From Myxococcales bacterium (lineage in GTDB: Bacteria > Myxococcota > Myxococcia > Myxococcales > Myxococcaceae), in contig JACPVI010000082.1 in NCBI GenBank assembly GCA_016191815.1, positions 1 through 64,000 on the forward strand: DNA of 64,000 nt, given 5' to 3'. The notes under the pieces are model-generated. The model did not search any database, was not told the origin of the DNA, and saw nothing but the letters and a program-made list of their open reading frames with translations. Below, one piece after another: positions 1 through 64,000 of the stretch. How positions within the stretch are numbered: the first letter of the stretch is position 1; every line of letters starts with the position of its first letter. The translations under genes and the position numbers were made by a program.

Positions 1-120
1 ACGGCGGAGCCACCGACGGCGGAGCCACCGACGGCGGAGCCACCGACGGCGGAGCCACCGACGGCGGAGCCACCGACGGCGGAGCCACCGACGGCGGAGC
101 CACCGACGGCGGAGCCACCG
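1..120 (+). repeat. 15-bp perfect tandem repeat, 8 copies
   Basis: Eight identical copies of acggcggagccaccg run from the window edge, and the array probably continues upstream. In the reading frame of the overlapping gene each unit encodes Gly-Gly-Ala-Thr-Asp. A degenerate Asp-Gly-Gly/Asp-Ala-Gly stretch follows to about position 245. The array is a coding minisatellite within a flexible linker. Confidence 0.95.
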
Positions 121-401
121 ACGGCGGCGCGGGTGACGCCGGAATCGGTGATGGCGGCACCAGTGACGCTGGGGCCGAAGACAGCGGCACCGGCGATGGA
201 GGCGCACACGATGCCGGGGTTCCGGTCTCCGACGGGGGCTGGAGTGAGGACGACGAGCTGAGCCTCCGGGGAGGCGGTTGCGGTTGCGGAGCGGGCAGCC
301 TCCCGGCCGCCAGCTGGCTCCTCCTGCTCGCACTCGCCGCACCGCGAGCCCGCCGGCGCCTGCCCAGGTGCACCGGACAGCGCGCGCAGCGGAGCGAGTA
401 G
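3..401 (+). CDS. C-terminal end of a DGGAT-repeat, MYXO-CTERM-like surface protein (partial)
   Basis: The gene is cut by the left edge; the readable frame starts at base 3 and ends at TAG 399-401. It encodes a long Gly-Gly-Ala-Thr-Asp repeat, a variable Asp/Gly linker, a short Cys-Gly-Cys-Gly motif, a hydrophobic stretch ([10 protein letters not shown]) and an Arg-rich end (PRARRR). This order matches the MYXO-CTERM sorting tails of myxobacterial outer-surface proteins. The functional domain lies outside the window, so its role is unknown. The protein runs about 13 residues past the Arg cluster, longer than is usual for such tails. Confidence 0.75.
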
Positions 402-440
402 AGAAGAGGCTACCTTCTCGAGGAGACACTCCTTCATCGC

Positions 441-1106
441 ATGGAAACCACCTCGTTCTCGGCGGCGATCTTCGACCTCGACGGGACGCTCGCCGACACC
501 CTGGCGGACATCGCCGCCTCGATGAACCACGCGCTTTCGGCGCACGGCCTGCCCACCCACGAGCCTGGCGAGTACCGCAGGATGGTAGGGGAGGGCCTGG
601 CGGTGCTCGCCTCGCGGGCGATCCCTCCCGGCAGGCAGGAGCTGTCGCCGAGCGTGATCGCCGGGTACCGCGAGCACCACTCCCGCCATTTCGCCGACCA
701 GACCACCGCCTATCCCGGCGCAGTCGAGCTGTTGGACGCCCTGCTGGAGCGAGGCGTGCCCTCGGCGGTGCTCAGCAACAAGGACGACGACTTCGCCCGT
801 GCGGTGGTGACCCGGCTCTTCGGCCGGCATCGCTTCGCATTCGTCGGCGGCTCCCGACCCGAACTGCCGCGCAAGCCCGATCCTTCGCAGGCGCTCGAGG
901 TCGCGCGCACGCTCGGGGTCGATCCCCGCCGATGCGCGTTCGTCGGAGACACGCCGATCGACATGGAGACGGCCCGCGCCGCAGGCATGTACCCGGTGGG
1001 CGTCCTCTGGGGCTTCCGCGGCCGCGAGGAGCTCTCGCGGAGCGGCGCCAAGGCGCTGCTGCTGCACCCGCTCGATCTGCTGGCAGTCCAGCTTGTCCAG
1101 GCCTGA
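441..1106 (+). CDS. gph: HAD-superfamily phosphatase, phosphoglycolate phosphatase type
   Basis: The 221-residue protein has the full HAD motif set: the nucleophile motif FDLDGT with Asp12 and Asp14, Ser112 in VLSNK, Lys145 in RKPDP, and the metal-binding GDTPID with Asp170 and Asp174. Length and cap region fit the Gph family, which dephosphorylates 2-phosphoglycolate formed during DNA repair or oxygenase side reactions, but related HAD enzymes act on other small phosphates, so the substrate is inferred. The ATG at 441 is used; an AGGAG lies 15 bases upstream, a rather long spacing. The downstream amidotransferase gene follows after 44 bases. Confidence 0.85.
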   Translation: METTSFSAAIFDLDGTLADTLADIAASMNHALSAHGLPTHEPGEYRRMVGEGLAVLASRAIPPGRQELSPSVIAGYREHHSRHFADQTTAYPGAVELLDALLERGVPSAVLSNKDDDFARAVVTRLFGRHRFAFVGGSRPELPRKPDPSQALEVARTLGVDPRRCAFVGDTPIDMETARAAGMYPVGVLWGFRGREELSRSGAKALLLHPLDLLAVQLVQA

Positions 1107-1121
1107 CTCGCCGGGGCCTGG

Positions 1122-1143
1122 TAATGTCGGCCCGCCGCGGAGG
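1122..1143 (+). promoter_or_regulatory. Possible -10 (TAATGT) and Shine-Dalgarno for the amidotransferase gene
   Basis: TAATGT at 1122-1127 resembles a -10 hexamer and a GGAGG lies at 1139-1143, eight bases before the ATG at 1151. No convincing -35 element was seen. Confidence 0.3.
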
Positions 1144-1150
1144 CCGAGAC

Positions 1151-1966
1151 ATGTGCGAGCTTCTCGGAATGGAGTGCAACACCCCCACCGACATCATCTT
1201 CTCCTTCTCTGGTTTCTCCCTGAGGGGCGGCAACACCGGCCCGCACTCGGACGGGTGGGGCCTCGCCTTCTACGAAGGCCGTGCCGCCCGCATCTTCCTC
1301 GAGCCGCGGCCCTGCGCCGGCAGCCCGCTGGCCAAGTTCCTCCGAGGCCATCCCATCAAGACCGAGCTGGCGATCGCGCACATCCGCAGGCGCACTCGAG
1401 GCCAGGTGGCGCTCGCCAACACCCACCCGTTCGCGCGCGAGCTGTGGGGGCGCTCCTGGGTCTTCGCCCACAACGGCACCGTGAGAGGACTGCGCTCGAA
1501 GAAGCTCGGGCGCTTCGCCCCCATCGGCAGCACTGACAGCGAGCGGGCCTTCTGCCTCCTCCTCGAGGGGCTGCGCAGCGGCTTTGGAGGCTACCCCGCT
1601 CGGGCCAGCGAGCTTCGTCAGGCGATCGCCGATCTCAGCGCGGAGTTGGGGAGGAACGGGGTGTTCAATTTCCTGCTCGGCGACGGCTCCTGTCTCTACG
1701 CCCGATGCGACACCCGCCTTTGCCACATCGTGCGGAAGGCGCCCTTCCACCGCGCCACGCTCACCGACGACGAGGTCAGCGTGGATTTCTCCACCGTCAC
1801 CACCCCCAAGGACCGGGTCGCGGTAGTGGCCACCACTCCGCTCACCCGCAACGAGGTGTGGGTGCACGGTGCGCCCGGCAGCCTCTGGGTCTTCCGCGAA
1901 GGGGTCCTGGTCGCCACGTTCGCCAGCGCACCCCGGCCGCGAAGGACGCGCGAGTCCGCGGCCTGA
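1151..1966 (+). CDS. Class II glutamine amidotransferase, YafJ type
   Basis: The frame is open from far upstream, but the start is placed at 1151 because class II amidotransferases need Cys2 as N-terminal nucleophile (MCELLGM), and a GGAGG precedes this ATG. The 271-residue protein shows typical Ntn-hydrolase glutaminase motifs: SDGWG near residue 33, HIRRRT near 77, NTHPF at 90-94 and FAHNGT at 105-110. It should release ammonia from glutamine or a glutamyl compound. There is no synthase domain, so the acceptor reaction is unknown; YafJ and EgtC relatives are the nearest known types. Confidence 0.85.
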   Translation: MCELLGMECNTPTDIIFSFSGFSLRGGNTGPHSDGWGLAFYEGRAARIFLEPRPCAGSPLAKFLRGHPIKTELAIAHIRRRTRGQVALANTHPFARELWGRSWVFAHNGTVRGLRSKKLGRFAPIGSTDSERAFCLLLEGLRSGFGGYPARASELRQAIADLSAELGRNGVFNFLLGDGSCLYARCDTRLCHIVRKAPFHRATLTDDEVSVDFSTVTTPKDRVAVVATTPLTRNEVWVHGAPGSLWVFREGVLVATFASAPRPRRTRESAA

Positions 1967-2086
1967 GACTGGGACGGCCGTCCCGAGTCCGAGACGGGCG
2001 GCAGTCCAACTGCCCATCTTCCTTGACTGCGCCGGCTGGCAAGGGGCTCGCAAGGCGAAGGCCGAACCCCAAACGCGGAGCCGACC

Positions 2087-3499
2087 ATGAGCGTCAAGCC
2101 GCTGCTCGACTCGACCTCTCCCTATTCCTCCACCGCCAGCGATCCGGAGGAGCCGGCAACCTCCGCAGCCCGTGGGCGGAGGCAGCCACCTGGACACCAT
2201 GCTTCGCCGATGACCGAGCGCGCCGCCCGGGGCGAAGCCTTCCGGCCGCCGGAGGAGGCGATGGACAGCATCCGAAAGGCGCTGCAGTACGGCGTGCTCG
2301 ACTGGAAGGTGACTGACCGCGATGTCGGCGCGGTCCACTCGGCGCTCGCCAGCCTGTCGCCAAAGGACTACCGGTCGGCGATGGAGGAGATGAACCGGCG
2401 CGAGCTCCTCGACCGCTACGTCGGCCGTCTCGATCGCCCTGCCAGGGATCAGCTCCTTTCACAGGCGGAGTCGAAGGGCTTCATCGTTCCGAGCGGCGAG
2501 GTGCAGCCGTCGGGTTCCCTCCAGCCTCCTGCCACCCCGAGCGTCTACGTGAACGACGCGGAGCTGCCCCCGGCAATCCGCTCGGCCATTCACCGGCACG
2601 CCCTCGATGCGGCGGGCGCCTACTGCCGGCAGTACGAGGCATATCTCGACCGCTACGCTGCGGCGGCGGGGCAGGCCGCCTCCGGCTCGGACATCCGCGA
2701 GCTGGGTCCCCTTGTGCCGCCGCAAACACCCGCCCAGCTCGGGCTGCGCGAGGGGCACCCTGACTTTGGCCGTTTCTCGAGGGACTGGCTCTCGGCGATG
2801 GACTACCCCAACGCCGCCAGGGCACAGGAGGCCGTATCTCGGCGCCTGGCCGAGCTGCGCGGCGAGCGCCCTCCGGGAAGCGTCTGGATCGAAAGCTTCG
2901 CCGCGGTGGAGGCTGGCGACGCCTGGGTGAAGTCGACCGGCACGATCGGCGGAGGCGAGCCGCGCGGAAAATTCTCCGCCGGCAGGGTTTGGCGATCCGG
3001 GCCGTTCCATGCCTCCACTGAGAGGGACAGCGATGGCAGGGTGACGCGAACCGTGGGCGCCACCGGCCGCTTCGGCGGAACCGTGGCCACCCTCGAGCTG
3101 GAGGACCAAAGGAAGGTGAGGGCGACGCTCTCCACGCCAGTCTCCGAGGTGAAAGCCGACACCTCCGGGAGGGTCGACCTCACCTTGAGCGCGCGGCGGA
3201 ACCTCAAGGCTACCGCCCACGTCTCGCCCAGGGAGGGCGAGTTCGGCGGCGCCTCGCAGGGCACGCTGGACGTGGGGCCGATCAAGGGCACCGCCCGGCT
3301 CGGGCTGGGCGCGCAGGGCCTTTCGCTGGAAGGAGCCCGACACGCGCTGGACCCGCACAACCCCGGCCCCTTCGAGCTTCCGGAGGAATTGCAGGCCAGG
3401 GTGCAGTGGTGGGACCTGAGCACGGAGGCCAGGGCCCGCCACGCGAGGAATGGCTGGACGGCCGAGGAGTGGACCCGCCGGCTGCCTCCGGTGGACTGA
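2087..3499 (+). CDS. Protein of unknown function with helical N-terminal and beta-rich C-terminal parts
   Basis: The 470-residue protein was not recognised. Residues 1-45 are Ser/Pro-rich and probably disordered. Around 60-115 is a charged helical segment (LSPKDYRSAMEEMNRREL, then RDQLLSQAESKG) like short helical modules seen in large myxobacterial secreted proteins. Roughly 290-430 alternates Thr/Gly/Val/charged residues and looks like a beta sheet or barrel. There is no signal peptide or membrane helix. A GGAG six bases before ATG 2087 supports the start. It ends convergently with the next gene, 32 bases apart. Confidence 0.7.
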   Translation: MSVKPLLDSTSPYSSTASDPEEPATSAARGRRQPPGHHASPMTERAARGEAFRPPEEAMDSIRKALQYGVLDWKVTDRDVGAVHSALASLSPKDYRSAMEEMNRRELLDRYVGRLDRPARDQLLSQAESKGFIVPSGEVQPSGSLQPPATPSVYVNDAELPPAIRSAIHRHALDAAGAYCRQYEAYLDRYAAAAGQAASGSDIRELGPLVPPQTPAQLGLREGHPDFGRFSRDWLSAMDYPNAARAQEAVSRRLAELRGERPPGSVWIESFAAVEAGDAWVKSTGTIGGGEPRGKFSAGRVWRSGPFHASTERDSDGRVTRTVGATGRFGGTVATLELEDQRKVRATLSTPVSEVKADTSGRVDLTLSARRNLKATAHVSPREGEFGGASQGTLDVGPIKGTARLGLGAQGLSLEGARHALDPHNPGPFELPEELQARVQWWDLSTEARARHARNGWTAEEWTRRLPPVD

Positions 3500-3531
3500 T
3501 CGGTCCTCGCGGGCATCGATCGGGCTTCGAC

Positions 3532-5178
3532 TCAGCGGTTCTTCTTCCGGCGCCTCTCGCGCTTGGCGTGCTCGGCGCGTGGGATTGGGGGCGGCTCTGG
3601 GGGAACGTCCGGCGGAAGGCATCCCTTCGCGCCGTGGGGAGTGAAGACCCACAGCACGCCCCCCAGGGCGATGAGCGAGGCGAAGCTCATCGCGGTGTAC
3701 TGCTCGTCCTCCCACCGCGACATGTTCGGCAGCGGCGCCCAGCCGATGAACTGGGTGACCGCGGTGAGCGTGAGCAGCAGCAGCCCCACCTCCCGCCGCA
3801 GCAGGAACAGCACCGCCACCACCATCACGAAGCAGTAGTAGTAGCAGGTGAGCTCCGCGCCGACGGCGATCATCGCCACCGAGAGGGCCGCCGCCGTCCA
3901 TGGCTCGTGGCCCACTCCGCGCACCGCGAGGTAGAGCAGCGCGGTGAAGGCCAGCGCCAGGAGGTAGAACAGCGGCTTCGCCTCGCCGAAGGTCCGCAGC
4001 CGTGCCTGCTTCCACACCGCCCAGGGATCCGTCGCCTGCGACTGGCGCAGATGGGCGCCGATGGTCGACGGCCGGTAGGACACCGCGGTCCTCAGCCCCA
4101 TGTGGTTGGTCAGCGGGGTGGTGGCGTGCTTGTGGGTGTTCTGCGCGAACCTCCGGTAGGCATCTACGCCGCCGCTCGCCCAAAGGCTCGCCGGCACCAA
4201 GAGCGCCACTCCCAGCGCCGCGCCCGCGAACAGCTTGAGGTACCTGCGGTCGAGTCGCCTCTCCCGCCAGAGGATGTCCGCGGCCGCGAGCAGTGGCCCC
4301 ACCAGCGCGAACCCGGGGAACAGCCGCAGCAAGGTCGAGTAGGCGATCGCCAGCCCGGCCAGGAAGTACCGCTCCTTCTTGAGCAGGCACACGTAGGCGC
4401 CGAGGAAGAACAGCCAGTCGTGGCGCAAGAAGGCCCCGCCCGTCCAGTAGTAGCGGTTGGCGAAGTTGGTGCCGAGCGCGAGCAGCGCCACCGCCAGCAC
4501 CCGCCAGCCGAAGGCCCAAAAGATGAGCGCGGCCAGCGCGAGGTAGCAAAGCGGATCCAGCAGGCCGAGCAGGGGGACCTGGACGCCGCTGGCCGGGCCA
4601 GTGTTGCTGAGGAGCTGGCCCAGCATGTTCCAGACCGGCGTGGCGTTGTAGCCGTGGTCGTGCTGGATCTGCTCCCAGCGGTCCTTGTTCACCCTCCTCC
4701 GGAACCAGGAGATGTCCTGGACGAACTCCGCCCAGCGCGCCTCGCCAAAGTGCTGCTTGCACCGCTCGGGGTGGGCGAGGATCTCGTCCGCCTTCACCAT
4801 CTCGTTGGTGCGCAGCTCGGTGTACACCCGCTGCTTCACCGGCTCGTAGCTCGCCTCGGCGTCCGCCACCGCGGTGCACTCGTAGAGCCGGTCGTAGCCC
4901 AACTCGGAGAAGTACTTCGAGCCGATGTAGTAGTGGAAGGTGTCCCAGGTGTGGATGAAGTTGCCGAAGTGCAGCTTCCCGAAGTTGCAGTAGGCGAGCG
5001 CCCCCAGGATCCCCAATGCGAGCAGCGCCGTGTCCCGAAGCTGCCGGTACGCCTCTGGCCGACCCTTGTGCGCCAGCCAGTACCCCCAGGCCAAGACTCC
5101 TAGCCCCGCCAGCGCCAGCACGAGCTGCAGCCGGTTGACCAGGTTGTCGTTCCACACCAGCGCGCCCACCGGCAACAT
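3532..5178 (-). CDS. Polytopic inner-membrane protein, GT-C/GT87-like glycosyltransferase candidate
   Basis: From ATG 5178 the product is 548 residues with about ten hydrophobic helices, a large extracytoplasmic loop after the second helix, and a Pro/Arg/Lys-rich cytoplasmic tail. Helices followed by LLRLFPGFALVGP and a long loop with WNMLGQ recall the GT-C fold DUF2029/GT87 mannosyltransferases that use lipid-linked sugars, but no catalytic motif was identified with certainty. The frame is open 34 codons further upstream; 5178 is chosen because a TAATGT hexamer sits seven bases before it. It is divergent from the VIT/vWA gene. Confidence 0.6.
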   Translation of the reverse strand: MLPVGALVWNDNLVNRLQLVLALAGLGVLAWGYWLAHKGRPEAYRQLRDTALLALGILGALAYCNFGKLHFGNFIHTWDTFHYYIGSKYFSELGYDRLYECTAVADAEASYEPVKQRVYTELRTNEMVKADEILAHPERCKQHFGEARWAEFVQDISWFRRRVNKDRWEQIQHDHGYNATPVWNMLGQLLSNTGPASGVQVPLLGLLDPLCYLALAALIFWAFGWRVLAVALLALGTNFANRYYWTGGAFLRHDWLFFLGAYVCLLKKERYFLAGLAIAYSTLLRLFPGFALVGPLLAAADILWRERRLDRRYLKLFAGAALGVALLVPASLWASGGVDAYRRFAQNTHKHATTPLTNHMGLRTAVSYRPSTIGAHLRQSQATDPWAVWKQARLRTFGEAKPLFYLLALAFTALLYLAVRGVGHEPWTAAALSVAMIAVGAELTCYYYCFVMVVAVLFLLRREVGLLLLTLTAVTQFIGWAPLPNMSRWEDEQYTAMSFASLIALGGVLWVFTPHGAKGCLPPDVPPEPPPIPRAEHAKRERRRKKNR

Positions 5179-5185
5179 GCCGCGG

Positions 5186-5191
5186 ACATTA
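5186..5191 (-). promoter_or_regulatory. -10-like hexamer TAATGT directly before a start codon
   Basis: Read on the minus strand, TAATGT ends seven bases before the ATG at 5178, the spacing expected if transcription starts at or beside the start codon. No -35 match is evident. Confidence 0.35.
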
Positions 5192-5304
5192 CCTTCACCG
5201 ACGCCGATGTGGGGTAGGGTGTGCCCCCAGATCCCCGGTCCTGCCGGGTCGTTCAAGGCCACCACTCGCCTGTCTGCCAAGCAGGCTCACACTTGGAGCC
5301 CCAA

Positions 5305-7599
5305 ATGCTCGCCCTTCGCCGGGTCCTTGCACTAGCCCTCGCGCTCGTCGCTCCCGCCGCGCTTGCCCAGGGCCTGCTCATCCCCACCGATACCTCGCTG
5401 GGCCCCCTCGGGATCAAGTACCAGCGGGTAACCGCGGACATCAAGGACGGCGCCGCGGTCACCAAGGTGGAGCAGGTGTTCGTCAACGACGGCCCGAGGC
5501 AGCTCGAGGCCCACTTCGTCTTCCCGCTGCCGAAAGGGGCGGCCCTCTCCGAGTTCTACCTGTGGATCAACGGAGTGAAGACCAAAGGCGAGGTGATGGA
5601 GAAGCAGAAGGCGACCGCGATCTACGAGGGCATCGTGCGGCGGCTGCAGGATCCAGGGCTGCTCGAGTACATCGACCACGATGTCTTCCGGGCCCGCGTC
5701 TTCCCGGTGCCCGCGCGCGGCGAGCAGCGCATCGAGCTCAGTTTCTCGCAGGTGCTCGAGTTCCAGGGCGGCCTCTACCGCTACCACTACCCGCTGGGCG
5801 CGGGCAGCCGCGGCGCGCCTCGGCTGGCGGTGAGGCAGGACTTCACCTTCTCCGCGTCAATCAACTCCAAGGTTCCCATCCGGAGCGTCTACTCCCCCAC
5901 CCATCCGTTGGCGGTTTCGCGAAAGGGAGAGAACGCCGCGGTGGTGGGCATGGAGCAGGGCCCGGGCGCTGACATCTCCAAAGACCTCGACCTCTACTAC
6001 ACGGTCTCCGACCGCGCGGTCGGGCTCTCTCTGCTCGCCTTCCGGAGCGAAGGAGAGCCGGGCTACTTCCTCGCGCTCATCGCCCCACGGGCAGAGGTAC
6101 AGAAGGAGGAGATCATCGGCAAGCGCATCACCTTCGTCGTCGACACCTCGGGCTCGATGATGGGTGACCGGATGAAGCTGGCCCGCGAGTCCTTGCGCTA
6201 TTGCGTCACCCGGCTCAACCCGCAAGACCGCTTCAACGTGGTGCGCTTCTCCACCGACGTGGAGGCGCTGTTCGAAGCGCCCAAGCTGGCGACTCCGGAG
6301 GCGGTGAAGAAGGCGGTGTCCTTCGTGGACTCGCTGGAGGCCTTGGGCGGGACCGCCATCGACGAGGGGATGCGCCGCGCGCTGAAAGACGGACTGCAGG
6401 ACGAGGCGGGGCCGCACATCGTGCTCTTCATCACCGATGGCAAGCCCACCGTGGGCGAGACCGACGAGGAGGCGATCGCCAAGAACGCCGCCGCCGCCAA
6501 CAAGGGCCGCAGCCGGGTGTTCACCTTCGGGGTGGGCGAGGACCTGAACGCGCGGCTGCTCGATCGGCTCGCCGCCGAGGGCACCGGCACCAGCGACTTC
6601 GTACGCGACGGGAAGGAGTTCGAGGTGAAGATCTCCGGCTTCTACGACAAGGTGAGCCACCCGGTGCTCTCGGACCTGGGCCTCGATCTGTCGTCGATCG
6701 CCGCCTACGACGTCTACCCCCGCAAGCTGCCGGACCTCTTCAAGGGCTCGCAGCTCGTGGTGATGGGCCGCTACCGCGAGCCGGGCGACGCCAGGGTGAA
6801 GCTCACCGGGAAGGTCAACGGCCAGGAGCGCTCCTTCGAGTATGGCGCCACCGCTCCCAAGGAGCGAAAGAGCGAGGACTTCATCCCCCGGCTCTGGGCG
6901 ATCCGGAAGGTGGGCTACCTCCTGGAGGAGATTCGCCTGAGGGGCGAGCGCCCGGAGCTGCGCGACGAGGTGGTGACGTTGGGCAAGCGGTTCGGCATCG
7001 TCACCCCGTACACCTCCTACCTGGTGGTGGAGGACCAGGCGCCGCCAGTGGTGGCTCGCCGCGAGAGGCCGCCGCCGCCCCCGCCGCCGTTCTGGGATCG
7101 CCCCCGAGGCGGAGGCGAGCGGGGCCGGTTCGCGCCCGCGCCCGCCCCGTCAGCGCCCAGGTCCAGCGAGGCGCCTGCCGCCTCCGCCGCCCCTGAAGCG
7201 GAAGACTTCGCCGGCCTCGGCGACGCCAAGGCGGCGGACGTGATGGGCCGCGCCGAGGGCAAGAGCGGCATCGCGGTCTCCAAGAAGATGAAGGAGATGA
7301 AGGAAGAGCAGCGCGGTCCGGCCGCGTCGGATCCGGTGCGAGTGGCGGGTGGCCGAACCTACGTCTTCCGAAGCGGCGGCTGGATCGACAGCGAGGTCCT
7401 GGACAACCCGGGCACCCAGCTCAAGGTGAAGTACATGTCGGCGGCCTACTTCGCGCTGCTCAGGGCGCGCCCGGATCTCAAAGCGGCGCTGGCGCTCGGA
7501 GACCGGGTGGTGGTGGTGATCGGCAAGGGCAAGACGATCGTCATCGCGCCCGACGCGGGCGAGGAGGGCGAGGACAAGCTGCAGGCATTCCTCAAGTAG
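5305..7599 (+). CDS. VIT and von Willebrand factor A domain protein, secreted
   Basis: The start at 5305 gives a clear Sec signal peptide (MLALRRVLALALALVAPAALAQ) and has a GGAG upstream, so the longer open frame was shortened. The 764-residue protein has a VIT domain at about 25-160, a vWA domain at about 270-430 whose metal site begins with DTSGS (Asp280, Ser282, Ser284), a Pro/Arg-rich linker near 590-640 and a small C-terminal domain. VIT-vWA proteins are surface adhesion or scaffold proteins. Many proteobacterial ones carry a sortase signal; none is seen here. It lies 21 bases upstream of treZ, but a functional link is not evident. Confidence 0.85.
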   Translation: MLALRRVLALALALVAPAALAQGLLIPTDTSLGPLGIKYQRVTADIKDGAAVTKVEQVFVNDGPRQLEAHFVFPLPKGAALSEFYLWINGVKTKGEVMEKQKATAIYEGIVRRLQDPGLLEYIDHDVFRARVFPVPARGEQRIELSFSQVLEFQGGLYRYHYPLGAGSRGAPRLAVRQDFTFSASINSKVPIRSVYSPTHPLAVSRKGENAAVVGMEQGPGADISKDLDLYYTVSDRAVGLSLLAFRSEGEPGYFLALIAPRAEVQKEEIIGKRITFVVDTSGSMMGDRMKLARESLRYCVTRLNPQDRFNVVRFSTDVEALFEAPKLATPEAVKKAVSFVDSLEALGGTAIDEGMRRALKDGLQDEAGPHIVLFITDGKPTVGETDEEAIAKNAAAANKGRSRVFTFGVGEDLNARLLDRLAAEGTGTSDFVRDGKEFEVKISGFYDKVSHPVLSDLGLDLSSIAAYDVYPRKLPDLFKGSQLVVMGRYREPGDARVKLTGKVNGQERSFEYGATAPKERKSEDFIPRLWAIRKVGYLLEEIRLRGERPELRDEVVTLGKRFGIVTPYTSYLVVEDQAPPVVARRERPPPPPPPFWDRPRGGGERGRFAPAPAPSAPRSSEAPAASAAPEAEDFAGLGDAKAADVMGRAEGKSGIAVSKKMKEMKEEQRGPAASDPVRVAGGRTYVFRSGGWIDSEVLDNPGTQLKVKYMSAAYFALLRARPDLKAALALGDRVVVVIGKGKTIVIAPDAGEEGEDKLQAFLK

Positions 7600-7620
7600 C
7601 GGCGGGCCGCCAAGGGACCG

Positions 7621-9279
7621 ATGCCCTCGAGCCTGCACGGCCCCATGCACGAGGGCGCCGGCGCCACCTTGAGGGTTTGGGCGCCGCGCGCCCCGGCGCT
7701 TTGGGTTCGGCATGGCGGCCGGGCGATTCCGATGGCCAGGGCGCAGGACGGTTTCTTCGTCTGCCCGGAGAGGCTGCCCGAAGGAGCGAGCTACGCGTAC
7801 CAGTTTCCGGACGGGCGCACCCTGCCGGATCCGTGCTCCCGGCGACAGCGGGACGGCGTCCACGCCGCCTCTCAGCTCTTCGATCCGCGAAGACACGAGT
7901 GGACCGACGAAGGCTGGCGAGGGTTGCCGCTGGAGGAGCTGGTCTTCTACGAGCTGCACGTGGGGACCTTCACCCACGAGGGCACGCTCGGCGCGGCGGC
8001 ATCGAGGCTTGAGGACTTGGTCGAACTGGGCGTGAGCTGCGTCGAGCTGATGCCCTTGCAGCCATTCGCCGGCGCACGTAACTGGGGTTACGACGGAGTC
8101 TGTCCCTTCGCGGTGCACGAGGCCTACGGCGGGCCCGCGGCGCTCCAGCGCTTCGTCGATCGCGCCCACGCGTTGGGCCTCGCGGTGTGTCTCGACGTCG
8201 TCTACAACCACCTCGGGCCGGAGGGGAATTACCTCGGTGAGTTCGGCCCATATTTCAGCTCCGCCCATCACACTCCCTGGGGAGAAGGCCTCAACCTGGA
8301 CGGAGAGTCCTCCGCGCCGGTGAGGCGGTACATCGTCGAGGCGGCTGTGCAGTGGGTTCGCGACTTCCACGTGGACGTGCTGCGGCTAGACGCGGTGCAC
8401 GCCTTTGCCGACGACAGCCTTCGCCACATCGTCCGGGAGCTGTGCGACGAGGTGGCCGCCTGCGCCTCCCTCTGTGGGCGCAGGGTGCACGTGATCGCGG
8501 AGAGCGATCTCAACGACCGGCAGGTAGTCGAAAGCGGAGGAGGCTGGGGCTGCTCGGCGATGTGGGCCGACGACTTTCACCATGCGCTGCACGCGCTGGT
8601 GACCGGCGAGCGCAAGCATTACTACGTCGACTTCGGCCGGCCCGAGCAGCTCGCGCGCGCGCTGCGAGAAGGCTTCGCTTTCCAGGGCGAGCGCTCGGTC
8701 TTCCGGGGCCGGCCCCACGGCACGTCCCCCTCCGGGCTGCCGCCGTTCCGCTTCGTGGCGGCGGCGCAGAACCACGACCAGATCGGCAACCGGCCGTGCG
8801 GCGAGAGGCTGTCGGCGCTCTTGCCCTTCGAGGCGCTCCAGCCGATCGCGGCGCTGACGATCCTCGGGCCGGCCCTGCCGCTGCTCTTCATGGGAGAGGA
8901 GTACGGCGAGGAGCGGCCGTTCCTCTTCTTCACCAGCCACTCGGATCCGGCCCTCGCCCGCTCGGTCACGGAGGGAAGGAAGCGGGAGCATATCGCCCGC
9001 GCGCCGGAGGTTTGCGACCCGCAGTCTCCAGACTCGTTCGAACGCTCCAAGCTGAGCCAGCGGCGCGACGGGCGAAACGGCCGATTGCGAGAGGAGTACC
9101 GCTCCTTGCTCCGCATCCGGCGGCGGCACCTCGCGGACATCGCTGGCGAATGGCCCCAGGTTTCCTTCGAGGGTACGCTGTTCCGCCTTCTGCGCCCAAC
9201 CCTGGAGGTGGAGGTCAACCTCTCGCCCGCGCCTTTCGGCGGGCTTGGCCCCTGGGGAGTGGAGGTTCGAGAGCGTTGA
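7621..9279 (+). CDS. treZ: Malto-oligosyltrehalose trehalohydrolase
   Basis: This 552-residue GH13 enzyme cleaves the terminal trehalose from maltooligosyl-trehalose. An N-terminal early-set domain (1-95) precedes the catalytic barrel. DVVYNHLGPEGNYL, the nucleophile Asp257 in VLRLDAVHA, the acid Glu294 in HVIAESD and QNHDQIGN are typical of TreZ. The partner TreY, which makes the substrate, is not in the window, although another trehalose-type enzyme (TreT-like) lies 2 kb away. The start follows AAGGGACCG. The stop overlaps the TTG start of the next gene. Confidence 0.92.
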   Translation: MPSSLHGPMHEGAGATLRVWAPRAPALWVRHGGRAIPMARAQDGFFVCPERLPEGASYAYQFPDGRTLPDPCSRRQRDGVHAASQLFDPRRHEWTDEGWRGLPLEELVFYELHVGTFTHEGTLGAAASRLEDLVELGVSCVELMPLQPFAGARNWGYDGVCPFAVHEAYGGPAALQRFVDRAHALGLAVCLDVVYNHLGPEGNYLGEFGPYFSSAHHTPWGEGLNLDGESSAPVRRYIVEAAVQWVRDFHVDVLRLDAVHAFADDSLRHIVRELCDEVAACASLCGRRVHVIAESDLNDRQVVESGGGWGCSAMWADDFHHALHALVTGERKHYYVDFGRPEQLARALREGFAFQGERSVFRGRPHGTSPSGLPPFRFVAAAQNHDQIGNRPCGERLSALLPFEALQPIAALTILGPALPLLFMGEEYGEERPFLFFTSHSDPALARSVTEGRKREHIARAPEVCDPQSPDSFERSKLSQRRDGRNGRLREEYRSLLRIRRRHLADIAGEWPQVSFEGTLFRLLRPTLEVEVNLSPAPFGGLGPWGVEVRER

Positions 9280-10292
9280 GCCCGGCTGGAAAGCTGTTCG
9301 TGGCGTTGGTCGCGGCCTCCGCGATCGGCTGCGCGCGGGCACCGCCGCCCAAGCGCGAGCCGGTGGAGGTGAGGCCTCCCTCGCCGGAGGAACAGCTCCG
9401 CAAGTTGGCCCGCAGGGCCTATGCCGCACTGGCAGAGGGCGAGCTGGAGTCCTGGGCGGGACATGCCGCCGGCGACGCCCACGTCTTCGGCCTGGGACCT
9501 GGCGATGCCTACGTCCGCCCGGAGAGCTGCGTCGAGGAGGCGCGCCGCCAGCTCATTCCAATCGGGCTGGTCGGCGATTCGCTCCACGCCAAGGGCTCGG
9601 AGGTGAAGGTCGGGGTGGCTCCCGGCGGCCAATCGGCGTGGCTGTGGGACTTTCCGGTGATGGAGCAGCGAGGCGAGGGAGGCGTGAAGGGGCGGTGGAA
9701 GGTCCGCCTCACCGCCCACGCCTACCTCGACGGAAAATCCTGGCGGCTGGACGCCGTACACGCCTCGGTGGGCTACCCGAATGAGGATCTGTACCGGCCG
9801 AGTGCGGGAGAGAACCTGGGGGCCCCGGCCGAGCTTTCCAACGACGTCCCGCCCGATGCCGAGCCGCTGGTGGAAGGAGTGAAGCGATTGGTGGGCGACC
9901 CGAAGCTCAAGATCGAGCGGACCTCCGATCGGGACGAGGTGGTGCTCATCGGCACCGACGCGGCCGAGGTGTTCGAGGGCGGGAAGAGCTTCAAGGAGTG
10001 GGCGCGCGCGCAGCTCCCTCAGCTCGAGAAGGCGGTCTTCAGCATGAAGCTCGCTCCCGGGGTGCGGGCGAGGGTGGCGCCGAGCGGCGAGACGGGCTGG
10101 GTGGCGGGCAACGTGGTGCTCACGCTCGGCACGGGGAAGAAGGCCCTCACCCTCCCGCCGTTCCGCGGCCTGTTCATCTTCCTCCGCGATGGAGAGGAAT
10201 GGAGCTTGGTCTCGGACCACCAATCAGTCGGCGTCCCCACCGACCTGAGGCAGCCGCTCGCGGTGGAGGGCCCGGACGCGGGGGAGCCCTAG
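9276..10292 (+). CDS. Lipoprotein with two SnoaL-like domains
   Basis: The start is a TTG that overlaps the treZ stop (TTGA) and is preceded by GGAGG. The 338-residue product has a lipoprotein signal ending in ASAIGC. Two similar alpha+beta units follow, about 30-170 and 185-335; each has an N-terminal helix (RKLARRAYAALAEGE and EWARAQLPQLEKAV), a beta sheet and a closing W-x-L-x-x-x-H strand, as in SnoaL/NTF2-like folds. No catalytic role can be assigned. Coupling to treZ suggests shared expression rather than shared chemistry. Confidence 0.75.
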   Translation: MSPAGKLFVALVAASAIGCARAPPPKREPVEVRPPSPEEQLRKLARRAYAALAEGELESWAGHAAGDAHVFGLGPGDAYVRPESCVEEARRQLIPIGLVGDSLHAKGSEVKVGVAPGGQSAWLWDFPVMEQRGEGGVKGRWKVRLTAHAYLDGKSWRLDAVHASVGYPNEDLYRPSAGENLGAPAELSNDVPPDAEPLVEGVKRLVGDPKLKIERTSDRDEVVLIGTDAAEVFEGGKSFKEWARAQLPQLEKAVFSMKLAPGVRARVAPSGETGWVAGNVVLTLGTGKKALTLPPFRGLFIFLRDGEEWSLVSDHQSVGVPTDLRQPLAVEGPDAGEP

Positions 10293-10299
10293 TTTCGGC

Positions 10300-10863
10300 T
10301 CACCCAAACAGGAGCGGGAGCGGAAGGGTGAAGCCCGGTACCACGTCCTCTCCGTCCAGGGCGTCTTCGCCCTCGAGGATTCGCATCTGTCCTCCGGGGC
10401 GGAAGACGTGGACCCTTCGCGGGCGCGGGTAGATGAACCACAAAAGCCTAACGCCCGCGGTGAGGTAGTCGCGCAGCTTCTCCGCCAGGACCTCTGCCGA
10501 GTCGCTGGGAGAGATGACTTCCGCCACCAGGTCCGGAGCCACCGGCCAGAATCCTTCCTCCGGCATCGGCGAGGCCGAAACCCGCGCCTTGGAGACGAAC
10601 GCTTGGTCCGGCCCGCGAATGACGTCCGGGTTGCGGCGCAGGATGAACCCGGTGTTGAGAACGACTTCGCCAAGCCCGTGCCGGCGGACGAACGGCCCCA
10701 GGTGCTCTGCGAGCCGGCTGTCCGTTTTTCCGTGCACTCCCCCGGTGGGCGGCATTGGAACGACCCTCCCGTTCGCCAGCTCGAAGTCCTTGCCCTCGTA
10801 GAGCCGGTAGAACTCCTCGGCCGTGAGCAGTCGGCTGCCTGGTTGCTCCTGTGGCGCGTCCAT
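10300..10863 (-). CDS. Uma2 family (DUF820) PD-(D/E)xK endonuclease-like protein
   Basis: The 187-residue protein matches the Uma2 family: LTAEEFYRL near the start, FELANGRVV, then the nuclease-like core with PDQAFVSK, PDLVAEVISPSD and EKLRDYLTAGVRLLWFIYP. These Asp, Glu and Lys residues fit a PD-(D/E)xK site. The family is abundant in cyanobacteria and myxobacteria and its substrate is unknown. ATG 10863 is preferred to a TTG nine bases upstream because a TATCTT hexamer ends seven bases before it. It converges on the SnoaL lipoprotein gene, seven bases apart. Confidence 0.85.
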   Translation of the reverse strand: MDAPQEQPGSRLLTAEEFYRLYEGKDFELANGRVVPMPPTGGVHGKTDSRLAEHLGPFVRRHGLGEVVLNTGFILRRNPDVIRGPDQAFVSKARVSASPMPEEGFWPVAPDLVAEVISPSDSAEVLAEKLRDYLTAGVRLLWFIYPRPRRVHVFRPGGQMRILEGEDALDGEDVVPGFTLPLPLLFG

Positions 10864-10870
10864 TGGCCTC

Positions 10871-10876
10871 AAGATA
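10871..10876 (-). promoter_or_regulatory. -10-like hexamer TATCTT before the Uma2 gene
   Basis: TATCTT on the minus strand ends seven bases before ATG 10863, and no Shine-Dalgarno is present. The arrangement fits a leaderless transcript. No -35 element was recognised. Confidence 0.35.
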
Positions 10877-10888
10877 GCGCCTCGCCGC

Positions 10889-11167
10889 TCAGCCCGCCTC
10901 CAGCAGGCGGCGCCTGAACCGCGTTGTGCTGCCGAGGGTTTCGACCGCGGCCAGCTTGCGCACCAGGACGTTGCGCGAGGCCATGCGCTGAACGCCCACT
11001 GCGAGGGCGATGGTGACCACCGCCGGCAGGCCCTCCGGCACCACCGCCACCGCCAGGGAGATGGAGACCCACACCAACTCCACGCCGGGAACGCCTCGGA
11101 GGGCGCCCACTGCCGCGACCAGGGCGACCACTCCCAGGCACCACGCCATCAACGAGCGGCTGAGCAT
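10889..11167 (-). pseudogene. Remnant of a P-type cation-transporting ATPase (P2-like)
   Basis: The 92-codon frame contains the membrane block of P2-type ATPases: a helix, then [33 protein letters not shown] and AVETLGSTT. In intact pumps the last motif is followed within a few residues by the phosphorylated DKTGT; here it runs into [10 protein letters not shown] and stops. The actuator domain, phosphorylation site, nucleotide domain and remaining helices are absent, so it cannot pump ions. It starts 10 bases after the stop of the TreT-YHS gene. YHS domains occur at the front of some heavy-metal P-type pumps, so the stub and the fused YHS may be parts of one lost gene. Confidence 0.8.
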
Positions 11168-11176
11168 GGCCCTGCA

Positions 11177-12622
11177 TCAGGCGGGACCTGGCGCGCCGGC
11201 TCCCACCGCGCCGACCGCCGCGAGGTACCTCTCCGGTCGATGGAGGAAGGTCAGATGGCAAAGCTCGGAGCAGAAGCCAAACCGCCTGCCGTGGACTTCC
11301 GCGGTGAGCGGCGGCTCCTCGCCAAGGGACATCCCGCACACCGGGTCTCGACCCGCCGCGAGGTGCGCCGGCCGGGAGACCGCCTTGCCTCCCCAAAGCT
11401 TCCGCAGCAGCGACAGCTCGTTGAGCACCAGCCTGGGCAATAGGAAGTGCTCGCGCACTCTTTGCCGGCCGCTCTCGCCCAGCCGCCGGGCCCGCTCCGG
11501 GTCACCGAGCAGCGCCACCATCGCCTGTGCGCACTCCTCCACCGAGTCGACCAGAATCCCCCCAACTCCGTCCGCCATCTGGAGCGGGATGCCTCCGGTA
11601 CGGCCGGCCACCACCGGAGTGCCCTTCCACATCGACTCCGACACCACCAGGCCGAAGCCCTCGCGGATGGACTTCTGCACCACCACGTCCGAGAGCGTCT
11701 GGAAGGCGTTCACCTCCACGTTGCCGACGCCCACCAGGTTGGTGAAGACGTGAACCCTGGGGTCGCGCCGGGAGAGCTCGGCCAGCTCGCGGTAGACCTT
11801 CCACCCCTCCGGGTCGTCGAGGGCGAAGGAGCCCACCAGCGCGAGCTGGAGCCCGCTCACCGCCTCGCGCGCCATCCGGTAGGCGGCGACCACCCCTAGG
11901 GGGTCCTTCCACGGATCGAAGCGGGACACTTGGGTGATGAGCGGCCGGTCGGTGCGCACGCCGATCCACTCCAGGATGCGCTGGGCAGTGCCCTCCTCGA
12001 GCGTGAGGTTCTTCGGGCTCAGGGGATCGATCGCCGGAGGGACGAGCTGCACCGGCGAGATGGGGAAGTCGGGAGGGACGAAGTCCCCGAGGGTGAAGAT
12101 GGCGGCGTCGTATGCCCGCAGGAAGGGACGGAGGAATTCCCACACAGGAGGGTGCGGGTTGGAGGTGTCGATGTGGCAGCGCCAGATCCACTTCGCCTCG
12201 CCCTTGCCGCGAAACTCGGGCAAGGCTGCGGGCTGCGGATCGTGCACGAACACGAAGTCGTACTCCTCGGTGAAGGCGGCGGCGTTGAGCCGCGAGTTTT
12301 CGAGGTAGGTGGATTGCTCGGCTTGGCTGAGCGCGCGGGGCGCTCCCTGCAGCCCGTTGTGGATGAGCTTGGTGACCTGGAAGAACGACTCCCCGCCGCT
12401 GACGATGCGCCAGTGAGCGATCAGCCCGAGGTCGTTCAGCAATGGCACCACCGAGCGGAGCAGCTCGGAGACGCCTCCCCCGTAGGGCGTGGCGTTCACG
12501 TGGAGCACTCGCGCGCCGCGGAGCGGCCCCGCCTCCCTCCTGAGCCCATCGAGAAGGGCGTCGGGCGCGATCCCGCGGTAGGACTCCAGCTGCCTCTCAC
12601 CCACGTCCACCAGGTCGAGCAC
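11177..12622 (-). CDS. treT: TreT-like trehalose synthase (GT4) fused to a C-terminal YHS domain
   Basis: The start is set at GTG 12622, preceded by GGAGGG, giving VLDLVDVGERQLESY as in TreT relatives; upstream sequence is Arg/Pro-rich and unlike the family. Residues 1-410 are a GT-B fold GT4 enzyme: HVNATPYGGGVSELL (N-terminal loop), VSRFDPWKDP and REGFGLVVSE (donor-binding). TreT joins an NDP-glucose to glucose to form trehalose. Residues about 424-470 form a YHS domain with DPVCGM (Cys429) and FCSELC, a metal-binding unit usually found in metal transporters. The total is 481 residues. The domain fusion and the adjacent ATPase stub are unusual. Confidence 0.85.
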   Translation of the reverse strand: MLDLVDVGERQLESYRGIAPDALLDGLRREAGPLRGARVLHVNATPYGGGVSELLRSVVPLLNDLGLIAHWRIVSGGESFFQVTKLIHNGLQGAPRALSQAEQSTYLENSRLNAAAFTEEYDFVFVHDPQPAALPEFRGKGEAKWIWRCHIDTSNPHPPVWEFLRPFLRAYDAAIFTLGDFVPPDFPISPVQLVPPAIDPLSPKNLTLEEGTAQRILEWIGVRTDRPLITQVSRFDPWKDPLGVVAAYRMAREAVSGLQLALVGSFALDDPEGWKVYRELAELSRRDPRVHVFTNLVGVGNVEVNAFQTLSDVVVQKSIREGFGLVVSESMWKGTPVVAGRTGGIPLQMADGVGGILVDSVEECAQAMVALLGDPERARRLGESGRQRVREHFLLPRLVLNELSLLRKLWGGKAVSRPAHLAAGRDPVCGMSLGEEPPLTAEVHGRRFGFCSELCHLTFLHRPERYLAAVGAVGAGAPGPA

Positions 12623-12799
12623 CGATCCCTCCACCTCGCCAAGGCACCATGCGCATCGGCGCCGGCCGGGGCAGCTGTGCGGCCCTGGAGCTGCCGCCCG
12701 CTCCCCGAAACGGACGGCTGCCCTGCGCCCGGCCGGGCTGACGGCGCTTGCCCGGTCCCCTTCGCGCCCACAGCTTGAGCGGGCGAAAGGAGAAGAGCC

Positions 12800-13015
12800 A
12801 TGGCGGACCGGGATTGGGGGCACTGCATGCACTGCCGATATTTCGCGAGCCCGGCGAGAGTGCCGATGGCCGCCGAGGAGGCGCGCTGCGAGCAGCCGGA
12901 GCTGTCGCGCTACCAGCTCAAGGTGTTCGGCGCCAGCGGGTGCAATGGCTGGGAGCTGAGGCCTTCGCTCAGGGCGGCAGCGCAGCCAGAGGCCAGTGAG
13001 GCGGCGGCACCATGA
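12800..13015 (+). CDS. Small cysteine-rich protein (71 aa), possible metal site
   Basis: The protein starts after AAAGGAGAAGAGCC and overlaps the UspA gene by four bases (ATGA). Four cysteines occur as CMHC near residue 9, RCEQPEL near 30 and SGCNGWE near 48, a spacing compatible with one bound zinc or iron. Conserved-looking aromatic and Gly residues around the third and fourth Cys suggest a folded mini-domain. The Ala/Glu-rich tail is probably disordered. The family was not recognised; coupling to UspA suggests a stress-related role. Confidence 0.7.
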   Translation: MADRDWGHCMHCRYFASPARVPMAAEEARCEQPELSRYQLKVFGASGCNGWELRPSLRAAAQPEASEAAAP

Positions 13016-13434
13016 AGCGGCTGCTGGTGGCGGTGGACGGCTCGGAGCCCTCGCACCACGCGGTGCGCTACGCCGCCGCCCTGGCAGCGCCTTTCAAGGC
13101 CGAGATGACCCTGGCCTACGTGGTCACTCCGGTGGCGTACCCGTCGGAGTTCTACGGCATCACCACCGTCGATCTGGACCAGGCGATGAGCCGCTTCGGG
13201 AAGGCGGTGCTGGAGGAGGCCCAAAGGATCGCCAGGGAGGCGGGGGCCCAGGCGCGCACCCAGCTGCTCCTCGGCTCTCCGGCGGAGGCGCTGGCGGACG
13301 CGGCGGACGCCGGCGGCTTCGACCTGGTGGTGGTGGGAAACCGCGGGCGCGGAGCGGTGGCCAGGGTGCTCCTGGGGAGCGTCTCCGACCGGCTGGTGCA
13401 CATCTGCAGGAAGCCGGTCCTGGTGGTCCGCTGA
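13012..13434 (+). CDS. Universal stress protein, UspA family
   Basis: The 140-residue single-domain protein begins MKRLLVAVDGSE and has the ATP-binding signature GNRGRGAVARVLLGSVSD, matching G-x2-G-x9-G-S. It should therefore be an ATP-binding Usp. Such proteins are induced under starvation or oxidative stress. It is translationally coupled to the small Cys-rich protein upstream and ends four bases from the convergent rtcB. Confidence 0.93.
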   Translation: MKRLLVAVDGSEPSHHAVRYAAALAAPFKAEMTLAYVVTPVAYPSEFYGITTVDLDQAMSRFGKAVLEEAQRIAREAGAQARTQLLLGSPAEALADAADAGGFDLVVVGNRGRGAVARVLLGSVSDRLVHICRKPVLVVR

Positions 13435-13438
13435 CCCG

Positions 13439-14872
13439 TCAGCCCTTGAGCACACCGAGCGGCCTGAGCCGGGCGACCTTGGTCGCCACCCCGGCCCGGT
13501 GCACCACCTCCACTACGCGCTCCACGTCCTTGTAGGCCACCGGCGCCTCCTCGGCGAGCTCCGCGTTGGAAGGGCAGCGCACCACGATTCCTCGGGTCTC
13601 CAGCTCTCTGCGCAGCACTTCTCCGCGCACCTGGCGCTTCGCCGCGCTCCGGCTCATCGCTCGGCCGGCGCCGTGGCAGGTGCTGGAGAACGAGATGTCC
13701 GCCGAGGCGTCGGTGCCCACCAGCACGAACGAGGAGGTTCCCATGCTGCCGGGGATGAACACCGGCTGGCCTACTCCCCGGTAGGCGGGCGGAATCTCCT
13801 GGCTGGAGGGGCCGAAGGCGCGCGTCGCCCCCTTGCGGTGGATGCACAGCTCCCTTCCTCCGTAGCGTTCCAGCTTGGCGATGTTGTGGGCCACGTCGTA
13901 GACCACCCGGAGCCGTGCGCCCTCTTTGCCCAGCACCCGGCCGAACACCTCGCGGGCGCGGTGAGTGAGCACCTGCCGATTGGACCAAGCGAAGTTGGCC
14001 GCCGCGCACATCGCCGCGAAGTAGCGCTGGCCCTCGGGCGAGGAGAAGGGCGCGCAGGCGAGCTGCCGGTCAGGCAGGGTGAGGCCATGCCGCGCCAGCG
14101 ACTGGTCCATCGACCGCACGTAGTCGGTGCAGATCTGGTGTCCCAGCCCCCGGGAGCCGGTGTGGATGAGGAGGGTGACCTGTCCCTCCGCGAGCCCGAG
14201 CGAACGCGCCGCGCCCAGGTCGAACACCTCGTCCACCGACTGCACCTCCAGGAAGTGGTTGCCGCCCCCGAGGGTGCCGAGCTGGTCCGCGCCGCGCTGC
14301 TTGGCCCTCTCGGAGACGCAGCCGGCCTCGGCTCCGGAGAGGCTCCCCCGCGACTCGATCAGCTCGAGATCCTCCTCGAGTCCCAGTCCCAGCTCCCGCA
14401 CCAGGTAGGGCACGCCTTCTTCGAGGACCCGGTCCAGCTCCCCGTGCGAGAGCGAGAGCCGTCCGTGACGGCCGTAGCCGGTGGGCACGCTCCGGCTCAG
14501 CTCGTGGACCACCTGCTCCAGCCGGTCGTCCAGCTCCTCCCGGCGAAGCTCGCAGGCGAGCAGCCGGACGCCACAGTTGATGTCGAAGCCGATGCCGCCC
14601 GGGGAGATGACTCCGTCCGGGAGCACCGTGCCCGCCACCCCTCCCACCGGGAAGCCGTAGCCCTCGTGCATGTCCGGCATCCCGATCGCCTGGCGGGTGA
14701 TGCCCGGCAGCGTCGCCACGTTGACCAGCTGCTCGAGGCTCTTGTCCCGGCGGATCTGCTCCAGGAGCGCTGCGTCCGCCAAGACCCGGGCGGGGACGCG
14801 CATGTCCTCGCGGAAGCTCTTGTCCACCTCGTACATCACCGGGCCGATCTGCTTGAGCGGTGGGGGTCCCAT
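13439..14872 (-). CDS. rtcB: RNA-splicing ligase RtcB
   Basis: The 477-residue protein is a complete RtcB. It has GMPDMHEGYGFPVGG, the metal site GFDINCGVRL (Asp97, Cys100), GGGNHFLEV, and CHGAGRAMSR, which carries the histidine that is guanylylated. RtcB joins RNA 2',3'-cyclic phosphate or 3'-phosphate ends to 5'-OH ends using GTP and Mn2+. Archease lies six bases upstream in the same operon, as in many genomes. No rtcR or rtcA is present here, so regulation by the usual sigma54 activator cannot be shown from this window. Confidence 0.95.
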   Translation of the reverse strand: MGPPPLKQIGPVMYEVDKSFREDMRVPARVLADAALLEQIRRDKSLEQLVNVATLPGITRQAIGMPDMHEGYGFPVGGVAGTVLPDGVISPGGIGFDINCGVRLLACELRREELDDRLEQVVHELSRSVPTGYGRHGRLSLSHGELDRVLEEGVPYLVRELGLGLEEDLELIESRGSLSGAEAGCVSERAKQRGADQLGTLGGGNHFLEVQSVDEVFDLGAARSLGLAEGQVTLLIHTGSRGLGHQICTDYVRSMDQSLARHGLTLPDRQLACAPFSSPEGQRYFAAMCAAANFAWSNRQVLTHRAREVFGRVLGKEGARLRVVYDVAHNIAKLERYGGRELCIHRKGATRAFGPSSQEIPPAYRGVGQPVFIPGSMGTSSFVLVGTDASADISFSSTCHGAGRAMSRSAAKRQVRGEVLRRELETRGIVVRCPSNAELAEEAPVAYKDVERVVEVVHRAGVATKVARLRPLGVLKG

Positions 14873-14878
14873 GTCGCC

Positions 14879-15313
14879 TCACACGTCCAGGACCAGCGTC
14901 GCCGAGTAGCCGCCGGGCCCTTCGGAGATCTCCAGCCGGTGGAAGGTGGCCGCCTTCACCGCGGTGCGCAGCGAGTCGGGCTCCGCCCCCCGCACCCGTG
15001 CCGAGAGCGCGCCTCCCTCCACTCGCTCCACCTCCAGCTCCGAGTACACCTTCTTCCGCGTCTCCGAGAGGAAGATCAGCTCGTTCACGAAGTCCGCGAG
15101 CAGCGTCTGTCGGTCCGGCGCCTCGAGCTGCACCCTCTCGGCCTGCCCCTTGGGCACAGGCGGCTCACCGGCTAGCAGCTCGGCCAGGGCTCTCCCCGCC
15201 TCGGCGAACAGCCCCTCGAGGCTCGGCGCTTCCAGGCGCACGAGCACCTCCCCGGTGTGCTCCTCGAACGAGTGGCGGGGCCTCCGCTCGGCTTGCTGGT
15301 TGGGACCGGCCAT
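14879..15313 (-). CDS. Archease, RtcB cofactor
   Basis: The protein (144 residues from ATG 15313) matches archease: an N-terminal FEEHTGEVLVRLEA, a central EAPDRQTLLADFVNELIFLSE and the C-terminal VKAATFHRLEI followed by TLVLDV. Archease speeds RtcB guanylylation and multiple turnover. Another ATG at 15328 is possible; 15313 is preferred because a GGGGGTGG lies just upstream. It is the promoter-proximal gene of the archease-rtcB pair. Confidence 0.88.
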   Translation of the reverse strand: MAGPNQQAERRPRHSFEEHTGEVLVRLEAPSLEGLFAEAGRALAELLAGEPPVPKGQAERVQLEAPDRQTLLADFVNELIFLSETRKKVYSELEVERVEGGALSARVRGAEPDSLRTAVKAATFHRLEISEGPGGYSATLVLDV

Positions 15314-15377
15314 GCGACCCACCCCCATCTTGCACCACCGGCGCTGCCGTCTCCACGTTGCTCATGGAGGAGTTCAA

Positions 15378-15746
15378 ATGCCGAAAACACGGGAGATCGA
15401 TCGCCCGCGCTGGCCCGAGTTCCTGCACAGGCTCTCCGAGCTCGAGCAGGACAAGCCGGTGCGCGTGCAGGTGGCGGGCCCCGAGCTCGGCAACCAGCCT
15501 CTCGGCCAGCACCTGTCGCTGGTGGGGATCGACGTGGAAGAGGCTGGCCAGGCGCTGGGGGCGATCGACCTCACCTTCGCGACGGAGAAAGGGCCGTTCA
15601 GGCACCAGGTGGCGCGGCCGGAGCACGTCTACCTCGAGGAGAACGACGCCGGGCAGCTGGTGTGCCTGGACATCGAGGACCGCGACGAGATGAAGACGCT
15701 GGTGTACTTCGAGGAGCTGCCCAAGCTCGAGGCGCTCGCGCCCTGA
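15378..15746 (+). CDS. DUF5335 family small protein
   Basis: The 122-residue soluble protein starts MPKTREIDRPRWPEFLHRL after a perfect GGAGGAG. It has LSLVGIDVEE, an acidic centre, ARPEHVYLEEND and KTLVYFEELPKLE, resembling DUF5335 proteins of actinobacteria and deltaproteobacteria. There is no known activity. It is divergent from archease and sits 34 bases upstream of the amino-acid permease. Confidence 0.7.
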   Translation: MPKTREIDRPRWPEFLHRLSELEQDKPVRVQVAGPELGNQPLGQHLSLVGIDVEEAGQALGAIDLTFATEKGPFRHQVARPEHVYLEENDAGQLVCLDIEDRDEMKTLVYFEELPKLEALAP

Positions 15747-15768
15747 TCTCGCCCGGCCCGCGGTCTGC

Positions 15769-15774
15769 TACAAC
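15769..15774 (+). promoter_or_regulatory. -10-like hexamer TACAAC before the permease
   Basis: TACAAC ends six bases before the GTG at 15781, and no Shine-Dalgarno is present. It is a candidate leaderless start; no -35 was recognised. Confidence 0.3.
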
Positions 15775-15780
15775 GCCCGG

Positions 15781-17205
15781 GTGGGGATCGAACGCGATCA
15801 GCAGCTCCAGGCGGATCAGGCCCAGCTCCAACGGCTGGGATACGCCCAGCAGCTCCTGCGGGACATGGGCGGCTTTTCGAACTTCGCGGTCTCGTTCTCG
15901 ATCATCTCCATCCTCACCGGGGCGGTGACCCTCTACGGCCACGGCCTTCGCTTCGGAGGCCCCTTCGTGATGAGCGTGGGCTGGCCCCTGGTGACGGTGA
16001 TGACGCTGGCGGTGGCGGCGAGCCTCGCCCAGCTCGCCAGCTCCTTTCCCACCGCGGGGGCGCTCTACCACTGGGCGGCGATGCTCGGTGGGCCTGGCCC
16101 CGGCTACCTCACCGCCTGGCTCAACAGCATCGGCCAGTTCGCCATCACCGCGGGCATCGACTATGGCCTCTCGGAGTTCGTCGCGGCGATGCTGGGCTGG
16201 CCCTCCGATCGCCAGCACGTGCTGCCGATCTATGCGGTGATCCTCGTCTCCCACGCCGTGCTGAACCACGTGGGGGTGCGGGCAGTTTCGCTGCTGAATT
16301 GGCTCTCTGCCTGGTACCACCTGGCGGGGGTGGCGCTGCTGGTGGGCGCGCTGCTCCTCCTCGCGCCCAAGCAGGACGCCTCCTTCCTGCTCACCAAGTT
16401 CACCTCCGAGGGCACCCTCTACCCGTACGGCTTCCTGGTCGCGCTCCTCCAGGCGCAGTGGACCTTCACCGGCTACGACGCCAGCGCGCACGTCACCGAG
16501 GAGACGGTGGATCCGACCCGCAACGCCCCCTGGGGCATCTTCCTCTCGGTGGCGGTGAGCGGGGTGGCCGGCTACCTCATGCTGCTCGCGGTGACCCTGG
16601 CCATCGGCGATCTGTCTTCCACCGCGGCCGCGGGGAACCCGTTCATCCACGTCTTGCGGTCCGCGCTGGGCGAAGGGCTGGGCGGCGCGCTGGTCTGGCT
16701 GGTGATCGGCGCGATGTGGTTTTGCGGGCTGTCCTCCATCACCTCCAACTCGCGGATGCTGTTCGCCTTCGCCCGCGACGGCGGGCTGCCGGCCTCGCGG
16801 CACATCGCCAAGGTGTCCAGCCGCTTCCGGAGCCCGCATGTGGCGGTCTGGGTGTCGGCGGCGGCGGCGTTCGGAGTGGCCCTCTGGGCAGACGCCTACG
16901 CGGCGATGGTGGCCTTGAGCACCATCGCCCTCTACGCCTCGTACGCGGTGCCGATCGCCATCGGCCTGTGGGCCCGGCGAAGCGGGCGCTGGGCGAACCG
17001 GGGGCCGTGGGACCTCGGCCGCTACTCCGACCCGGTGAACGCCGTGGCCCTCGCCTGGGTGGCGGTGGTGACGGTGCTGTTCGTGCTGCCGCCCAACCAG
17101 CTCGCCGGCTACACCTTCGGCGGATGCCTTCTGTTGCTCGGCGCGCTCTGGCACCTCGCGGTGAGGCGGCGTTTCAAGGGCCCGGCAGTCTCGTGGGTCC
17201 GCTGA
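15781..17205 (+). CDS. Amino-acid/polyamine permease, APC superfamily
   Basis: The 474-residue integral membrane protein has about 12 helices. GGFSNFAVSFSIISILTGAVTLYG and SSFPTAGALYHWAAMLGGPGPGYL are hallmarks of the APC branch that carries GABA, choline and other amino acids. The consensus loop with TGYDASAHVTEET is present. It should import an amino acid or amine with a proton. The start is GTG. It converges with the vWA lipoprotein gene, four bases apart. Confidence 0.88.
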   Translation: MGIERDQQLQADQAQLQRLGYAQQLLRDMGGFSNFAVSFSIISILTGAVTLYGHGLRFGGPFVMSVGWPLVTVMTLAVAASLAQLASSFPTAGALYHWAAMLGGPGPGYLTAWLNSIGQFAITAGIDYGLSEFVAAMLGWPSDRQHVLPIYAVILVSHAVLNHVGVRAVSLLNWLSAWYHLAGVALLVGALLLLAPKQDASFLLTKFTSEGTLYPYGFLVALLQAQWTFTGYDASAHVTEETVDPTRNAPWGIFLSVAVSGVAGYLMLLAVTLAIGDLSSTAAAGNPFIHVLRSALGEGLGGALVWLVIGAMWFCGLSSITSNSRMLFAFARDGGLPASRHIAKVSSRFRSPHVAVWVSAAAAFGVALWADAYAAMVALSTIALYASYAVPIAIGLWARRSGRWANRGPWDLGRYSDPVNAVALAWVAVVTVLFVLPPNQLAGYTFGGCLLLLGALWHLAVRRRFKGPAVSWVR

Positions 17206-17209
17206 CTCG

Positions 17210-18589
17210 TTAGTTGATTCCCGGGCCGCAGGTCCCACCGCTGCACAGGCCGGAGGCGCACTGCCCGCCGCTGGTGCAGGGGCTGCCATCCGGTTGGCCG
17301 CCGGAGCCGCCCTCGCACAGGCCATTGGTGCAGCGGCCCGACTCGCATTCCCCGCCGCTGGCGCAGGGGCTCCCGCCCGGCTTTCCGCCCGTGCCGCCTT
17401 CGCAGAAGCCGTTGGTACAGAGGGCGGAAGAGCACTCGCTCCAGTCGGTGCAGGGGCTGCCCCCCGGCTTCCCGCCCGAGCCGCCCTCGCACAGCCCCGA
17501 GGTGCACTGCCCGGAGGCGCACTGGCCTCCGCTCGTGCAGGGGCGGCCGGCTCCTCCCGCCTCGGGGAAGGCGGCGCAAGCTCCGGCGATCACCTTGATC
17601 ACCTGCTCCAGCCCGTCCTCCAGCCGGCCCGCGCAGAGGTCCCAGAAGAGGCCGCGGCCCTGCGCGGCGAACAACTCGGTGACGGCCTTGAGCTTCACCG
17701 CCTCCTTCGCGTTGCCGTACACGCCGGTGCAGGCGGCCTTTCCCCCGATGCCCAGGAAGACCATCCGGCTGACGTCTCCTCCCTTGACCGCGACCAGGCG
17801 GTCGTAGACCTGCTGGGCGGTGCGATTGGGGGTGGGCTGCTCGTCCTCGTCGGTGATGGCGACCACCACCAGCACCGCGTCGTCGCGCAGGAAGCCCGCG
17901 TTGGGTCCAGTGAGCATCGGCGGCTCCAGGGAGGTCGCCGCCGCCGACGCCGGCTGCTCGTCGTCGTTGGAGCCGGTGCACTGCATGTCGCTGGAGGTGA
18001 TGTCCCCGACACAGGCGAACTCGGACACCAGGCTGGTGGAGTTGCCGTCCATCCACACCTTGCCGCTCTGGAAGCCGCAGTCGCCGCCCAGCCCGCGGGT
18101 GTGGAAGTTCGCCGGGAACGGGCAGGCGTCGAGCACGCCCACCCGAAAGTCTTGCAGACCGTCGATTCGCTTGAGGACCTGCGCGAACGCGGGGAAGACG
18201 ATCGAACGCATCGCGGACTTCTCTTGCTGCATGCTGCTCGAGTTGTCGACCGAGATGACCACGTCGAGGTGCTTGCAGCCCGAGCGGCGGACGCTCGAGT
18301 CCACGCAGACGCCGTTGGTGCAGCGCCCGGAGGTACAGTCGGCGGCCTGGACACAGCTTCCGCCGGTGGGAAGCCCGTTCGGCACCGCCGCACAGGAGCC
18401 CGATACGCACCGGGCGGAGACGCACTGGCCGGCGGCCGTGCAGGGAGCGCCGGCCGGGGCCCCGTTGCAGGCGCTCCCAGAGCAGGGGGTAGCGTCGCAG
18501 TTGGGCCCAAAGCAAGCCTCCCCGAGTCCGCCTCCACAAGAGCAGCCGCTGGCCAGGGTCGCGGCGAGAGCGATGCAAGCGATTCGCAT
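17210..18589 (-). CDS. Cys-rich lipoprotein with von Willebrand factor A domain
   Basis: The 459-residue protein begins with a lipoprotein signal (lipobox LASGC, Cys16). Residues 25-100 contain two Cys-rich units, about 105-330 is a vWA-type domain with an intact metal site start DNSSS (Asp115, Ser117, Ser119), and the C-terminus has four units of a 29-residue Cys-rich repeat. It is probably an envelope protein facing outward. A GGAG eight bases before ATG 18589 supports the start. It lies downstream of, and in the same orientation as, the kinase/activator operon, 194 bases away. Confidence 0.8.
   Translation of the reverse strand: MRIACIALAATLASGCSCGGGLGEACFGPNCDATPCSGSACNGAPAGAPCTAAGQCVSARCVSGSCAAVPNGLPTGGSCVQAADCTSGRCTNGVCVDSSVRRSGCKHLDVVISVDNSSSMQQEKSAMRSIVFPAFAQVLKRIDGLQDFRVGVLDACPFPANFHTRGLGGDCGFQSGKVWMDGNSTSLVSEFACVGDITSSDMQCTGSNDDEQPASAAATSLEPPMLTGPNAGFLRDDAVLVVVAITDEDEQPTPNRTAQQVYDRLVAVKGGDVSRMVFLGIGGKAACTGVYGNAKEAVKLKAVTELFAAQGRGLFWDLCAGRLEDGLEQVIKVIAGACAAFPEAGGAGRPCTSGGQCASGQCTSGLCEGGSGGKPGGSPCTDWSECSSALCTNGFCEGGTGGKPGGSPCASGGECESGRCTNGLCEGGSGGQPDGSPCTSGGQCASGLCSGGTCGPGIN
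17213..17548 (-). repeat. Four coding repeats of 87 bp (29 residues), Cys/Gly-rich
   Basis: Within the vWA lipoprotein, three full units and one 25-residue unit follow the pattern GxPCxxxxxCxxxxCxxGxCEGGxGGxPx. They encode four Cys each and Gly-rich spacers. Unit variation is at codon level, so the repeat is old or under selection. Confidence 0.85.
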
Positions 18590-18783
18590 GGTCTTCTCCG
18601 GAATCGCTTGCGGCCTGTCGCAAACGCAATGCCGGTTGCCAGGCCAGTGATTCAGCGGCGATCCCCCGCCTGGCCAACGCCGTTCCCACGCGGGCGCGCG
18701 CTCCAGCTGTCACAATCACGGAACAGGTGGGTGCAGGGGTCACCCGGTCGCCGTGTGACTGCTCCGCCCCGTGGGGCCTGGCG
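18590..18783. other. 194-bp intergenic region with a short inverted repeat
   Basis: TTGCG at 18608-18612 and CGCAA at 18619-18623 form a five-base inverted repeat about 20 bases before the vWA lipoprotein start. No -35/-10 pair or convincing sigma54 site was found. The rest is featureless GC-rich sequence. Confidence 0.3.
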
Positions 18784-20058
18784 TCACATGAGCCCGTGCC
18801 GCTGCAGCAGCCGGTAGAACTGGGTGCGCGAGAGCTTCGCCGCGCGGGCGGCCGCCGAAACGTTGTCCTTGTGCTTGGCGAGCAGCCCGGCCAGGTAGTC
18901 GCGCTCGAAGCGATGGAGCACCTCTGCCCGCGCCTCCTTGAACGCCGGCTCCGCCCGGCTGGAGGCGGCTGTCTCGGAGGGGCTTCCGAGCGCCAAGGCC
19001 CGCTCCACCGCATTTCGCAGCTCCCTCACGTTGCCGTGCCAGGGGTCGGCCTGGAGCATCGCCAGCGTGGTGGCCGAAAGAGAGAACTCCGCCCCGTGCG
19101 CCTGGCGGGCGAAGTGCGCCGCCAGCGGAGCGATGTCCTCCGGCCGCTCCCTCAAGGGAGGCGCTCTCACCGTCGCCACCGCGAGGCGGTAGTACAGGTC
19201 CAGCCGGAAGCGGCCCGCCTTTGCCTCCGCCGCCAGGTCGCGGTGGGTGGCGGCGATGAAGCGGGCGCTGGCGCGGCGGACGGCGTTGTCGCCCACCCGC
19301 TTGAACTCCCGCGACTCGAGCGCCCGCAAGAGCTTGGGCTGCAGCTCGAGGGGCAGCTCGCCGACCTCGTCGAGGAAGAGGGTCCCGCCGCTCGCCGACT
19401 CGAGCGCGCCCGGCCTCGCCCGCTCCGCCCCGCTGAAGGCGCCCTTGGCGTGCCCGAAAAGCTCGCTCTCGATGAGGTTCGGATTCACCGAGGCGCAGTC
19501 GAACACCAGGAAGGGACCCGCGGCGCCGGGCGAGAGCGCGTGCAGCGCGCGGGCGATCGCCTCCTTGCCGGTCCCCGTCTCTCCCTGGACGAGCACCGTG
19601 GTGCTCTGTGGCCCAAGCCGTTCGAGCTGTGCGAACAGCTGCCGCATTGGCACCGACCCTCCGATCAGCCCTCCCAGCTCGTCGCGCTCGCTCGGCTCCA
19701 GGCCGGAGGTGGCGGGAGAAAAGCGCAAGGTGGTCCTCCCCACCTTCACCGTGCCGCCGATGGGAATGCGCGCTTCGGCGATCTTCGCCCCGAGGAACAA
19801 GGTTCCGTTCCGGCTGCCGGCGTCGCGCACCCGCACCGCGCCGCGCAACAGCTCGGCGGTGAGGTGCACTCGAGAGACCGATCGGTCCGGGAGCACCAGA
19901 TCGCAGCTCGGATCGCTTCCGATCCGAATGGTGCCGGCCTCGAGCCGGGCGGCGGCCCCTTTGCCGGGACCGTCGATGGCGGTCACCCGCACCGGTGCGA
20001 GTCTGTCCCCGGTGTTGCCGGAGAGCTGCTCGGTGCCGCTCGAACGCGTGCCCGTCAT
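18784..20058 (-). CDS. Sigma54-dependent transcriptional activator with N-terminal FHA domain
   Basis: Starting at ATG 20058, which overlaps the kinase stop (ATGA), the protein is 424 residues. An FHA domain at about 22-115 has RIGSD, SRVH and SRNGT, the phosphothreonine-binding set. The AAA+ domain at 130-360 has Walker A GETGTGKE (159-166), Walker B GTLFLDEVGE (225-234) and, in place of the sigma54-contacting GAFTGA loop, GAFSGA (206-211). A Fis-type helix-turn-helix is at 385-424. It is expected to read phosphorylation, most likely by the kinase encoded just upstream, and to open sigma54 promoters. Confidence 0.93.
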   Translation of the reverse strand: MTGTRSSGTEQLSGNTGDRLAPVRVTAIDGPGKGAAARLEAGTIRIGSDPSCDLVLPDRSVSRVHLTAELLRGAVRVRDAGSRNGTLFLGAKIAEARIPIGGTVKVGRTTLRFSPATSGLEPSERDELGGLIGGSVPMRQLFAQLERLGPQSTTVLVQGETGTGKEAIARALHALSPGAAGPFLVFDCASVNPNLIESELFGHAKGAFSGAERARPGALESASGGTLFLDEVGELPLELQPKLLRALESREFKRVGDNAVRRASARFIAATHRDLAAEAKAGRFRLDLYYRLAVATVRAPPLRERPEDIAPLAAHFARQAHGAEFSLSATTLAMLQADPWHGNVRELRNAVERALALGSPSETAASSRAEPAFKEARAEVLHRFERDYLAGLLAKHKDNVSAAARAAKLSRTQFYRLLQRHGLM

Positions 20059-21677
20059 CGAAGGTCGACCTTGAGGAAGGCGGTCTTGCCTTGCTGCACC
20101 TTCACTCGCCGCGTCGCCCGCTTGCCCGTCTCCGGGTTCACCAGCAGGACGTTGTGGGTGCCAACCGGCGCAGGGTAGCTGTCGATGGGAGTTTCGCCAA
20201 TGGCCCTGCCGCCCAGCCACACGTTGGCCCAGGGGACGGCGTCGACGGTGAGGAAGCCCTCGCCGCGGTCCGCAGCAGCAGCGCGCGTGTGGAGGCGGGC
20301 GGAACTGCCCTGGACCGAGGTGCCCGACGAGGGCGCGGCGGCCCTCGGCCGCGCCGACCTGCTTTCCGATGACCCGGCTGCCACGGAGGGCGGCGTCCTC
20401 GGCCCGGACGCCGGCTCATCTGGCCAAGGCGCACTTTCCGACCGCGTGGAGCCTTCCGACCGAGAGACGCCTCCCGGCCGAGTGGTACCTGCCCCCGGAG
20501 CTGTGCTTCGCGGCGGAAGTCCGCTTCCCGCCGCAGCGCTGGTCCCCGGCTCCGCGTCCGGCCAGGCGATGATGGCCGCCGCCGCCGCGATTCCCAGGGA
20601 GGCCGCCACCGCCACAAGCCAGCGGGCCCGTGTTCGCAAAGGAGAGGAAGGCACCGCCTGGATGATGGTCGCGGCGTCCACCGGTCCGGTCAGCCCCGAC
20701 CGCTCGCCGGTCAGCTCGAGGGTGAGCAGCGAGGTGCTGAGCTCCGCCTTCGCGTCGAGCTGGTCCACGTCGCGGCCGCAGAGGGCCCGCACCATCGCTC
20801 CCAGCCGAGCGCGGGCGCCCTCCGACGGCCTGGGAAGCGCCTCCTCCAGCTCCCGGGCGGTGCTGAAGCGCGCTTCCGGATCTTTCGCAGTGGCCCGGGC
20901 AATCGCCTCGGCGAGTGGCTTGCTCAGCCCGGGGCGCACCATGGCCAGGTCGGGGAGCGGCTCCTCTTGGATGGCCCGGTAAGTCTCCGCCTTGCTCCCC
21001 CGTTGGAGCGGCGGCACGAGAGTGGCGAAGTGGAACAGCGTCACTCCCGCCGCGTAGACGTCGGTCCGCCGGTCCACTTTGCGAAGTTGGATCTGCTCCG
21101 GCGCCAGGTAGCCCAAAGTCCCCTTCACGAAGCCCGAGGGCGTCCGGCTGCTCGACTCGCGGCCCTTGGCGATCCCGAAATCGATCAGCTTCACCTCGCC
21201 GTCCACCGAGAGCAGCACGTTTCGCGGGGTGACGTCCCGGTGGACCAGCTCGAGCGGCCCGTTGGGCCCGCGCTGCTCGTGCGCGTGGTGCAGGCCGGCG
21301 CAGAGCGCCCTCCCCACGTGGAGGATCACCTCCTCTGACGGCCGCGAGTCCGCCGCCACCATCGCCTTCATCAACGCCGTCATCGACACTCCGCGCACCA
21401 GCTCCATCGCGAGGAAGTAGCGGCCCGACTCCAGCCCGAGGTCGAGGATCTGCACCACGTTCGGGTGGTTCATGCGGGCGACGTGCTTCGCCTCCTGGAG
21501 GAAGCCCGCAACCGCGTCCTCGTCGTCGTTCAGGTGGGGCAAGAGCAGCTTGAGCACCAGCGGCTTCGCCGCGCTCGCCCCCGGCCGCGCCGCCACGTAC
21601 ACCTCCCCCATCCCTCCCACTGCGAGCCGGTGCCCGAGCAGGTACTTCCCCAGGCGCTCGCTGTGGGGCGCGCTCAT
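20055..21677 (-). CDS. Membrane Ser/Thr protein kinase with periplasmic PEGA domain
   Basis: The start at ATG 21677 follows AAGGGCC and the stop of the lipoprotein gene by seven bases. Of 540 residues, 11-285 form a Hanks-type kinase: GGMGEVY, Lys43, HRDVTPRN (146-153), DFG (166-168), APE (192-194). HRDVTPRN replaces the usual HRDLKPEN, as is common in myxobacterial kinases. A membrane helix is at about 352-372, then a Ser/Arg/Pro-rich linker and a PEGA domain (about 475-540, with WLGGRAIGETP). It probably senses an envelope signal through PEGA and the neighbouring lipoprotein and phosphorylates the FHA activator. Confidence 0.93.
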   Translation of the reverse strand: MSAPHSERLGKYLLGHRLAVGGMGEVYVAARPGASAAKPLVLKLLLPHLNDDEDAVAGFLQEAKHVARMNHPNVVQILDLGLESGRYFLAMELVRGVSMTALMKAMVAADSRPSEEVILHVGRALCAGLHHAHEQRGPNGPLELVHRDVTPRNVLLSVDGEVKLIDFGIAKGRESSSRTPSGFVKGTLGYLAPEQIQLRKVDRRTDVYAAGVTLFHFATLVPPLQRGSKAETYRAIQEEPLPDLAMVRPGLSKPLAEAIARATAKDPEARFSTARELEEALPRPSEGARARLGAMVRALCGRDVDQLDAKAELSTSLLTLELTGERSGLTGPVDAATIIQAVPSSPLRTRARWLVAVAASLGIAAAAAIIAWPDAEPGTSAAAGSGLPPRSTAPGAGTTRPGGVSRSEGSTRSESAPWPDEPASGPRTPPSVAAGSSESRSARPRAAAPSSGTSVQGSSARLHTRAAAADRGEGFLTVDAVPWANVWLGGRAIGETPIDSYPAPVGTHNVLLVNPETGKRATRRVKVQQGKTAFLKVDLR

Positions 21678-21684
21678 CGGCCCT

Positions 21685-22341
21685 TCAATAGTGGCACCAC
21701 CCCGGGTTGGTGAGCCCCTCCACCTCGGTGCACTTCGAGGGGGAAGGGCATTCGGCGGCGGCGTTCGTCCCATTGCAGGAGCAGCGTGACGACACGCAGT
21801 CCTGGTCGCTGCCGAGACCGCCTCCGGGCCCGGCGCAGTCCGCGTCGCTGTTGCAGCCGCACCGGCCCGAGTAGAGGGAGCCCTTGGAGACGGGACTACA
21901 AAAAAAGCCGGCCTTGCAGCGGACGCCGCAGGCGCCGCAGTTGGCATCGTCGGAGCCCAGGTCTTTGCAGAAATCCTGGCTGGCGCCGATCCCGCAGCAG
22001 AACGCGGCCGGGTTGTCGTCGCGGCAGCGCCTGTGCAGGCAGCTCGGCTGCTGGCAGTCGATGAGCCCGTCGCAGTCGTTGTCCACCGCGTCGCCGCACA
22101 GCTCGACCCCCGCGTCGCATTCGCTCGCGGGTGGACAGGGCTCAGCGCCGCCGTCGCAGGCTCCCGCGTCCCCTGACTCTGACGGCAGGGCGCACTCGCC
22201 GTCGATGCACGAAAAGCCGTCCGCGCAGTCCAGGTCGGCCGAGCAATCGAACCGCATCTGTTCCACCCCGACGCCGGCGCAGGTGCAGCCGACTCCGAAG
22301 AGCGCCAGCGTCGCCGGCCACGCCGCGGGAAAGAGCCTCAC
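21685..22341 (-). CDS. MopE-like, Cys-rich lipoprotein
   Basis: The GTG start overlaps the preceding stop (GTGA). The 218-residue product has a lipobox (ALFGVGC, Cys19) and about 28 cysteines. It carries an EGF-like opening (CSADLDCADGFSCIDGEC), the MopE-type motif CGDAVDNDCDGLID, and a C-terminal CKDLGSDDANCGACGVRC block ending in CHY. These modules are extracellular and often metal-binding or proteolytically matured in myxobacteria. Its place between a TPR protein and a PEGA kinase suggests an envelope sensor component. A partial inverted copy lies at 23631-23918. Confidence 0.85.
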   Translation of the reverse strand: MRLFPAAWPATLALFGVGCTCAGVGVEQMRFDCSADLDCADGFSCIDGECALPSESGDAGACDGGAEPCPPASECDAGVELCGDAVDNDCDGLIDCQQPSCLHRRCRDDNPAAFCCGIGASQDFCKDLGSDDANCGACGVRCKAGFFCSPVSKGSLYSGRCGCNSDADCAGPGGGLGSDQDCVSSRCSCNGTNAAAECPSPSKCTEVEGLTNPGWCHY

Positions 22342-23375
22342 TTGGAGACGGCTCCTGTTTCGCCGGAGGGTGGAGCGCCGGCCATCCAGAGCAGCACCGA
22401 GCCCGCGATGGCCAGCCCTGCCGCGCCGATGAAGAGCCCGTTCGCCATTGCGGCGTCCGACTTCATCTGCCGTTCCAGCTCGAACGCCCTCCGCTGGGTG
22501 AGCCCCGACACCCGGCCGCTGGGGCCGACCGGCGCGCCCAGAATCTGCGAGCGTGCCTGGCTCGAGCGAATGCCGAGAATCAGGCCGGCCGACCCTGACG
22601 CCAGCGCCCCGCCGAGAAGGCCCAGGGCCACCGGCCGGTAGGGCTGCGCCTCCGGAAGCCCTTGTCGGACTACCACCACCTCGGGCGCAGGCTCTGGGGG
22701 CAAGGCCGCCAAAGGTTCGAGCTTCGGCTGCTCGCGCGGCTCCTCCGCGTCGAGTGGAGGAGCCTCGACCGAGTAGCTGAAAGGAGCGGAAGGGTGGCCG
22801 AGCTGGCAGACCGCGCGGCCTTCGGCATCCCGCGCCTCGACATACCAGCGAACCGGCTCGGAGGACGGTGCGCCGCTGATCGCCGCGCGCGCCCCTCCCG
22901 GCTCGAATTTCATCGGCCCGCCCGAGTAGCCCGAGGGGCCCAAGGCCTGCATCAACACCACCTCTCGGACGATCGACCAAGGGTCCACCAAGCGGACCTC
23001 GACCACCGGCTCCTCCGCCGGGACTCGCTCGAGCTGGGCGAAGCCGGGCGGATAGAGGCGCTCCTTGGCGCGCTGGAAGACCTTGCGGACCTTGGGTGCG
23101 GCGTCCCGGGGTCCGGGCGCGTGCGGGTCCGCTTCCAGCAGCTGGGCGTATGCGGCCTCCGCCTCTTCGAGCCGGCTCTGCGCTGCGAGCGCGCGCGCGA
23201 GCAGATCGTAAGCCTCCCGCCGGACGTCCTGGGGCGGCGCCTTTCGGACCAAGGACCGAAGCTGCGCCTCCGCCAGCCTGAATAGCATGGAGTCGTAGAG
23301 CCGCCGGGCCTCCTCGAGGTCTCCGTTTGCTCCCATCGCCAGCGCGAGCATCGACCCCAGGAGGACCCGCGACAT
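22338..23375 (-). CDS. Exported TPR protein with two C-terminal membrane helices
   Basis: From ATG 23375 the protein is 345 residues. A signal peptide (MSRVLLGSMLALAMGANG) is followed by TPR-like helices at about 20-95, a beta region around 125-205 with a domain resembling those in PEGA/TPR sensor proteins, a Pro-rich linker, and two hydrophobic helices near 265-285 and 315-336. It is the first gene of an overlapping four-gene operon (TPR protein, lipoprotein, kinase, activator). A TATCAT hexamer ends seven bases before the ATG. Confidence 0.8.
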   Translation of the reverse strand: MSRVLLGSMLALAMGANGDLEEARRLYDSMLFRLAEAQLRSLVRKAPPQDVRREAYDLLARALAAQSRLEEAEAAYAQLLEADPHAPGPRDAAPKVRKVFQRAKERLYPPGFAQLERVPAEEPVVEVRLVDPWSIVREVVLMQALGPSGYSGGPMKFEPGGARAAISGAPSSEPVRWYVEARDAEGRAVCQLGHPSAPFSYSVEAPPLDAEEPREQPKLEPLAALPPEPAPEVVVVRQGLPEAQPYRPVALGLLGGALASGSAGLILGIRSSQARSQILGAPVGPSGRVSGLTQRRAFELERQMKSDAAMANGLFIGAAGLAIAGSVLLWMAGAPPSGETGAVSK

Positions 23376-23382
23376 GCGGCGG

Positions 23383-23388
23383 ATGATA
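23383..23388 (-). promoter_or_regulatory. -10 hexamer TATCAT for the TPR-lipoprotein-kinase-activator operon
   Basis: TATCAT on the minus strand matches five of six bases of the -10 consensus and ends seven bases before ATG 23375, so the mRNA is probably leaderless. No -35 was recognised, and no sigma54-type element was found upstream, so autoactivation by the operon's own activator is not supported. Confidence 0.45.
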
Positions 23389-23472
23389 GCCCGGAGGCCG
23401 GCACGGCCGGCTAGCTGTACTGTGCGAGATCCCTCCCGTCGCAGGCCGGTCCGATCCGCTGCGCATCGCGTC

Positions 23473-23507
23473 GGGGGGCTTGCCCCCCAACCGGAGCCTT
23501 GGGGGGC
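23473..23507. other. Overlapping G/C-tract hairpins
   Basis: GGGGGG (23473-23478) can pair with CCCCCC (23483-23488). The same C tract, as GCCCCCCAA (23482-23490), can instead pair with TTGGGGGGC (23499-23507). The two stems exclude each other. Similar palindromes occur as dispersed intergenic repeats in GC-rich bacteria. The element lies between the operon start and the lipoprotein-gene remnant. Confidence 0.55.
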
Positions 23508-23630
23508 GGCTCGTCGGTCACAGGCCCACCAGCCTGCTCCCTCCTCGCGCCTAGGCTGCTTGCGCCTCCAACCTGGGCTGCGAATGTCTTCCGGAGATGC
23601 GCCCCCTGCTCGGTCCGGGATCTCGCACCG

Positions 23631-23918
23631 TGCAAGGACCTGAGCAGCGACAATGCGAACTGCGGAGGCTGCGGCATCGCGTGCGCGGGAGCCAGGCCGT
23701 GCATGCCGGTGAGCTTCGGGACGATTCGCTCGGGCCAGTGCGCCTGCTCGAGCCTTTCCACCTGCCCGCCGAACGGAACCGGCGGGCTCCAGAGCGACCA
23801 GGATTGCCTGGGCAACGTCTGTACTTGCGATGGCACGAACGCCGCGCGCGAGTGTCCTCCGGGGGCGCGCTGCACCGAGGTGGAAGGCTTCACCTCGCCG
23901 GGCTTCTGCCACTACTGA
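23631..23918 (+). pseudogene. Inverted partial copy of the Cys-rich lipoprotein gene
   Basis: The frame encodes [33 protein letters not shown] and [15 protein letters not shown], closely matching the C-terminal half of the lipoprotein at 21685-22341, but on the other strand. DNA similarity continues past the stop through TGAAGGGCCGA, which in the intact operon is the ribosome-binding region of the kinase gene. Upstream of 23631 the match breaks; no signal peptide is in frame. The piece is best read as the remains of a duplicated operon segment. A short secreted peptide is possible but unlikely. Confidence 0.75.
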
Positions 23919-23980
23919 AGGGCCGAGCTCGGTCGCCAGCTCGGGGCGGATCGCGCTTCGCGGACTGGCTCCCGCTGCGC

Positions 23981-23986
23981 TATGCA
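23981..23986 (+). promoter_or_regulatory. -10-like hexamer TATGCA before yjbQ
   Basis: TATGCA ends six bases before ATG 23993 and no Shine-Dalgarno is present, consistent with a leaderless mRNA. Confidence 0.3.
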
Positions 23987-23992
23987 GGCGCA

Positions 23993-24406
23993 ATGAAGAC
24001 CGCCACCGAGTACCTGTGGTTCGAGACCAAGAAGCGGCGGGAGCTCGTCCGGATCACCGAAGAGGTCGCCAAGGTGGTGAGGAAGAGCGGGATCGACGAG
24101 GGCATGGTGCTCGTCTCTGCGATGCACATCACCGCCGGCATCTTCGTGAACGACAACGAGCCTGGCCTGTGGGAGGACATCTGGCGCTGGCTGGAGAAGC
24201 TGGCTCCGTTCGATCCCGGCTACCTCCACCACCGGACCGGCGAGGACAACGGCGACGCCCACCTCAAGTCGCTCCTCGTCCACCACGAGGTGATGGTCCC
24301 GGTCACGCGCGGCGAGCTCGATCTCGGCCCCTGGCAGCAGATCTTCTACGCCGAGTTCGACGGCCAGCGCCGCAAGCGCGTGATCATCAAGGCGATGGGG
24401 GAGTAG
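23993..24406 (+). CDS. yjbQ: YjbQ/UPF0047 family protein
   Basis: The 137-residue protein matches the compact YjbQ family: [40 protein letters not shown] and [21 protein letters not shown]. The conserved His/Glu cluster binds metal in known structures; family members show weak thiamine-phosphate synthase activity and their main role is unsettled. Its last 20 bases overlap the 3' end of the convergent pseudouridine synthase gene. Confidence 0.88.
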
Positions 24407-25319
24407 CGGCGGCGAGGCCGAGCCGCTCCAGCTCGGAGCGGAGCTGCTGGGGCAGCGGGCTCTCCACCCGCACCGTTTGGCCGGTGACGGGGTGGGCCAG
24501 CTCCAGCGCGCGGGCGTGCAGGAAGACTCGGCCCAGCTCTGGCGCCGGCCTGCCGCCGTACAGCTCGTCGCCGACGATGGGCGCCCCGATCGCGGAGAGG
24601 TGCGCCCGCACCTGGTGCATCACCCCGGTCACGATCCGCACCTCCACCAGCGCGTGCTCGCCCTTGCGCGAGAGCACCTTGAAGCTGGAGAGCGCCTCGC
24701 GGGTCCCCGCCCCTCCCGCGGGGGCCGGCTCCACGCGGTCTGACCGCGCGTGCCTCAAGGGAAGGTCGATCTCTCCCTCGCCCGCGATCGGCCCGGTGCA
24801 CAGTGCCCAGTAGCGCTTGTCCACCTTCCGCGCCGAGAACGCCGCGCGCACCGCCTGCCACGCCTCGCGTCTCCGCGCTGCCAAGAGCACCCCGGAGGTC
24901 TCCGAGTCGAGCCGGTGGCAGAGGCCTCCTTCCCGCGGGTCCTCCGAGGCCAAGGCGCACTCGGGGTAGCGGGCCGAGAGCGCGTTCGCCACTGTCCCCA
25001 GCTCTCCCGGGCGCAGAGGGTGCGAGGGCGCGCCGGCCGGCTTGTCCACGAACACCAGCCAGTCGTCGGACCAGAGGACTCGCAGCTCGGCGGCCGGCTC
25101 GGGCACAGGAGCGAGCGGCGCCTCCTCGATCGGCACCGACACCCGCTGCCCGGCCGCCACCCGGTCTCCCTTTCTCGCCCGCCGGCCGTCGATGCGCACC
25201 TTGCCGGATTCGAACAGCTCCTTGAGCCGGGCGCGCGAAAGCCCCAGCGCGTGGCCCACGAAGAGGTCCGCCCGCTGGCCCGCCCCCGACGCGTCCACCA
25301 GAAGCTCTCGCTCGCTCAC
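24387..25319 (-). CDS. RluA/RluD-family pseudouridine synthase with S4 domain
   Basis: The start is GTG 25319, two bases after the kinase stop. The 310-residue protein has an S4 RNA-binding domain at about 12-65 and the catalytic domain with HRLDSETSG, whose Asp138 is the catalytic residue, plus [20 protein letters not shown]. It isomerises specific uridines in rRNA or tRNA to pseudouridine. The exact target cannot be read from sequence. Being directly behind a kinase gene in one transcript is unusual. Confidence 0.9.
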
Positions 25320-25321
25320 GC

Positions 25322-26473
25322 CTACTCCGACAGCGCCTCGTACACCTCTTCGGCAGTCTGGTACCGCTCCGGAGGCTCCTTGCGGATCAGCCGGTGCGCC
25401 ACCCGCGCGAGCTGCAGGTCGGTCCCCAGGTTGAGCGAGGTGAGGGGAGGCGCGTCCGTCTCCAGGACCTTCTGCCACAGCTCGTAGGGCGTCTTCGCGT
25501 CGAAGGGCGGCCGCCCGGAGAGGAGCTCGTAGAGGATCACTCCCAGGCTGTAGAGATCGGCGCGCCCGTCCAAGGGCTCGCCGAGGATCTGCTCCGGAGC
25601 CATGTAGCGGAAGGTGCCCACCAGCCGGCCGTCGGCGGTCACCGCTGCGTCGTCGGCCAGAAACTTCGCCAACCCGAAGTCCATCAGCCGCACCATCCGG
25701 TCCTCGTCCACCATCACGTTGGAGGGCTTGAGGTCCCGGTGCACGAGCCCATGGCCGTGGATGTAGGCCAGCGCCTGGCAGAGCTGCAGCATCGCGTCCT
25801 TGAGCCGGCCCATCCGCTCGGGCTGGTTCAGCGCGGAGAGGTCGATCTCGTGCGGTTTGTGCGGGTGGGGCTCGGCCGGCTCGGGGACGTCGAAGGGCGG
25901 CTCGTACTCCGAAGACATGTCGGTGTCCGGCTCATCGACGGCGTCCGCGAGCGCCCGCACCGACTCCGGGCCGGAGACGAAGCTCGCCTCCTCGCTCGGA
26001 GTCTCCTCCGCATAGTCGGAAAGAGAGAACGGCGAGGGCGGGTAGTCGGCGGACAGCTCGTCCTCGTCCAGGCTGAGCGAGCCTGACTCGCTTCCTTCGA
26101 GCTGGGCGCGCGACCTCCGGTGCTCGCGGATCGCCCGGCTGAGCCCGCTCGGAGAGGAGAGCTGGTCGCTGGAGAGCGAGAGGTAGTTGCGCATGGTCAG
26201 CCCCTCCACCAGCTCCATCGCGAGGTACGGGTAGCCCTGGTAGACACCGGTGTCGTACACCTTCACCACGTTGGGGTGCGACAGATCGGCCAGCGTCTCG
26301 AACTCCCGAGCCAGCCGCCGCGCCGCCCGCGGGTCGAGCGCCGGGCCGGTGGACAGCAGCTTGAGCGCCATTGCCTCGCCGGTCCGCCGGTCCACCGCCC
26401 GGTACACCGTCCCCACTCCACCGGAGCCGATGGTCTCGAGGATGCGGTACGGGCCGATGACCTTCGGTGGCAT
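25322..26473 (-). CDS. Soluble Ser/Thr protein kinase with a large acidic insert
   Basis: The 383-residue protein is only a kinase domain: GSGGVGTVY (17-25), Lys38, Glu57, HRDLKPSN (245-252), DFG (265-267), APE (292-294). Between hinge ([12 protein letters not shown], to about 98) and the helix before the catalytic loop (from about 216) is an insert of about 118 residues rich in Ser, Asp, Glu and Pro. There is no membrane helix or sensor domain. The insert may be an autophosphorylation or docking region. It shares a promoter region with the divergent uppS gene. Confidence 0.92.
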
Positions 26474-26484
26474 GGGAAAGCGAA

Positions 26485-26503
26485 ATCCTAGGGACGCTAG
26501 GAT
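26485..26503. promoter_or_regulatory. Inverted repeat ATCCTAG-N5-CTAGGAT over the kinase -10 element
   Basis: Perfect seven-base arms at 26485-26491 and 26497-26503 flank five bases. The gene-proximal arm includes the proposed -10 (TAGGAT) of the kinase gene, so a protein bound here could block polymerase. Confidence 0.5.
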
Positions 26504-26513
26504 GCGGAATCAA
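26485..26513 (-). promoter_or_regulatory. Sigma70-type promoter of the kinase/pseudouridine synthase genes
   Basis: On the minus strand, TTGATT (26508-26513), a 17-base spacer and TAGGAT (26485-26490) form a good -35/-10 pair. Transcription would start about four bases before ATG 26473, leaving almost no leader. Confidence 0.5.
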
Positions 26514-26606
26514 ACGTCCGGACAGCCGGCGGGCGCAGGTCCGCAGCGCCGGGCCTCGAGCTTGCGGTGGACTTGGGCGCGGAGTCGGCTCTAGGGTGCG
26601 CGCACC

Positions 26607-27377
26607 TTGGAAGCGCCGCAGGCCCAAAGCGCCCTCGAGGAGCGGGTGAAGGCAGGGAAGCTCCCGCGCCACGTCGGGATCATCATGGACGGGAACGGCC
26701 GCTGGGCGGAGGCGCGAGGCAAGTCGCGAGTGGAAGGCCACCGCGAGGGCTCGGAGAGCGTCCGCGAAGTCACCCGGGCCTGCCGCCGGCTAGGCGTCAA
26801 GGCGCTCACCCTCTACGCCTTCTCCTTGCAGAACTGGGGCCGGCCCGCCGAGGAGGTCGCCGCGCTCATGGATCTGCTGCGCGAGTTTCTGGAGAAGGAG
26901 CGCGCGGAGATCCTCGACAACGCCATCCGCCTGAACGCCGTGGGCGAGCTGGAGAAGCTGCCCCATCTGGTGCGCGAGCCGCTGGAGAAGCTGCGCGCCG
27001 ACTCCGCCCACCACCGGGAGATGGTGCTCACCCTGGCGCTCTCCTACGGAGGGCGCGAAGAGCTGCTCGCGGCCGCAGGGGCGCTCGCGCAGCGGGCCGC
27101 CACCGGCGAGCTTGATCCCGCCCGCCTCAAGCCATCGGACTTCGAGGCGGCGCTGTGGACGCGCGAGCTTCCCGAGGTGGACCTGATCATCCGCACCAGC
27201 GGCGAGAGGCGGCTCTCCAACTTTCTGCTCTGGCAAGCCGCTTACGCTGAGCTGTACTTCACCGAGACGCTCTGGCCCGATTTCCGCACCCGGGAGCTGT
27301 TGGAGGCGATCTCCGACTACCAGTCCCGCGAGCGGCGGTTCGGCCTCACCTCGGCCCAGCTCAAGCCCCGCGCGTGA
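26607..27377 (+). CDS. uppS: Undecaprenyl diphosphate synthase
   Basis: The cis-prenyltransferase makes the C55 lipid carrier for peptidoglycan and polysaccharides. The 256-residue protein has HVGIIMDGNGRWA with catalytic Asp28, the helix REGSESVREV, and RTSGERRLSNFLLWQAAYAE near the end. The start given is TTG 26607 with TAGGGT nine bases upstream; a GTG at 26646 with GAGGAG before it would give a 243-residue protein and is a real alternative. The stop region overlaps cdsA by four bases. Confidence 0.93.
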   Translation: MEAPQAQSALEERVKAGKLPRHVGIIMDGNGRWAEARGKSRVEGHREGSESVREVTRACRRLGVKALTLYAFSLQNWGRPAEEVAALMDLLREFLEKERAEILDNAIRLNAVGELEKLPHLVREPLEKLRADSAHHREMVLTLALSYGGREELLAAAGALAQRAATGELDPARLKPSDFEAALWTRELPEVDLIIRTSGERRLSNFLLWQAAYAELYFTETLWPDFRTRELLEAISDYQSRERRFGLTSAQLKPRA

Positions 27378-28189
27378 ACGAGAAGAACAAGAACCTCCTG
27401 TTGCGTTTCGCCAGCGCGGCGGTGCTCCTGCCGATCGTCCTCTTGCTCCTCGAGAGGGGCGGTTACTTCAGCGCCGGGCTGATGGGGTGGGGCGCGGCGG
27501 TGTGTGCCGCGGAGTGCTATCTCATCTTCCAGAGGCGGCTCTCCCCTCCCGCGGTGGCGGGCATCGCGCTCGCCGCGGCGATGCCGTTCTTGCCGGTGTG
27601 GAGGCCGGAAGAGGCCTTCGCCATCGCCTACTGGGCACTGGCGGCCTTCTTCTTTGCCGCCTTCGTCTACCACCTGTGGGCGGGCCCGCTGCCGGAGGCG
27701 CCCCAGCGGGTGGCCGGGCTCCTGTTCGGGCTTCTCTACGCCGGCGCGGGGATGACCGCCCTCTCCGTGCTCCGCGGCTTGCCCAACGGCCTGGAGTGGG
27801 TGGTGAGCGCGCTCGCCATCACCTGGGTCAACGACACCGGCGCCTACTTCTCCGGCCGCTTCCTGGGCAAGCACAAGCTCTACCCCACCGTCAGCCCCAA
27901 CAAGACGTGGGAGGGCTTCTTCGGCGGGATGCTCGGCTCGACCGCGGGGATGTTCGCAGTGAAGGCCGTGTTCTTCGGCGAGCTGTCGGTGGCCGACTGT
28001 CTCATCCTGGGCGTCGCCGGCGGGGTGGTGGGCCCGCTGGGAGATCTCTGCGAGTCGGTGCTCAAGCGCGCGTTCGGAGTGAAGGACTCGGGCAAGATCA
28101 TCCCCGGCCACGGCGGCCTGCTCGACCGAATCGACGCTCTGTTGTTCAACGGTCCGATGGTCCTGCTGTACGTGGCGCTCATCCGCTGA
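27374..28189 (+). CDS. cdsA: Phosphatidate cytidylyltransferase
   Basis: CdsA makes CDP-diacylglycerol, the branch point of phospholipid synthesis. The 271-residue membrane protein has about eight helices and the CDS signature (LKRAFGVKDSGKIIPGHGG, then LDRIDALLF), plus VSPNKTWEGFFGG. It starts at a GTG overlapping the uppS stop. In many bacteria dxr lies between cdsA and rseP; here it is absent. Confidence 0.95.
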   Translation: MNEKNKNLLLRFASAAVLLPIVLLLLERGGYFSAGLMGWGAAVCAAECYLIFQRRLSPPAVAGIALAAAMPFLPVWRPEEAFAIAYWALAAFFFAAFVYHLWAGPLPEAPQRVAGLLFGLLYAGAGMTALSVLRGLPNGLEWVVSALAITWVNDTGAYFSGRFLGKHKLYPTVSPNKTWEGFFGGMLGSTAGMFAVKAVFFGELSVADCLILGVAGGVVGPLGDLCESVLKRAFGVKDSGKIIPGHGGLLDRIDALLFNGPMVLLYVALIR

Positions 28190-28223
28190 GGTCGGGCAAA
28201 GCCAAAGTTCCAGCCCCGTTCGA

Positions 28224-28252
28224 TTGTCGCCGCCCACCCCCGCGGTTAACCT
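28224..28252 (+). promoter_or_regulatory. Sigma70-type promoter of rseP
   Basis: TTGTCG (28224-28229), a 17-base spacer and TAACCT (28247-28252) precede ATG 28261 by eight bases. The rseP mRNA would begin at or within a base or two of the start codon. The gap from cdsA is 71 bases, so rseP can be expressed separately. Confidence 0.5.
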
Positions 28253-28260
28253 GACGCCCA

Positions 28261-29898
28261 ATGCAAGTTCTCCAGACTCTCGCCTCCTTCGTGGTCTTCC
28301 TGGGCGTCTTGATCTTCGTCCATGAGCTGGGGCACTTCCTGGTGGCCAAGCTGATGGGGGTGAAGATCCTGCGCTTCTCCATCGGGTTCGGCCCGCGGAT
28401 TTTCGGCGTCACCCGGGGAGAGACCGAGTACCGCGTCAGCTGGGTGCCGCTGGGCGGCTACGTGAAGATGGCCGGCGAGCAGCCGTTCGACGAGCTTCCG
28501 CCCGAGGAGGCGCGCCGCGGCTTCCTCGCCCAGCCGCCGTGGAAGCGGGGGCTCATCGTGCTCGCCGGGCCGGCGTTCAACCTTCTGTTCGCCATCCCCG
28601 CTTTCTTCTTCGTGTTCTGGGGCACCTCGCAGGAGATCTCCACCCGCATCGGCTCGGTGGAGCCCGATCTGCCGGCGGCGCGGGCGGGCTTGAGGCCTGG
28701 AGACCGGATCCTCGCGGTCGAGGGCGAGCCGGTGCAGACGTTCGACGAGCTGCGCGCCGAGCTGAGGGACGCCTACGACAAGGAGATCTCCCTCACCGTC
28801 AAGCGCGGCGAGAGCTCCTTCGTGGCCAGGCTGGTCCCCACCCGCCGAGTGGAGAGCGATCCGATCCAGAGGGTCACCCGGGGGATGATCGGCATCAGCC
28901 CCGACCCGAGGCCTGCGGTGGTCGGCGTGCCGGCGGGCTCCGCGGCGGAGCGGGCGGGATTGCGCACCTTCGACCGCGTGCTCTCGGTGAACGGGAAACC
29001 GGTGAGCGATGAGCTGGCGCTCAGCGAGCTGTTGGCTGCGGAGTCGGGGACGCTCGCCCTCCAGGTCGCCCGTAGAGACGTCCAGGGGCTCCCGGGTGCC
29101 GCGGTGCAAGTTCCCTCGATCGTGCCGGTGTCGATCGAGAAGGGGGCAGGGGAGGGCTTCGAGGCCCTTGGGGTGGAGCGGGCGGATCCGTATATCTCCC
29201 ACGTAGTGCCGGGAAGCCCGGCCGCGGCCGCGGGGATCAAGAGCGGGGACCGGCTGGCGACGCTGAACGGCAAGCCGGTCGGCTCGTGGGACATCTTCCA
29301 ATCCGCGCTGCGGGAGATCGGCGATCGGAAGTTCTCCCTGGAGTGGGTCTCCGCGGGCGTGCGGCAGAAGAGCGAGCTGAGCCAGGTGAAGGTGGAGGTG
29401 AGCGACGAGCTGGGCCAGAAGCTCGAGGAGCTGGACCTCGGCGTGCGCTCCCGGCCCGGCTTCGCCGAGGCGTCTCGCCGGGAGATGGTAACCGTCCAGC
29501 TGGGCGCCAGTCAGGCCTTGGTCGCCTCGGTGAAGAAGGTCCCCGAGGTCATCGTGATGGTGGCGATCATCATCGCCAAGCTCTTCACCCGCGACGTGCC
29601 CTTCGAGAACGTGGGCGGGCCGATCATGGTGGCGCAGATCGCCGGGAGGAGTGCCGAGCTGGGGGTGAAGGCGTTCTTGGGCAACATGGCGTTCCTCTCC
29701 ATCAACCTGGGCTTGTTGAACCTGTTGCCGATCCCCATCCTCGATGGCTTCCACCTGCTCGCGGCGGTCTGGGAGGGGGTGCGCAAGCGGCCGATTCCCC
29801 TCCGCGCGCGGGAGATCGCCAACATGGTGGGCCTGGCGCTGCTCGCGGTGCTGATGGTGATGGTGATTCGAAACGACATCACCCGGTTGCTCCGGTGA
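28261..29898 (+). CDS. rseP: RIP metalloprotease RseP (site-2 protease) with three PDZ-like domains
   Basis: This M50 intramembrane protease has HELGH (His21, Glu22, His25) in the first helix and NLLPIPILDG with Asp495 near the C-terminus. It should cut transmembrane anti-sigma factors or signal peptide remnants. Between the helices are three PDZ-like repeats (about 135-200, 215-280, 305-380) where most RseP proteins have two, and the length is 545 rather than about 450 residues. The stop overlaps the GTG of tsaB. Confidence 0.93.
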   Translation: MQVLQTLASFVVFLGVLIFVHELGHFLVAKLMGVKILRFSIGFGPRIFGVTRGETEYRVSWVPLGGYVKMAGEQPFDELPPEEARRGFLAQPPWKRGLIVLAGPAFNLLFAIPAFFFVFWGTSQEISTRIGSVEPDLPAARAGLRPGDRILAVEGEPVQTFDELRAELRDAYDKEISLTVKRGESSFVARLVPTRRVESDPIQRVTRGMIGISPDPRPAVVGVPAGSAAERAGLRTFDRVLSVNGKPVSDELALSELLAAESGTLALQVARRDVQGLPGAAVQVPSIVPVSIEKGAGEGFEALGVERADPYISHVVPGSPAAAAGIKSGDRLATLNGKPVGSWDIFQSALREIGDRKFSLEWVSAGVRQKSELSQVKVEVSDELGQKLEELDLGVRSRPGFAEASRREMVTVQLGASQALVASVKKVPEVIVMVAIIIAKLFTRDVPFENVGGPIMVAQIAGRSAELGVKAFLGNMAFLSINLGLLNLLPIPILDGFHLLAAVWEGVRKRPIPLRAREIANMVGLALLAVLMVMVIRNDITRLLR

Positions 29899-30641
29899 GA
29901 GCGCTGCTTTCCCTGGACACCTCCACGCTGACGCTCTCGATGGCGCTGGTGGAGCGCGAGGGACCGGCCCTCCGCGTGCTGGAGGCGGTGGCCCTCGGCC
30001 CGCCCCGCCGCCAGAGCGAGATGCTCCCGGGAGAGATCGGCGCTCTTTTGGAAAGACACGGCCTGCGCCTCGGCCAGCTCGAAGCAATCGCCGTCGGCCT
30101 GGGGCCGGGCTCCTTCACCGGGCTGCGCATCGGCCTCGCCGCGGCCAAGGCGCTGGCCTACTCGGAAGGGCTGCGAATGGCCGGAGTCTCCTCCCTCGCC
30201 GCGGTGGCCCTCGAGGGTCCGGAAGGCATTCCGCTCGCCGCCTCGGCCGTGGCCAGAAAGGGCGAGCTGTACGTCGGCCTATACCGGCGCGAAGGCACCT
30301 CGGTGGAGGCCCTCTCTTTGGAGCAGGCCCTGAGCTTGCCGGAGGCCGCGGCCTTGCTCGCCTCCCGGCCCGAGGCTTTGGCCCTCGGGCCCTCCATCCG
30401 CGAGTACCGCGGAGAGCTGGAGCGGCTGGGGGTGAGCCCTTCGCGCCTTCTCGATGAGCCGTCCTTCCCCAGGGCGGTGGCCATCGCCCAGCTCGCGCAG
30501 CTCCCGACAGCGTTCGACAAGCAGAGCCTCTTCGCCCTCGAGCCGCACTACGTCCGGCCCTCGGAGGCTGAGAGGAATCCCCGGTTCCCACCGCTCCCGG
30601 GCCCTGCCCCCGCGGCGCGCATTCGCGAGGAGGAAGGATGA
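29895..30641 (+). CDS. tsaB: tRNA threonylcarbamoyladenosine biosynthesis protein TsaB
   Basis: TsaB is the non-catalytic partner of TsaD in making t6A37 of ANN-decoding tRNAs. The 248-residue ASKHA-fold protein has SLDTSTLTLSMAL, SEMLPGEI and GLGPGSFTGLRIGLAAAKALA. It starts at GTG 29895 overlapping the rseP stop and is itself overlapped by the next gene (ATGA). Confidence 0.92.
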   Translation: MRALLSLDTSTLTLSMALVEREGPALRVLEAVALGPPRRQSEMLPGEIGALLERHGLRLGQLEAIAVGLGPGSFTGLRIGLAAAKALAYSEGLRMAGVSSLAAVALEGPEGIPLAASAVARKGELYVGLYRREGTSVEALSLEQALSLPEAAALLASRPEALALGPSIREYRGELERLGVSPSRLLDEPSFPRAVAIAQLAQLPTAFDKQSLFALEPHYVRPSEAERNPRFPPLPGPAPAARIREEEG

Positions 30642-31663
30642 GTCCGGCAACGCCCAGCCAGGCCCACATCGCGGTGGTCGGCGCCACCGGGGTCGTCGGC
30701 CGCGAAGTCCTCGCCGGGCTTCAGGAGAGGGGCCACCCGGCCTCCAAGCTCACCGCGCTCGCCTCCGAGCGCTCGGAGGGCGAGGAGCTGGGCTATGCCG
30801 ACGAGAGCCTCGAGGTGGAGAGGGCCTCCGCGGAGTCGTTCCGAGGAATCGCGCTCGCGCTCTTCGCGGTCCCCGCCGAGGTCGCCCGCTCGCTCGCACC
30901 CGCCGCTCAGGCCGCCGGGGCTTGGGTGGTGGACTGCAGCTCGGCTTTCCGCGGCCAGGTGCCGCTCGTGTTGCCCGGCGTCAACGACGCCGCGCTGGAG
31001 CGCTCTTTCCCGGGAAGGATCGTGTCCGTCCCCTCCGCGACGAGCGCTGCCCTCTTCCTCGCGCTCGAGCCTTTGAGGCGCGCCTTCGGCCTCGACCGGG
31101 CGGAGCTGGTGGCGCTGGTCCCCGCCTCCAACCTCGGGGTGAGAGGGGTGGAGGAGCTGCAGCGCCAGACGGCGGCGCTCCTCTCCGGGCGGGAGGAAGA
31201 GCCCGAGGTCTTCCCGCACCGCATCGCCTTCAACGTGTTGCCGCAGGTCGGGGTGATGTCCGCCGGCTGGGCGGAGGAGGAAGCTCACTGGCGCGAGGAC
31301 GCCGAGCTTCTCTGGGCCGGCGAGGCGCCGGGCCCGACCGTCTTCGGGACGGCGTTCCAGGTGCCGGTCTTCCACGGCCTGTCCATGGCGGTGACCGCGA
31401 AGCTCAAAAGGCCGGCCTCCGCCGAGGAGGTGCGGGCGGCGTTCCGCTCGAGCGGCCTGGTAAAGCTTCTCGATTCGCCCCAGGAGCGCATCTACCCGAT
31501 GCCCATGCTGGTGACCGCCGATCTCTCACTGCACGTCGGCCGGGTGCGGATGCTCCCTGGCGCTCCGGAGTGGACCACCTTCGTGGCCGCCGCGGACAAC
31601 GCCGGGTTCTGCGCCGCCCGGAACCTGGTGGAGGTGGGGCTCAAGCTCCTTGGGCGCCACTGA
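30638..31663 (+). CDS. Aspartate-semialdehyde dehydrogenase homologue lacking the catalytic Cys (USG-1-like)
   Basis: The 341-residue protein is an Asd-fold dehydrogenase: VVGATGVVGREVL (nucleotide binding), DCSSAFR, VPASNLGVRG and VFGTAFQVPVFHGLSMAV. The catalytic block usually reads NPNCST; here it is VPSATS, with Ala134 where the Cys nucleophile should be. It cannot perform the normal thiohemiacetal chemistry. USG-1 proteins are such Asd relatives of unknown role. The gene is translationally coupled to tsaB. Confidence 0.85.
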   Translation: MSPATPSQAHIAVVGATGVVGREVLAGLQERGHPASKLTALASERSEGEELGYADESLEVERASAESFRGIALALFAVPAEVARSLAPAAQAAGAWVVDCSSAFRGQVPLVLPGVNDAALERSFPGRIVSVPSATSAALFLALEPLRRAFGLDRAELVALVPASNLGVRGVEELQRQTAALLSGREEEPEVFPHRIAFNVLPQVGVMSAGWAEEEAHWREDAELLWAGEAPGPTVFGTAFQVPVFHGLSMAVTAKLKRPASAEEVRAAFRSSGLVKLLDSPQERIYPMPMLVTADLSLHVGRVRMLPGAPEWTTFVAAADNAGFCAARNLVEVGLKLLGRH

Positions 31664-31755
31664 CATTTTGACAGCCGCGTCTTGGGCGGGGTGACCAACT
31701 GGCGCGAGTCGACTTCCCGTCGGCCAGGAAGATGCGGGAATCTCTCCGGTTGTCC

Positions 31756-31771
31756 TGGCCCCAGGCTTGCT
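31756..31771 (+). promoter_or_regulatory. Sigma54-like -24/-12 element (uncertain)
   Basis: TGGCCCCAGGCTTGCT matches TGGC-N7-TTGC-W with the correct GG-to-GC spacing. The predicted start (about 31782) lies only six bases before ATG 31788, which leaves no ribosome-binding site, so it may be chance. Confidence 0.3.
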
Positions 31772-31787
31772 ATTTGCTCGGTCGCCC

Positions 31788-32666
31788 ATGGTTCGCCTCG
31801 CCACAGTGCTAGCCCTGTCCATCGCGACTGCCGCCTCCGGGCAGGTCGGTCTGCTGCAAATCCAGGTGGGCGGCACGGACAAAGTCGTGGTTTCCCCGTC
31901 CGACTGCGGAGGAGTCATCCAGGCGAGCTGGACCGCGAGTGCGCAGCAGCTTGCGTGCAGCAGCCTGAGCTTCTGGGTGACGCTGGGGGAGTGCGGCGAC
32001 GCCGCCGGCGCTGGGGATCAGACGCTCCCCGAGGTGGCGGCCGGGGTCTGGAACCAGCAGCGGACAGGGAACTTCACCATTCCGGTGAACGAGCTGCCGG
32101 CGTTCACCGGCCAAGACGCGGGCGCGTGCGGCGCCACCGGGGTGGAGAAGAAGCACCGGCTCTGCGGCGCGTTCAGCTCGGCCCAGTTCGACTGCGGCAC
32201 CGGCAAGAGCGTCACCAGGGCCAGCAACCCGCCGGCGATCACCTACGACAGCCTGGCTCCCGGACCTCCGACCATCGACGACGTGGTGGCCCAGGACTCG
32301 GCGCTGGTCGTCAATTTCACCCCCCCCTCGGGCGCCACCCAGGTACACGTCGACGCCCGCGCGCAGGGAGCGGCGGACTTCGCGAGGGCCGCGAGCGCCT
32401 CGGGGGAGGCCGCCTCGGTCCGCATCGAGCGGCTGGTGAACAACACCACCTACGAGGTCCGCGCGCTGGCGGAGGACGCCGCCGGCAACCTGTCGGAGCC
32501 GTCGGAGCTTGCGGCCGGGACACCGCTGCGAACCGAGGGTTTCTTCAGCAACTACCGGCGCGCCGGCGGGGCCGCGCAGGGGTGCACGTCGGGGGGCACC
32601 GGAGGGCTCGCGCTCATAGCGGCGTGGGTGATCCGGCGGCTCTCCTCGAGGAGAATCCGCCCATGA
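31788..32666 (+). CDS. Exported MYXO-CTERM-like anchored protein, resembles MXAN_2561 family
   Basis: The 292-residue protein has a signal peptide ([18 protein letters not shown]), an N-terminal beta domain with several Cys, a fibronectin III-like unit at about 155-250 (LVVNFTPPSGATQVHVDARA, VNNTTYEVRALAEDAAGN), then FFSNYRRAGGAAQGC, a Gly-rich hydrophobic helix and an Arg cluster, as in MYXO-CTERM tails. It overlaps the next gene by four bases; the pair matches the order MXAN_2561-MXAN_2562 known in Myxococcus (from memory of family names). The role is probably at the cell surface. Confidence 0.75.
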   Translation: MVRLATVLALSIATAASGQVGLLQIQVGGTDKVVVSPSDCGGVIQASWTASAQQLACSSLSFWVTLGECGDAAGAGDQTLPEVAAGVWNQQRTGNFTIPVNELPAFTGQDAGACGATGVEKKHRLCGAFSSAQFDCGTGKSVTRASNPPAITYDSLAPGPPTIDDVVAQDSALVVNFTPPSGATQVHVDARAQGAADFARAASASGEAASVRIERLVNNTTYEVRALAEDAAGNLSEPSELAAGTPLRTEGFFSNYRRAGGAAQGCTSGGTGGLALIAAWVIRRLSSRRIRP

Positions 32667-33370
32667 GCTTGCTCCCCTCGCTGATTGCCGCCTTGCTCCC
32701 CCTATCTTCCGCGCCGGAGGCCACCGCATCGTTCGAGTCCCCGCGCAGCAGCGCGCTGGAGATCAAGCTGGGCGGCGTCACCCCGCTCATCGACCGGGAG
32801 ACCTCCCTCTTGGGAGGCCGCCCCTACGCGGAGACCTTCACCGGCTCGATGCTGCTCTTCGAGCTGGAGCTGGACCGCCAGCTCTGGCAGCAGATCGGTT
32901 CGGCCGGGGTGGGGCTCTCGATGGGCTACGCGGAGAAGTACGCCCGCGCGCGGATCGCCGGCACGGGTGAGCCAGCCGCGGAGACCACTGCGCTCAAGGT
33001 GTTGCCGATCAAGCTGCTCGGGGTCTACCGGTTCGACTACGGCGCGCGCCGCTACGGAATTCCTCTGGTGCCCTACGCAAAGGCCGGATTAGCGGCGACT
33101 CCGTTCTGGATCCTCAAGGGCGGCGAGATCGAGGTGGCGGACGGTCTGCGCGGCGAGGGAGTCCAGTGGGGTTATTCCGGGACGCTGGGGCTTTCGCTCT
33201 TGCTCGATGTCCTCGAGCCGCGCCTCGCCCGGGACATGGATTCCACCTCCGGGGTGAACCACAGCTACCTTTTCGCCGAGTACGTGGCCGAGGAAGTGAG
33301 CCTGTTCCGCACCATCGGGCCGGATTTGTCCAGCAGGCACTGGATGTTCGGCCTGATGCTGGAATACTGA
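32663..33370 (+). CDS. Outer-membrane beta-barrel protein, resembles MXAN_2562 family
   Basis: The 235-residue protein has a short signal peptide (MSLLPSLIAALLPLSSAPEA) and alternating amphipathic strands such as LLFELELDRQLW, GVGLSMGYAEKYA, KLLGVYRFDYGAR and LVPYAKAGLA, and ends in an aromatic residue (LMLEY), typical of outer-membrane barrels. About eight to ten strands are likely. Its start overlaps the upstream anchored protein, suggesting both act together at the outer membrane. Confidence 0.78.
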   Translation: MSLLPSLIAALLPLSSAPEATASFESPRSSALEIKLGGVTPLIDRETSLLGGRPYAETFTGSMLLFELELDRQLWQQIGSAGVGLSMGYAEKYARARIAGTGEPAAETTALKVLPIKLLGVYRFDYGARRYGIPLVPYAKAGLAATPFWILKGGEIEVADGLRGEGVQWGYSGTLGLSLLLDVLEPRLARDMDSTSGVNHSYLFAEYVAEEVSLFRTIGPDLSSRHWMFGLMLEY

Positions 33371-33403
33371 GGACGAAGCGGCGGGCACCCTCGCCGCTCG
33401 CCG

Positions 33404-35149
33404 ATGATTCCACCTACGCGATCGATCGTCGCAGGCCTCCTGGTCATGGCCGGCTCGGGAGGGTGTCTTCACGCGGTGCGCGCCGAGATGGGCGGCGACC
33501 GCGAGGTGGAGGCCGGAGTCGAGGTCCCCTTCGGCGCCGAAGCGGGTCCGGCGCTGTCCTGGGACTTCGGCGACGGCGCCGGGCGCTCGAGCGGGAAGCG
33601 GGTGCTCCACGCCTTCGGCCGCGCCGGGAGGTACACGGTGCGGGCGTACCTCGGGGAGGAGGAGGTCGGACGCGCCGTGGTCAAAGCCGGCCCTCGCCCG
33701 CCGGGCCGCGCCATTCCCTCGCAGGCGGAGGCGGCGCTCTGGCTTCCGCGGATCGCCGGCAACCTCGAGCCCGCGGTGGACTTCCTCGAGCGGGTGGCGG
33801 GGGCGGAGCTGGCCCAGGCCACCCTCGAGCGCTGGCACCTCCCCGCCCTGGCGATGGAGCTGGCGGCGACCGACGCGGCGGCGATCGACACGGAGGAAGG
33901 GCTCGGTCTCTTCCGCCTGCCCGGCTTCGATGGCACGGTGATCCTCCTCGGCGTGGCGGACGGCTCCCGCGCGCTGGAGGCGCTGGTGAAAAGGCTGGAG
34001 GGCCAAGGCGCCGCTGGCCGCCAGGAGCTGGACCGGAGCATCTTGATGCGGACGGCGAACGGCGCGGAGCTGGCGCTCTTCCTCGACCGCGGCTACCTCT
34101 ACGTCGCGGTCCCCGACGAGGGCGGCGAGGGCGAGGACGACTCGCTCGGAGAGGTGATGCGCGCGGTGCGCCAGTCGGCCGCCGAGGGGTTGTCCCGCGT
34201 CGGGGCGATTGCCAAAGCGGGCCCGAAGGTCTCCCCGCAGACCGCCTACCTCTACATCGCCGGGCCCTCGGACGACCAGAGCGCGACCCGGCGACTCGCG
34301 GGGGCTCTCCTTTCGGCGCGGGTCGGCGAGAGGTCGTTGGAGTTGGACGGGGTGGTCGTGTCCGACGCGTCCCTATGGAGCGGCGCTGCCAGCCGCGCCC
34401 CCGCCCTGCTCCGGAGCGCGCCGGAGGGTGCGACGGTGGCGATGGCGCTCTCGGTCCCCGCGGCGGATCTCTATGAATTGTTGGCCGGAAGCCCGGGGAG
34501 CCAAAGGCGAAAGCGGAACGCGATGCAGCTCTCGCAGGCCGGCCTGGACCTGGAGGAGCTGCTCTCGGCGCTCTCCGGCGAGGTGTCGGCGCTGGGGTAT
34601 TTCGACGCGGAGGGCTTCCTCGAAAACTTGGCCGCCGGCAGCCGGACCCCGGAGCCTCGGGGAGGGGTCCTGCTCGCGGCTGGCCTGGCGCGCCAGGACG
34701 TGGCGGAGCGGCTGCTCCCGCTTATTCTGGATCGCTCCGGCGTCCGGTACGACCTGCTCCGCGAGCGCGGCTTCACCCGTCTGCGCACCAAGTTGCGAGG
34801 GTACCAGCTGGAGCTGGTGATCTCCGGCGGGCGGCTTCGCCTGGAGGCGGGAACGGGAGTCGCCGGGCGGGCCGCGGTCGACCTCGGAAAGGAATTGGGA
34901 GCGAAGCTTGGCGGCGGCGCCTTCTCCGCCGGTCACGCCTCGGCCTTTTTGGACCTAGGTCAGCTCCGGCGCGAGCTGGAGCAGCCGCGGCTGATTCCTG
35001 GGGTCGACCCTGAGCGGCTGGTGATGGTCCAAGGTTTCTCCGCGGCCTTCATCGACCACCTCACTCCGATCGATCACCTCTACCTGGATGTCGCGCCCTA
35101 CGCCGCCGGGGCCCGGGTGAGAGGCCGGATCGAGCTGCGCCCGAAGTAA
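33404..35149 (+). CDS. Lipoprotein with PKD domain and unknown C-terminal region
   Basis: The 581-residue protein has a lipoprotein signal (LLVMAGSGGC), a PKD domain at about 30-95 (SWDFGDG, HAFGRAGRYTVRAYL), and a long alpha/beta remainder with repeated segments on aromatic-poor, Leu-rich helices (LERVAGAELAQATLERWHLP; GYFDAEGFLENLAAG). It may be attached to the outer membrane next to the barrel protein encoded 33 bases upstream. No enzyme motif was found. Confidence 0.72.
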   Translation: MIPPTRSIVAGLLVMAGSGGCLHAVRAEMGGDREVEAGVEVPFGAEAGPALSWDFGDGAGRSSGKRVLHAFGRAGRYTVRAYLGEEEVGRAVVKAGPRPPGRAIPSQAEAALWLPRIAGNLEPAVDFLERVAGAELAQATLERWHLPALAMELAATDAAAIDTEEGLGLFRLPGFDGTVILLGVADGSRALEALVKRLEGQGAAGRQELDRSILMRTANGAELALFLDRGYLYVAVPDEGGEGEDDSLGEVMRAVRQSAAEGLSRVGAIAKAGPKVSPQTAYLYIAGPSDDQSATRRLAGALLSARVGERSLELDGVVVSDASLWSGAASRAPALLRSAPEGATVAMALSVPAADLYELLAGSPGSQRRKRNAMQLSQAGLDLEELLSALSGEVSALGYFDAEGFLENLAAGSRTPEPRGGVLLAAGLARQDVAERLLPLILDRSGVRYDLLRERGFTRLRTKLRGYQLELVISGGRLRLEAGTGVAGRAAVDLGKELGAKLGGGAFSAGHASAFLDLGQLRRELEQPRLIPGVDPERLVMVQGFSAAFIDHLTPIDHLYLDVAPYAAGARVRGRIELRPK

Positions 35150-35176
35150 TCCCCTCTCGCGCGGGGCCGCAGAGGA

Positions 35177-35237
35177 TAGGGTGAGGGTGGGAATAAAACC
35201 GGCCCTGGGTGGTCGGCCGGTTGGCCTCCTTCGGCCA
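35177..35237. promoter_or_regulatory. Leader of the DUF697 gene: -10-like hexamer and two hairpins
   Basis: TAGGGT (35177-35182) could be a -10. AACCGGCC (35197-35204) pairs with GGCCGGTT (35215-35222), then TGGCC (35222-35226) with GGCCA (35233-35237). Read on the minus strand the large stem is followed by TTTTATTC, like an intrinsic terminator, though no minus-strand gene ends here. Confidence 0.45.
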
Positions 35238-35253
35238 GGTGGAGGGTGACTCG

Positions 35254-35919
35254 ATGAGCTGGATGGACAGCCTGAATGCCGCGACGAGGGGCGCGAAGAA
35301 AGACTTGCCCCCAAAGGAGCGAGACCGCATCTGCTCGGACGTGGTGATGATGTGCTCGCTCGGATCGGCAGCGGTCACCTACGCGCCCATCCCGCTGACG
35401 GATTTCATCCTGGTGACGCCCATCCAGGCGTCGATGGTGATGGCGGTGGGGAGGGTGTACGGCCGCGAGCTGAACCTCGAGGAGTCCAAGCACATCCTCA
35501 TCGAGCTGGCTTCGGTGTGCGGGTTGAGCCTGCTCGCCCAGAAGGGGTTTGCCACCTTGACCAAGCTGCTCCTCCCCGGGCTGGGCGGGGTGCTGGCGGG
35601 GCCGTATGCCTTCGCGGTCACCTACGGCATGGGCCGGGTGGCGATGAGGTACTTCCGCGACAAGGAGCACTCGCGCGAAACGCTCAAGAAGGCGTTCAAC
35701 GACGCCCTCCGGGAGGGCCGGCGCATCTTCTCTCGCGAGAAGGTGGAAGATTTCCGCGAGAAGAAGGGCCGCGAGGTGTCGGACTTCGCCAAGCGAAACT
35801 CGGGCGAGCCGCGGTCAGCGCCAAGTGGGCGAAAGAAGCCGGGGCGGCGAAGCGGTTCCCGTCGCTCCGCCGCCCCAAGCCGAGCGGCGCGCGCGAGGGG
35901 GGCACGCGCGCTGCTCTAA
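35254..35919 (+). CDS. DUF697 family protein
   Basis: The 221-residue protein starts MSWMDSLNAATRG after GGAGG. Residues 25-150 resemble DUF697, a two-to-three helix membrane-associated domain seen in YcjF-like proteins and beside GTPases: AAVTYAPIPLTDFILVTPIQ, then a hydrophobic segment LLLPGLGGVLAGPYAFAVTYG. The tail of about 60 residues is Lys/Arg-rich and probably disordered. No GTPase partner is nearby. Confidence 0.75.
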   Translation: MSWMDSLNAATRGAKKDLPPKERDRICSDVVMMCSLGSAAVTYAPIPLTDFILVTPIQASMVMAVGRVYGRELNLEESKHILIELASVCGLSLLAQKGFATLTKLLLPGLGGVLAGPYAFAVTYGMGRVAMRYFRDKEHSRETLKKAFNDALREGRRIFSREKVEDFREKKGREVSDFAKRNSGEPRSAPSGRKKPGRRSGSRRSAAPSRAARARGARALL

Positions 35920-36002
35920 CCACCCGGAGCCGTCAACACCCCTCCGCGCCGCTTCTTCCCGGCGAGCCGGGATGGGGTTGGTGATTGGCCGGGGAGTTTG
36001 TG

Positions 36003-36008
36003 TAGTCT
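36003..36008 (+). promoter_or_regulatory. Possible promoter of the Cys-rich lipoprotein gene
   Basis: TAGTCT (36003-36008) with TTGGTG 18 bases upstream (35979-35984) could direct transcription from about 36015, giving a leader of about 64 bases. Confidence 0.3.
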
Positions 36009-36024
36009 GCGGCGGACCCAAGGC

Positions 36025-36057
36025 GGCCCCTCAGGCCGGAAGCGTTCGCGAGGGGCC
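36025..36057 (+). other. Leader hairpin GGCCCCTC/GAGGGGCC
   Basis: Eight-base arms at 36025-36032 and 36050-36057 enclose 17 bases, just before the AAGGAG and ATG of the lipoprotein gene. It may stabilise the mRNA or modulate translation. Confidence 0.4.
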
Positions 36058-36078
36058 TCTCAAGGAGCACCGCGTAAG

Positions 36079-37917
36079 ATGCCGCGCAAACTCTCGCTGA
36101 GTCTGATGAGGCTCGCCCTCGTGGCCTGCGCCACGCTTTCCGCCTGCATCTGCACCCCGCCTCCTCCACCGCCGGACGGAGGGGACTCCGGGGGTGGCGG
36201 CGGAGAGGAAGACGCCGGCGACGCGGACTCGGGCATCGACGCCGGGATCCCCGATGCCGGCCCTCCCCCCTGCCGGATCGACGACGACTGCGCCTTCTAC
36301 GACCAAGGCCTTCGCTGCCAGGAGTCCTCCGGCGAGTGCATTCCTGCCAAGCCGTGCAACGACGACACCAACTGCGACTCCCAGGACCCGGACGACTACT
36401 GCTACCACTACGGAATCCAGTGCCGCTGCGTGAATGAGACCAACGACGCCGGCCTGGCGGGCGTCTGCCGCAGGCGGCGCAACACCTGTGAGGAGTGCAC
36501 CGACGACTCCCAGTGCGGCACCTCGGCGGTGTTCGATCCGCCGGGAAAGTGCCTCCAGCTCCAGGGCGACTCCAGCGGGAAGAAGTACTGCTTCCTCGCG
36601 GCGATCGGCTCCTGCGGCTGCGGGATGGTGAACCGCAACGGCTATTGCATGCCCCAGAAGAACTGCCAGGAGGTGGGCTGCTCCGAGGACGGCGACTGCC
36701 CGGCCGGCTCGGTGTGCAACAAGGCCTCCTGCTTGTGCGAAGCCCGCTGCCGGTGGGACTTCTCGCTCAAGACCGAGGCGCCCCCGGGCTGCCCGCCCGG
36801 GAAGGTGTGCTGGGTGGACCACGCCAATCTGGATCCGAGCTCGCTCTTCTACGGCGCCGGGCGGTGCCGGCCTGCGTGCAACAATGATCAGGAGTGCACC
36901 GAGACCACCTTGAACCCCTTCGGTGGCCCGAAGCTCAAGTGCGCCTCGGAGCAGCTCTCCGGCGGCGGCGCCTCGCCCAAGCGGTGCCGCGCCAACGGCG
37001 AGTGCATGGACAACCTGGAGTGCCCCGACCAGCCGCCGGAATCCATCTACCTGGGCTACTGCGACCGGGGCGCCTTCCAGTGCATGACCGACTGCCGGGT
37101 GGGGCTCGACCCGATGACCGGCCAGCCTTACAAGGACTGCCGCTCCAGCTACAAGTGCGTGACTGCGGATGCGGGCAACGAGTGCGTTCAGCAGACCTGC
37201 CTCGAGCAGGGTGGAGCGCGCATCGCCTGCCGCCGAGGACAGTTCTGCTGCGGCGAGGACAAGAACGCCGACGGCACGCCCGACCCCTGCCCGCCGGTCA
37301 ACCTGCGCGAGCCGGACAACTGCTACGAGGCGCCGAGCCCGCCGTTCTGCCACACCTGCCAGAGCAACGCCGACTGCGCCAACTACACCGCGCCGAGCTG
37401 GCTCACCCCCTGCGCCAACGGCTCGAAGTCGCCGAGTTGCAGCACGCTCCCCAACATGTGCATGTACGCAGGCGACCGCCCCGACGGCACCCAGGGCGTC
37501 AACATCTGCGCGCCCTCCACGTACAACGACACCACCAAGGACTCCTGGGGCGTTCCCAAGGACGCCCGCGGGTGCCCGGCCGGCTACTCGGCGGCGGCCA
37601 TCCGGCCCAAGTTCACCGGCGGGGGAGACCCCGACTTCTGCAAGACGAACGCAGACTGCAGCCTCGGAAATGACGGCGGCATCTGCGACAAGGACACCAC
37701 CGTCACCTTGCAGGACGGTGGCCATCCGCTGGCTTGCCTGTGCACCAAGCCTGGCCAGCTGGCGGAGTGCCCGAACTCGCCCGATGGCGGCATGACCAGC
37801 GTGTGCCGGTTCGGAATCGCGGTGCCCACCGCCTGCCTGAGGTCGGTGGTCTGTCTGCCGTCGCCCGGGTTGGCCTATCGGGACGCGGGGCCGCCCGAGT
37901 ACGGCTGCGGGCTGTAG
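36079..37917 (+). CDS. Large Cys-rich lipoprotein
   Basis: The 612-residue protein has a lipoprotein signal (LVACATLSAC), then a Pro- and Asp/Gly-rich linker and about 60 cysteines spaced in small disulfide-type modules (CRIDDDCAFYDQGLRC, CGCGMVNRNGYC, CSEDGDCPAGSVC). It resembles the numerous myxobacterial dickkopf/EGF-like lipoproteins of unknown function exposed on the cell envelope. An AAGGAG lies 11 bases before ATG 36079. No catalytic motif is visible. Confidence 0.78.
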   Translation: MPRKLSLSLMRLALVACATLSACICTPPPPPPDGGDSGGGGGEEDAGDADSGIDAGIPDAGPPPCRIDDDCAFYDQGLRCQESSGECIPAKPCNDDTNCDSQDPDDYCYHYGIQCRCVNETNDAGLAGVCRRRRNTCEECTDDSQCGTSAVFDPPGKCLQLQGDSSGKKYCFLAAIGSCGCGMVNRNGYCMPQKNCQEVGCSEDGDCPAGSVCNKASCLCEARCRWDFSLKTEAPPGCPPGKVCWVDHANLDPSSLFYGAGRCRPACNNDQECTETTLNPFGGPKLKCASEQLSGGGASPKRCRANGECMDNLECPDQPPESIYLGYCDRGAFQCMTDCRVGLDPMTGQPYKDCRSSYKCVTADAGNECVQQTCLEQGGARIACRRGQFCCGEDKNADGTPDPCPPVNLREPDNCYEAPSPPFCHTCQSNADCANYTAPSWLTPCANGSKSPSCSTLPNMCMYAGDRPDGTQGVNICAPSTYNDTTKDSWGVPKDARGCPAGYSAAAIRPKFTGGGDPDFCKTNADCSLGNDGGICDKDTTVTLQDGGHPLACLCTKPGQLAECPNSPDGGMTSVCRFGIAVPTACLRSVVCLPSPGLAYRDAGPPEYGCGL

Positions 37918-37931
37918 CCGACGTCGCCACT

Positions 37932-37947
37932 CTCCCGCGAGCGGGAG
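37932..37947 (+). terminator. Hairpin CTCCCG-CGAG-CGGGAG after the Cys-rich lipoprotein gene
   Basis: A six-base stem with a four-base loop lies 15 bases after the stop. There is no T tract, so termination is possible but not certain. Confidence 0.4.
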
Positions 37948-37979
37948 CCCTCAGCAGGCCCAGCGAGCACGGTCGCCGG

Positions 37980-38031
37980 CCTCGCGCAGGCTCCGCGAGG
38001 TGGCGGTCAGGCGCCAGCAAGGCTAGTTTTT
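37980..38031 (+). terminator. Stem-loops followed by a T run
   Basis: CCTCGCG/CGCGAGG (37980-37986 / 37994-38000) and TGGCG/CGCCA (38001-38005 / 38012-38016) precede five T residues at 38027-38031. The T run is ten bases from the second stem, so this is a weak terminator candidate. Confidence 0.35.
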
Positions 38032-38038
38032 CGATCCG

Positions 38039-38414
38039 ATGAGCGCCGCCGCACGAACGCGAGCTCCGCCGATGGGAGCGCTGCGCCGGAGGATCGCCGG
38101 GGCCCTCGCTGGCGACCCGGATTTCCAGCTTGCGATCCTGTTCGGCTCGGCGGCCACCGGAAGATTGCGCCCAGACAGCGACATCGACATCGCCCTGGGC
38201 ACGCGGCGAGCGCGGAGCCTGCCCGATCGGCGGCTTCTTCGCCTCCAGGCGGAGTTGAGCCAAGCAGCGGGTCGGGAGGTCCAGCTCGTGCTCCTCTTTG
38301 GAGCTCCGCTCAGCCTGCGGTTCGCGGTGGCGCGTGACGGGAAGCTCCTTTGGGCGCGAGAGAGAGGTGCGCCGGGCCTTCCTGGAACGGGTGGTGGAGG
38401 AAGGAAGTGGTTGA
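38039..38414 (+). pseudogene. Frameshifted MNT-type nucleotidyltransferase (antitoxin)
   Basis: The start encodes a minimal nucleotidyltransferase with FGSAATGRLRPDSDIDIAL, the GS-x-D-x-D metal site of MntA. In the annotated frame the end is unlike the family, but the +1 alternative frame from about 38367 reads EVRRAFLERVVEEGSG and stops at 38414, right where a HEPT partner begins. Adding one GA unit to the GAGAGAGAG tract at 38358-38366 restores a continuous frame. The gene is thus probably inactivated, or switched, by loss of one GA unit. Confidence 0.75.
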
Positions 38415-38490
38415 TACTGCCGTCCTCGCTCGGAAACTGGCGAGTGCCAGAGGACATCTCTCGCGGGCCGAGCAACGCCTGCTGAAAACG
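38407..38490 (+). pseudogene. N-terminal remnant of a HEPT-domain toxin gene
   Basis: A GTG at 38407, overlapping the restored MNT stop, opens VVDTAVLARKLASARGHL, typical of HepT N-termini. Similarity ends within about 25 codons and the rest is missing. It is a truncated partner of the frameshifted MNT gene. Confidence 0.65.
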
Positions 38491-38627
38491 GCCGGCTCTC
38501 CGCCCAGCTCGCCGCCACGTCCGCGCGATGCGGAGTTTCCTGACACAACTGGCGCGCCGGTACGCAGCCCTCGGCAGCCGATCGAAAGCGCTCCGGGGCG
38601 GCCGGAAACGCCGCCGCTCGTGAGCCC

Positions 38628-39114
38628 TCACGCGCCTCGCCGCTCGTCGGCCACCGCGAGGAGCACTCCCGCGAGCACCACCGCTCCACCCGCGACGCGC
38701 AGCGGCCCGGGCACCTCTCCGAGAATGGGCACCGCCAGCGCGGTGGACATCAAGGGTTCTCCCAGGATGCAAGGCCACCGTCGAGAGGAGCACCACCCAC
38801 ACCGGCTGAGTCGTGACCAGCGCCACCGAGCTGGCCACCGTCGTCAGCCGCAAGGAGGCGATCCACGTCCCGAAGTGAAGCGCCAGGGAGAACCCCGCGC
38901 CCACCAGGAGGAGCCGCTCCCGAGCGCGCAGCGCCAGAAGCTCCCTTCGCCGCAGCGCGAGCGCCGCCGCTGCCACCGGAATCGACGCCAGCCCCAGCCG
39001 CCACGCCGCGACCGAGAGGGCCGGCGCCGCAGCAAGCCGGATGAAGATGGCCGCCCAGGAAACCGAGAGAACGCCGAGGAAGAGCCCCCCATAGAGCCGG
39101 CTCCGCGGCGCCAT
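38628..39114 (-). pseudogene. EamA/DMT-family transporter with internal deletion and frameshift
   Basis: From ATG 39114 the first EamA half is intact through SSVALVTTQPVWVVLLSTVAL. A frame change near 38785 then leads into LGEPLMSTALAVPILGEVPG and VVLAGVLLAVADERRGA, the end of a second EamA half, stopping at 38628. The central part, about 130-150 residues, is missing. The product cannot form the usual ten-helix transporter. It is the last gene of the M50-GlpD-Nudix run. Confidence 0.75.
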
Positions 39115-39117
39115 CGC

Positions 39118-40218
39118 TCACTCTCCAAAGACCTGTGGCACGCCGGAGTCCGTCGCCGCGGCTCCCGCATCCGGCGAGGCGGCACCCTCGCCCTCCGAGA
39201 CGGCGCGGCGAACATCCTGCGCCATCACCCACAATAGGAGCCCCAGGAGGAGCAGGAAACCCGCAGTGTGCAGCCAAGCCTCCAGCTTCGGATCCACCCG
39301 GCGGCGGCTCACCAACTCGAGCAGCACGAACACCGACCGGCCGCCATCCAGCGCCGGCACCGGGAGGAGGTTGAACAGCGCCAGCGCCACCGAGATCGCC
39401 ACCAGCACCCGCAGGAAGGCGTCCGCGCCGGTGGACGCCGCCTTTGAAGCCTGCTCGACGATGCCCAGTGGACCGGCCAGCTCCACTCCGGGGCGTCCGC
39501 GCAGGAGTCTCCACAGCAATCGCAACCCGTCGGCCGCCAGCCGATTCACGTGCGCGAACGACTGCGCCGCTCCCTCGCCGAACCCGTGCTCCCGGTAGAC
39601 GTACTGCTGCCGCAGCCCGAGCCGCCCGACACCCGAGGGCTCCGGCCGAGGAGTCATAGCGAGCTGGAAGCGCTCGCCGCCGCGCGAGACGGAGAGCACC
39701 AGCGGGAGCCCCGGGCTGTCGTTCACCCGCTCCACCAGCTCTGACCAGTCGGACAACGGCGCGCCATCGATCGCCTCCACCACGTCCCCCGGCCGGAGCT
39801 GGGCGCGCGCCGCCTCGGAGCCAGGCACCACCGCTCCGATGGTCCTCGGCACCGGCACGTGCGTCCCCGCCCAGAGCAGCGCCGCCATCACCGCCACCGC
39901 GAGCAGATAGTTGGCAAGCGAGCCCGCCAGGAGCACGAGCAGCCGCTGCCACGCCGGCCTCGCGGCGAAGGAGCGCGGATCTTTCCGGTCCAGTCCCTCC
40001 TGGTGCGGGTTCATTCCGTGGATCCGAACGAACCCGCCCAGTGGCAAAGCCCCCAAGGTGTAGTCGGTCTCGCCCCGGCGGATCCGGAAGAGCGCCGGGC
40101 CGAAGCCCACCGAGAAGCGCAGCACCTTGATGCCGAACACCCGCGCGGCGATGAGGTGGCCCAGCTCGTGGAACGCCACCAGGAGCCCGAGCGCGATGAT
40201 GGCGTAGACGTAACGCAT
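39118..40218 (-). CDS. M50 (site-2 protease-like) membrane metalloprotease, single PDZ
   Basis: The 366-residue protein has HELGH (His17-His21) in the first helix, a PDZ domain at about 135-200 (RAQLRPGDVVEAIDGAPLSDW) and NLLPVPALDGGR in the third-to-last region. It is a second, shorter RseP relative in this window besides the protein at 28261. Its tail is Asp/Ala-rich and soluble. It follows glpD by 18 bases on the same strand. Confidence 0.9.
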   Translation of the reverse strand: MRYVYAIIALGLLVAFHELGHLIAARVFGIKVLRFSVGFGPALFRIRRGETDYTLGALPLGGFVRIHGMNPHQEGLDRKDPRSFAARPAWQRLLVLLAGSLANYLLAVAVMAALLWAGTHVPVPRTIGAVVPGSEAARAQLRPGDVVEAIDGAPLSDWSELVERVNDSPGLPLVLSVSRGGERFQLAMTPRPEPSGVGRLGLRQQYVYREHGFGEGAAQSFAHVNRLAADGLRLLWRLLRGRPGVELAGPLGIVEQASKAASTGADAFLRVLVAISVALALFNLLPVPALDGGRSVFVLLELVSRRRVDPKLEAWLHTAGFLLLLGLLLWVMAQDVRRAVSEGEGAASPDAGAAATDSGVPQVFGE

Positions 40219-40236
40219 CGCCCGCAGCTCAGCGCG

Positions 40237-41892
40237 TCACGCGCGGAATCTTCTGGTGTCCGCCACCACCGCCCGGTAGCGCTCCAGCTCCTCGCGGGTT
40301 CGCCCGCCGTCCCACCCGAGCTTCTTCGCCATCCGCTCGGCCACCGCCGTGGCGGCTGCGAGGCCCTGATCGCGGCCGCGCAAGAGCAGCGGCACCCGCC
40401 GCGACAGCACGTCCTCCAGGCTACGGGCCATCTCCGAGTCCACCGCCTCGTCCACCTCCGCCATCAGGTACGGCAGCTCGGGATCGAGCGGCGATCCGCC
40501 GCCGTCCCTCCCCGCCCGCGCCGCCACTCGTTGGGCGCGCACGCCGTAGACGTTGGAGAGGTGCCGCGCGCCCGCCTCGGAGAGGCCGCGAAGCCTCAGC
40601 ATCTCCCTCAGCTCCGACAGCTCCTCCTCGCTGGCGATGCCGTCGGCGCCGGGGAGCCAGCGCTCGGCGGTGGTGCAGGGGGCGCTGCTCCCGAGCTGGC
40701 GGGCCACCGCGTCCACCACCTCGGCGGCAATCCGGCGGTAGGTGGTCAGCTTCCCCCCGGCGATGGTGACGAAGCCCGGCTCTTCGAGGAGGTGGTGCTC
40801 GCGGGAGATGTCCGAGGCGTCCACGTCCGGTGCGCCCGGCGCCAAAAGCGGCCTGAGCCCCGCCCAGGTGGCGAGGACGTCGCCCTCCCCGAGATCCGCC
40901 GCGGGGAAGTAGTGGTTGGCCGTCTCCAACAGGTATTGCACGTCGTCGGAAGTGGCGAACACCTGCTCCGGCGTCCCCTCGTGGAAAGTGTCGGTGGTGC
41001 CCAGCACCGTCCTCTGGCCCCAGGGAATCCCGAACATCACCCGGTGATCTCTCCGCGCCAGCATCACCACCGCGTGCCGGAGCGGAAGCCGCGCCGCGTC
41101 CAGCACCACGTGGACGCCCTTGGTGGGCTTGAGCAGCCGGGAGCCGCCGGCGAGCGCCCGCAGCTGGTCGGTCCACGGGCCGGTGGCGTTCACCACCACC
41201 TTCGCGCGCACCGAGGCGGGCGAGCGCCGGCTGGCCGGATCGAGATCGGCGACCTCCGCGCCGGCTACCCGGCCGGTGCCGTCCCTCACCAGCTTCTCCA
41301 AGCGGGCGTAGTTCACCACCACCGTGCCCAGCGCCTTGGCGTCGAGGGCGTTCTCCAGGGTGAGCCGCCCGTCGTCGGTGAGGCAGTCGTAGTAGACGAT
41401 GGCGCCCTTCAACGCCTCGGTGCGCAGCCCCGGCTCCAGCTCGAGCACCTTGGGGCCGCGGTAGGTGCGGTGCAGCTTGAAGGACTTGAAGCCCGCCATC
41501 GCGTCGTACACCCACAGCCCCACGTCCAGCTTGAGCAGGCCTGGCCGGGACTCCTTGTAGGCGGGGACCAAGAAGGGCAACGGCTGCACCAGGTGCCGAG
41601 CCAGCCGCATCAGGAGCGCCCGCTCGTTGGTGCCTTCGAAGACCAGGCGGAACTGCGCGTGCTCGAGGTAGCGGAGCCCGCCGTGGATCAGCTTGGAGGA
41701 CTTGGAGGAGGTCCCGGAGGCGAAGTCCGCTTTCTCCACCAGCGCCACCTTGAAGCCGCGGAGCGCCGCGTCGCGGGCCACTCCGCAGCCGGTGATGCCG
41801 CCTCCGATGACGAGCAGGTCGAACTGGGTGGCGCCGAGGGCGGAGAACGCCCGGTCGCGCTCCAGATCGGGCTTCGGGTCCTGGGTTTCCAC
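40237..41892 (-). CDS. glpD: FAD-dependent glycerol-3-phosphate dehydrogenase
   Basis: The aerobic enzyme oxidises sn-glycerol 3-phosphate to dihydroxyacetone phosphate at the membrane and feeds quinones. The 551-residue protein has LLVIGGGITGCGVARDAALRG (FAD), SSKLIHGGLRYLE, GPWTDQLRALAGG and GVHVVLDAARLPLRHAV. A C-terminal extension of about 130 residues matches the DAO_C domain. The start is GTG 41892. The upstream Nudix gene ends one base away, so the two are probably co-transcribed. Confidence 0.93.
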   Translation of the reverse strand: METQDPKPDLERDRAFSALGATQFDLLVIGGGITGCGVARDAALRGFKVALVEKADFASGTSSKSSKLIHGGLRYLEHAQFRLVFEGTNERALLMRLARHLVQPLPFLVPAYKESRPGLLKLDVGLWVYDAMAGFKSFKLHRTYRGPKVLELEPGLRTEALKGAIVYYDCLTDDGRLTLENALDAKALGTVVVNYARLEKLVRDGTGRVAGAEVADLDPASRRSPASVRAKVVVNATGPWTDQLRALAGGSRLLKPTKGVHVVLDAARLPLRHAVVMLARRDHRVMFGIPWGQRTVLGTTDTFHEGTPEQVFATSDDVQYLLETANHYFPAADLGEGDVLATWAGLRPLLAPGAPDVDASDISREHHLLEEPGFVTIAGGKLTTYRRIAAEVVDAVARQLGSSAPCTTAERWLPGADGIASEEELSELREMLRLRGLSEAGARHLSNVYGVRAQRVAARAGRDGGGSPLDPELPYLMAEVDEAVDSEMARSLEDVLSRRVPLLLRGRDQGLAAATAVAERMAKKLGWDGGRTREELERYRAVVADTRRFRA

Positions 41893-41893
41893 G

Positions 41894-42316
41894 TCAGATC
41901 TTTCGCCGCTTCCCGGTGCGCTTGTAGGTGAGGTAGTCGGAGAGGATGGTGGAGTGGTCGAAGCACAGCTCCTTTGGAATCTCTCCCAGGGGAAAGGCCC
42001 GGGCCTCGGCGGCGTCGTCGGCGCCCTTGGGGGTGCCCTCGGCCCAGCCGATGTACACCGTGGAGATGGTGTGCTGGCGCGGATCGCGCGTTGGGTCCGA
42101 GTAGGTGAAGAACTGCTCGGTCAGGTCGACCGAGAGCCCGGTCTCTTCTCGCACCTCGCGGACGCAGGCGTCGTGGAGCGCCTCTCCCTCGTCCACGAAG
42201 CCGCCCGGGAGCGCCCAGCCCAAGGGCTCCCTCTTTCGCTTCACGAGGACGATGCGGTCTCCCGGCAGCTCGACGATGCAGTCCACCGTGGGGGTGGGGT
42301 TCTTGAACTGGGGCAT
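41894..42316 (-). CDS. Nudix hydrolase, ADP-ribose pyrophosphatase type
   Basis: The 140-residue protein has a complete Nudix box, [18 protein letters not shown] then REETGL, and the downstream [20 protein letters not shown] found in ADP-ribose pyrophosphatase-like members. It would hydrolyse a nucleoside diphosphate linked to another moiety. TTATCG on the minus strand ends seven bases before ATG 42316. It is divergent from the lipoprotein gene, 46 bases apart. Confidence 0.9.
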
Positions 42317-42350
42317 CGCGCAACCGATAACTCAAAGGCGGCGAAGCGTC

Positions 42351-42356
42351 TACGAT
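42351..42356 (+). promoter_or_regulatory. -10-like hexamer TACGAT directly before a lipoprotein gene
   Basis: TACGAT ends six bases before ATG 42363, with no Shine-Dalgarno, in keeping with a leaderless mRNA. Confidence 0.4.
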
Positions 42357-42362
42357 GCAGCC

Positions 42363-42869
42363 ATGTGCCGGGAGCAGGGGCGGGCTTTTGGTGCCGTCGC
42401 CCTGGCGGTGACGCTCACCGCCGGCCCAGGTTGCGGCCGCTCCCACCTGCTTTCCGAGGGGCACTATCAGCTCGCGTTGGACGATTCCTCCGGCTCCGGC
42501 GGGGTGGTGCGCGACGATTGCGGCCTGGCTCGCCACCCGGACGTGCTGGGAGGCGCTGATCTCGACGTCACCGGCGACCGGGTGCGGCTGGACTACTCGC
42601 TCTTCGGCATCACCCTGGTGGGCTACTACCTCTACGGCGACGACCGCTTCTCGGTGGACGGCAGCGCCGCGAACGTGAGCGCCACGGTGAGCGGGCGAGA
42701 GTGCCTGTTGGACCTGGTGACGGTCCACCTGGATGCCAAGACATTGGACGCCGAGCACTTCTCCGGAGCGGTGGCGGTGAAGCTCGACTCCCGGAGCGGC
42801 CCCGGCTGCGCCTGCGAGCTGTGGATGACCTACACCGCCAGGTGGACCGAGCCCAGCCCTCGGCCCTAG
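42363..42869 (+). CDS. Lipoprotein of unknown function
   Basis: The 168-residue protein has a signal with lipobox TAGPGC. The mature part is beta-rich, with [41 protein letters not shown] and a final [13 protein letters not shown]; four Cys could form disulfides. No family was recognised. The long upstream open frame was rejected because the signal peptide starts here and a TACGAT precedes it. Confidence 0.7.
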
Positions 42870-42900
42870 CCGCCGCTCCACACCCGGCGCAGTTGCCCGC

Positions 42901-42929
42901 TTGTCGGGAGCGGCTTCCGTCCCTAGAAA
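42901..42929 (+). promoter_or_regulatory. Sigma70-type promoter of acs
   Basis: TTGTCG (42901-42906), a 17-base spacer and TAGAAA (42924-42929) predict a start near 42936. The leader then contains AAAGGAGG (42943-42950). The -35 is identical to that proposed for rseP. Confidence 0.5.
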
Positions 42930-42954
42930 GGGTCGCCAGCCCAAAGGAGGAGCC

Positions 42955-44913
42955 TTGTCCGAGCCAGCGCCGTCGACCGAGATCCACTCCGTCTTGTCCG
43001 AGGGGCGCGTCTTCCCGCCGCCCGAAAGCTTCTCCCGGGCCGCTCACATCCGCAGCCTCGAGGAGTACGGCCGCCTCGCCTTGGAGGCCCGGCGCGACCC
43101 CGACGCCTATTGGGGCGCCCGCGCGAGGGAGGAAATCTTCTGGAAGGAGCCCTTCCGCACCGTCCTGGAGTGGAAGCCGCCCGACGCGCGCTGGTTCATC
43201 GAGGGAAAGACGAACCTCTCGTACAACTGCCTCGACCGTCATCTCTCCACCCGCCGTGCGCAGGTGGCCATACGGTTCGAGGGCGAGCCGGAAGACCGGA
43301 GGAACCTCACCTATGGCGAGCTGCACCGGGAGGTCTGCCGCCTCGCCGGCGGGCTCAAGTCCCTCGGGGTGGGGAAGGGCGACCGGGTGGGCATCTATCT
43401 GCCGCAGGTGCCGGAGGCGGCGGTGGCGATGCTGGCCTGCGCGCGGATCGGCGCGTTGCACTCGGTGGTCTTCGCCGGCTTCTCCGCCGAGGCGCTGCAG
43501 GAGCGGATGAAGGACGCGGGCGCCAAGGTGCTCCTCACCGCGGATGGCGGCTGGCGCAAAGGCCAGGTGGTGCCGCTGCGCAAGAACGCGCTCGAGGCTG
43601 CGCGGCAGGTGTCAACCCTGGAGAGGGTGGTGGTGCTGGGGCGCACCGGCGCGGTTGCCCCGAGCGATCCGAAGGAAGTGAGCTGGGCGTCCTTGGTGAG
43701 CGGCCAGCCGGAAAGCCTGGAGCCGGAGTGGGTGGAGAGCGAGCACCCCTTGTTCATCCTCTACACGTCAGGCTCGACCGGGAAGCCCAAGGGGGTGCTC
43801 CACACCACCGGCGGGTACTCGGTGAACGTCTCGCTCACCACAAGGTGGGTGTTCGATCTCAAGCCGGACGACATCTTCTGGTGCACCGCGGACATCGGCT
43901 GGGTGACCGGCCACTCCTACGTGGTGTACGGACCCTTGATGAACGGGGGGACCACCGTCCTCTACGAGGGCGCGCCGATGACTCCCGGGCCGGACCGTTT
44001 CTGGGACATCGTGGAGCGGCACCGGGTGAATGTCTTCTACACGGCGCCGACGGCGATCCGATCTTTCATGCGGCTCGGGCGCGAGTGGCCAGATCGGCAC
44101 GACCTGTCTTCCTTGCGCCTCTTGGGCACGGTCGGAGAGCCGATCAACCCCGAGGCGTGGATCTGGTACCGGGAAGTCATCGGCGGAGGCCGCTGCCCGG
44201 TGGTGGACACCTGGTGGCAGACCGAGACCGGGGCGATCATGATCACCCCGCTGCCGGGCGCCACTCCGACCAAGCCTGGCTCGGCCACGCTGCCTCTGCC
44301 GGGGATCGAAGCCGAGGTGCTCGATCGGCACGGGCGGCCGGTGCCGCGCGGCCAGGGAGGGCTGCTCTTCGTCGCCCGTCCCTGGCCGTCGATGCTGCGC
44401 ACCGTGTACGGAGATCCGGAGAGGTATGCCAAGGCGTACTTTGGCGAGCAGCCGGGCAAGTACTTCACCGGCGACGGCGCGAGGCAGGACGAGGACGGGT
44501 ACTTCTGGCTGATGGGCAGGGTGGACGACGTGGTCAACGTGGCTGGCCACCGGCTGGGCACTGCCGAGGTGGAGAGTGCGCTGGTCGCCGACGGTCGGGT
44601 CAGCGAGGCGGCGGTGGTGGGAAGGCCGGACGAGCTGAAGGGCACCGCGCTGGTCGCCTTCGTCACCTTGAAGAAGGGGGTCGAGCCCAAGGGGGAGCTG
44701 CGGGCGGAGCTGGCGGAGCACGTGACGAAGCTGATCGGCGCAATCGCCCGCCCCGACGAGATCCGCTTCGCCGAGGCGCTGCCCAAGACCCGGTCCGGGA
44801 AGATCATGCGGAGGTTGCTCCGCGACGTGGCCTCGGGCCGGCAGACCACTGGCGACACCACCACGCTCGAGGACCTGGGCGTGCTCGCGGCGCTGCGGGG
44901 CGAGGAGGAGTAG
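42955..44913 (+). CDS. acs: Acetyl-CoA synthetase
   Basis: The start is TTG 42955, four bases after AAAGGAGG; it gives 652 residues, the usual Acs length. The adenylation core has [11 protein letters not shown] (270-280), the acetate-site Trp region DTWWQTETG, and [31 protein letters not shown] carries Lys616, the residue acetylated to control Acs enzymes. It activates acetate to acetyl-CoA via acetyl-AMP. No acetyltransferase regulator is nearby. Confidence 0.95.
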
Positions 44914-44921
44914 CCGCCGCT

Positions 44922-44944
44922 CGGGCCGAGCATGGTCGGGCCCG
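44922..44944. terminator. Weak hairpin between acs and the PilZ gene
   Basis: CGGGCC (44922-44927) can pair with GGCCCG (44939-44944) in the space between two convergent genes. There is no T tract on either side. Confidence 0.25.
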
Positions 44945-44962
44945 CCTGGCTTGGCTGTGGCC

Positions 44963-45313
44963 CTACTTCGGGCGGAGCTTTCGCCTGGGCATCGGGCGCC
45001 GAGGGACCCGATGGCGGAGGTTGGCTCCGAGCGCTGAGAGGAATTCGTCGCCCACCCGCTGGAAGCGGATTCCGATCCGGCTGGCGACGCTGCCCATCGG
45101 GTTTCCGGGTTTCGCCCAGGCCACCTCGCCGCGGAAGGGGTAGTCCACCGTCTCGAGGCGAACCGCCCCGTCGACGATCGAGCCGGGGAGGAACACCTGC
45201 GGCATCTCCGCGCAGAGGCCCGAGGCGGACACGTCGGCAGTGAAGGCCGGGAGCTTGCCGCCGAACAGGACTTCGAGACGGCGGCGCTGTCGAGGTTTGG
45301 TTCTAGTGGTCAT
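44963..45313 (-). CDS. PilZ-domain protein
   Basis: The 116-residue protein has the two c-di-GMP-binding motifs of PilZ: RQRRRLEV (RxxxR) near residue 8 and DVSASGLC (D/NxSxxG) near 27. Its beta-barrel core follows to about residue 100, then a very basic tail. It probably links c-di-GMP levels to an envelope or motility target. It converges with acs. Confidence 0.85.
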   Translation of the reverse strand: MTTRTKPRQRRRLEVLFGGKLPAFTADVSASGLCAEMPQVFLPGSIVDGAVRLETVDYPFRGEVAWAKPGNPMGSVASRIGIRFQRVGDEFLSALGANLRHRVPRRPMPRRKLRPK

Positions 45314-45370
45314 GTGCCGAGGGTGCCACAGGGATGTAGCTGCGCCAGTTTTCTGCCTGGCACAGTGCAG

Positions 45371-45610
45371 CTAGCCCCGGCGGCGCGCCAGGCGCCGGCC
45401 CTTCTCCCTCACCCAGCCGAGGCTCCGCTGCGCCCACCGGAACTCGGTCGCGAGGATCGCCAGCCCCACCGGGATGACCAAAAGCGCTGGCCCCGGGAGG
45501 ACCACCAGCGCCAGCCCAAAGCCCAGCACCGCTCCCCCGCCGATTGCGATGGCCACTTTTCGTGCGGTGCGCCACACCGAAGGTGCCTCGGGCGAAGGGC
45601 TCGCTTCCAC
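45371..45610 (-). CDS. Small membrane protein, PGPGW family
   Basis: The 79-residue protein contains two hydrophobic helices flanking VLPGPALLVIPVGLAILATEF and a Trp/Arg-rich end, matching putative PGPGW transmembrane proteins (Pfam PF09656). The start is GTG 45610 with GAGGG upstream. No function is known. Confidence 0.75.
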   Translation of the reverse strand: MEASPSPEAPSVWRTARKVAIAIGGGAVLGFGLALVVLPGPALLVIPVGLAILATEFRWAQRSLGWVREKGRRLARRRG

Positions 45611-45723
45611 GGCGCCCTCAACCGCGGGCGCAGGCTGGCTCTTCCCGTCGTGCTCGGCGGGTTGCTCCCCGGCCGGGAGACCTCACCCCGGCGGTGTTGG
45701 GAATCGGAGAAGGGCACCTCCGA

Positions 45724-46356
45724 TCAGGGGCGCCTCAGGTGCTCCACCGCCGCGGCGAGCAGTGCCGCCACACCGCGCTTGGCCACGGACACCACCTTTC
45801 GGCGCATTGCCGGCGGCACCTGGGTGTACAGCAGGCTCACCTTGTGGTGCAGCTCCGAGCCGCCCCAGATCAGCACCAGGTCGGCCCACTCGAGATCGCT
45901 CCGCGCACGGTCCTGCGTCCGCCGCTCGGTGCCGTCGATCGCTCGCAGCCCCAGCGCCCCGCCCAGGGCCGACTCCAACTCCTCGCGCACCGCTGGAGAG
46001 CCGCCCACCACCACCAGCCGCTTCACCGCGTGGCTCCGGCATGCCTCCAGGAACGCGACCTCGGCCTTCCGATTGTCCGAGCCTCCGCAGCGGCCGCACC
46101 GCGACTTCGGCTCGCAGAGCAACGGCTGGCGGCCGCTCGCCTGCGCCTCCGCCTCGCACTCCGGATTCCCGCAGTGCAGGAAGAAACGGCCCAGCACCAG
46201 TGCCTCCGCGCGCGGCAGCTTCTCGTTGCTGATCCGCTGCTTCCCCGGCCGGGTGAGCCCCGCCCGCTCCAGGGTGGCGCGCGCGAGGGCCTGCGCCTCG
46301 GGCCGGCCGAAGCCCAGCTTCTCCAGCCAGCCGTCGATGGATTGGTCCGCGCTCAC
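45724..46356 (-). CDS. DUF2325-like protein with Cys motif
   Basis: The 210-residue protein starts at a GTG overlapping the rnhB stop. The N-terminal half has HCGNPEC and [13 protein letters not shown], a likely zinc site. The C-terminal half (about 110-205) resembles DUF2325: [61 protein letters not shown]2325 proteins bind no known ligand. Coupling to RNase HII suggests a nucleic-acid-related role, but this is inference. Confidence 0.7.
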
Positions 46357-47213
46357 GCGTAGGCTTCGTCCTCTCCGGCGGAGCCGTGGCCGAACAGGTC
46401 GGCCTGCACCGGCTCGAGGCCCAGGGCCTCGCGGACCGCGGCGAAGCTCTTGCGGTGGATGGGGGCCGCCCCCAGCCGCCGCAGCGCCTCCCGATGCTCG
46501 GGAGTCGGGTAGCCCTTGTGAGCAGCGAAGCCGTAGCCGGGGTACAGCCGGTCCTGCTCCGCCATGTGGCGGTCCCTGGTCGTCTTGGCCAGGATCGACG
46601 CCGCCGCGATGCTCGCCGAGAGCGCGTCGCCGTGGATGATTCCCCGCTGGGGGGTGGCGCAGTGGGGGATCCTCCTCGCGTCCACGAGGCAGAATTGCGG
46701 CCGAAGCTGCAGCCCCTCCACCGCCCGCCGCATCGCCAGGAGCGCGGCGTGGTAGATGTTGAGCCGGTCTACCTCCTCGACCTCGGCCCAGCCGGTAGCC
46801 CAGGCCAACGCGTCGGCCTTGATCTGCGCGGCAAGCTCCTCGCGCCTTTCCGGATCGAGGATCTTCTTCGAGTCATCGAGCCCCTTGAGCCGGTAGCTCC
46901 TTGGAAGGATGACCGCCCCGGCGACGAGCGGGCCGGCCAGGGGCGCCACCCCCGCCTCGTCCACTCCGGCGATTAGCTCGATTCCCTGCTCCCACAGCTC
47001 ACACTCGAACTTGAGCAGGCCGCGCAGCCTTTGGCCCTCGGCCCGGTTCCGGAGCCGGCGATGGCGAATGCGGAGGGCCAGCTCCCTCGCGCCCGAGCGG
47101 GGGTCTACCTCCAGCGCTTCCAGCAGACCCGCCGGGACGGGAGATTCGCGATCGAGGAAGCGCTCCCGAAGCTCGGCGATCGACTTTGCGAGGAGCTTGT
47201 CGAGGCGGTCCAT
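46353..47213 (-). CDS. rnhB: Ribonuclease HII
   Basis: RNase HII cuts RNA-DNA junctions and starts removal of misinserted ribonucleotides. The 286-residue protein has GVDEAG with Asp85 and Glu86, LDDSKKI and [21 protein letters not shown] basic N-terminal extension of about 75 residues precedes the catalytic domain. The substrate-sensing GRG motif reads GVA (88-90), an unusual change. The stop overlaps the GTG of the DUF2325-like gene. Confidence 0.9.
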
Positions 47214-47230
47214 TCAACGCTGCCGGCAGG

Positions 47231-47623
47231 CTAGCTGCTCAGAGTGATGATGATGGCGTCGGGCTCGGCGGTGCAATGGCATTCGCCGCACACCCAGGTC
47301 ACCTGCTTCACCTCGCTCACCCGCGTGCCGAGCGAGGCGCGCAAAAGGACGGTGCCCGGGCTGATCTTCTCCTGGGTGATTCCGCTGGTGGTGCCGTCGC
47401 CGCGGGTCTGGGCGGTGGCCGCTTGCCCGCTGGTCTGGTTGGTGGCGGTGACGATGGCGCCTTCCACCGGATTTCCCTCGGCATCGACCACCTTGACGGC
47501 GATCGACACGGGTTCCGGCGCGCACTGGTTGAGCGCGCGGCCCCCATCGGGCTGTTGCCGGCTGATCGGTCCGCAGGCGCAGAGCGCGAGCGAGACGAGC
47601 GAAAAAAGGATGGCGTTCTTCAT
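47231..47623 (-). CDS. Lipoprotein with carboxypeptidase-regulatory-like domain
   Basis: The 130-residue protein has the lipobox LALCAC and a single Ig-like/CarboxypepD-regulatory fold: VSIAVKVVDAEGNPVEGAIV, TATNQTSGQ and GITQEKISPGTVLLRASL, followed by a Cys cluster VCGECHC. It is a small envelope protein of unknown role. TAAGTC nine bases before ATG 47623 may be a -10. It lies 17 bases upstream of rnhB. Confidence 0.75.
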   Translation of the reverse strand: MKNAILFSLVSLALCACGPISRQQPDGGRALNQCAPEPVSIAVKVVDAEGNPVEGAIVTATNQTSGQAATAQTRGDGTTSGITQEKISPGTVLLRASLGTRVSEVKQVTWVCGECHCTAEPDAIIITLSS

Positions 47624-47694
47624 GGGCGGGCAGACTTACACCCCGATCTGCCGGCCAGCAACCGCCAGAGCACAGTACAGCGAGCCTGCTACGG

Positions 47695-49473
47695 CTACGC
47701 TGCCCGTTGCTCGCCAGCCTCGTCGAAGGGCGCGCCCAGCCACGCCTGATAGGCGGCCTTCTGCTCGTCGGTGGGTCGCTCTACCCGGGCGAGGTACACC
47801 GCGTCGGCTGGCTTCTGCCCGAGGCAAACGGGGAGCTCGATCAGCCGATCCCTCCGGAACGCCGTCACCCGCACCGTCTCGCCGGGCTTCCTCTCCTCGC
47901 AGCGAGACAAGAGCGCCGAGCCGTCCACCTTGTAGCCATCGAGCGCGACCACTTCGTCTTCGGCGTACAGCCCGGCTTCTTGCGCGGGGGAGCCGTCCAG
48001 CACCGTGGCGACGGTGGCGCTCCCGCGAGTGAGGATTCCCAGCCATCCGCGCGGGCGAATCTCGGCCGGCTTGAGCCTCGGCGGGCTACCGCCCTTGTCG
48101 TTGGCGGACTCGCGGACCCGGAGACGCGCCTCGAGTCCGACGTGAGCAAAGATGGAGCAGTCCAGCTCGGACGTGGAGCGCAGGGCTCGGTCGAAGAAAG
48201 GGGCCAGGTCCTCGCCGGTCACCTCCTCCGCCGCCGCCTCCACCCCATCCTCCGGCACCCCGCGACCGTCCCCGTAGCGCTGCCACAACAGCCGCATCAG
48301 ATCGTCGAGGCTCTTTTGGTTGGAGGTTGCCTTCCGGATGGTGAGGTCGAGCAGGAGCGCCACCACTTCCCCCTTGAGGTAGTAGGAGATGGCGCTGTTG
48401 GGCGTGTTCTCGTCGGGCCGGTAGTGCTTGATCCAGGCCACCATCGACGCCTCGGACAAGGACTGCGCCTTCCGGCCGGGGGTGGCTTGAAGCGCGCTCA
48501 TCGACTCGCCAAGCCGGGTGAGGTAGCGGCTCGGGCTCATCAGAGAAGCGCGGCGGACCAGGAGGTTGTCGTAGTACGAGGTGATTCCTTCGAAGGCCCA
48601 CAGGAGGCTGGTGTAGCTCTCCGTGGAGTAGTCCAGCGGCACCAGCGCCTTGGGGCGGATCCGCTTCACGTTCCAAAGGTGGAAGTACTCGTGTGCGGCG
48701 AGGGCGAGGAAGTCCTCCCAGCCCTTGGGGCTGGCGATGGTGGAGCGCGGGAAGAGCAGCGAGGTGGAGCAGTGGTGCTCGAGCCCGCCCCGGCCCTTGT
48801 CGGTGAAGTAGACCAAAAAGAGGTAGCGCCGCATCGGCAGCCCGCCGAAGAGGGCGGCCTCGGCCTCGCACACCTTGGAGAGGTCCGACGCCAGCCGGTC
48901 GCGATCCAGGGGTGGCTCGCCCCAGAGCACAACCTCGTGGGGGATGCCGCCGGCGTTGAAGCGAAGCGGAGAGTGCGGGCCAACCTCGAAGGGCGAGTCC
49001 ACCAACTCGTCGTAGTCCCCGGCGACGAGCTCCTGTCCCTGCCGCTCGAGCGCGCAGAAAGTCTGCCAGCCCTCCGGCGCATCGACGGTGACGCGGTGCT
49101 CGCGCCCGCGCAATGCCTCGGCGTACAGGAACAGGGTGGCGCCGTTGAAGTAGCCGTGGCTGCCGTCCAGGTGGCTGGTGCGGACGGTCAGCTCGTTGGC
49201 GTAGACCCTGTAGCGAAGCCGCACCGGCCGCTCTCCGGCGGCGACGCTGAAGCTGCGCTTGTCGGCGCGCGTGCAGGGCAGCGGCTCGCCGTCGGTGGTG
49301 GAGGCGGTCAATTCCTGAAGGTGCCGGGCATATTCCCTCACCAGGTAGCTCCCCGGCGTCCATACCGGCAGCGCGACGGTGAGGACGTCCGAGCAGGCCG
49401 GGAAAAGGGCCTCCACCTCGAAGAGGTGAGTGTGGGGCCGGCTCATCGAGACGCGATAGCGGACGGCGCTCAT
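47695..49473 (-). CDS. M61 family metallopeptidase with PDZ domain
   Basis: The 592-residue glycyl aminopeptidase-like enzyme has the zinc motif HEYFH (His261, Glu262, His265) in a stretch ending WNVKRIRP, and EGITSYYDNLL with the third ligand Glu. A C-terminal PDZ domain at about 480-560 has GWLGILTRG and DEVVALDGYKVDG. It is probably cytoplasmic or weakly exported; no signal peptide was found. A second ATG three codons upstream (49482) is possible. Confidence 0.92.
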   Translation of the reverse strand: MSAVRYRVSMSRPHTHLFEVEALFPACSDVLTVALPVWTPGSYLVREYARHLQELTASTTDGEPLPCTRADKRSFSVAAGERPVRLRYRVYANELTVRTSHLDGSHGYFNGATLFLYAEALRGREHRVTVDAPEGWQTFCALERQGQELVAGDYDELVDSPFEVGPHSPLRFNAGGIPHEVVLWGEPPLDRDRLASDLSKVCEAEAALFGGLPMRRYLFLVYFTDKGRGGLEHHCSTSLLFPRSTIASPKGWEDFLALAAHEYFHLWNVKRIRPKALVPLDYSTESYTSLLWAFEGITSYYDNLLVRRASLMSPSRYLTRLGESMSALQATPGRKAQSLSEASMVAWIKHYRPDENTPNSAISYYLKGEVVALLLDLTIRKATSNQKSLDDLMRLLWQRYGDGRGVPEDGVEAAAEEVTGEDLAPFFDRALRSTSELDCSIFAHVGLEARLRVRESANDKGGSPPRLKPAEIRPRGWLGILTRGSATVATVLDGSPAQEAGLYAEDEVVALDGYKVDGSALLSRCEERKPGETVRVTAFRRDRLIELPVCLGQKPADAVYLARVERPTDEQKAAYQAWLGAPFDEAGEQRAA

Positions 49474-49558
49474 GGCTCCCATCTATCGCACCGGCTTCGG
49501 GGCAGGGAAGCGCCGGCTGCGTCTCGCTTGGCCGGGCCCAAAGCGGCTTGCTCTACCC

Positions 49559-50401
49559 TCAGAAAGGCCGGGCGGAGGCCAGCCGGCCGTCGGCGACGGC
49601 TCGGGTGACATCCGCGCACGTCGCCTGCTCGGTCAGCCGAGCCCGGTCGAACCAGCTCCGCAACCCCTCGGGGTTCTGCTTGCTGACCGTCTCGCCCTTG
49701 AGCCACCCCACCGTTGAGTCGACAGTGTTCGACTCGTTGCGGCTCATTCGTACCAGGCCCTGCACCCGATCTTTCGACAGCACCACCCCATCCAGCCGGA
49801 AGAGGGTGCGTTCGCAGACGTAGACCTGACCGGCCACCGAGCCGCGCAGGAGAACCGTCACTCCGGGTTTCCCATCTTCGTCCTCGTCCCACAGCCAGCC
49901 GCTCTGCGGCTCTTGCTGGAAGTCGTCCTTGGTGGGGAGCGGCGTCGCTGCCGGGTCCGGAAGGTCGCGCACGCCCCACAGCTCGATCACCTCGTGGGAG
50001 GTGTACAGCCCCTTCTGGGGATCCGCTTCCGAGAGGTGCGAGAGGAGGGCAAGCCTCTGCACCGTCTCGGGCTGAACGATGCTCCGCCAGCCCGCGATCT
50101 CGAAGCTGTCCCTGGCACACCGCCGCACCTCCTCGAGGTAGGCTTTTCGCCCGGCGTCCCAAGAGGCACGCACCAACTCCTGAATGCGGAAGCCCCCTTC
50201 GCGCTCCCCGAGCAAAGGGACCGGCACCAGCGTGGCGAACTCCGCGACCTGGGCCCAACTACCCGCCAGCGAGCCCTCGGCCACCTGGATTCCCTGAAGG
50301 CCGGTTTCACTGTGCACCGCCCCCGGCCGCGCACCGCAGCTGGCGGCCAGCAGCCAGCTTGCGGCTACCGCGCCCAGTCGTTGAGGAATGGCGGATTCCA
50401 C
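49559..50401 (-). CDS. Lipoprotein of unknown function
   Basis: The start is GTG 50401, six bases after GGAGAA, giving 280 residues. The signal (VESAIPQRLGAVAASWLLAASC) has a lipobox at LLAASC. The remainder is mixed alpha/beta with two Cys pairs (ARRCARDSF is close to the family style of cytochrome-free periplasmic proteins) and DEDEDGKPGVTVLLRGSVAG, which may bind calcium. It overlaps the 3' end of a 42-codon gene on the same strand by 37 bases. Confidence 0.68.
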   Translation of the reverse strand: MESAIPQRLGAVAASWLLAASCGARPGAVHSETGLQGIQVAEGSLAGSWAQVAEFATLVPVPLLGEREGGFRIQELVRASWDAGRKAYLEEVRRCARDSFEIAGWRSIVQPETVQRLALLSHLSEADPQKGLYTSHEVIELWGVRDLPDPAATPLPTKDDFQQEPQSGWLWDEDEDGKPGVTVLLRGSVAGQVYVCERTLFRLDGVVLSKDRVQGLVRMSRNESNTVDSTVGWLKGETVSKQNPEGLRSWFDRARLTEQATCADVTRAVADGRLASARPF

Positions 50402-50493
50402 GTGCACTTCTCCAGGGTTTCGCGTCGCCGATCGAGCCGGTCGACGCGCCTGGCCCAGTCGGCGCGGTCGCGCATGGTCTTCCTCTTCGGCAT
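50365..50493 (-). CDS. 42-residue basic small protein, probably leaderless
   Basis: ATG 50493 opens MPKRKTMRDRADWARRVDRL followed by DRRRETLEKCTWNPPFLNDW and AR, ending in TAG. Third codon positions are almost all G or C, as in real genes here, while the overlapping lipoprotein start in another frame is less so. TACGCT ends six bases before the ATG. The length would be missed by most gene finders. Amphipathic charged helix plus a Trp-Asn-Pro-Pro segment suggest a folded or partner-binding peptide. Confidence 0.6.
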   Translation of the reverse strand: MPKRKTMRDRADWARRVDRLDRRRETLEKCTWNPPFLNDWAR

Positions 50494-50499
50494 GGCCGG

Positions 50500-50505
50500 A
50501 GCGTA
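50500..50505 (-). promoter_or_regulatory. -10-like hexamer TACGCT before the 42-residue gene
   Basis: On the minus strand TACGCT ends six bases before ATG 50493, like other leaderless starts in this window. Confidence 0.35.
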
Positions 50506-50583
50506 GCCACCGATCTGGGCGATCGCAATCGAACCCACTCGCCGGACCGCCCGCCATCTGGTCGCGAATTTGCTCGCTCTCGC

Positions 50584-51642
50584 TTACCTCCCGGGCTTCG
50601 TGGCAGGGAATGAGCCCCGGAAGAGTCGCCCCTTTCTCACCCGCACCGGCAGCGTCTCGCCTGGCCGGGCCTCGAGCGGCGGGCCGATGGCGCGGAGCAG
50701 CCGGTCCCCCAGAGGGAAGCGGTACTCGGCGCTGCTTCCGAGGAAGAGCCGGGCGGAGAGGGTGAGCGGGGTCCCTCCTTGCCCGACTCCGACCTCCAGA
50801 TCCTCCGGCCGCACCACCAGGGTGCCCGGCCCCTCGGCGCCGGAGAGCTCCGGAGGCAGCTCGAACTTGGCGCCCGAAGCGAAGAAGCAGCCTGCGCCCG
50901 ACTCGCCGCCTAAGAGGTTCGCCCCGCCCACGAAGCCGGCCACGAATGGAGTCGCCGGCTCGGAGTACAGCCGCTCCGGGGAGTCCACCTGCTCGAGGCG
51001 GCCGCTGTCCATCACCGCGATCCGGTCGGCCAGGGCCATCGCCTCGCCCTGATCGTGCGTCACGTACACCATGGTGGTGCCCAGTCGGGAGCGGAGAGCC
51101 GCGATCTCCGCACGCAGCTCCTCCTTGAGCGCGGCGTCCAGGTTGGAGAGGGGCTCGTCCAAGAGCAGCACCCTCGGCCGCCCGACCAAGGCCCGCGCCA
51201 GCGCCACCCTTTGGAGCTGCCCGCCCGAGAGCGCATGGGGCATCCTCTCGGCCAAGGCCTCCATCCGGACCCAGCCCAGGGCCTCGCGGACGCGCGCGGT
51301 CGCTTCGGCGCGCCTGAGGCCCATCAGCCTGAGGGGATACTCCACGTTCTTCGCGACGGTGCGGTGCGGCCACACCGCGTAGCTCTGGAACACCATCCCC
51401 AGCCCGCGCCGCTCGGGGGGCACGCGCGCGCCCGGCCCGTGCACCACTCTCCCGTCGATGGCGATGGTGCCGGAGTCGGGCACCTCGAGCCCGGCGATCA
51501 TCCTGAGCGTGGTGGTCTTCCCGCACCCCGAGGGCCCGAGCAGGGCGAGGAACTCCCCCTGGCCGATGCTCAGGCTGAGCCCCTGGACCACCCGGGTCGG
51601 GCCGTAGGACTTGTGGATGTCGGTCAGCTCGATGCCGGCCAA
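50584..51642 (-). CDS. ABC transporter ATPase, ferric-iron (FbpC) type
   Basis: The 352-residue ATPase has Walker A GPSGCGKTT, Q-loop, signature LSGGQLQRVALARAL, Walker B VLLLDEPLSNLD and H-loop VTHD, then a C-terminal TOBE domain (about 250-350). It energises the permease encoded next to it, with three bases between them. The Fe(III)/spermidine-thiamine class is indicated by TOBE and by the fused permease; the substrate is inferred. Confidence 0.9.
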   Translation of the reverse strand: MAGIELTDIHKSYGPTRVVQGLSLSIGQGEFLALLGPSGCGKTTTLRMIAGLEVPDSGTIAIDGRVVHGPGARVPPERRGLGMVFQSYAVWPHRTVAKNVEYPLRLMGLRRAEATARVREALGWVRMEALAERMPHALSGGQLQRVALARALVGRPRVLLLDEPLSNLDAALKEELRAEIAALRSRLGTTMVYVTHDQGEAMALADRIAVMDSGRLEQVDSPERLYSEPATPFVAGFVGGANLLGGESGAGCFFASGAKFELPPELSGAEGPGTLVVRPEDLEVGVGQGGTPLTLSARLFLGSSAEYRFPLGDRLLRAIGPPLEARPGETLPVRVRKGRLFRGSFPATKPGR

Positions 51643-51645
51643 GGC

Positions 51646-53334
51646 TCAGCCTCCCACCGCTCTTCGCCGCGCGCTCCGTCTCACCGCCTCCATCGCCCCC
51701 AGCGCGAGCACCACCAGCAAGACGAAACCGCAGGCCAGCACGGAGGCGGCGTTCGGATCCGCGTAGCTCTGCAGCTCGAACAGGAGCGTCCCCAGCACAG
51801 CCTTGCCGGTGGGCACGAGCAGCACCGACATCGTCAGCTCGGTGGCGCAGGCCAAAAAAGCGAGCACGAAGGCCGAGGCCAGCGCCGGACGCAAGGAGGG
51901 AAGCGTGGCGTCCAGGAAGGCCCGGGCCCGGCTCGCGCCGGAGACGCGGGCGGCTTCGGCGAGCGATGGATCCACCTGGGCCATCGACTCCGAGAGGTTG
52001 CTCCCGCCCAGGACCAGGTACTTGGCGGCGTAGGCCGCGAGCACCAGCCAGAGCGTATTCGCCATCGCCAGCACGAAGGCCACCCTCTCGAAGAGCACCA
52101 GACGAAGATCGCGCGAGAAGGCGACCAGCAAGGCCATCGCCATCACCGTCCCCGGCACCGCGAACGGCCAGCTCGCCAGCGCGTCGACCGCCCTCCCCGC
52201 CAGGGGAAAGTGCTTGCGCGAGAGGGCGACCAACAGGCCGAAGGCGCACACCAGCGTCCCGGCGGCGCCAGCGAGGAGCACGCTGCGGCCCGCGGCAGAG
52301 AGCGTGCGCGGGCTGGTGAGCACTCCCGCCCAGTGCGCGAAGGTGAGGTGCTCGAGCCCGAGCGGTGCTCCGTAGCTCTTCTGCACCGAGGTGAGGAAGA
52401 CCGCGAACAGCGGGAGCAACACCAAGACGAACGCCGCCACCGCGGCCGCAACCGAGAGCGGGCTGCGGTACCTCCCCAGGGGCATCGGCCTGCGCGAAAC
52501 GCCCTTGCCCGCCGCCAGGCGCACCCGGCCCGCGCGCCCAAGGAGCTGCCCGGCGACGAGAAGCACGCTGGCGAGCAGAAGCAGCACTGCCGACAGCGAC
52601 AGAGCCCGGGCCAGCGCATCGGGCCCTCCCAAGAGCACCTGTCCGTAGATGCGCGTGGTGAGCACCACGGTCGGAGGCGAGGCGGTGACTCCGAGGATGT
52701 ACGGCACTCCGAAGGCGGAGGCAGAGAAGAGGAAGACCATCACCGCCCCCGAGCCGAGGGCGGGGAGCGCGAGCGGCAGCGATACCGTAAGGAGCGCCCG
52801 GAGCGGTCCCGCGCCGGAGAGTCGCGCCGCTTCCTCCAGCGCGGGGTCTACCCGAGAGAGCGAAGCCGTGCCGGCGAGCAGCACCAGCGGCAAGCCGGCA
52901 CCTCCGAGCACGAAGGCGATCCCCACGGGGCCGTAGATGTCCAGCGCGCCGGCTCCGAGCACGCGGTTGAGCAACCCGGCTTTCGGGTTGGCCAAGGCGA
53001 GCCAGCCCATGCCCCAGATGAAGGGCGGAATGGCCGAGGGCAGGGTGAAGAGCACTCGAAGCACGCCGCGATAGGCAAGGTCGGTCCTCTCGAGCAGCAG
53101 CGCGAGCGGCGCTCCGACCAGGAAGGCAACCCCAGCCGCGCCCGCCGAGATGGTGAGGGTGTTGTAGGTGGCCCGCCGGCCATCCGCCGACAGCAATTCC
53201 AGCAGCGCCTCTCCGCGCAAGCTGGCCACCGACCGCACGAGCAGCACCACCACCGGCCCGATGGCGAAGGCCAGAAGGGGAGCCAAGAGAGTCGCGGCCA
53301 GCACCAGCTCGAGCTTCTTCTCGGCGAGCCTCAT
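51646..53334 (-). CDS. Fused two-domain ABC permease, ferric-iron (FbpB) type
   Basis: The 562-residue protein has about 12 helices in two halves. Each half has an EAA loop: LEEAARLSGAGPLRALLTVS and LAEAARVSGASRARAFLDAT, which contact the ATPase. FbpB-type iron permeases are such fusions. The ATG overlaps the binding-protein stop (ATGA). The stop lies three bases before the ATPase start. Confidence 0.9.
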   Translation of the reverse strand: MRLAEKKLELVLAATLLAPLLAFAIGPVVVLLVRSVASLRGEALLELLSADGRRATYNTLTISAGAAGVAFLVGAPLALLLERTDLAYRGVLRVLFTLPSAIPPFIWGMGWLALANPKAGLLNRVLGAGALDIYGPVGIAFVLGGAGLPLVLLAGTASLSRVDPALEEAARLSGAGPLRALLTVSLPLALPALGSGAVMVFLFSASAFGVPYILGVTASPPTVVLTTRIYGQVLLGGPDALARALSLSAVLLLLASVLLVAGQLLGRAGRVRLAAGKGVSRRPMPLGRYRSPLSVAAAVAAFVLVLLPLFAVFLTSVQKSYGAPLGLEHLTFAHWAGVLTSPRTLSAAGRSVLLAGAAGTLVCAFGLLVALSRKHFPLAGRAVDALASWPFAVPGTVMAMALLVAFSRDLRLVLFERVAFVLAMANTLWLVLAAYAAKYLVLGGSNLSESMAQVDPSLAEAARVSGASRARAFLDATLPSLRPALASAFVLAFLACATELTMSVLLVPTGKAVLGTLLFELQSYADPNAASVLACGFVLLVVLALGAMEAVRRSARRRAVGG

Positions 53335-54410
53335 TGGGAGAAAGCCCGCCGGAAGGCCTGCTTCACCTTCGGCCCCTCCAGGACGCCTCGCTCGAGCACG
53401 GCCTCGTCGAAGCTCTGGGCGCGACCGAGGAGCCCCTCCAGGCCCTCCTCGTTCCCTGGTCCACCCAGGCGCGGGTCCACCGAGTGCATGTCCCCTTGGC
53501 GCACGAACACCTCCTGCACTTCGCGGGAGAGCGCGAAGTCGTAGAAGGCCCTCGCGGCGACCGGATTCCGGGAGCTGGCGAAGACGGCGAGGTACCCCGG
53601 GACGATCACCGCGCCGTCCGAAGGGTACAGGTGCGAGATGGGGCTGCCCTTCCGCTCCGCCGCCAGCGCGTTCTCCAGCAGCACCACGCCTACCTTGGCC
53701 TCGCCGGACTCCACTTTCTGCAGCACCGCCGCGTTTCCGCCCGCCACCCGGGCGCCGTTCTCGCGCAGCGCGGTGAAGAAGCCCTCGCCGTACTTGCGCT
53801 CGAGCAACACTGCCCACGTGAAGGAGGTGCCCGAGGTGAGCGGATCTCCCAGCGCCACCTCCCCGCGCCAGCGGGAGGCGGCCAGCTCCTGGAAGCTCGC
53901 CGGCGGCTCGACGCCGGCCCGGTGCACCAGCACCATGGTGGAGATGCGACATCCGGCGTACGCCCCATCGAGGTCCATCAGCGCGCGCGGGATGCGCAGC
54001 CCATTCGGCGAGGCGTATCGGAGCAGGCGGCCCTCGCGCTTGAAACGCTCGTAGAGGAAGGGGTCCGAGGTCATCAGCACGTCCGCCTGGGTGCCGCCGG
54101 CGGCCAACTCCGCCTCGAGGCGGCTGGCCACCTTCTCGCTGCCGGCCTGGTACCAGCGCACGGTCACCTCGGGGAGGGCGCGGCGGAGCAGCGGCTCCAG
54201 CTCGTCGATCACCTGCCGGTAGGCGGAGGTGTAGACCCACAGCTCGCCGGAGGGTTTGCCCTCGGCCGCGGGCCCACCGCGCGAGCCGGAGCCTGGCGCG
54301 GCCGATTCGATCCGGCAACCGGCCAACGCCAGGGCGCAGAGCCACCCGAAGGTTTGGAGGCGGGGGGCCGGAGGTGCCGGGCCGGCGTAGTGGTTGGGCC
54401 TTGCTCGCAC
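53331..54410 (-). CDS. ABC transporter substrate-binding lipoprotein, iron-type
   Basis: The 359-residue protein has a lipoprotein signal (LCALALAGC) and a type II periplasmic-binding fold: LWVYTSAYRQVIDELEPLL, ADVLMTSDPFLYERF, DPLTSGTSFTWAV and FASSRNPVAARAFYDFAL. This matches the family of ferric-iron (FbpA/FutA), and also 2-aminoethylphosphonate-type, binding proteins. The tandem Tyr iron ligands could not be placed with confidence, so the ligand is inferred. The start is a GTG without clear ribosome-binding site. Confidence 0.85.
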   Translation of the reverse strand: MRARPNHYAGPAPPAPRLQTFGWLCALALAGCRIESAAPGSGSRGGPAAEGKPSGELWVYTSAYRQVIDELEPLLRRALPEVTVRWYQAGSEKVASRLEAELAAGGTQADVLMTSDPFLYERFKREGRLLRYASPNGLRIPRALMDLDGAYAGCRISTMVLVHRAGVEPPASFQELAASRWRGEVALGDPLTSGTSFTWAVLLERKYGEGFFTALRENGARVAGGNAAVLQKVESGEAKVGVVLLENALAAERKGSPISHLYPSDGAVIVPGYLAVFASSRNPVAARAFYDFALSREVQEVFVRQGDMHSVDPRLGGPGNEEGLEGLLGRAQSFDEAVLERGVLEGPKVKQAFRRAFSQ

Positions 54411-54523
54411 GTTGCCGTGGAATAAATCACCTGGCGGGCAGGGGCCCTAGAGCCGTCTCGCTCGCGCTCTTTGGACTCGGGGCGTGCGGCCAGGCCTCTC
54501 GTCCCGGATGTCGGGGGGTCTGC

Positions 54524-54565
54524 TACGATGGACTTCGAGCGATGACGAGGGAGGAGCGCTCTTGA
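54524..54565 (+). promoter_or_regulatory. TACGAT hexamer and seven-codon upstream ORF
   Basis: TACGAT (54524-54529) could be the -10. ATG 54542 then opens MTREERS with its TGA at 54563-54565 overlapping the TTG start of the main gene; the reading region also supplies the Shine-Dalgarno. Translation of the small frame could control the main gene by coupling. Confidence 0.4.
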
Positions 54566-55557
54566 GCACCGGAACCCGCTCGGCCATCGGTGGCGTGGCG
54601 CTGGCGCTGTGCCTGTCGAGCGCCGCCGGCTTCGCCTTCTCCACCGGAATCACCAGCGCCTCCTTCGGCCTCTCCGGGTGCAACGCCTGTCACAGCGGCG
54701 GGGTACAGCCCACCGTCACACTCACTCCCTCGAGCACCGCTCCCGACGCCGGCCTGCCCCAGAAGATCACCGTGGCGGTGACCACTCCCAACGGCCAGCA
54801 CGCCGGGTTCAACCTCAGGGCGAGCAGCGGGACGCTCTCGGTGCTCTCCGGCACTGCGGGAATACAGATCCTCGGCGGCGAGGCCACCCACAACTATCCC
54901 CACTCGGAGGGCATCGACGGTCTGGTGAAGTTCGAAGTGGAGTGGACCGCCGCTTCCGGTGGGCCTGTCACCTTCACCGCCTGGGGCAACTCGGTCAATT
55001 ACGACGGGGTGAACACCGGCGACCTGGCCAACGGCGCGCAGTCTGACATCTGCGTGAGCTCCACTTTCTTCCGGGACGCCGACGGGGATGACGCGGGGGT
55101 CGCCACCACCACCCAGGACGGCTGCACCGCCCCTGCGGGCTACTCGCCGAACGCCGGAGACTGCGACGACGGCAATCCCGCGGTTCGTCCCGGGGCGGCA
55201 GAGGTGTGCAACGGGGCCGACGACGATTGCGATGGGACCGCGGACGAGGGCCCGCCTCCGTGTCAGACGGGAGTGTGCGTCTCCGGCGCGTGCGTGGTGG
55301 ATGCGGGAACGGACGGGGGCGAGGATTCCGGCAGTGGCTCGGGAGGTGACGGAGGCACCGACCCGACGGATGCCGGCTCGGCCGATGCGAGCGACGGCGG
55401 CGGGGATCCTCCGGTGTGCGGCTGCTCCGGAGCGCCTTCGGCAGCATTCTGGGTCCCGGCCCTCGTGCTGCTCGTCGCGTTGCGCCGGCGGACCGCGTAC
55501 GATGCGCGACCCGGGAGGACCGGTGCCACTCACCTTCGTTCCCCTGGGCGTCGGTGA
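54562..55557 (+). CDS. MYXO-CTERM-like surface protein with CHSG and MopE motifs
   Basis: The start is TTG 54562 after GGGAGGAG. The 331-residue protein has a signal peptide, GCNACHSGG at about 40 as in the MXAN_6652-type / choice-of-anchor V group, a beta domain to about 180, the MopE metal-binding motif CDDGNPAVRPGAAEVCNGAD then DDCDGTADEG, a Ser/Asp/Gly linker, and a tail CGCSGAPSAAFWVPALVLLV followed by ALRRR. Twenty residues follow the Arg cluster and overlap the next gene by 35 bases. It is expected on the outer surface. Confidence 0.8.
   Translation: MSTGTRSAIGGVALALCLSSAAGFAFSTGITSASFGLSGCNACHSGGVQPTVTLTPSSTAPDAGLPQKITVAVTTPNGQHAGFNLRASSGTLSVLSGTAGIQILGGEATHNYPHSEGIDGLVKFEVEWTAASGGPVTFTAWGNSVNYDGVNTGDLANGAQSDICVSSTFFRDADGDDAGVATTTQDGCTAPAGYSPNAGDCDDGNPAVRPGAAEVCNGADDDCDGTADEGPPPCQTGVCVSGACVVDAGTDGGEDSGSGSGGDGGTDPTDAGSADASDGGGDPPVCGCSGAPSAAFWVPALVLLVALRRRTAYDARPGRTGATHLRSPGRR
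55498..55503 (+). promoter_or_regulatory. -10-like hexamer TACGAT inside the preceding gene
   Basis: TACGAT lies 19 bases before GTG 55523 and GGGAGG (55513-55518) follows it, so the MBL-fold gene may have its own promoter. No -35 was identified. Confidence 0.3.
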
Positions 55558-56266
55558 CGCCTTCAGCGCGCTCCATTACAGCTCCTGCCTCGCGGTCGAG
55601 GCAGAGGGCTCGCTTTTGCTCGTCGATTGCCCCCACCCCATTCAGAAGATGATGCGGGAGGCGGCGGCGGCCTCGGGGCGCCCGCTCGAGCTGGAGCGGC
55701 TCGCCGGAGTTGCCATCACCCACCTCCACGCCGATCACTCCTCGGGCCTGGAGAGCCTGGCCTACTTCTTTCACTTCGCCCTCCAACAGAAGTTGGTCTT
55801 GCTCGCCCATCCCTCGGTGTCCGAGCGGCTGTGGGAGGGACACCTCGCCGCCGGGATGGAGCGGCTGGAACCGCCCGGTGCTCCCCCATCCCACATGCGG
55901 CTGGAGGATTACTTCCAGCTCGTGCCCGTGCGCGAGGATGCCCCGGCCCGCCTGGGGCCATTCCGGGTGGAGTGCCGGCGGACGGCGCACCACATTCCCA
56001 CCACCGCCTTCCGGGTGCGCGCCGGCGGGAGAAGCCTCGGAGTGAGCGCCGATACTTCGTACGATCCTTCGCTCATCGCGTGGCTGTCGGAGGCGGACCT
56101 CTTCGTCCACGAGACGGGGCACGGGGTGCACACTCCGTACGAGGCATTGGCGGAGCTGCCCGACGCGGTACGGGCCAAGATGCGGCTTGGCCACTTCCCG
56201 GACTGGTTCCTGTCCGCGCCGAGCTCAATCGAGCGGCTCGAGGAAGGCAGAGCGTACGTGGTCTGA
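55523..56266 (+). CDS. MBL-fold metallohydrolase
   Basis: The 247-residue protein has THLHADHSSG (the H-x-H-x-D-H site), then conserved His at HHIPTTAF and the Asp in GVSADTSYD and His in HETGHGVH. It belongs to the metallo-beta-lactamase fold and resembles RNase Z or YycJ-like phosphodiesterases. The substrate is unknown. Start GTG 55523 follows GGGAGG by four bases; an ATG at 55502 is an alternative. Confidence 0.85.
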   Translation: MPLTFVPLGVGDAFSALHYSSCLAVEAEGSLLLVDCPHPIQKMMREAAAASGRPLELERLAGVAITHLHADHSSGLESLAYFFHFALQQKLVLLAHPSVSERLWEGHLAAGMERLEPPGAPPSHMRLEDYFQLVPVREDAPARLGPFRVECRRTAHHIPTTAFRVRAGGRSLGVSADTSYDPSLIAWLSEADLFVHETGHGVHTPYEALAELPDAVRAKMRLGHFPDWFLSAPSSIERLEEGRAYVV

Positions 56267-56368
56267 CCGCGGCTCGATCCCGGCAGGCCATTTCCCTCGC
56301 CCCGGCTTGACTTGGGACCCCAAGGCCGCCGACCATGCGCGGCCCGAGGGGGGAGCGGGAGCAGCCCC

Positions 56369-57412
56369 ATGCGGTCGATCACAGGCGAGTTGCAGGTTGC
56401 CCGCCCCGGAGCCCTGGACGTCCGGTCCATCTTGTCCCGCGCCGGGCGGGAGGTGTGGCTCCACTTCCCCGCTTGGCTCTTCTTCTTCTACGGCTGCCTG
56501 CTGCTCAACACCGAGTTGACCAACCTCGACCCCCCGCGCGGAGAGCTGGCCTACACCGCCATCTTCCCGCTCTCGGTGTTCGCGCTGTACTACGCGGTCA
56601 GGGCGGCGAGGGCGCCGGAGGTGGCCAGGCGATCCGCCCTCCTCACGGCGACGCTGGGCCTTTGCCTGGTGCTGCCGCTGCTCAACCTCGCCTACCACCG
56701 CCCCTCGCCGCTTTCCCTCGCCTCGCTGCGCCTGGTGTACGAGTTGTCGACTTTCGCCTGGGCGGCGCTCTTGGTAGCGCACGCCGCGCGCCGCCACCCA
56801 AGCCATATCGGGTTGTTCTTCGGCGTTGCGCTGGTGTACGGCGCGATGCTCGAGAACGGCGGAATTGTGCTCGGCTTCTTCTCCGAGCACCAGCTCGACG
56901 CGACGCGATTGCCGCTGCTCAAGGCACCGCTGGCGACGATGGTCGGCTGGTGCGTCGTCCTGTACATGGCGAGCTTCGTGGTGTGGGGGCTGCGGCGGCA
57001 TCTGCCGTGGCTTCGGCGCTCGGCGCTGCTCTCCGCGCTCGCGGTAGGGGCGGCGGCCACCTTGCTGGACCTCCAGCTCGATCCTCTGGCCAGCGCGGCC
57101 GGCTGCTGGGTCTGGCACGACTCGCTGCCCCCGGCCTTCCACGGAGTGCCGATGGTCAACTTCGTGGCGTGGATGTGCGCGATCACGCCGTTCGCGTACG
57201 TGATGTTCCGCTACCAGCAGCGTGCCGGCATCCCTGACGGCGCTCAGTGGACCGGCCGCCAGCTCGCCTTTGCGCTGCTGCTGGTTCCCGCCACGCTCGG
57301 CCTGGCGGCGCTGGCGTTCATCGCTGCGATGGGGCTGGCGGAGGGCATCGACGGGCCCTCGTGGACGCTGCTCAACGCCTTCACGGACGGGGTGCTCGCC
57401 AAGCTCGGCTGA
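56369..57412 (+). CDS. Carotenoid biosynthesis membrane protein (CruF/DUF422-like)
   Basis: The 347-residue protein has about nine hydrophobic helices. The key stretch LDPLASAAGCWVWH, AFHGVPMVNFVAWM matches DUF422, the family of CruF, a 1',2'-hydratase of acyclic carotenoids. No other carotenoid gene is nearby, so the role is inferred from the family. The ATG at 56369 is chosen because upstream codons are low-complexity. Confidence 0.8.
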   Translation: MRSITGELQVARPGALDVRSILSRAGREVWLHFPAWLFFFYGCLLLNTELTNLDPPRGELAYTAIFPLSVFALYYAVRAARAPEVARRSALLTATLGLCLVLPLLNLAYHRPSPLSLASLRLVYELSTFAWAALLVAHAARRHPSHIGLFFGVALVYGAMLENGGIVLGFFSEHQLDATRLPLLKAPLATMVGWCVVLYMASFVVWGLRRHLPWLRRSALLSALAVGAAATLLDLQLDPLASAAGCWVWHDSLPPAFHGVPMVNFVAWMCAITPFAYVMFRYQQRAGIPDGAQWTGRQLAFALLLVPATLGLAALAFIAAMGLAEGIDGPSWTLLNAFTDGVLAKLG

Positions 57413-57427
57413 GGCGCCGCCTCGTCG

Positions 57428-57441
57428 CCTGCTTCGGCAGG
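57428..57441 (+). terminator. UUCG hairpin CCTGC-TTCG-GCAGG
   Basis: A five-base stem with a stable TTCG tetraloop starts 16 bases after the CruF-like stop. There is no T tract, so it may stabilise the 3' end rather than terminate. Confidence 0.4.
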
Positions 57442-57589
57442 AGTGGCATGTCGTCAGAGCGGGCCGAGGATCCAGTCCGGCAGCGCGGAATTCACGCCGT
57501 CGCAGCGCTGGAAATGCTCGGCCGCCCGCTCATCCTTCGCATGCCCGTCAGGATACCTCTTGCCACTCGCCTTTCGGCAGCCCGGTGCC

Positions 57590-57595
57590 TACGCT
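57590..57595 (+). promoter_or_regulatory. -10-like hexamer TACGCT before the MNT gene
   Basis: TACGCT ends eight bases before ATG 57604, without a Shine-Dalgarno. The rest of the 57442-57603 gap shows no other element. Confidence 0.35.
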
Positions 57596-57603
57596 GTCGG
57601 AGC

Positions 57604-58095
57604 ATGTCCACCGCAGTGTTCGAGCCGTTGTTGAGCGCTTTGGTGCGAAATGCCGAAGCCGAGCTGGGCGACCGGCTCCTCGCGGTGGCGGTGTACGGCT
57701 CGGTGGCGCGCGGCCAGGCCGGGCCGGCTTCGGACGTGGATCTCCTGGTGGTGGCCGACGGCTTGCCCAACAGTCCCGCCGAGCGGTTGCGCTCGTTCTC
57801 GTCGGTCGAAGCGGCCACTCGACCCGAGGTGGAGCAGCTGCGCGCCCGCGGCTACCGGGCGGAGCTCTCGCCGCTGTTGTGGTCGCCTGCCCAGCTCGCT
57901 GCTTTCTCCTTTCTGCAGCTCGATCTCGCCACCGACGCACGCATCCTCTTTGATCCCCGCGGGCTTCTCTCCAGACGCTTGGAGGGCGTGCGCCGCAAGA
58001 TGGCCGAACTGGGGACCCGCCGCGTGCCGTATCGCGGGACCTACTACTGGCTGCTCAAGCCGGACCTCAAGCCGGGCGAGGTCATCGAGCTATGA
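57604..58095 (+). CDS. MNT-type nucleotidyltransferase, putative antitoxin
   Basis: The 163-residue protein has VYGSVARGQAGPASDVDLLV, the GS-x9-D-x-D site of minimal nucleotidyltransferases, and a C-terminal helical extension. In MntA/HepT systems this enzyme modifies the HEPT toxin. The HEPT gene overlaps the stop by four bases (ATGA). This pair is intact, unlike the one at 38039-38490. Confidence 0.85.
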   Translation: MSTAVFEPLLSALVRNAEAELGDRLLAVAVYGSVARGQAGPASDVDLLVVADGLPNSPAERLRSFSSVEAATRPEVEQLRARGYRAELSPLLWSPAQLAAFSFLQLDLATDARILFDPRGLLSRRLEGVRRKMAELGTRRVPYRGTYYWLLKPDLKPGEVIEL

Positions 58096-58505
58096 CCAGC
58101 CTGGAGCTGGGCAGAAGCTACCTGAGGTCCGCTCGCCGCCGACTGGCCATTCTGCCGGTGCTTCGAGATTCCGGCGGTTTCAACGACGTGGTGCGTGAAG
58201 CCCAGGAGATCGTCGAGCTCGCGCTGAAGGCCTTGCTCCGCACGGTGGGGATCGATCCACCGCACCTCCACGATGTGGGCGAGGTCCTGCTGCAGCATGC
58301 AGAGCTGCTGCCCGAGCCTTTGCGGCCCGAGCTGCCCGGCCTCGCAGAAGCCTCGCGCGAGCTCAGGCGCAACCGGGAGCTTGCCTTCTACGGCGCTGCC
58401 GATTTCCTGCCGGACCTGGAGTATTCGCGCCAGGACGCCGACCGCGCGATGCGCACGGCGGAGCAGGCGGTGAAGGCCGCCGAGTCGGTGTTCGGGAGCG
58501 CCTGA
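58092..58505 (+). CDS. HEPT-domain protein, putative toxin
   Basis: The 137-residue all-helical protein fits HEPT: SYLRSARRRLAIL, EAQEIVELALKALLRTVGID and SRQDADRAMRTAEQAVKAAE. The RNase motif Rx4-6H of HepT-like toxins is not clear; RRNRELAFYG is the nearest block, so activity is uncertain. Being coupled to an MNT gene argues for a toxin-antitoxin or substrate-binding pair. It ends one base from the convergent rsmB. Confidence 0.8.
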   Translation: MTSLELGRSYLRSARRRLAILPVLRDSGGFNDVVREAQEIVELALKALLRTVGIDPPHLHDVGEVLLQHAELLPEPLRPELPGLAEASRELRRNRELAFYGAADFLPDLEYSRQDADRAMRTAEQAVKAAESVFGSA

Positions 58506-58506
58506 G

Positions 58507-59886
58507 CTAGCGGGCGGGCGCCAGCCGGCTCGCCGCCAGGATCGCGCCGAAGAAGCCGTCGGTGCCGTGGAGGTGCGGGTACAGCCGCAAGTAGCCTCCG
58601 CGGGAGACCTTGGGGCCCAGCGAAGCTCCCAGGACTTCCTCCACCGGGATGAGCCTCAGCTCCGGATGCCGCGAGAGGAAACGCTCCACCACCGCCTCGT
58701 TCTCCTCCCGGAGCACGCTGCACGTCCCGTACACCAGCCGCCCCCGAGGGCTCAGGAGCGGGAGGAACCTCTCCAAGAGCTCCTCCTGCCTGGCCACGTG
58801 CATCGAGAGGTCCTCGGGAGTCAGCCGGTAGCGCGCGTCGGGCTTGCGGCGCAACGTGCCGCTTCCGCTGCACGGCGCATCCACCAGCACCCGGTCCGCC
58901 TTGCCCTTCAGGTCCTCGAGCGCCGCCAGCGCGACCGTGCCCGCTTCGGGGATGACCCTCACCCGAACGTTGTGCACTCCGGCCCGCCGCGCCCGCTTGC
59001 GAAGCTCGTCCATCCTTCCCGATTCCACGTCCAGCGCGAACAGCTCTCCCCGGTTGCGCATCGCCGCGGCGAGCTGGAGCGATTTTCCCCCTGCGCCCGC
59101 GCACGCGTCCACCACCTTGGTGGGCGGCGGGTCCACCAGCACGCCCAACAGCTGGCTCCCCTCGTCCTGCAGCTCGAAGGCGCCCTCGCGGAAGGCCCTC
59201 AAGGAGAAGGCGTTGAGGCGAGTCTCCAGCACCACTCCCAGAGGGGACAGCTCGGTGGGGCGGCACTCCACCCCCTCGCCGCGGAGGCGCTTCATCAGCT
59301 CCTCGCGCGACAGCGCAAGCGTGTTCACCCTCGCGCAAAGCGGCGCCCGGCGGTTCATCGCCTCGGCCGCGCGGCTGGCCTCCTCCCCAAGCTCGGCCAG
59401 GAACCTCTCGGCCAAGAATGGCGGGAGCGAGGCCTCGATGGACAGCCGCTGCTTCGGTTCCAAAGCCTCGAGCTGCCTGCGAATCTCCGGCAGCCGGCGG
59501 AGCACACCCTCGTCCCCGCCGGAGAGCCGCATCGAGCGCGACACCTCCTCGGCCCGCTCGCCTGCAAGCGCCCTCGCCGCCGCGACTCGGAGCAGGTCCT
59601 TTTGGCTGGTGGGGAGCGCGTCGAAGCGGGGCCGCCCTCGCTCCAAGAGGTAATCCACCAGGACTTGCCGGCGGAGCAACTCGTAGACCCGCTCGGCCAC
59701 CGCCCTCCGCTCCGCCGAGTACAGGTGGCGCTTGTGCCTCAAGGTGAAGTCCAGCGCCCGGTCGGCCAGCCGGCCCTCGTGCCGGATGGCCCCGTAGGCC
59801 TCGAGACACGCCTCCAAGACCAGGTCCTCGCGCAGCGGCCTCGCCCGGCCCACGCCCGACCGCCTGCTCTGCTTTCGCTCCGTCAT
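58507..59886 (-). CDS. rsmB: 16S rRNA m5C967 methyltransferase RsmB
   Basis: The 459-residue protein has an N-terminal NusB-like helical domain (about 15-150) and a Rossmann methyltransferase with VVDACAGAGGKSLQLAAAM (SAM), DAPCSGSGTLRR and the catalytic-Cys block YGTCSVL. It methylates C967 of 16S rRNA using S-adenosylmethionine. No fmt or def gene is adjacent. Confidence 0.93.
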   Translation of the reverse strand: MTERKQSRRSGVGRARPLREDLVLEACLEAYGAIRHEGRLADRALDFTLRHKRHLYSAERRAVAERVYELLRRQVLVDYLLERGRPRFDALPTSQKDLLRVAAARALAGERAEEVSRSMRLSGGDEGVLRRLPEIRRQLEALEPKQRLSIEASLPPFLAERFLAELGEEASRAAEAMNRRAPLCARVNTLALSREELMKRLRGEGVECRPTELSPLGVVLETRLNAFSLRAFREGAFELQDEGSQLLGVLVDPPPTKVVDACAGAGGKSLQLAAAMRNRGELFALDVESGRMDELRKRARRAGVHNVRVRVIPEAGTVALAALEDLKGKADRVLVDAPCSGSGTLRRKPDARYRLTPEDLSMHVARQEELLERFLPLLSPRGRLVYGTCSVLREENEAVVERFLSRHPELRLIPVEEVLGASLGPKVSRGGYLRLYPHLHGTDGFFGAILAASRLAPAR

Positions 59887-59954
59887 TTTTCCGACAGACC
59901 CCTAACGCCGCGGCTTCCCAAGTGTCGGCTGGCGTCTAGCCCAGCGGCTTCGCC

Positions 59955-59983
59955 TTGATCCGCGCGCCGGCCGCAATTATCAG
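59955..59983 (+). promoter_or_regulatory. Sigma70-type promoter of the peroxiredoxin gene
   Basis: TTGATC (59955-59960), a 17-base spacer and TATCAG (59978-59983) predict a start near 59990 and a leader of about 38 bases with AGGAGG just before ATG 60028. Confidence 0.5.
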
Positions 59984-60027
59984 CACGCGCAATTCAACCC
60001 GCAGCATCGAACCACAGGAGGCAGAAA

Positions 60028-60549
60028 ATGTTGATGGTTGGCCAGAAGGCGCCTGACTTCGCACTCGAGGGAGTGGTGGGCAAAGGGGACTTCAAGCGGG
60101 TCTCGCTGGGAGACTTCCGAGGAAAGTGGGTGGTGTTCTTCTTCTACCCTTTGGACTTCACCTATGTCTGCCCCACCGAGCTGATGGAGTTCTCCCGCCG
60201 CGAGGAGGACTTCCGCAAGTTGAACACCGCCATCATCGGCTGCTCGGTCGACTCGAAGTTCTCCCACAAGGCCTGGATCGGAGGGACGCTCGGCGAGCTG
60301 CGCTACCCGCTGCTTTCGGACATGACCCGCGAGGTTTCGCGGAGGTACGGAGCGCTGATCGAGGACACCGGCTTTTCAACCCGGGCGACTTTCATCGTCG
60401 ATCCGGAGGGGAGCCTCCAGTACGCGCTGTACCACAACACCAATGTGGGCCGCTCGGTGAACGAGACGCTCAGGGTGCTCGAGGCGCTCCAGACCGGCGA
60501 CCGCTGCCCGGTGGAGTGGAGGCGCGGCGAGAAGACGCTGGGCAAGTGA
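60028..60549 (+). CDS. Typical 2-Cys peroxiredoxin (AhpC/Prx1 type)
   Basis: The 173-residue protein reduces peroxides. The peroxidatic Cys48 lies in FTYVCPTE, and the resolving Cys160 in TGDRCPVEW near the C-terminus. ALIEDTGFSTRATFIVDPEG is typical. ATG 60028 follows AGGAGG. No reductase partner is adjacent. Its last 80 bases overlap the 3' end of a convergent phosphatase gene. Confidence 0.93.
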   Translation: MLMVGQKAPDFALEGVVGKGDFKRVSLGDFRGKWVVFFFYPLDFTYVCPTELMEFSRREEDFRKLNTAIIGCSVDSKFSHKAWIGGTLGELRYPLLSDMTREVSRRYGALIEDTGFSTRATFIVDPEGSLQYALYHNTNVGRSVNETLRVLEALQTGDRCPVEWRRGEKTLGK

Positions 60550-61978
60550 TTCGCCCCCGCCTGCGGAGGAGCAGCCCCGATACGAGCAGCCCTGCGAGCG
60601 CAAACGCCAGGCCGGCTGGGTTCGACGAGGCGCAGCCGACGCCGGGCGCCAGCGCGTCCACCGGGGCCTCCTCCGCGGGAGGGAGCAGTTGCTCCTGGGG
60701 TGGCGTGCCGCCCGGATCGGTCGGGCTCGGATCTCCCACTGGCAACGGGCCGCGCTCTCCCTCCACCGCGACGGTGAGCGCCAGCGGCGGGGCGAGTGGA
60801 GGCAGTGGCTTGGTGATGCTGAAGCTGTCCACCGCCGAGCCGTCCGGCCGCAGCATCCGCCCGAGGAGCACCCCCTCGTTCACCGAGACGTCCAGGAAGC
60901 CCTTGGCAGTGTCGTTGCGGAAGGCGCTCCAGGAGGGCTGGGAGGAGGAGAAGGGCCTCAAGCTCGCCCCGCCGTTGCCCACCACCAGGTACACCACCGC
61001 GCCGCCGCTGCCCGCGGGCACCACCGAGCCGGCCCTGAGCGGGTAGCTGCGCTCGTAGTCGTGGTCATGCCCGGCCAGCACCAGGTCGACGCCGTGGGCC
61101 TCGAAGAGGGGGCCGAGCTCGCGGCGGATGGCGAGCTGCGAGCCGTGCGAGCCGCTGGTGTACGGCGCGTGGTGGAAGTAGACGACCTTCCAAAAAGCCT
61201 GGCTCTGCGCGAGGTCCTGCTGGAGCCAGGTCTTCTGCTCTGCCAGCCCGCACACCGCCTGCGGGCCGGCGCCGATGGCGCAGCTCGAGTCGATCGCCGC
61301 GAAGTGCACGTGGCCCCAGTCGAAGGAGTAGTACCGCTCGGAGCGGTGCCGGTTGTTGCTGGGAAGGTAGAGGTTGTCGATGTACGGCTGCGCCTGTGCG
61401 GTCTGGTAGTCATGGTTGCCGGCGGAAGGGAAGATCGGCACCTGCGAGAGCAGCCCCGCCATCGGCGCGAAGAAGCGCGAATGCCACTCCGACTCGGTCC
61501 CCGAGCTGTAGGCGTTGTCTCCCACGGTGAGCACCAGCTCGGGCCGGACCCTGAGCGTCCCGTTGGCCACGGCGATCTGGTCGGCGTTCCCCATTCCCAT
61601 GTCCCCCATCGCCGTGAAGTGGACGCTGCGGGTGCCGGGCGCGGGCGCGGTGCGGAAGGAGCGGGCCTGGGTGAGCGCGGCGCCGCACGCCTCCACCACG
61701 TAGCTGTATTCGGTGGCCGGGGCGAGGCCGGTGAGCGTCACCAGGTGGCGAGTGCCCGGCACGCTCGAAGCGTTGGCCATCTGGGCGAGATCTCCCGCGC
61801 CGAAGCGGACCTGTGCCGGGCAGGAGGTGTCGGTGCGGAATGCCACCAGCCCGCTGGTGCGAGACACCGACTGCAGGTAGGGCTGCCGGGTGAGTGAGGC
61901 GGCGCCGGCCGAGAGGGCGGCCAGGCACAAGGACACGGCGAGGGCGCGCGAGGCGGCGCGCGGGGAGCGGGGGCGCAT
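60470..61978 (-). CDS. Purple-acid-phosphatase-like metallophosphoesterase with MYXO-CTERM-like tail
   Basis: The 502-residue exported protein has a signal peptide, a fibronectin-like N-domain (about 30-110; TRQPYLQSV), and the dinuclear phosphatase motifs GDMGMGN, GDNAYSSG, GNHDYQ, YFHHAPY and GHDHDYER. A Pro-rich linker leads to GVGCASSN, a hydrophobic helix and LLLRRRG, a surface-anchor tail. About 28 residues continue past the Arg cluster into the overlap with the peroxiredoxin gene; such tails normally end close to the Arg cluster. Confidence 0.88.
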   Translation of the reverse strand: MRPRSPRAASRALAVSLCLAALSAGAASLTRQPYLQSVSRTSGLVAFRTDTSCPAQVRFGAGDLAQMANASSVPGTRHLVTLTGLAPATEYSYVVEACGAALTQARSFRTAPAPGTRSVHFTAMGDMGMGNADQIAVANGTLRVRPELVLTVGDNAYSSGTESEWHSRFFAPMAGLLSQVPIFPSAGNHDYQTAQAQPYIDNLYLPSNNRHRSERYYSFDWGHVHFAAIDSSCAIGAGPQAVCGLAEQKTWLQQDLAQSQAFWKVVYFHHAPYTSGSHGSQLAIRRELGPLFEAHGVDLVLAGHDHDYERSYPLRAGSVVPAGSGGAVVYLVVGNGGASLRPFSSSQPSWSAFRNDTAKGFLDVSVNEGVLLGRMLRPDGSAVDSFSITKPLPPLAPPLALTVAVEGERGPLPVGDPSPTDPGGTPPQEQLLPPAEEAPVDALAPGVGCASSNPAGLAFALAGLLVSGLLLRRRGRITCPASSRRASTPPGSGRRSGAPRAP

Positions 61979-62175
61979 GCAGTCTCCGGGTTCGGGTCAG
62001 AGGACCGTCGAACCCGTGCCGCGGGAGGAATCCTCCCGTCGCGCCTTCCCGGCAGGCCTCTGGTGAGGCCGCCCCGCCCCCGCCTGCTCGGCCCCGGAGA
62101 GCCGGCGCCATGGCTCAGGCACCGCCTCAGGGCAACAGGCGCTGGCTCCCCTTGAGATCTCTCGTCTCGAGCGAG

Positions 62176-62901
62176 CTACCTCACGTCGTACTGGAGCAGC
62201 TCCTCCACGCGCTCGCCCTCCTCGCGCACCTTGCCCACGCCGGGGACCAGCCAGTAGGTGCGCAGGTAGTCGCTCTTGTCGGGCCGCTCGCGGCTCACCT
62301 TCATCGCCTTGAAGGTGCCCGCAGGGGTGCTCACCTCCACCTCGGCCTCCACCACCTTCCAGACGTACACCTTGTCCTTCTCGGCGTTCACCGTTCCGTC
62401 GGCCAGCCGCTCCACCTCGTGCGCGGAGACGGAGACGCTCCAGCCCTGCGCCTGGGCGGCGGAGAGCGCCTTCAGCGTCGAGGGGGCCCAGGTGGTGACC
62501 CTCGCCAGCGCGCCGTCCTTCCGGTCCTCCTCGCGCACGCGGGTGACGAGCCCGTTCATGTCCACCTGCCAGGAGATCTCCTCGAGGTGCGGCTGCGCGC
62601 TCCTCACCAGGATGGCGGTCATGTTGCTCTCCGGCACCGCGTTGGGCCCGATCACCGTGACGGCCTTCTCGAAGACGCCCCGGTTGGGGTCGGTGATCCG
62701 GTACGTCCAGCTGGTCCCGGCGGTGAGAGGCCAGTAGCTCTTCGGCGCAGCCGGCGGAGCGGGCGCCTTCTCCGGCGGGACCAGGACCACCGGAGGAACC
62801 TCGGCGGGCGGCTGCTCCACCGGGAGACTCTGCTCCGGGGTGCATCCGATCGCCGCCGTCAAACACAGCCCAGCCACTCCCCACACCCGAGCCCACGTCA
62901 T
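62176..62901 (-). CDS. Lipoprotein of unknown function
   Basis: The 241-residue protein has a signal with lipobox TAAIGC, a Pro-rich linker to about residue 55 and a beta-rich domain starting SYWPLTAGTSWTYRI, with a later VSVSAHEVERLADGTVNAEK and GTFKAMKVSRERPD. Similar proteins occur in myxobacteria without known role. ATG 62901 overlaps the DUF4956 stop (ATGA). Confidence 0.72.
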   Translation of the reverse strand: MTWARVWGVAGLCLTAAIGCTPEQSLPVEQPPAEVPPVVLVPPEKAPAPPAAPKSYWPLTAGTSWTYRITDPNRGVFEKAVTVIGPNAVPESNMTAILVRSAQPHLEEISWQVDMNGLVTRVREEDRKDGALARVTTWAPSTLKALSAAQAQGWSVSVSAHEVERLADGTVNAEKDKVYVWKVVEAEVEVSTPAGTFKAMKVSRERPDKSDYLRTYWLVPGVGKVREEGERVEELLQYDVR

Positions 62902-63596
62902 ACCAGGTCCTCCTTCTGTGACTTCGGTCCCAGCGAGGTCCAGCGGACCTCGCGCAGCATGGCGAGGCGCGAATTGGCCAGCGCGGATGCGACGCCGCCG
63001 GGCTCGCGCTCCTCGAGATCCAGCTCGAGCCGGCGGGCGGCCGAGTCGATCACCGCGCCGGTCACGAGCACGTTCTTCTCGCCCATCGACTTGCGCAGGG
63101 CCACCTCGGCCGCGGTCAAGTCGTCAGCGAGCGCCGAGAGCTTCATCCGCTGCGGCGGCCCCTCGCCCCGGGTGAACAGGTCCACCGCGAAGAGCAGGCA
63201 GGCCACGAAGAGGCTTCCCGCCAGCGCCAGACGCAGGTCCGCGTGGCCACAGGCCATTCCGAGGCCGATCACCAGGAAGAGGATGGCGGCGTCGCGCGGA
63301 TCCTTCAGCCCCGAGCGGAACCGCACGAAACCGCCCAGGCCCACCAGCCCGAACGCCTTCGCCACGCTGTTGCCGATCACCGCGGTGATCACCGCAGCCG
63401 CGGCGCAGAGCAGGATCTGCGCCTGGATCATCTCGGTGCGAGGCAACGGCCGCTTCATCGCCAGTCGCCAGGGCCTTGCCGAGAGCACCAGGCCGATCCC
63501 CACCGCGGTCAACAGCTGCAACATCAGCGAGGAGAGGTGTACCGGCGCCAGGATCGGCTCCCGCCCGTCGAACAGCCCTGCTTGAAGGGCCTCCAC
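62898..63596 (-). CDS. DUF4956 membrane protein
   Basis: Start GTG 63596 follows AAGGAGG by six bases. The 232-residue protein has four or five helices (LMLQLLTAVGIGLVLSA, ILLCAAAAVITAVIGN, AAILFLVIGLGMACG, LALAGSLFVACLLFAV) then a soluble domain with TAAEVALRKSMGE, as in DUF4956. In many bacteria DUF4956 genes accompany polyphosphate polymerase VTC-domain or CotH genes; neither is seen here. Confidence 0.82.
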   Translation of the reverse strand: MEALQAGLFDGREPILAPVHLSSLMLQLLTAVGIGLVLSARPWRLAMKRPLPRTEMIQAQILLCAAAAVITAVIGNSVAKAFGLVGLGGFVRFRSGLKDPRDAAILFLVIGLGMACGHADLRLALAGSLFVACLLFAVDLFTRGEGPPQRMKLSALADDLTAAEVALRKSMGEKNVLVTGAVIDSAARRLELDLEEREPGGVASALANSRLAMLREVRWTSLGPKSQKEDLV

Positions 63597-63606
63597 CGTC
63601 GCCTCC

Positions 63607-64000
63607 TTACGGCGAGCCGCCCGCCGCAGCTTGCTCGACCATCGCCGCCTGAGGGAGATCCGTCCGGCGGGCTTCAGCCCAGAGGCCCTTGGCCATGACC
63701 GCGTAGGCGTTGCGGAGCACCGCCAGCCGGCCTGGGAATAGCTGCAGAACACCGTCGATCAACGCGCGTCCGCGCGGGGTCACCGACAGCGACTTGACCG
63801 AGGAGACCGCCGTCGATGGCCAGCTCCGGGCGTACTTCTCGCGGAGCGCCCAAGCCGCCTCGTCATCGAGCCCGTCGATCGAGTCCAGCGCTTCCTTGGT
63901 CAGCGGGGCTGCTCTCTCTCGGAGCTCGTAGGCGTAGGGCGCCGAGACCCCGCTCATCGACCGGAGCACCAGCTTCGGCGCGAGGGGGAACAGCCGCTCC
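63607..64000 (-). CDS. C-terminal part of an unrecognised protein (partial)
   Basis: The frame is open from the right edge to TAA at 63607-63609. The visible 131 residues are mainly helical (ALREKYARSWPSTAVSSVKS, LIDGVLQLFPGRLAVLRNAY, AVMAKGLWAEA) with no known domain. The gene ends ten bases before the DUF4956 gene start, so the three genes probably form one operon. Confidence 0.6.
   Translation of the reverse strand, partial: ERLFPLAPKLVLRSMSGVSAPYAYELRERAAPLTKEALDSIDGLDDEAAWALREKYARSWPSTAVSSVKSLSVTPRGRALIDGVLQLFPGRLAVLRNAYAVMAKGLWAEARRTDLPQAAMVEQAAAGGSP

What the first reader, a model, noticed from the sequence alone, without database searches (positions are those of the whole stretch)
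11177..12622. TreT-like glycosyltransferase fused to a YHS metal-binding domain
A complete GT4 trehalose synthase carries a C-terminal YHS domain with three Cys. YHS domains usually sit in metal transporters. A trehalose enzyme with a metal-sensing appendage would be new, and a P-type ATPase stub follows it directly, suggesting either a gene collision or a formerly linked system.
Basis: partly seen in the sequence, partly recalled or inferred. Interest (0 to 1): 0.6.

Follow-up and report, generated by a model that had tools for sequence, protein, structure and literature searches.

The report
Trehalose synthase with metal-binding tail domain
This gene makes a trehalose-synthesising enzyme that carries a small metal-binding (YHS) domain on its tail; the same combination recurs in several bacterial phyla, often beside copper/heavy-metal and stress genes and on plasmids, so it may be a metal-tuned stress enzyme rather than an accident, although metal control has not been shown.

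Summary
On the minus strand, 11177-12622 encodes a complete 481-aa TreT-type GT4 enzyme (about 44% identical to solved archaeal TreT; catalytic Glu kept) ending in a genuine in-frame YHS domain. The domain scores above the Pfam cut-off, and a model of it alone resembles the YHS region of toluene/phenol monooxygenases and, weakly, ribosomal L24e.

It is not a one-off. I found 15 other distinct sequences with the same architecture in Myxococcota, Acidobacteriota, Pseudomonadota, Actinomycetota and Sphaerobacter. The putative metal ligands Asp-Cys-Cys-Cys are invariant in 16/16. All lie in one TreT subclade that also has members without YHS. The gene is patchy (2 of 395 Streptomycetaceae genomes) and occurs on large Streptomyces plasmids, often beside a GalT-like gene, copper-type ATPases (three ending in YHS), FtsH and universal stress proteins.

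The downstream ATPase piece is separate: an ~80-aa decayed fragment of a calcium/cation type II ATPase, probably the relic of an older TreT-ATPase gene pair; the YHS did not come from it.

Most likely function: metal (probably copper) binding to YHS tunes trehalose synthesis, as shown for the Mycobacterium phlei YHS-adenylyl cyclase. Regulation is inferred. No paper on this fusion was found.

The parts
11177..12622 (-). TreT-like GT4 glycosyltransferase with C-terminal YHS domain, 481 aa plus stop
11393..12622 (-). GT4 TreT catalytic part, residues 1-410
   Evidence: Pfam TreT_GT1 and Glycos_transf_1; 44% identity and Z 44-47 to TreT structures 6zj4 and 2x6q
11660..11662 (-). codon of E321, aligned with E326 of P. 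horikoshii TreT, the residue mutated in 2xmp
   Evidence: alignment; invariant in 29 sequences
11351..11392 (-). variable linker, residues 411-424
   Evidence: 29% mean pairwise identity across 16 fusions
11210..11350 (-). YHS domain, residues 425-471
   Evidence: Pfam PF04945; model of domain alone matches YHS region of toluene/phenol monooxygenases and weakly L24e
11345..11347 (-). D426 codon, putative metal ligand
   Evidence: invariant 16/16; ligand role by analogy to PMC4626032
11336..11338 (-). C429 codon, putative metal ligand
   Evidence: invariant 16/16
11270..11272 (-). C451 codon, putative metal ligand
   Evidence: invariant 16/16
11258..11260 (-). C455 codon, putative metal ligand
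   Evidence: invariant 16/16
10889..11167 (-). decayed internal fragment of a type II (calcium/cation) P-type ATPase, about 82 recognisable residues
7621..9279 (+). neighbouring TreZ (malto-oligosyltrehalose trehalohydrolase); another trehalose gene, link to TreT-YHS unproven
   Evidence: NCBIfam TIGR02402 645 bits, cut-off 538.8
13012..13434 (+). divergent universal stress protein; the USP family is also near other TreT-YHS genes
   Evidence: Pfam Usp

Best explanation
A TreT-type enzyme that joins glucose from a nucleotide sugar to glucose, making trehalose, and carries at its C-terminus a YHS domain that binds a transition metal, most likely copper, through D426, C429, C451 and C455. Metal binding changes the enzyme's activity or stability, so trehalose is made (or its turnover shifted) under metal or oxidative stress. 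The fused gene is an accessory gene, moved between phyla in metal/stress islands and on plasmids. Shown here: the fusion, its recurrence, the invariant ligands, catalytic Glu conservation and the gene neighbourhoods. Inferred: trehalose as product, metal identity, horizontal movement, and control of the enzyme by the metal. The downstream ATPase piece is a relic of an old neighbour and plays no part.
For: Fusion in 16 distinct sequences from at least five phyla, all in one TreT subclade (99/93 support). D, C, C, C plus G, F, S, F invariant in 16/16 while mean column conservation of the domain is 0.55, and dN/dS of YHS is 0.18-0.28 in the three closest Streptomyces pairs. Fold: whole model pLDDT 89.6, TreT structures top, YHS-alone model led by YHS-bearing monooxygenases. 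Context within 8 kb, fused against unfused: P1B ATPase 6/16 vs 1/69, FtsH 6/16 vs 1/69, USP 5/16 vs 0/69, GalT-like 9/16 vs 2/69. In L024, L029 and L060 the nearby CPC-type ATPase also ends in YHS. In G109 the fusion is on a 147-kb contig, separate from its main contig, with CusA/CzcA and a DUF326 protein. S. mirabilis pI, which carries the fusion, is a metal-resistance plasmid (PMC9195940). The window's genome already has TreY, OtsA-type and TreS genes, which argues for a conditional role. Precedent: a C-terminal YHS makes the M. phlei adenylyl cyclase copper-activated (PMC4626032).
Against: No biochemistry: neither metal binding nor any effect on activity has been measured. YHS in toluene-4-monooxygenase holds no metal in the crystal (PMC4626032). 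Members without YHS exist inside the subclade, one 69% identical (L007), so the domain is dispensable for the enzyme. In the window, Anaeromyxobacter and Sphaerobacter loci no intact metal ATPase was found within 8 kb. The neighbourhood counts use queries drawn mostly from fused loci and several loci are close relatives, so the p-values are inflated. dN/dS of YHS is 0.8-1.1 in three more distant pairs.
Confidence: 0.5

Rival explanations
1. The YHS domain is a metal sink, chaperone-docking or stabilising module: it binds metal or another protein (for instance the YHS-bearing ATPase) without switching catalysis, and the enzyme is an ordinary stress-island trehalose synthase.
For: Invariant ligands fit any metal-binding role. 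YHS-bearing CPC ATPase sits nearby in three Streptomyces loci. YHS in toluene-4-monooxygenase has no known regulatory role (PMC4626032). The linker is variable in length and sequence.
Against: The one tested C-terminal YHS on an enzyme does switch catalysis (PMC4626032).
Confidence: 0.28
2. The YHS acts through redox or zinc: the cysteines hold structural Zn or form disulphides and report oxidative stress rather than metal level.
For: Cys-rich small domain; neighbourhoods rich in general stress genes such as USP, FtsH, HtpX and PspA.
Against: An Asp plus three Cys is the set proposed for metal binding in YHS/TRASH (PMC4626032). In M. phlei cyclase, copper activation was lost when EDTA was added, so it was not simple oxidation (PMC4626032).
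Confidence: 0.12
3. Evolutionary accident without function: a YHS was fused once and hitch-hikes, or in the window is a readthrough into a decayed ATPase gene.
For: Frequent absence in close relatives; a decayed ATPase lies directly downstream.
Against: 16 distinct fused sequences across phyla with all four ligands invariant. The ATPase stub is type II, has no YHS and starts after a proper TreT stop.
Confidence: 0.06
4. The GT part is not a trehalose synthase but makes another glucosyl disaccharide, or runs in reverse to feed the GalT-like partner (compatible with any of the YHS roles above).
For: A GalT-like gene follows directly in nine fused loci, HPH motif intact in the seven checked. Score against the Thermococcales TreT equivalog model is far under its cut-off (391.5 vs 775).
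Against: 44% identity and Z 44-47 to two TreT enzymes, far above the next GT4 (about Z 30); catalytic Glu kept.
Confidence: 0.15

Closest known systems
TreT (trehalose glycosyltransferring synthase) of Pyrococcus horikoshii and Thermoproteus uzoniensis
   Same: Whole GT4 fold, 44% identity over about 400 residues, E326 equivalent
   Different: The archaeal chains end at about residue 400-416 without YHS; substrate and direction of the present protein untested
Mycobacterium phlei class IIIc adenylyl cyclase with C-terminal YHS (PMC4626032)
   Same: An enzyme with a YHS domain fused at its C-terminus by a short linker, with one Asp and three Cys as proposed ligands; copper on-switch shown there
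   Different: Unrelated catalytic domain and product; here no metal effect has been measured
Copper/heavy-metal P1B ATPases with terminal YHS
   Same: C-terminal YHS with same motif, encoded within about 8 kb of TreT-YHS in L024, L029, L060
   Different: Membrane transporter. Its YHS is 39-46% identical to the TreT YHS of the same loci, no closer than to TreT YHS of other phyla, so recent copying from the neighbour is not shown

Membership tests
TreT / GT4 trehalose synthase | TreT N-terminal domain followed by GT4 C-terminal domain | tested here: met
   Pfam PF21269 and PF00534
TreT / GT4 trehalose synthase | Catalytic Glu (E326 in P. horikoshii) | tested here: met
   E321, invariant in 29 sequences
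TreT / GT4 trehalose synthase | NCBIfam Thermococcales TreT equivalog cut-off | tested here: not met
   391.5 bits against 775; the model is tuned to Thermococcales, so filed as TreT-like only
TreT / GT4 trehalose synthase | Makes trehalose from NDP-glucose and glucose | not testable with these tools
   needs an enzyme assay
YHS domain (PF04945) | Profile match over curated cut-off | tested here: met
   36.8 bits against 30.3; 41.3 bits in the genome search
YHS domain (PF04945) | One Asp and three Cys as metal ligands | tested here: met
   D426, C429, C451, C455, invariant in 16 fusions
YHS domain (PF04945) | YHS/TRASH fold | tested here: met
   Top Foldseek rows for the domain model are the YHS-bearing toluene/phenol monooxygenases, several at rmsd 0.5-0.7 over 27-30 residues, prob up to 0.98; E-values weak (0.1-0.7) because the domain is small
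YHS-gated metal-sensor enzyme | Metal changes activity through YHS | not testable with these tools
   precedent only (PMC4626032)
P-type ATPase with YHS | Downstream ATPase is P1B type or carries YHS | tested here: not met
   stub is type II, PMR1-like, without YHS

The most novel reading that the evidence does not exclude
A mobile, metal-gated trehalose synthase: copper or another transition metal bound to the YHS tail directly turns compatible-solute synthesis up in metal-stressed soil bacteria, linking metal sensing to protectant production in one protein without a regulator.
Probability: 0.42. Interest if true: 0.65.

Novelty: new variant of a known kind. Interest (0 to 1): 0.48.

Why it matters
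Trehalose enzymes are usually described as responding to salt, heat or drying. A trehalose synthase with a conserved metal-binding tail, carried with heavy-metal resistance genes on plasmids, would tie metal stress directly to protectant synthesis. It would also give a second testable enzyme for the unanswered question of what YHS domains do. The prediction can be tested with one purified protein, a truncated version and Cys mutants.

Tried and rejected
Readthrough into the ATPase: rejected, TreT has its own stop, the stub is another ATPase class and has no YHS. YHS copied recently from the neighbouring YHS-ATPase in Streptomyces: not supported, identities 39-46% within locus, no higher than across loci. 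Regulator site upstream: only weak palindromes in 12560-12830, not pursued. A conserved partner in the 71-aa divergent ORF 12800-13015: no relatives in other loci, no Pfam or NCBIfam match. G109's 147-kb contig as a known plasmid: no close match among plasmid records, so plasmid status is only suspected. Literature: no paper in the library holds 'YHS domain' with both glycosyltransferase and trehalose, nor 'TRASH domain' with metal and trehalose. The main text of the pI paper does not mention glycosyltransferase or trehalose. The first gene-calling script had a strand error and was replaced.

Full report
What is there. The minus-strand frame 12622-11177 encodes 481 residues. Residues 1-410 are a complete TreT-type GT4 enzyme: Pfam TreT_GT1 5e-52 and Glycos_transf_1 4.7e-21, phmmer 1e-109 to 1e-111 to the TreT structures 2x6q, 2xa2 and 6zj4. 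E321 aligns with E326 of the P. horikoshii enzyme, the residue mutated in 2xmp, and is invariant in 29 relatives. Residues 426-468 match YHS at 36.8 bits, over the 30.3-bit cut-off. An AlphaFold2 model of the whole protein has mean pLDDT 89.6. Its structural matches are headed by TreT at Z 44-47, 44% identity, with other GT4 enzymes at Z about 30 and below. A model of the YHS part alone is headed by toluene/phenol monooxygenase hydroxylases, which carry a YHS domain, with ribosomal L24e lower down. E-values are weak because the domain is small, but several rows have rmsd 0.5-0.7 A over 27-30 residues.

The fusion is not a one-off. Full-length relatives with the YHS occur in the same class (L004, L005, L006) and on Streptomyces plasmids. 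A scan of genome contigs added Anaeromyxobacter oryzisoli (the same sequence as L005), a Pseudomonadota MAG, an Acidobacteriota MAG, Streptomyces, Glycomyces, two Amycolatopsis and two Sphaerobacter. In all there are 16 distinct fused sequences, the window included. D426, C429, C451 and C455 are invariant in all 16, along with G430, F450, S452 and F459, although the domain averages only 0.55 column conservation and the linker 0.29 pairwise identity. dN/dS of the YHS is 0.18-0.28 in the three closest Streptomyces pairs; in more distant pairs it scatters from 0.22 to 1.1.

History. In a tree of the GT part from 101 sequences all fused members fall in one 41-row clade (99/93), together with YHS-less members such as the Myxococcaceae chromosomal group, Solirubrobacterales and L007. 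The best tree needs 5 changes of the YHS label against 15.1 for shuffled labels; starred branches force at least 2. One gain with several losses, or a few gains, cannot be told apart. The gene is patchy: 2 of 395 Streptomycetaceae genomes, the query's own included. G109 carries both a fused copy on a 147-kb contig and a YHS-less copy on its main contig.

Neighbourhood. Within 8 kb of fused genes I find P1B-type ATPases in 6/16 loci (1/69 unfused), FtsH in 6/16 (1/69), USP in 5/16 (0/69) and a GalT-like gene in 9/16 (2/69). The GalT-like gene starts 16-73 bp downstream on the same strand in these nine and keeps its HPH motif in the seven sequences checked. These counts are indicative only: the probe proteins came mainly from fused loci and the Streptomyces loci are related. 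The CPC-type ATPases near the fusion in L024, L029 and L060 themselves end in a YHS domain; L029's is a copper/heavy-metal P1B ATPase. G109's contig has CusA/CzcA-type RND and membrane-fusion genes, an outer-membrane efflux protein and a DUF326 protein. Two annotated plasmid loci show heavy-metal ATPases and FtsH, with HtpX, PspA, a universal stress protein and mercuric reductase in the second. S. mirabilis pI is a documented metal-resistance plasmid (PMC9195940), though its main text does not discuss this gene. Not every locus fits: in the window, Anaeromyxobacter and Sphaerobacter loci no intact metal ATPase was found near.

The ATPase stub. The 10889-11167 frame holds about 82 residues of a type II ATPase (PMR1-type calcium 9.6e-20), cut before DKTGT, followed by an unrelated Uma2 gene. 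Intact type II ATPases lie directly downstream of YHS-less TreT in two Solirubrobacterales loci (L033 114 bp, L044 191 bp) and upstream in a Chloroflexota locus (L041, 392 bp). The stub is best read as a relic of that pairing. It is not the source of the YHS.

How it may work. The M. phlei adenylyl cyclase is the one tested enzyme with a C-terminal YHS that I found: 1-10 uM copper switches it on, only if YHS is present, and Zn, Fe, Cr, Co and Ni do not (PMC4626032). By analogy I propose that metal on the YHS tunes TreT activity. The own genome already encodes TreY, an OtsA-type enzyme and TreS, with a TreZ 1.9 kb away, so a conditional role is plausible. The metal, the direction of control and the product are all inferences.

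Noticed in passing
7621-9279 +: A TreZ gene 1.9 kb from TreT-YHS; the genome's TreY lies on another contig (C23) beside a further amylase-family frame.
   Followed up: partly
L105 8491-9513, L024 13504-14589 and seven other fused loci: A GalT-like nucleotidyltransferase follows TreT-YHS within 16-73 bp in Myxococcota and Actinomycetota; a likely functional partner that was not found beside the window's gene.
   Followed up: partly
L033, L044, L041: Intact type II P-type ATPase gene directly beside YHS-less TreT, same strand.
   Followed up: partly
L105 (G109:C2:95000-114900): 147-kb separate contig with two large RND efflux genes (one CusA/CzcA type), a DUF326 protein and TreT-YHS; possibly a plasmid.
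   Followed up: partly
window 13439-14872 - and 14879-15328 -: RtcB RNA ligase beside TreT-YHS, with an archease-like ORF next to it (by eye); an RtcB homologue also lies 3.9 kb from TreT-YHS in Anaeromyxobacter, with an RtcR-domain ORF in the same locus.
   Followed up: no
window 12800-13015 +: 71-aa Cys-containing ORF overlapping the USP gene start, no family match and no relatives in the loci held.
   Followed up: partly
window 17210-18589 -: Secreted-looking protein with Cys-rich 'GGSPC..GxC' repeats around a VWA-like middle (by eye).
   Followed up: no

Follow-up and report, generated by a model that had tools for sequence, protein, structure and literature searches.

The window, the whole stretch of 64,000 nucleotides that was analysed, comes from a bacterium that is probably a myxobacterium and carries on its minus strand a short open frame that runs into the start of a putative lipoprotein gene. 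This gene and the frame before it lie between the genes for an ABC transporter ATPase and an M61 peptidase. The features of the locus, in the direction of transcription, are as follows.

50584-51642, minus strand: ABC transporter ATPase, the upstream neighbour (Pfam PF00005)
50523-50528, minus strand: -35-like TTGCGA, 17 nt before TACGCT; TTG is favoured there before the leaderless-type starts of the genome
50500-50505, minus strand: -10-like TACGCT (TANNNT), 6 nt before ATG 50493; the TANNNT peak of the genome is at 6-9 nt
50365-50493, minus strand: 42-codon ORF, a predicted leaderless upstream ORF (ATG to TAG; codon scores, shuffles and frame plot below)
50365-50475, minus strand: the same ORF from an alternative 36-codon start, ATG 50475, with AGGA 5 nt upstream
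50410-50413, minus strand: GGAG, within the 42-codon ORF and 8 nt before GTG 50401; the lipoprotein gene's Shine-Dalgarno-like site
49559-50401, minus strand: putative lipoprotein, 280 residues, without a family in Pfam or NCBIfam; the genome has a paralogue 50% identical to it
47695-49482, minus strand: M61 peptidase, the downstream neighbour (Pfam PF05299/PF17899)

The initial annotation had proposed a hidden protein gene starting at ATG 50493, and the frame itself was confirmed: it is open for 42 codons and ends at its own TAG (50365-50367), with the translation MPKRKTMRDRADWARRVDRLDRRRETLEKCTWNPPFLNDWAR. It overlaps the lipoprotein frame, which starts at GTG 50401 on the same strand in another reading frame, and the overlap claimed earlier, 37 bases, is correct when counted from that GTG. 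The frame has two other possible starts, GTG 50538 upstream, which gives 57 residues, and ATG 50475 downstream, which gives 36. A Shine-Dalgarno-like AGGA stands before ATG 50475 at a spacing of 5 nt, and none stands before ATG 50493.

The 280-residue product of the downstream gene is a putative lipoprotein, as judged from its signal-like N-terminus and Cys. Two homologues, at the loci L045 and L046, are 37-38% identical to it. An alignment of four sequences of the family shows the motif DxDxDxxPGVT, and members were found at 24 loci which, by their record titles, belong mostly to Deltaproteobacteria/Myxococcales and to Bipolaricaulota/Acetothermia MAGs. The idea that the 42-codon frame and the lipoprotein form one gene, split by a sequencing indel, was rejected, since the short signal-like peptides at the beginning of the paralogue and the homologues agree with a start at GTG 50401. 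In the predicted fold of an RNA that begins with the AUG, this AUG stays free; GTG 50401 and two of the four GGAG bases are paired. The hairpin over the lipoprotein start is unexceptional, as 13 of 200 shuffled sequences were as stable, and the fold of positions 50365-50583 is not exceptional either (z -0.42).

The composition of the 42-codon frame was compared with that of genes using a codon model written as our own script, which is not a tested gene finder and which also called the genes and their starts. It was trained on ORFs from the window and 20 further stretches of the genome (452 kb) and later on 60 stretches (1.25 Mb). GC at codon positions 1, 2 and 3 is 0.60, 0.55 and 0.88 in the frame and 0.68, 0.50 and 0.91 in called genes, so the GC-rich third positions noticed earlier are real. 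The frame has a codon log-ratio of 3.4 (3.38), or 2.9 with the larger training set; it is equalled or undercut by 8.8% of 42-codon gene windows, equalled or exceeded by 5.7% of 8555 open wrong-frame windows, and ranks 26th among 399 intergenic ORFs. When the first six codons are omitted, which gives the ATG 50475 start, it drops to 1.47. In a frame plot with 24-codon windows, the frame scores above zero at centres 50510-50435 and the other two minus-strand frames score -7 or lower; in that region one plus-strand frame scores as high as 1.5. Among 2000 dinucleotide shuffles of the gap, an ATG ORF of at least 42 codons appeared in 14%, such an ORF with a GC3 of at least 0.88 in none, and an ORF of at least 30 codons from any start with an equal or higher codon score in 0.15%.

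Other measures gave a mixed picture. An ATG ORF of at least 36 codons with an equal or higher score is found in 8 of 88 gaps of 150-600 nt, the gap studied here included, some of these ORFs being of gene length. In the 30 codons outside the lipoprotein gene, GC3 is 0.90 and GC2 0.53 (difference 0.37, p 0.0017); over the whole frame the difference is 0.33, and 24 of 293 gap ATG ORFs reach this value. The dicodon score of the frame, -0.35, weighs slightly against coding: only 1.3% of 2858 gene windows score as low, and the value is reached by 9.8% of the 8555 wrong-frame windows and by 11.7% of 1655 gap windows. The peptide contains 10 Arg, compared with 8 at the 99th percentile of 42-residue windows of called genes. 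Given these mixed codon, dicodon, GC3-GC2 and Arg results, the codon signal is suggestive of coding, not decisive, and composition alone does not settle whether the frame codes.

New evidence comes from the sequence before ATG 50493, read against the genome's own starts. From 1.25 Mb of the genome we took the 648 called starts whose upstream side is free, the calls being those of our own script. TANNNT precedes them 18, 12, 11 and 18 times at 6, 7, 8 and 9 nt, compared with a background of about 3 per position 20-49 nt away, giving 59 occurrences at 6-9 nt where about 12 are expected. Relative to the TANNNT box, position -23 has T (0.37) and position -21 has G (0.59), and TTG is preferred 17 nt upstream of the box. 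This peak is the mark of leaderless genes as described for bacteria including delta-Proteobacteria in the 2011 account PMC3160421, which reports such TA-led genes in 8 of 33 delta-Proteobacteria genomes, at 15.8% of genes on average. The pattern suggests that the host genome uses leaderless starts, which look common. A relative (G022) has a weaker TANNNT peak, with 10 boxes at 6-9 nt before 202 starts and about 1.1 per position 20-49 nt away.

The initial annotation had noted TACGCT six bases before the start, and the box is indeed there, at 50505-50500. With TTGCGA, a spacer of 17, TACGCT, 6 nt and ATG, the candidate has the same layout as the leaderless-type starts of its genome. TACGCT occupies the place of the -10-like element of these starts, which makes ATG 50493 a plausible start of translation. 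Agreement of the two boxes with the sigma-70 consensus is poor (4 of 6 and 3 of 6), and a stricter sigma-70 promoter scan found no promoter at the upstream side of the frame.

We then asked how often this layout precedes an ATG in a gap. The set consisted of 1963 intergenic ATGs out of frame with called genes, and the expectation was taken from the other triplets. The box plus TTG precedes seven of these ATGs, the candidate among them, where 1.3 are expected (Fisher p 4e-4; odds ratio against other gap triplets 5.4). The box alone shows only mild enrichment (p 0.017), being present before 22 of the 1963 ATGs compared with 0.66% of all triplets, and before gap GTGs the box plus TTG shows no enrichment (1 of 3845). 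Five of the seven ATGs, the candidate included, head an ORF of at least 36 codons with a codon score of at least 2.9, the candidate's value; for comparison, 329 of 2512 gap ATGs head such ORFs, counting genes truncated at the end of a stretch. Of the seven ORFs the candidate is shortest; the other six have 65-118 codons, and two of them have negative codon scores. By count, roughly four in five of the gap ATGs with box plus TTG would be real starts. Being the shortest, the candidate is more likely than the others to belong to the 1.3 expected by chance, and for this reason we rate its own start lower, near one half. The same survey brought up four other uncalled ORFs with the same leaderless-type start, L158:16582-16830 (minus strand), L027:5692-5889 (plus), L042:14424-14780 (minus) and L169:5920-6186 (minus), which have 65-118 codons and gene-like codon scores of 6.3-15.7.

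Relatives of the peptide were sought in overlapping sets of 60 related genomes, 145 genomes of the order, 147 of the class and 195 of the phylum, the own genome included, which is the only member of its genus in these sets. None of the 194 other phylum genomes yielded a convincing homologue. At E ≤ 0.01 the peptide matches 2 of the 195, its own genome and G046 (E 0.0057), and the sets of 60 and 147 genomes likewise gave no other match besides itself; the G046 match is an Ala/Pro/Ser-rich translation opposite a longer ORF and was judged to be chance. At E ≤ 0.1 it matches 12 of the 145 order genomes, its own included, somewhat more than the 5 of 145 matched by the reversed peptide used as control, and two of the order-level matches run through a stop. 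All matches at E ≤ 0.1 were treated as chance, with the location checked for G046 alone. The peptide had no match in the phage and plasmid collections, none in Pfam or NCBIfam, and best E values of 0.9 in PHROGs and 1.1 in PDB; the 57-residue frame from GTG 50538 had no match among viral contigs. Rfam gave nothing up to E 1 on 50250-50700, and none of the open-licence papers listed was, judging from title and start of abstract, on such ORFs in myxobacteria. A conserved protein made from the frame is thus unsupported, with no convincing homologue and no known family. What stands of the protein gene first proposed is the frame and the TACGCT box at the leaderless position; the protein gene itself is not borne out, the codon evidence is ambiguous and the peptide has an excess of Arg.

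The surroundings bear on how this absence is to be read. An upstream permease gene is conserved in the family (E ≤ 1e-40 in 75 of the 145 order genomes, the own one included), and from 34 of the other 74 genomes we examined the stretch that follows it. The ATPase is present in 30 of the 34 stretches and is followed by the M61 peptidase in 15, with 8 to 1691 bases between that gene and the point where the ATPase alignment ends. The slot between the two genes, 49483-50583 in the window, is variable in the family. The translated content of the relatives' long ATPase-M61 spacers shows neither the lipoprotein nor the frame, and the lipoprotein appears nowhere in the 34 stretches below E 0.18. The best match of the peptide to these stretches (E 0.12) is 13 residues inside the M61 gene of L127; with looser settings it is an Arg-rich piece of L102 (E 0.043), on the strand opposite the ATPase gene and about 0.4 kb after it. 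The DNA of 50365-50583 (219 bases) matched the stretches in short pieces, the best listed being one of 33 bases (E 5e-5) that lies about 2 kb past the ATPase gene in L102. It therefore looks as if the lipoprotein and the frame belong to a lineage-specific insert of 1.1 kb. Comparison with related genomes, as a check on the proposed gene, gave no convincing relative, yet the insert is absent from all 15 syntenic relatives examined and the genomes include no genus-mate. Because the frame sits with the lipoprotein in such an insert, its absence elsewhere tells little about selection in this lineage, and the missing homologues are weak evidence against it.

We read the 42-codon frame as an upstream ORF, leaderless and overlapping, with which the lipoprotein mRNA begins, and put the probability of this reading, which relies on sequence features, at roughly 0.52. 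The main rival, which we hold possible at perhaps one chance in three, takes the boxes as the lipoprotein's own promoter, with a leader of about 92 nt that carries the GGAG, and the frame as an incidental product of GC-rich DNA that is not usefully translated. The lipoprotein gene does have its own GGAG 8 nt before its GTG, ATG frames of this length are common, as the 14% of shuffles and the 8 of 88 gaps attest, and there is no convincing conservation: no 42-codon frame was seen before the paralogue, L045 or L046 among the matches listed. Against an incidental frame, its ATG sits at the predicted transcript start, and box plus TTG is enriched before gap ATGs with the odds ratio of 5.4.

Two further explanations fare worse. 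A conventional small gene of 36 residues from ATG 50475 would be translated in the same frame by way of the AGGA, with no leaderless initiation; the AGGA lies 5 nt before this ATG and ATG 50493 has no counterpart, but the fall of the codon score to 1.47 once the first six codons are removed speaks against this start, as does the lack of a convincing homologue, and we find such a gene quite improbable. Still less credence goes to the frame as the relic of a decayed gene, for example a former extension of the ATPase gene (50584-51642), with which it is in register at 383 codons from start to start. Register arises by chance one time in three, however, and in 29 of 30 relatives the ATPase frame ends 0-9 residues past the aligned part (in L100 with a stop inside the aligned tail), L114 alone running 62 residues further. 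The ATPase of the window has 11 residues beyond residue 341, the point at which most alignments stop, and the frame resembles no protein in Pfam, NCBIfam, PHROGs or PDB.

If the 42-codon frame is a leaderless upstream ORF, RNA polymerase would use TTGCGA-17-TACGCT and, judging from the spacing, begin the transcript with the A of ATG 50493 or a base beside it. A 70S ribosome, needing no Shine-Dalgarno site, would then initiate at the 5' AUG, translate the 42 codons across the GGAG and GTG of the lipoprotein and stop 37 bases into that gene, with the lipoprotein itself started from its own GGAG. Ribosomes on the frame might open or disturb the predicted hairpin at the lipoprotein start, and coupling or interference with lipoprotein translation is possible. 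The leaderless ORF is probably translated and possibly affects translation of the lipoprotein; its peptide is probably an orphan product of recent origin. Since passing ribosomes would open or disturb the hairpin, any function of the frame is more likely to be exerted in cis than through the peptide. A stronger version, a de novo cis-regulatory small ORF specific to this lineage, whose leaderless initiation opens the hairpin and couples the output of the lipoprotein, seems to us unlikely.

Leaderless upstream ORFs are a known kind, described in mycobacteria. There, as reported in Shell et al. 2015 (PMC4633059), a 5' RTG is necessary and sufficient for leaderless initiation, and small upstream ORFs that overlap the next gene are a recognised class. 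Like the ORFs described in that account, the candidate falls within 5-50 residues, has its own stop and runs into the downstream gene in another frame; their start codon stands at the mRNA 5' end, a position that for the candidate is predicted from sequence. It differs from them in being known from sequence alone, in belonging to another phylum and in having no conserved orthologue that we could find. Most of the pervasively translated short ORFs of M. tuberculosis were judged unlikely to contribute to fitness in the report PMC9094748; the candidate resembles these in being short and in lying in a GC-rich genome, and its GC3-GC2 difference, a sign of selection in that report, is positive, whereas it comes from a single genome and from sequence only. 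With the TA-led genes of PMC3160421 it shares the position of the box, a TANNNT whose first T lies about 12 bp upstream, equivalent to 6 nt from box to start, but the genes of that account are annotated ones and the candidate is a hidden short ORF.

Overall, the 42-codon frame is probably a real but unremarkable example of an overlapping short ORF with a leaderless start, and a function of its protein is unsupported. If it is translated, it would be a likely instance of this kind of ORF from beyond the mycobacteria, and a promoter-spacing test built from one genome's own starts can help to sort hidden short ORFs where conservation data are lacking.
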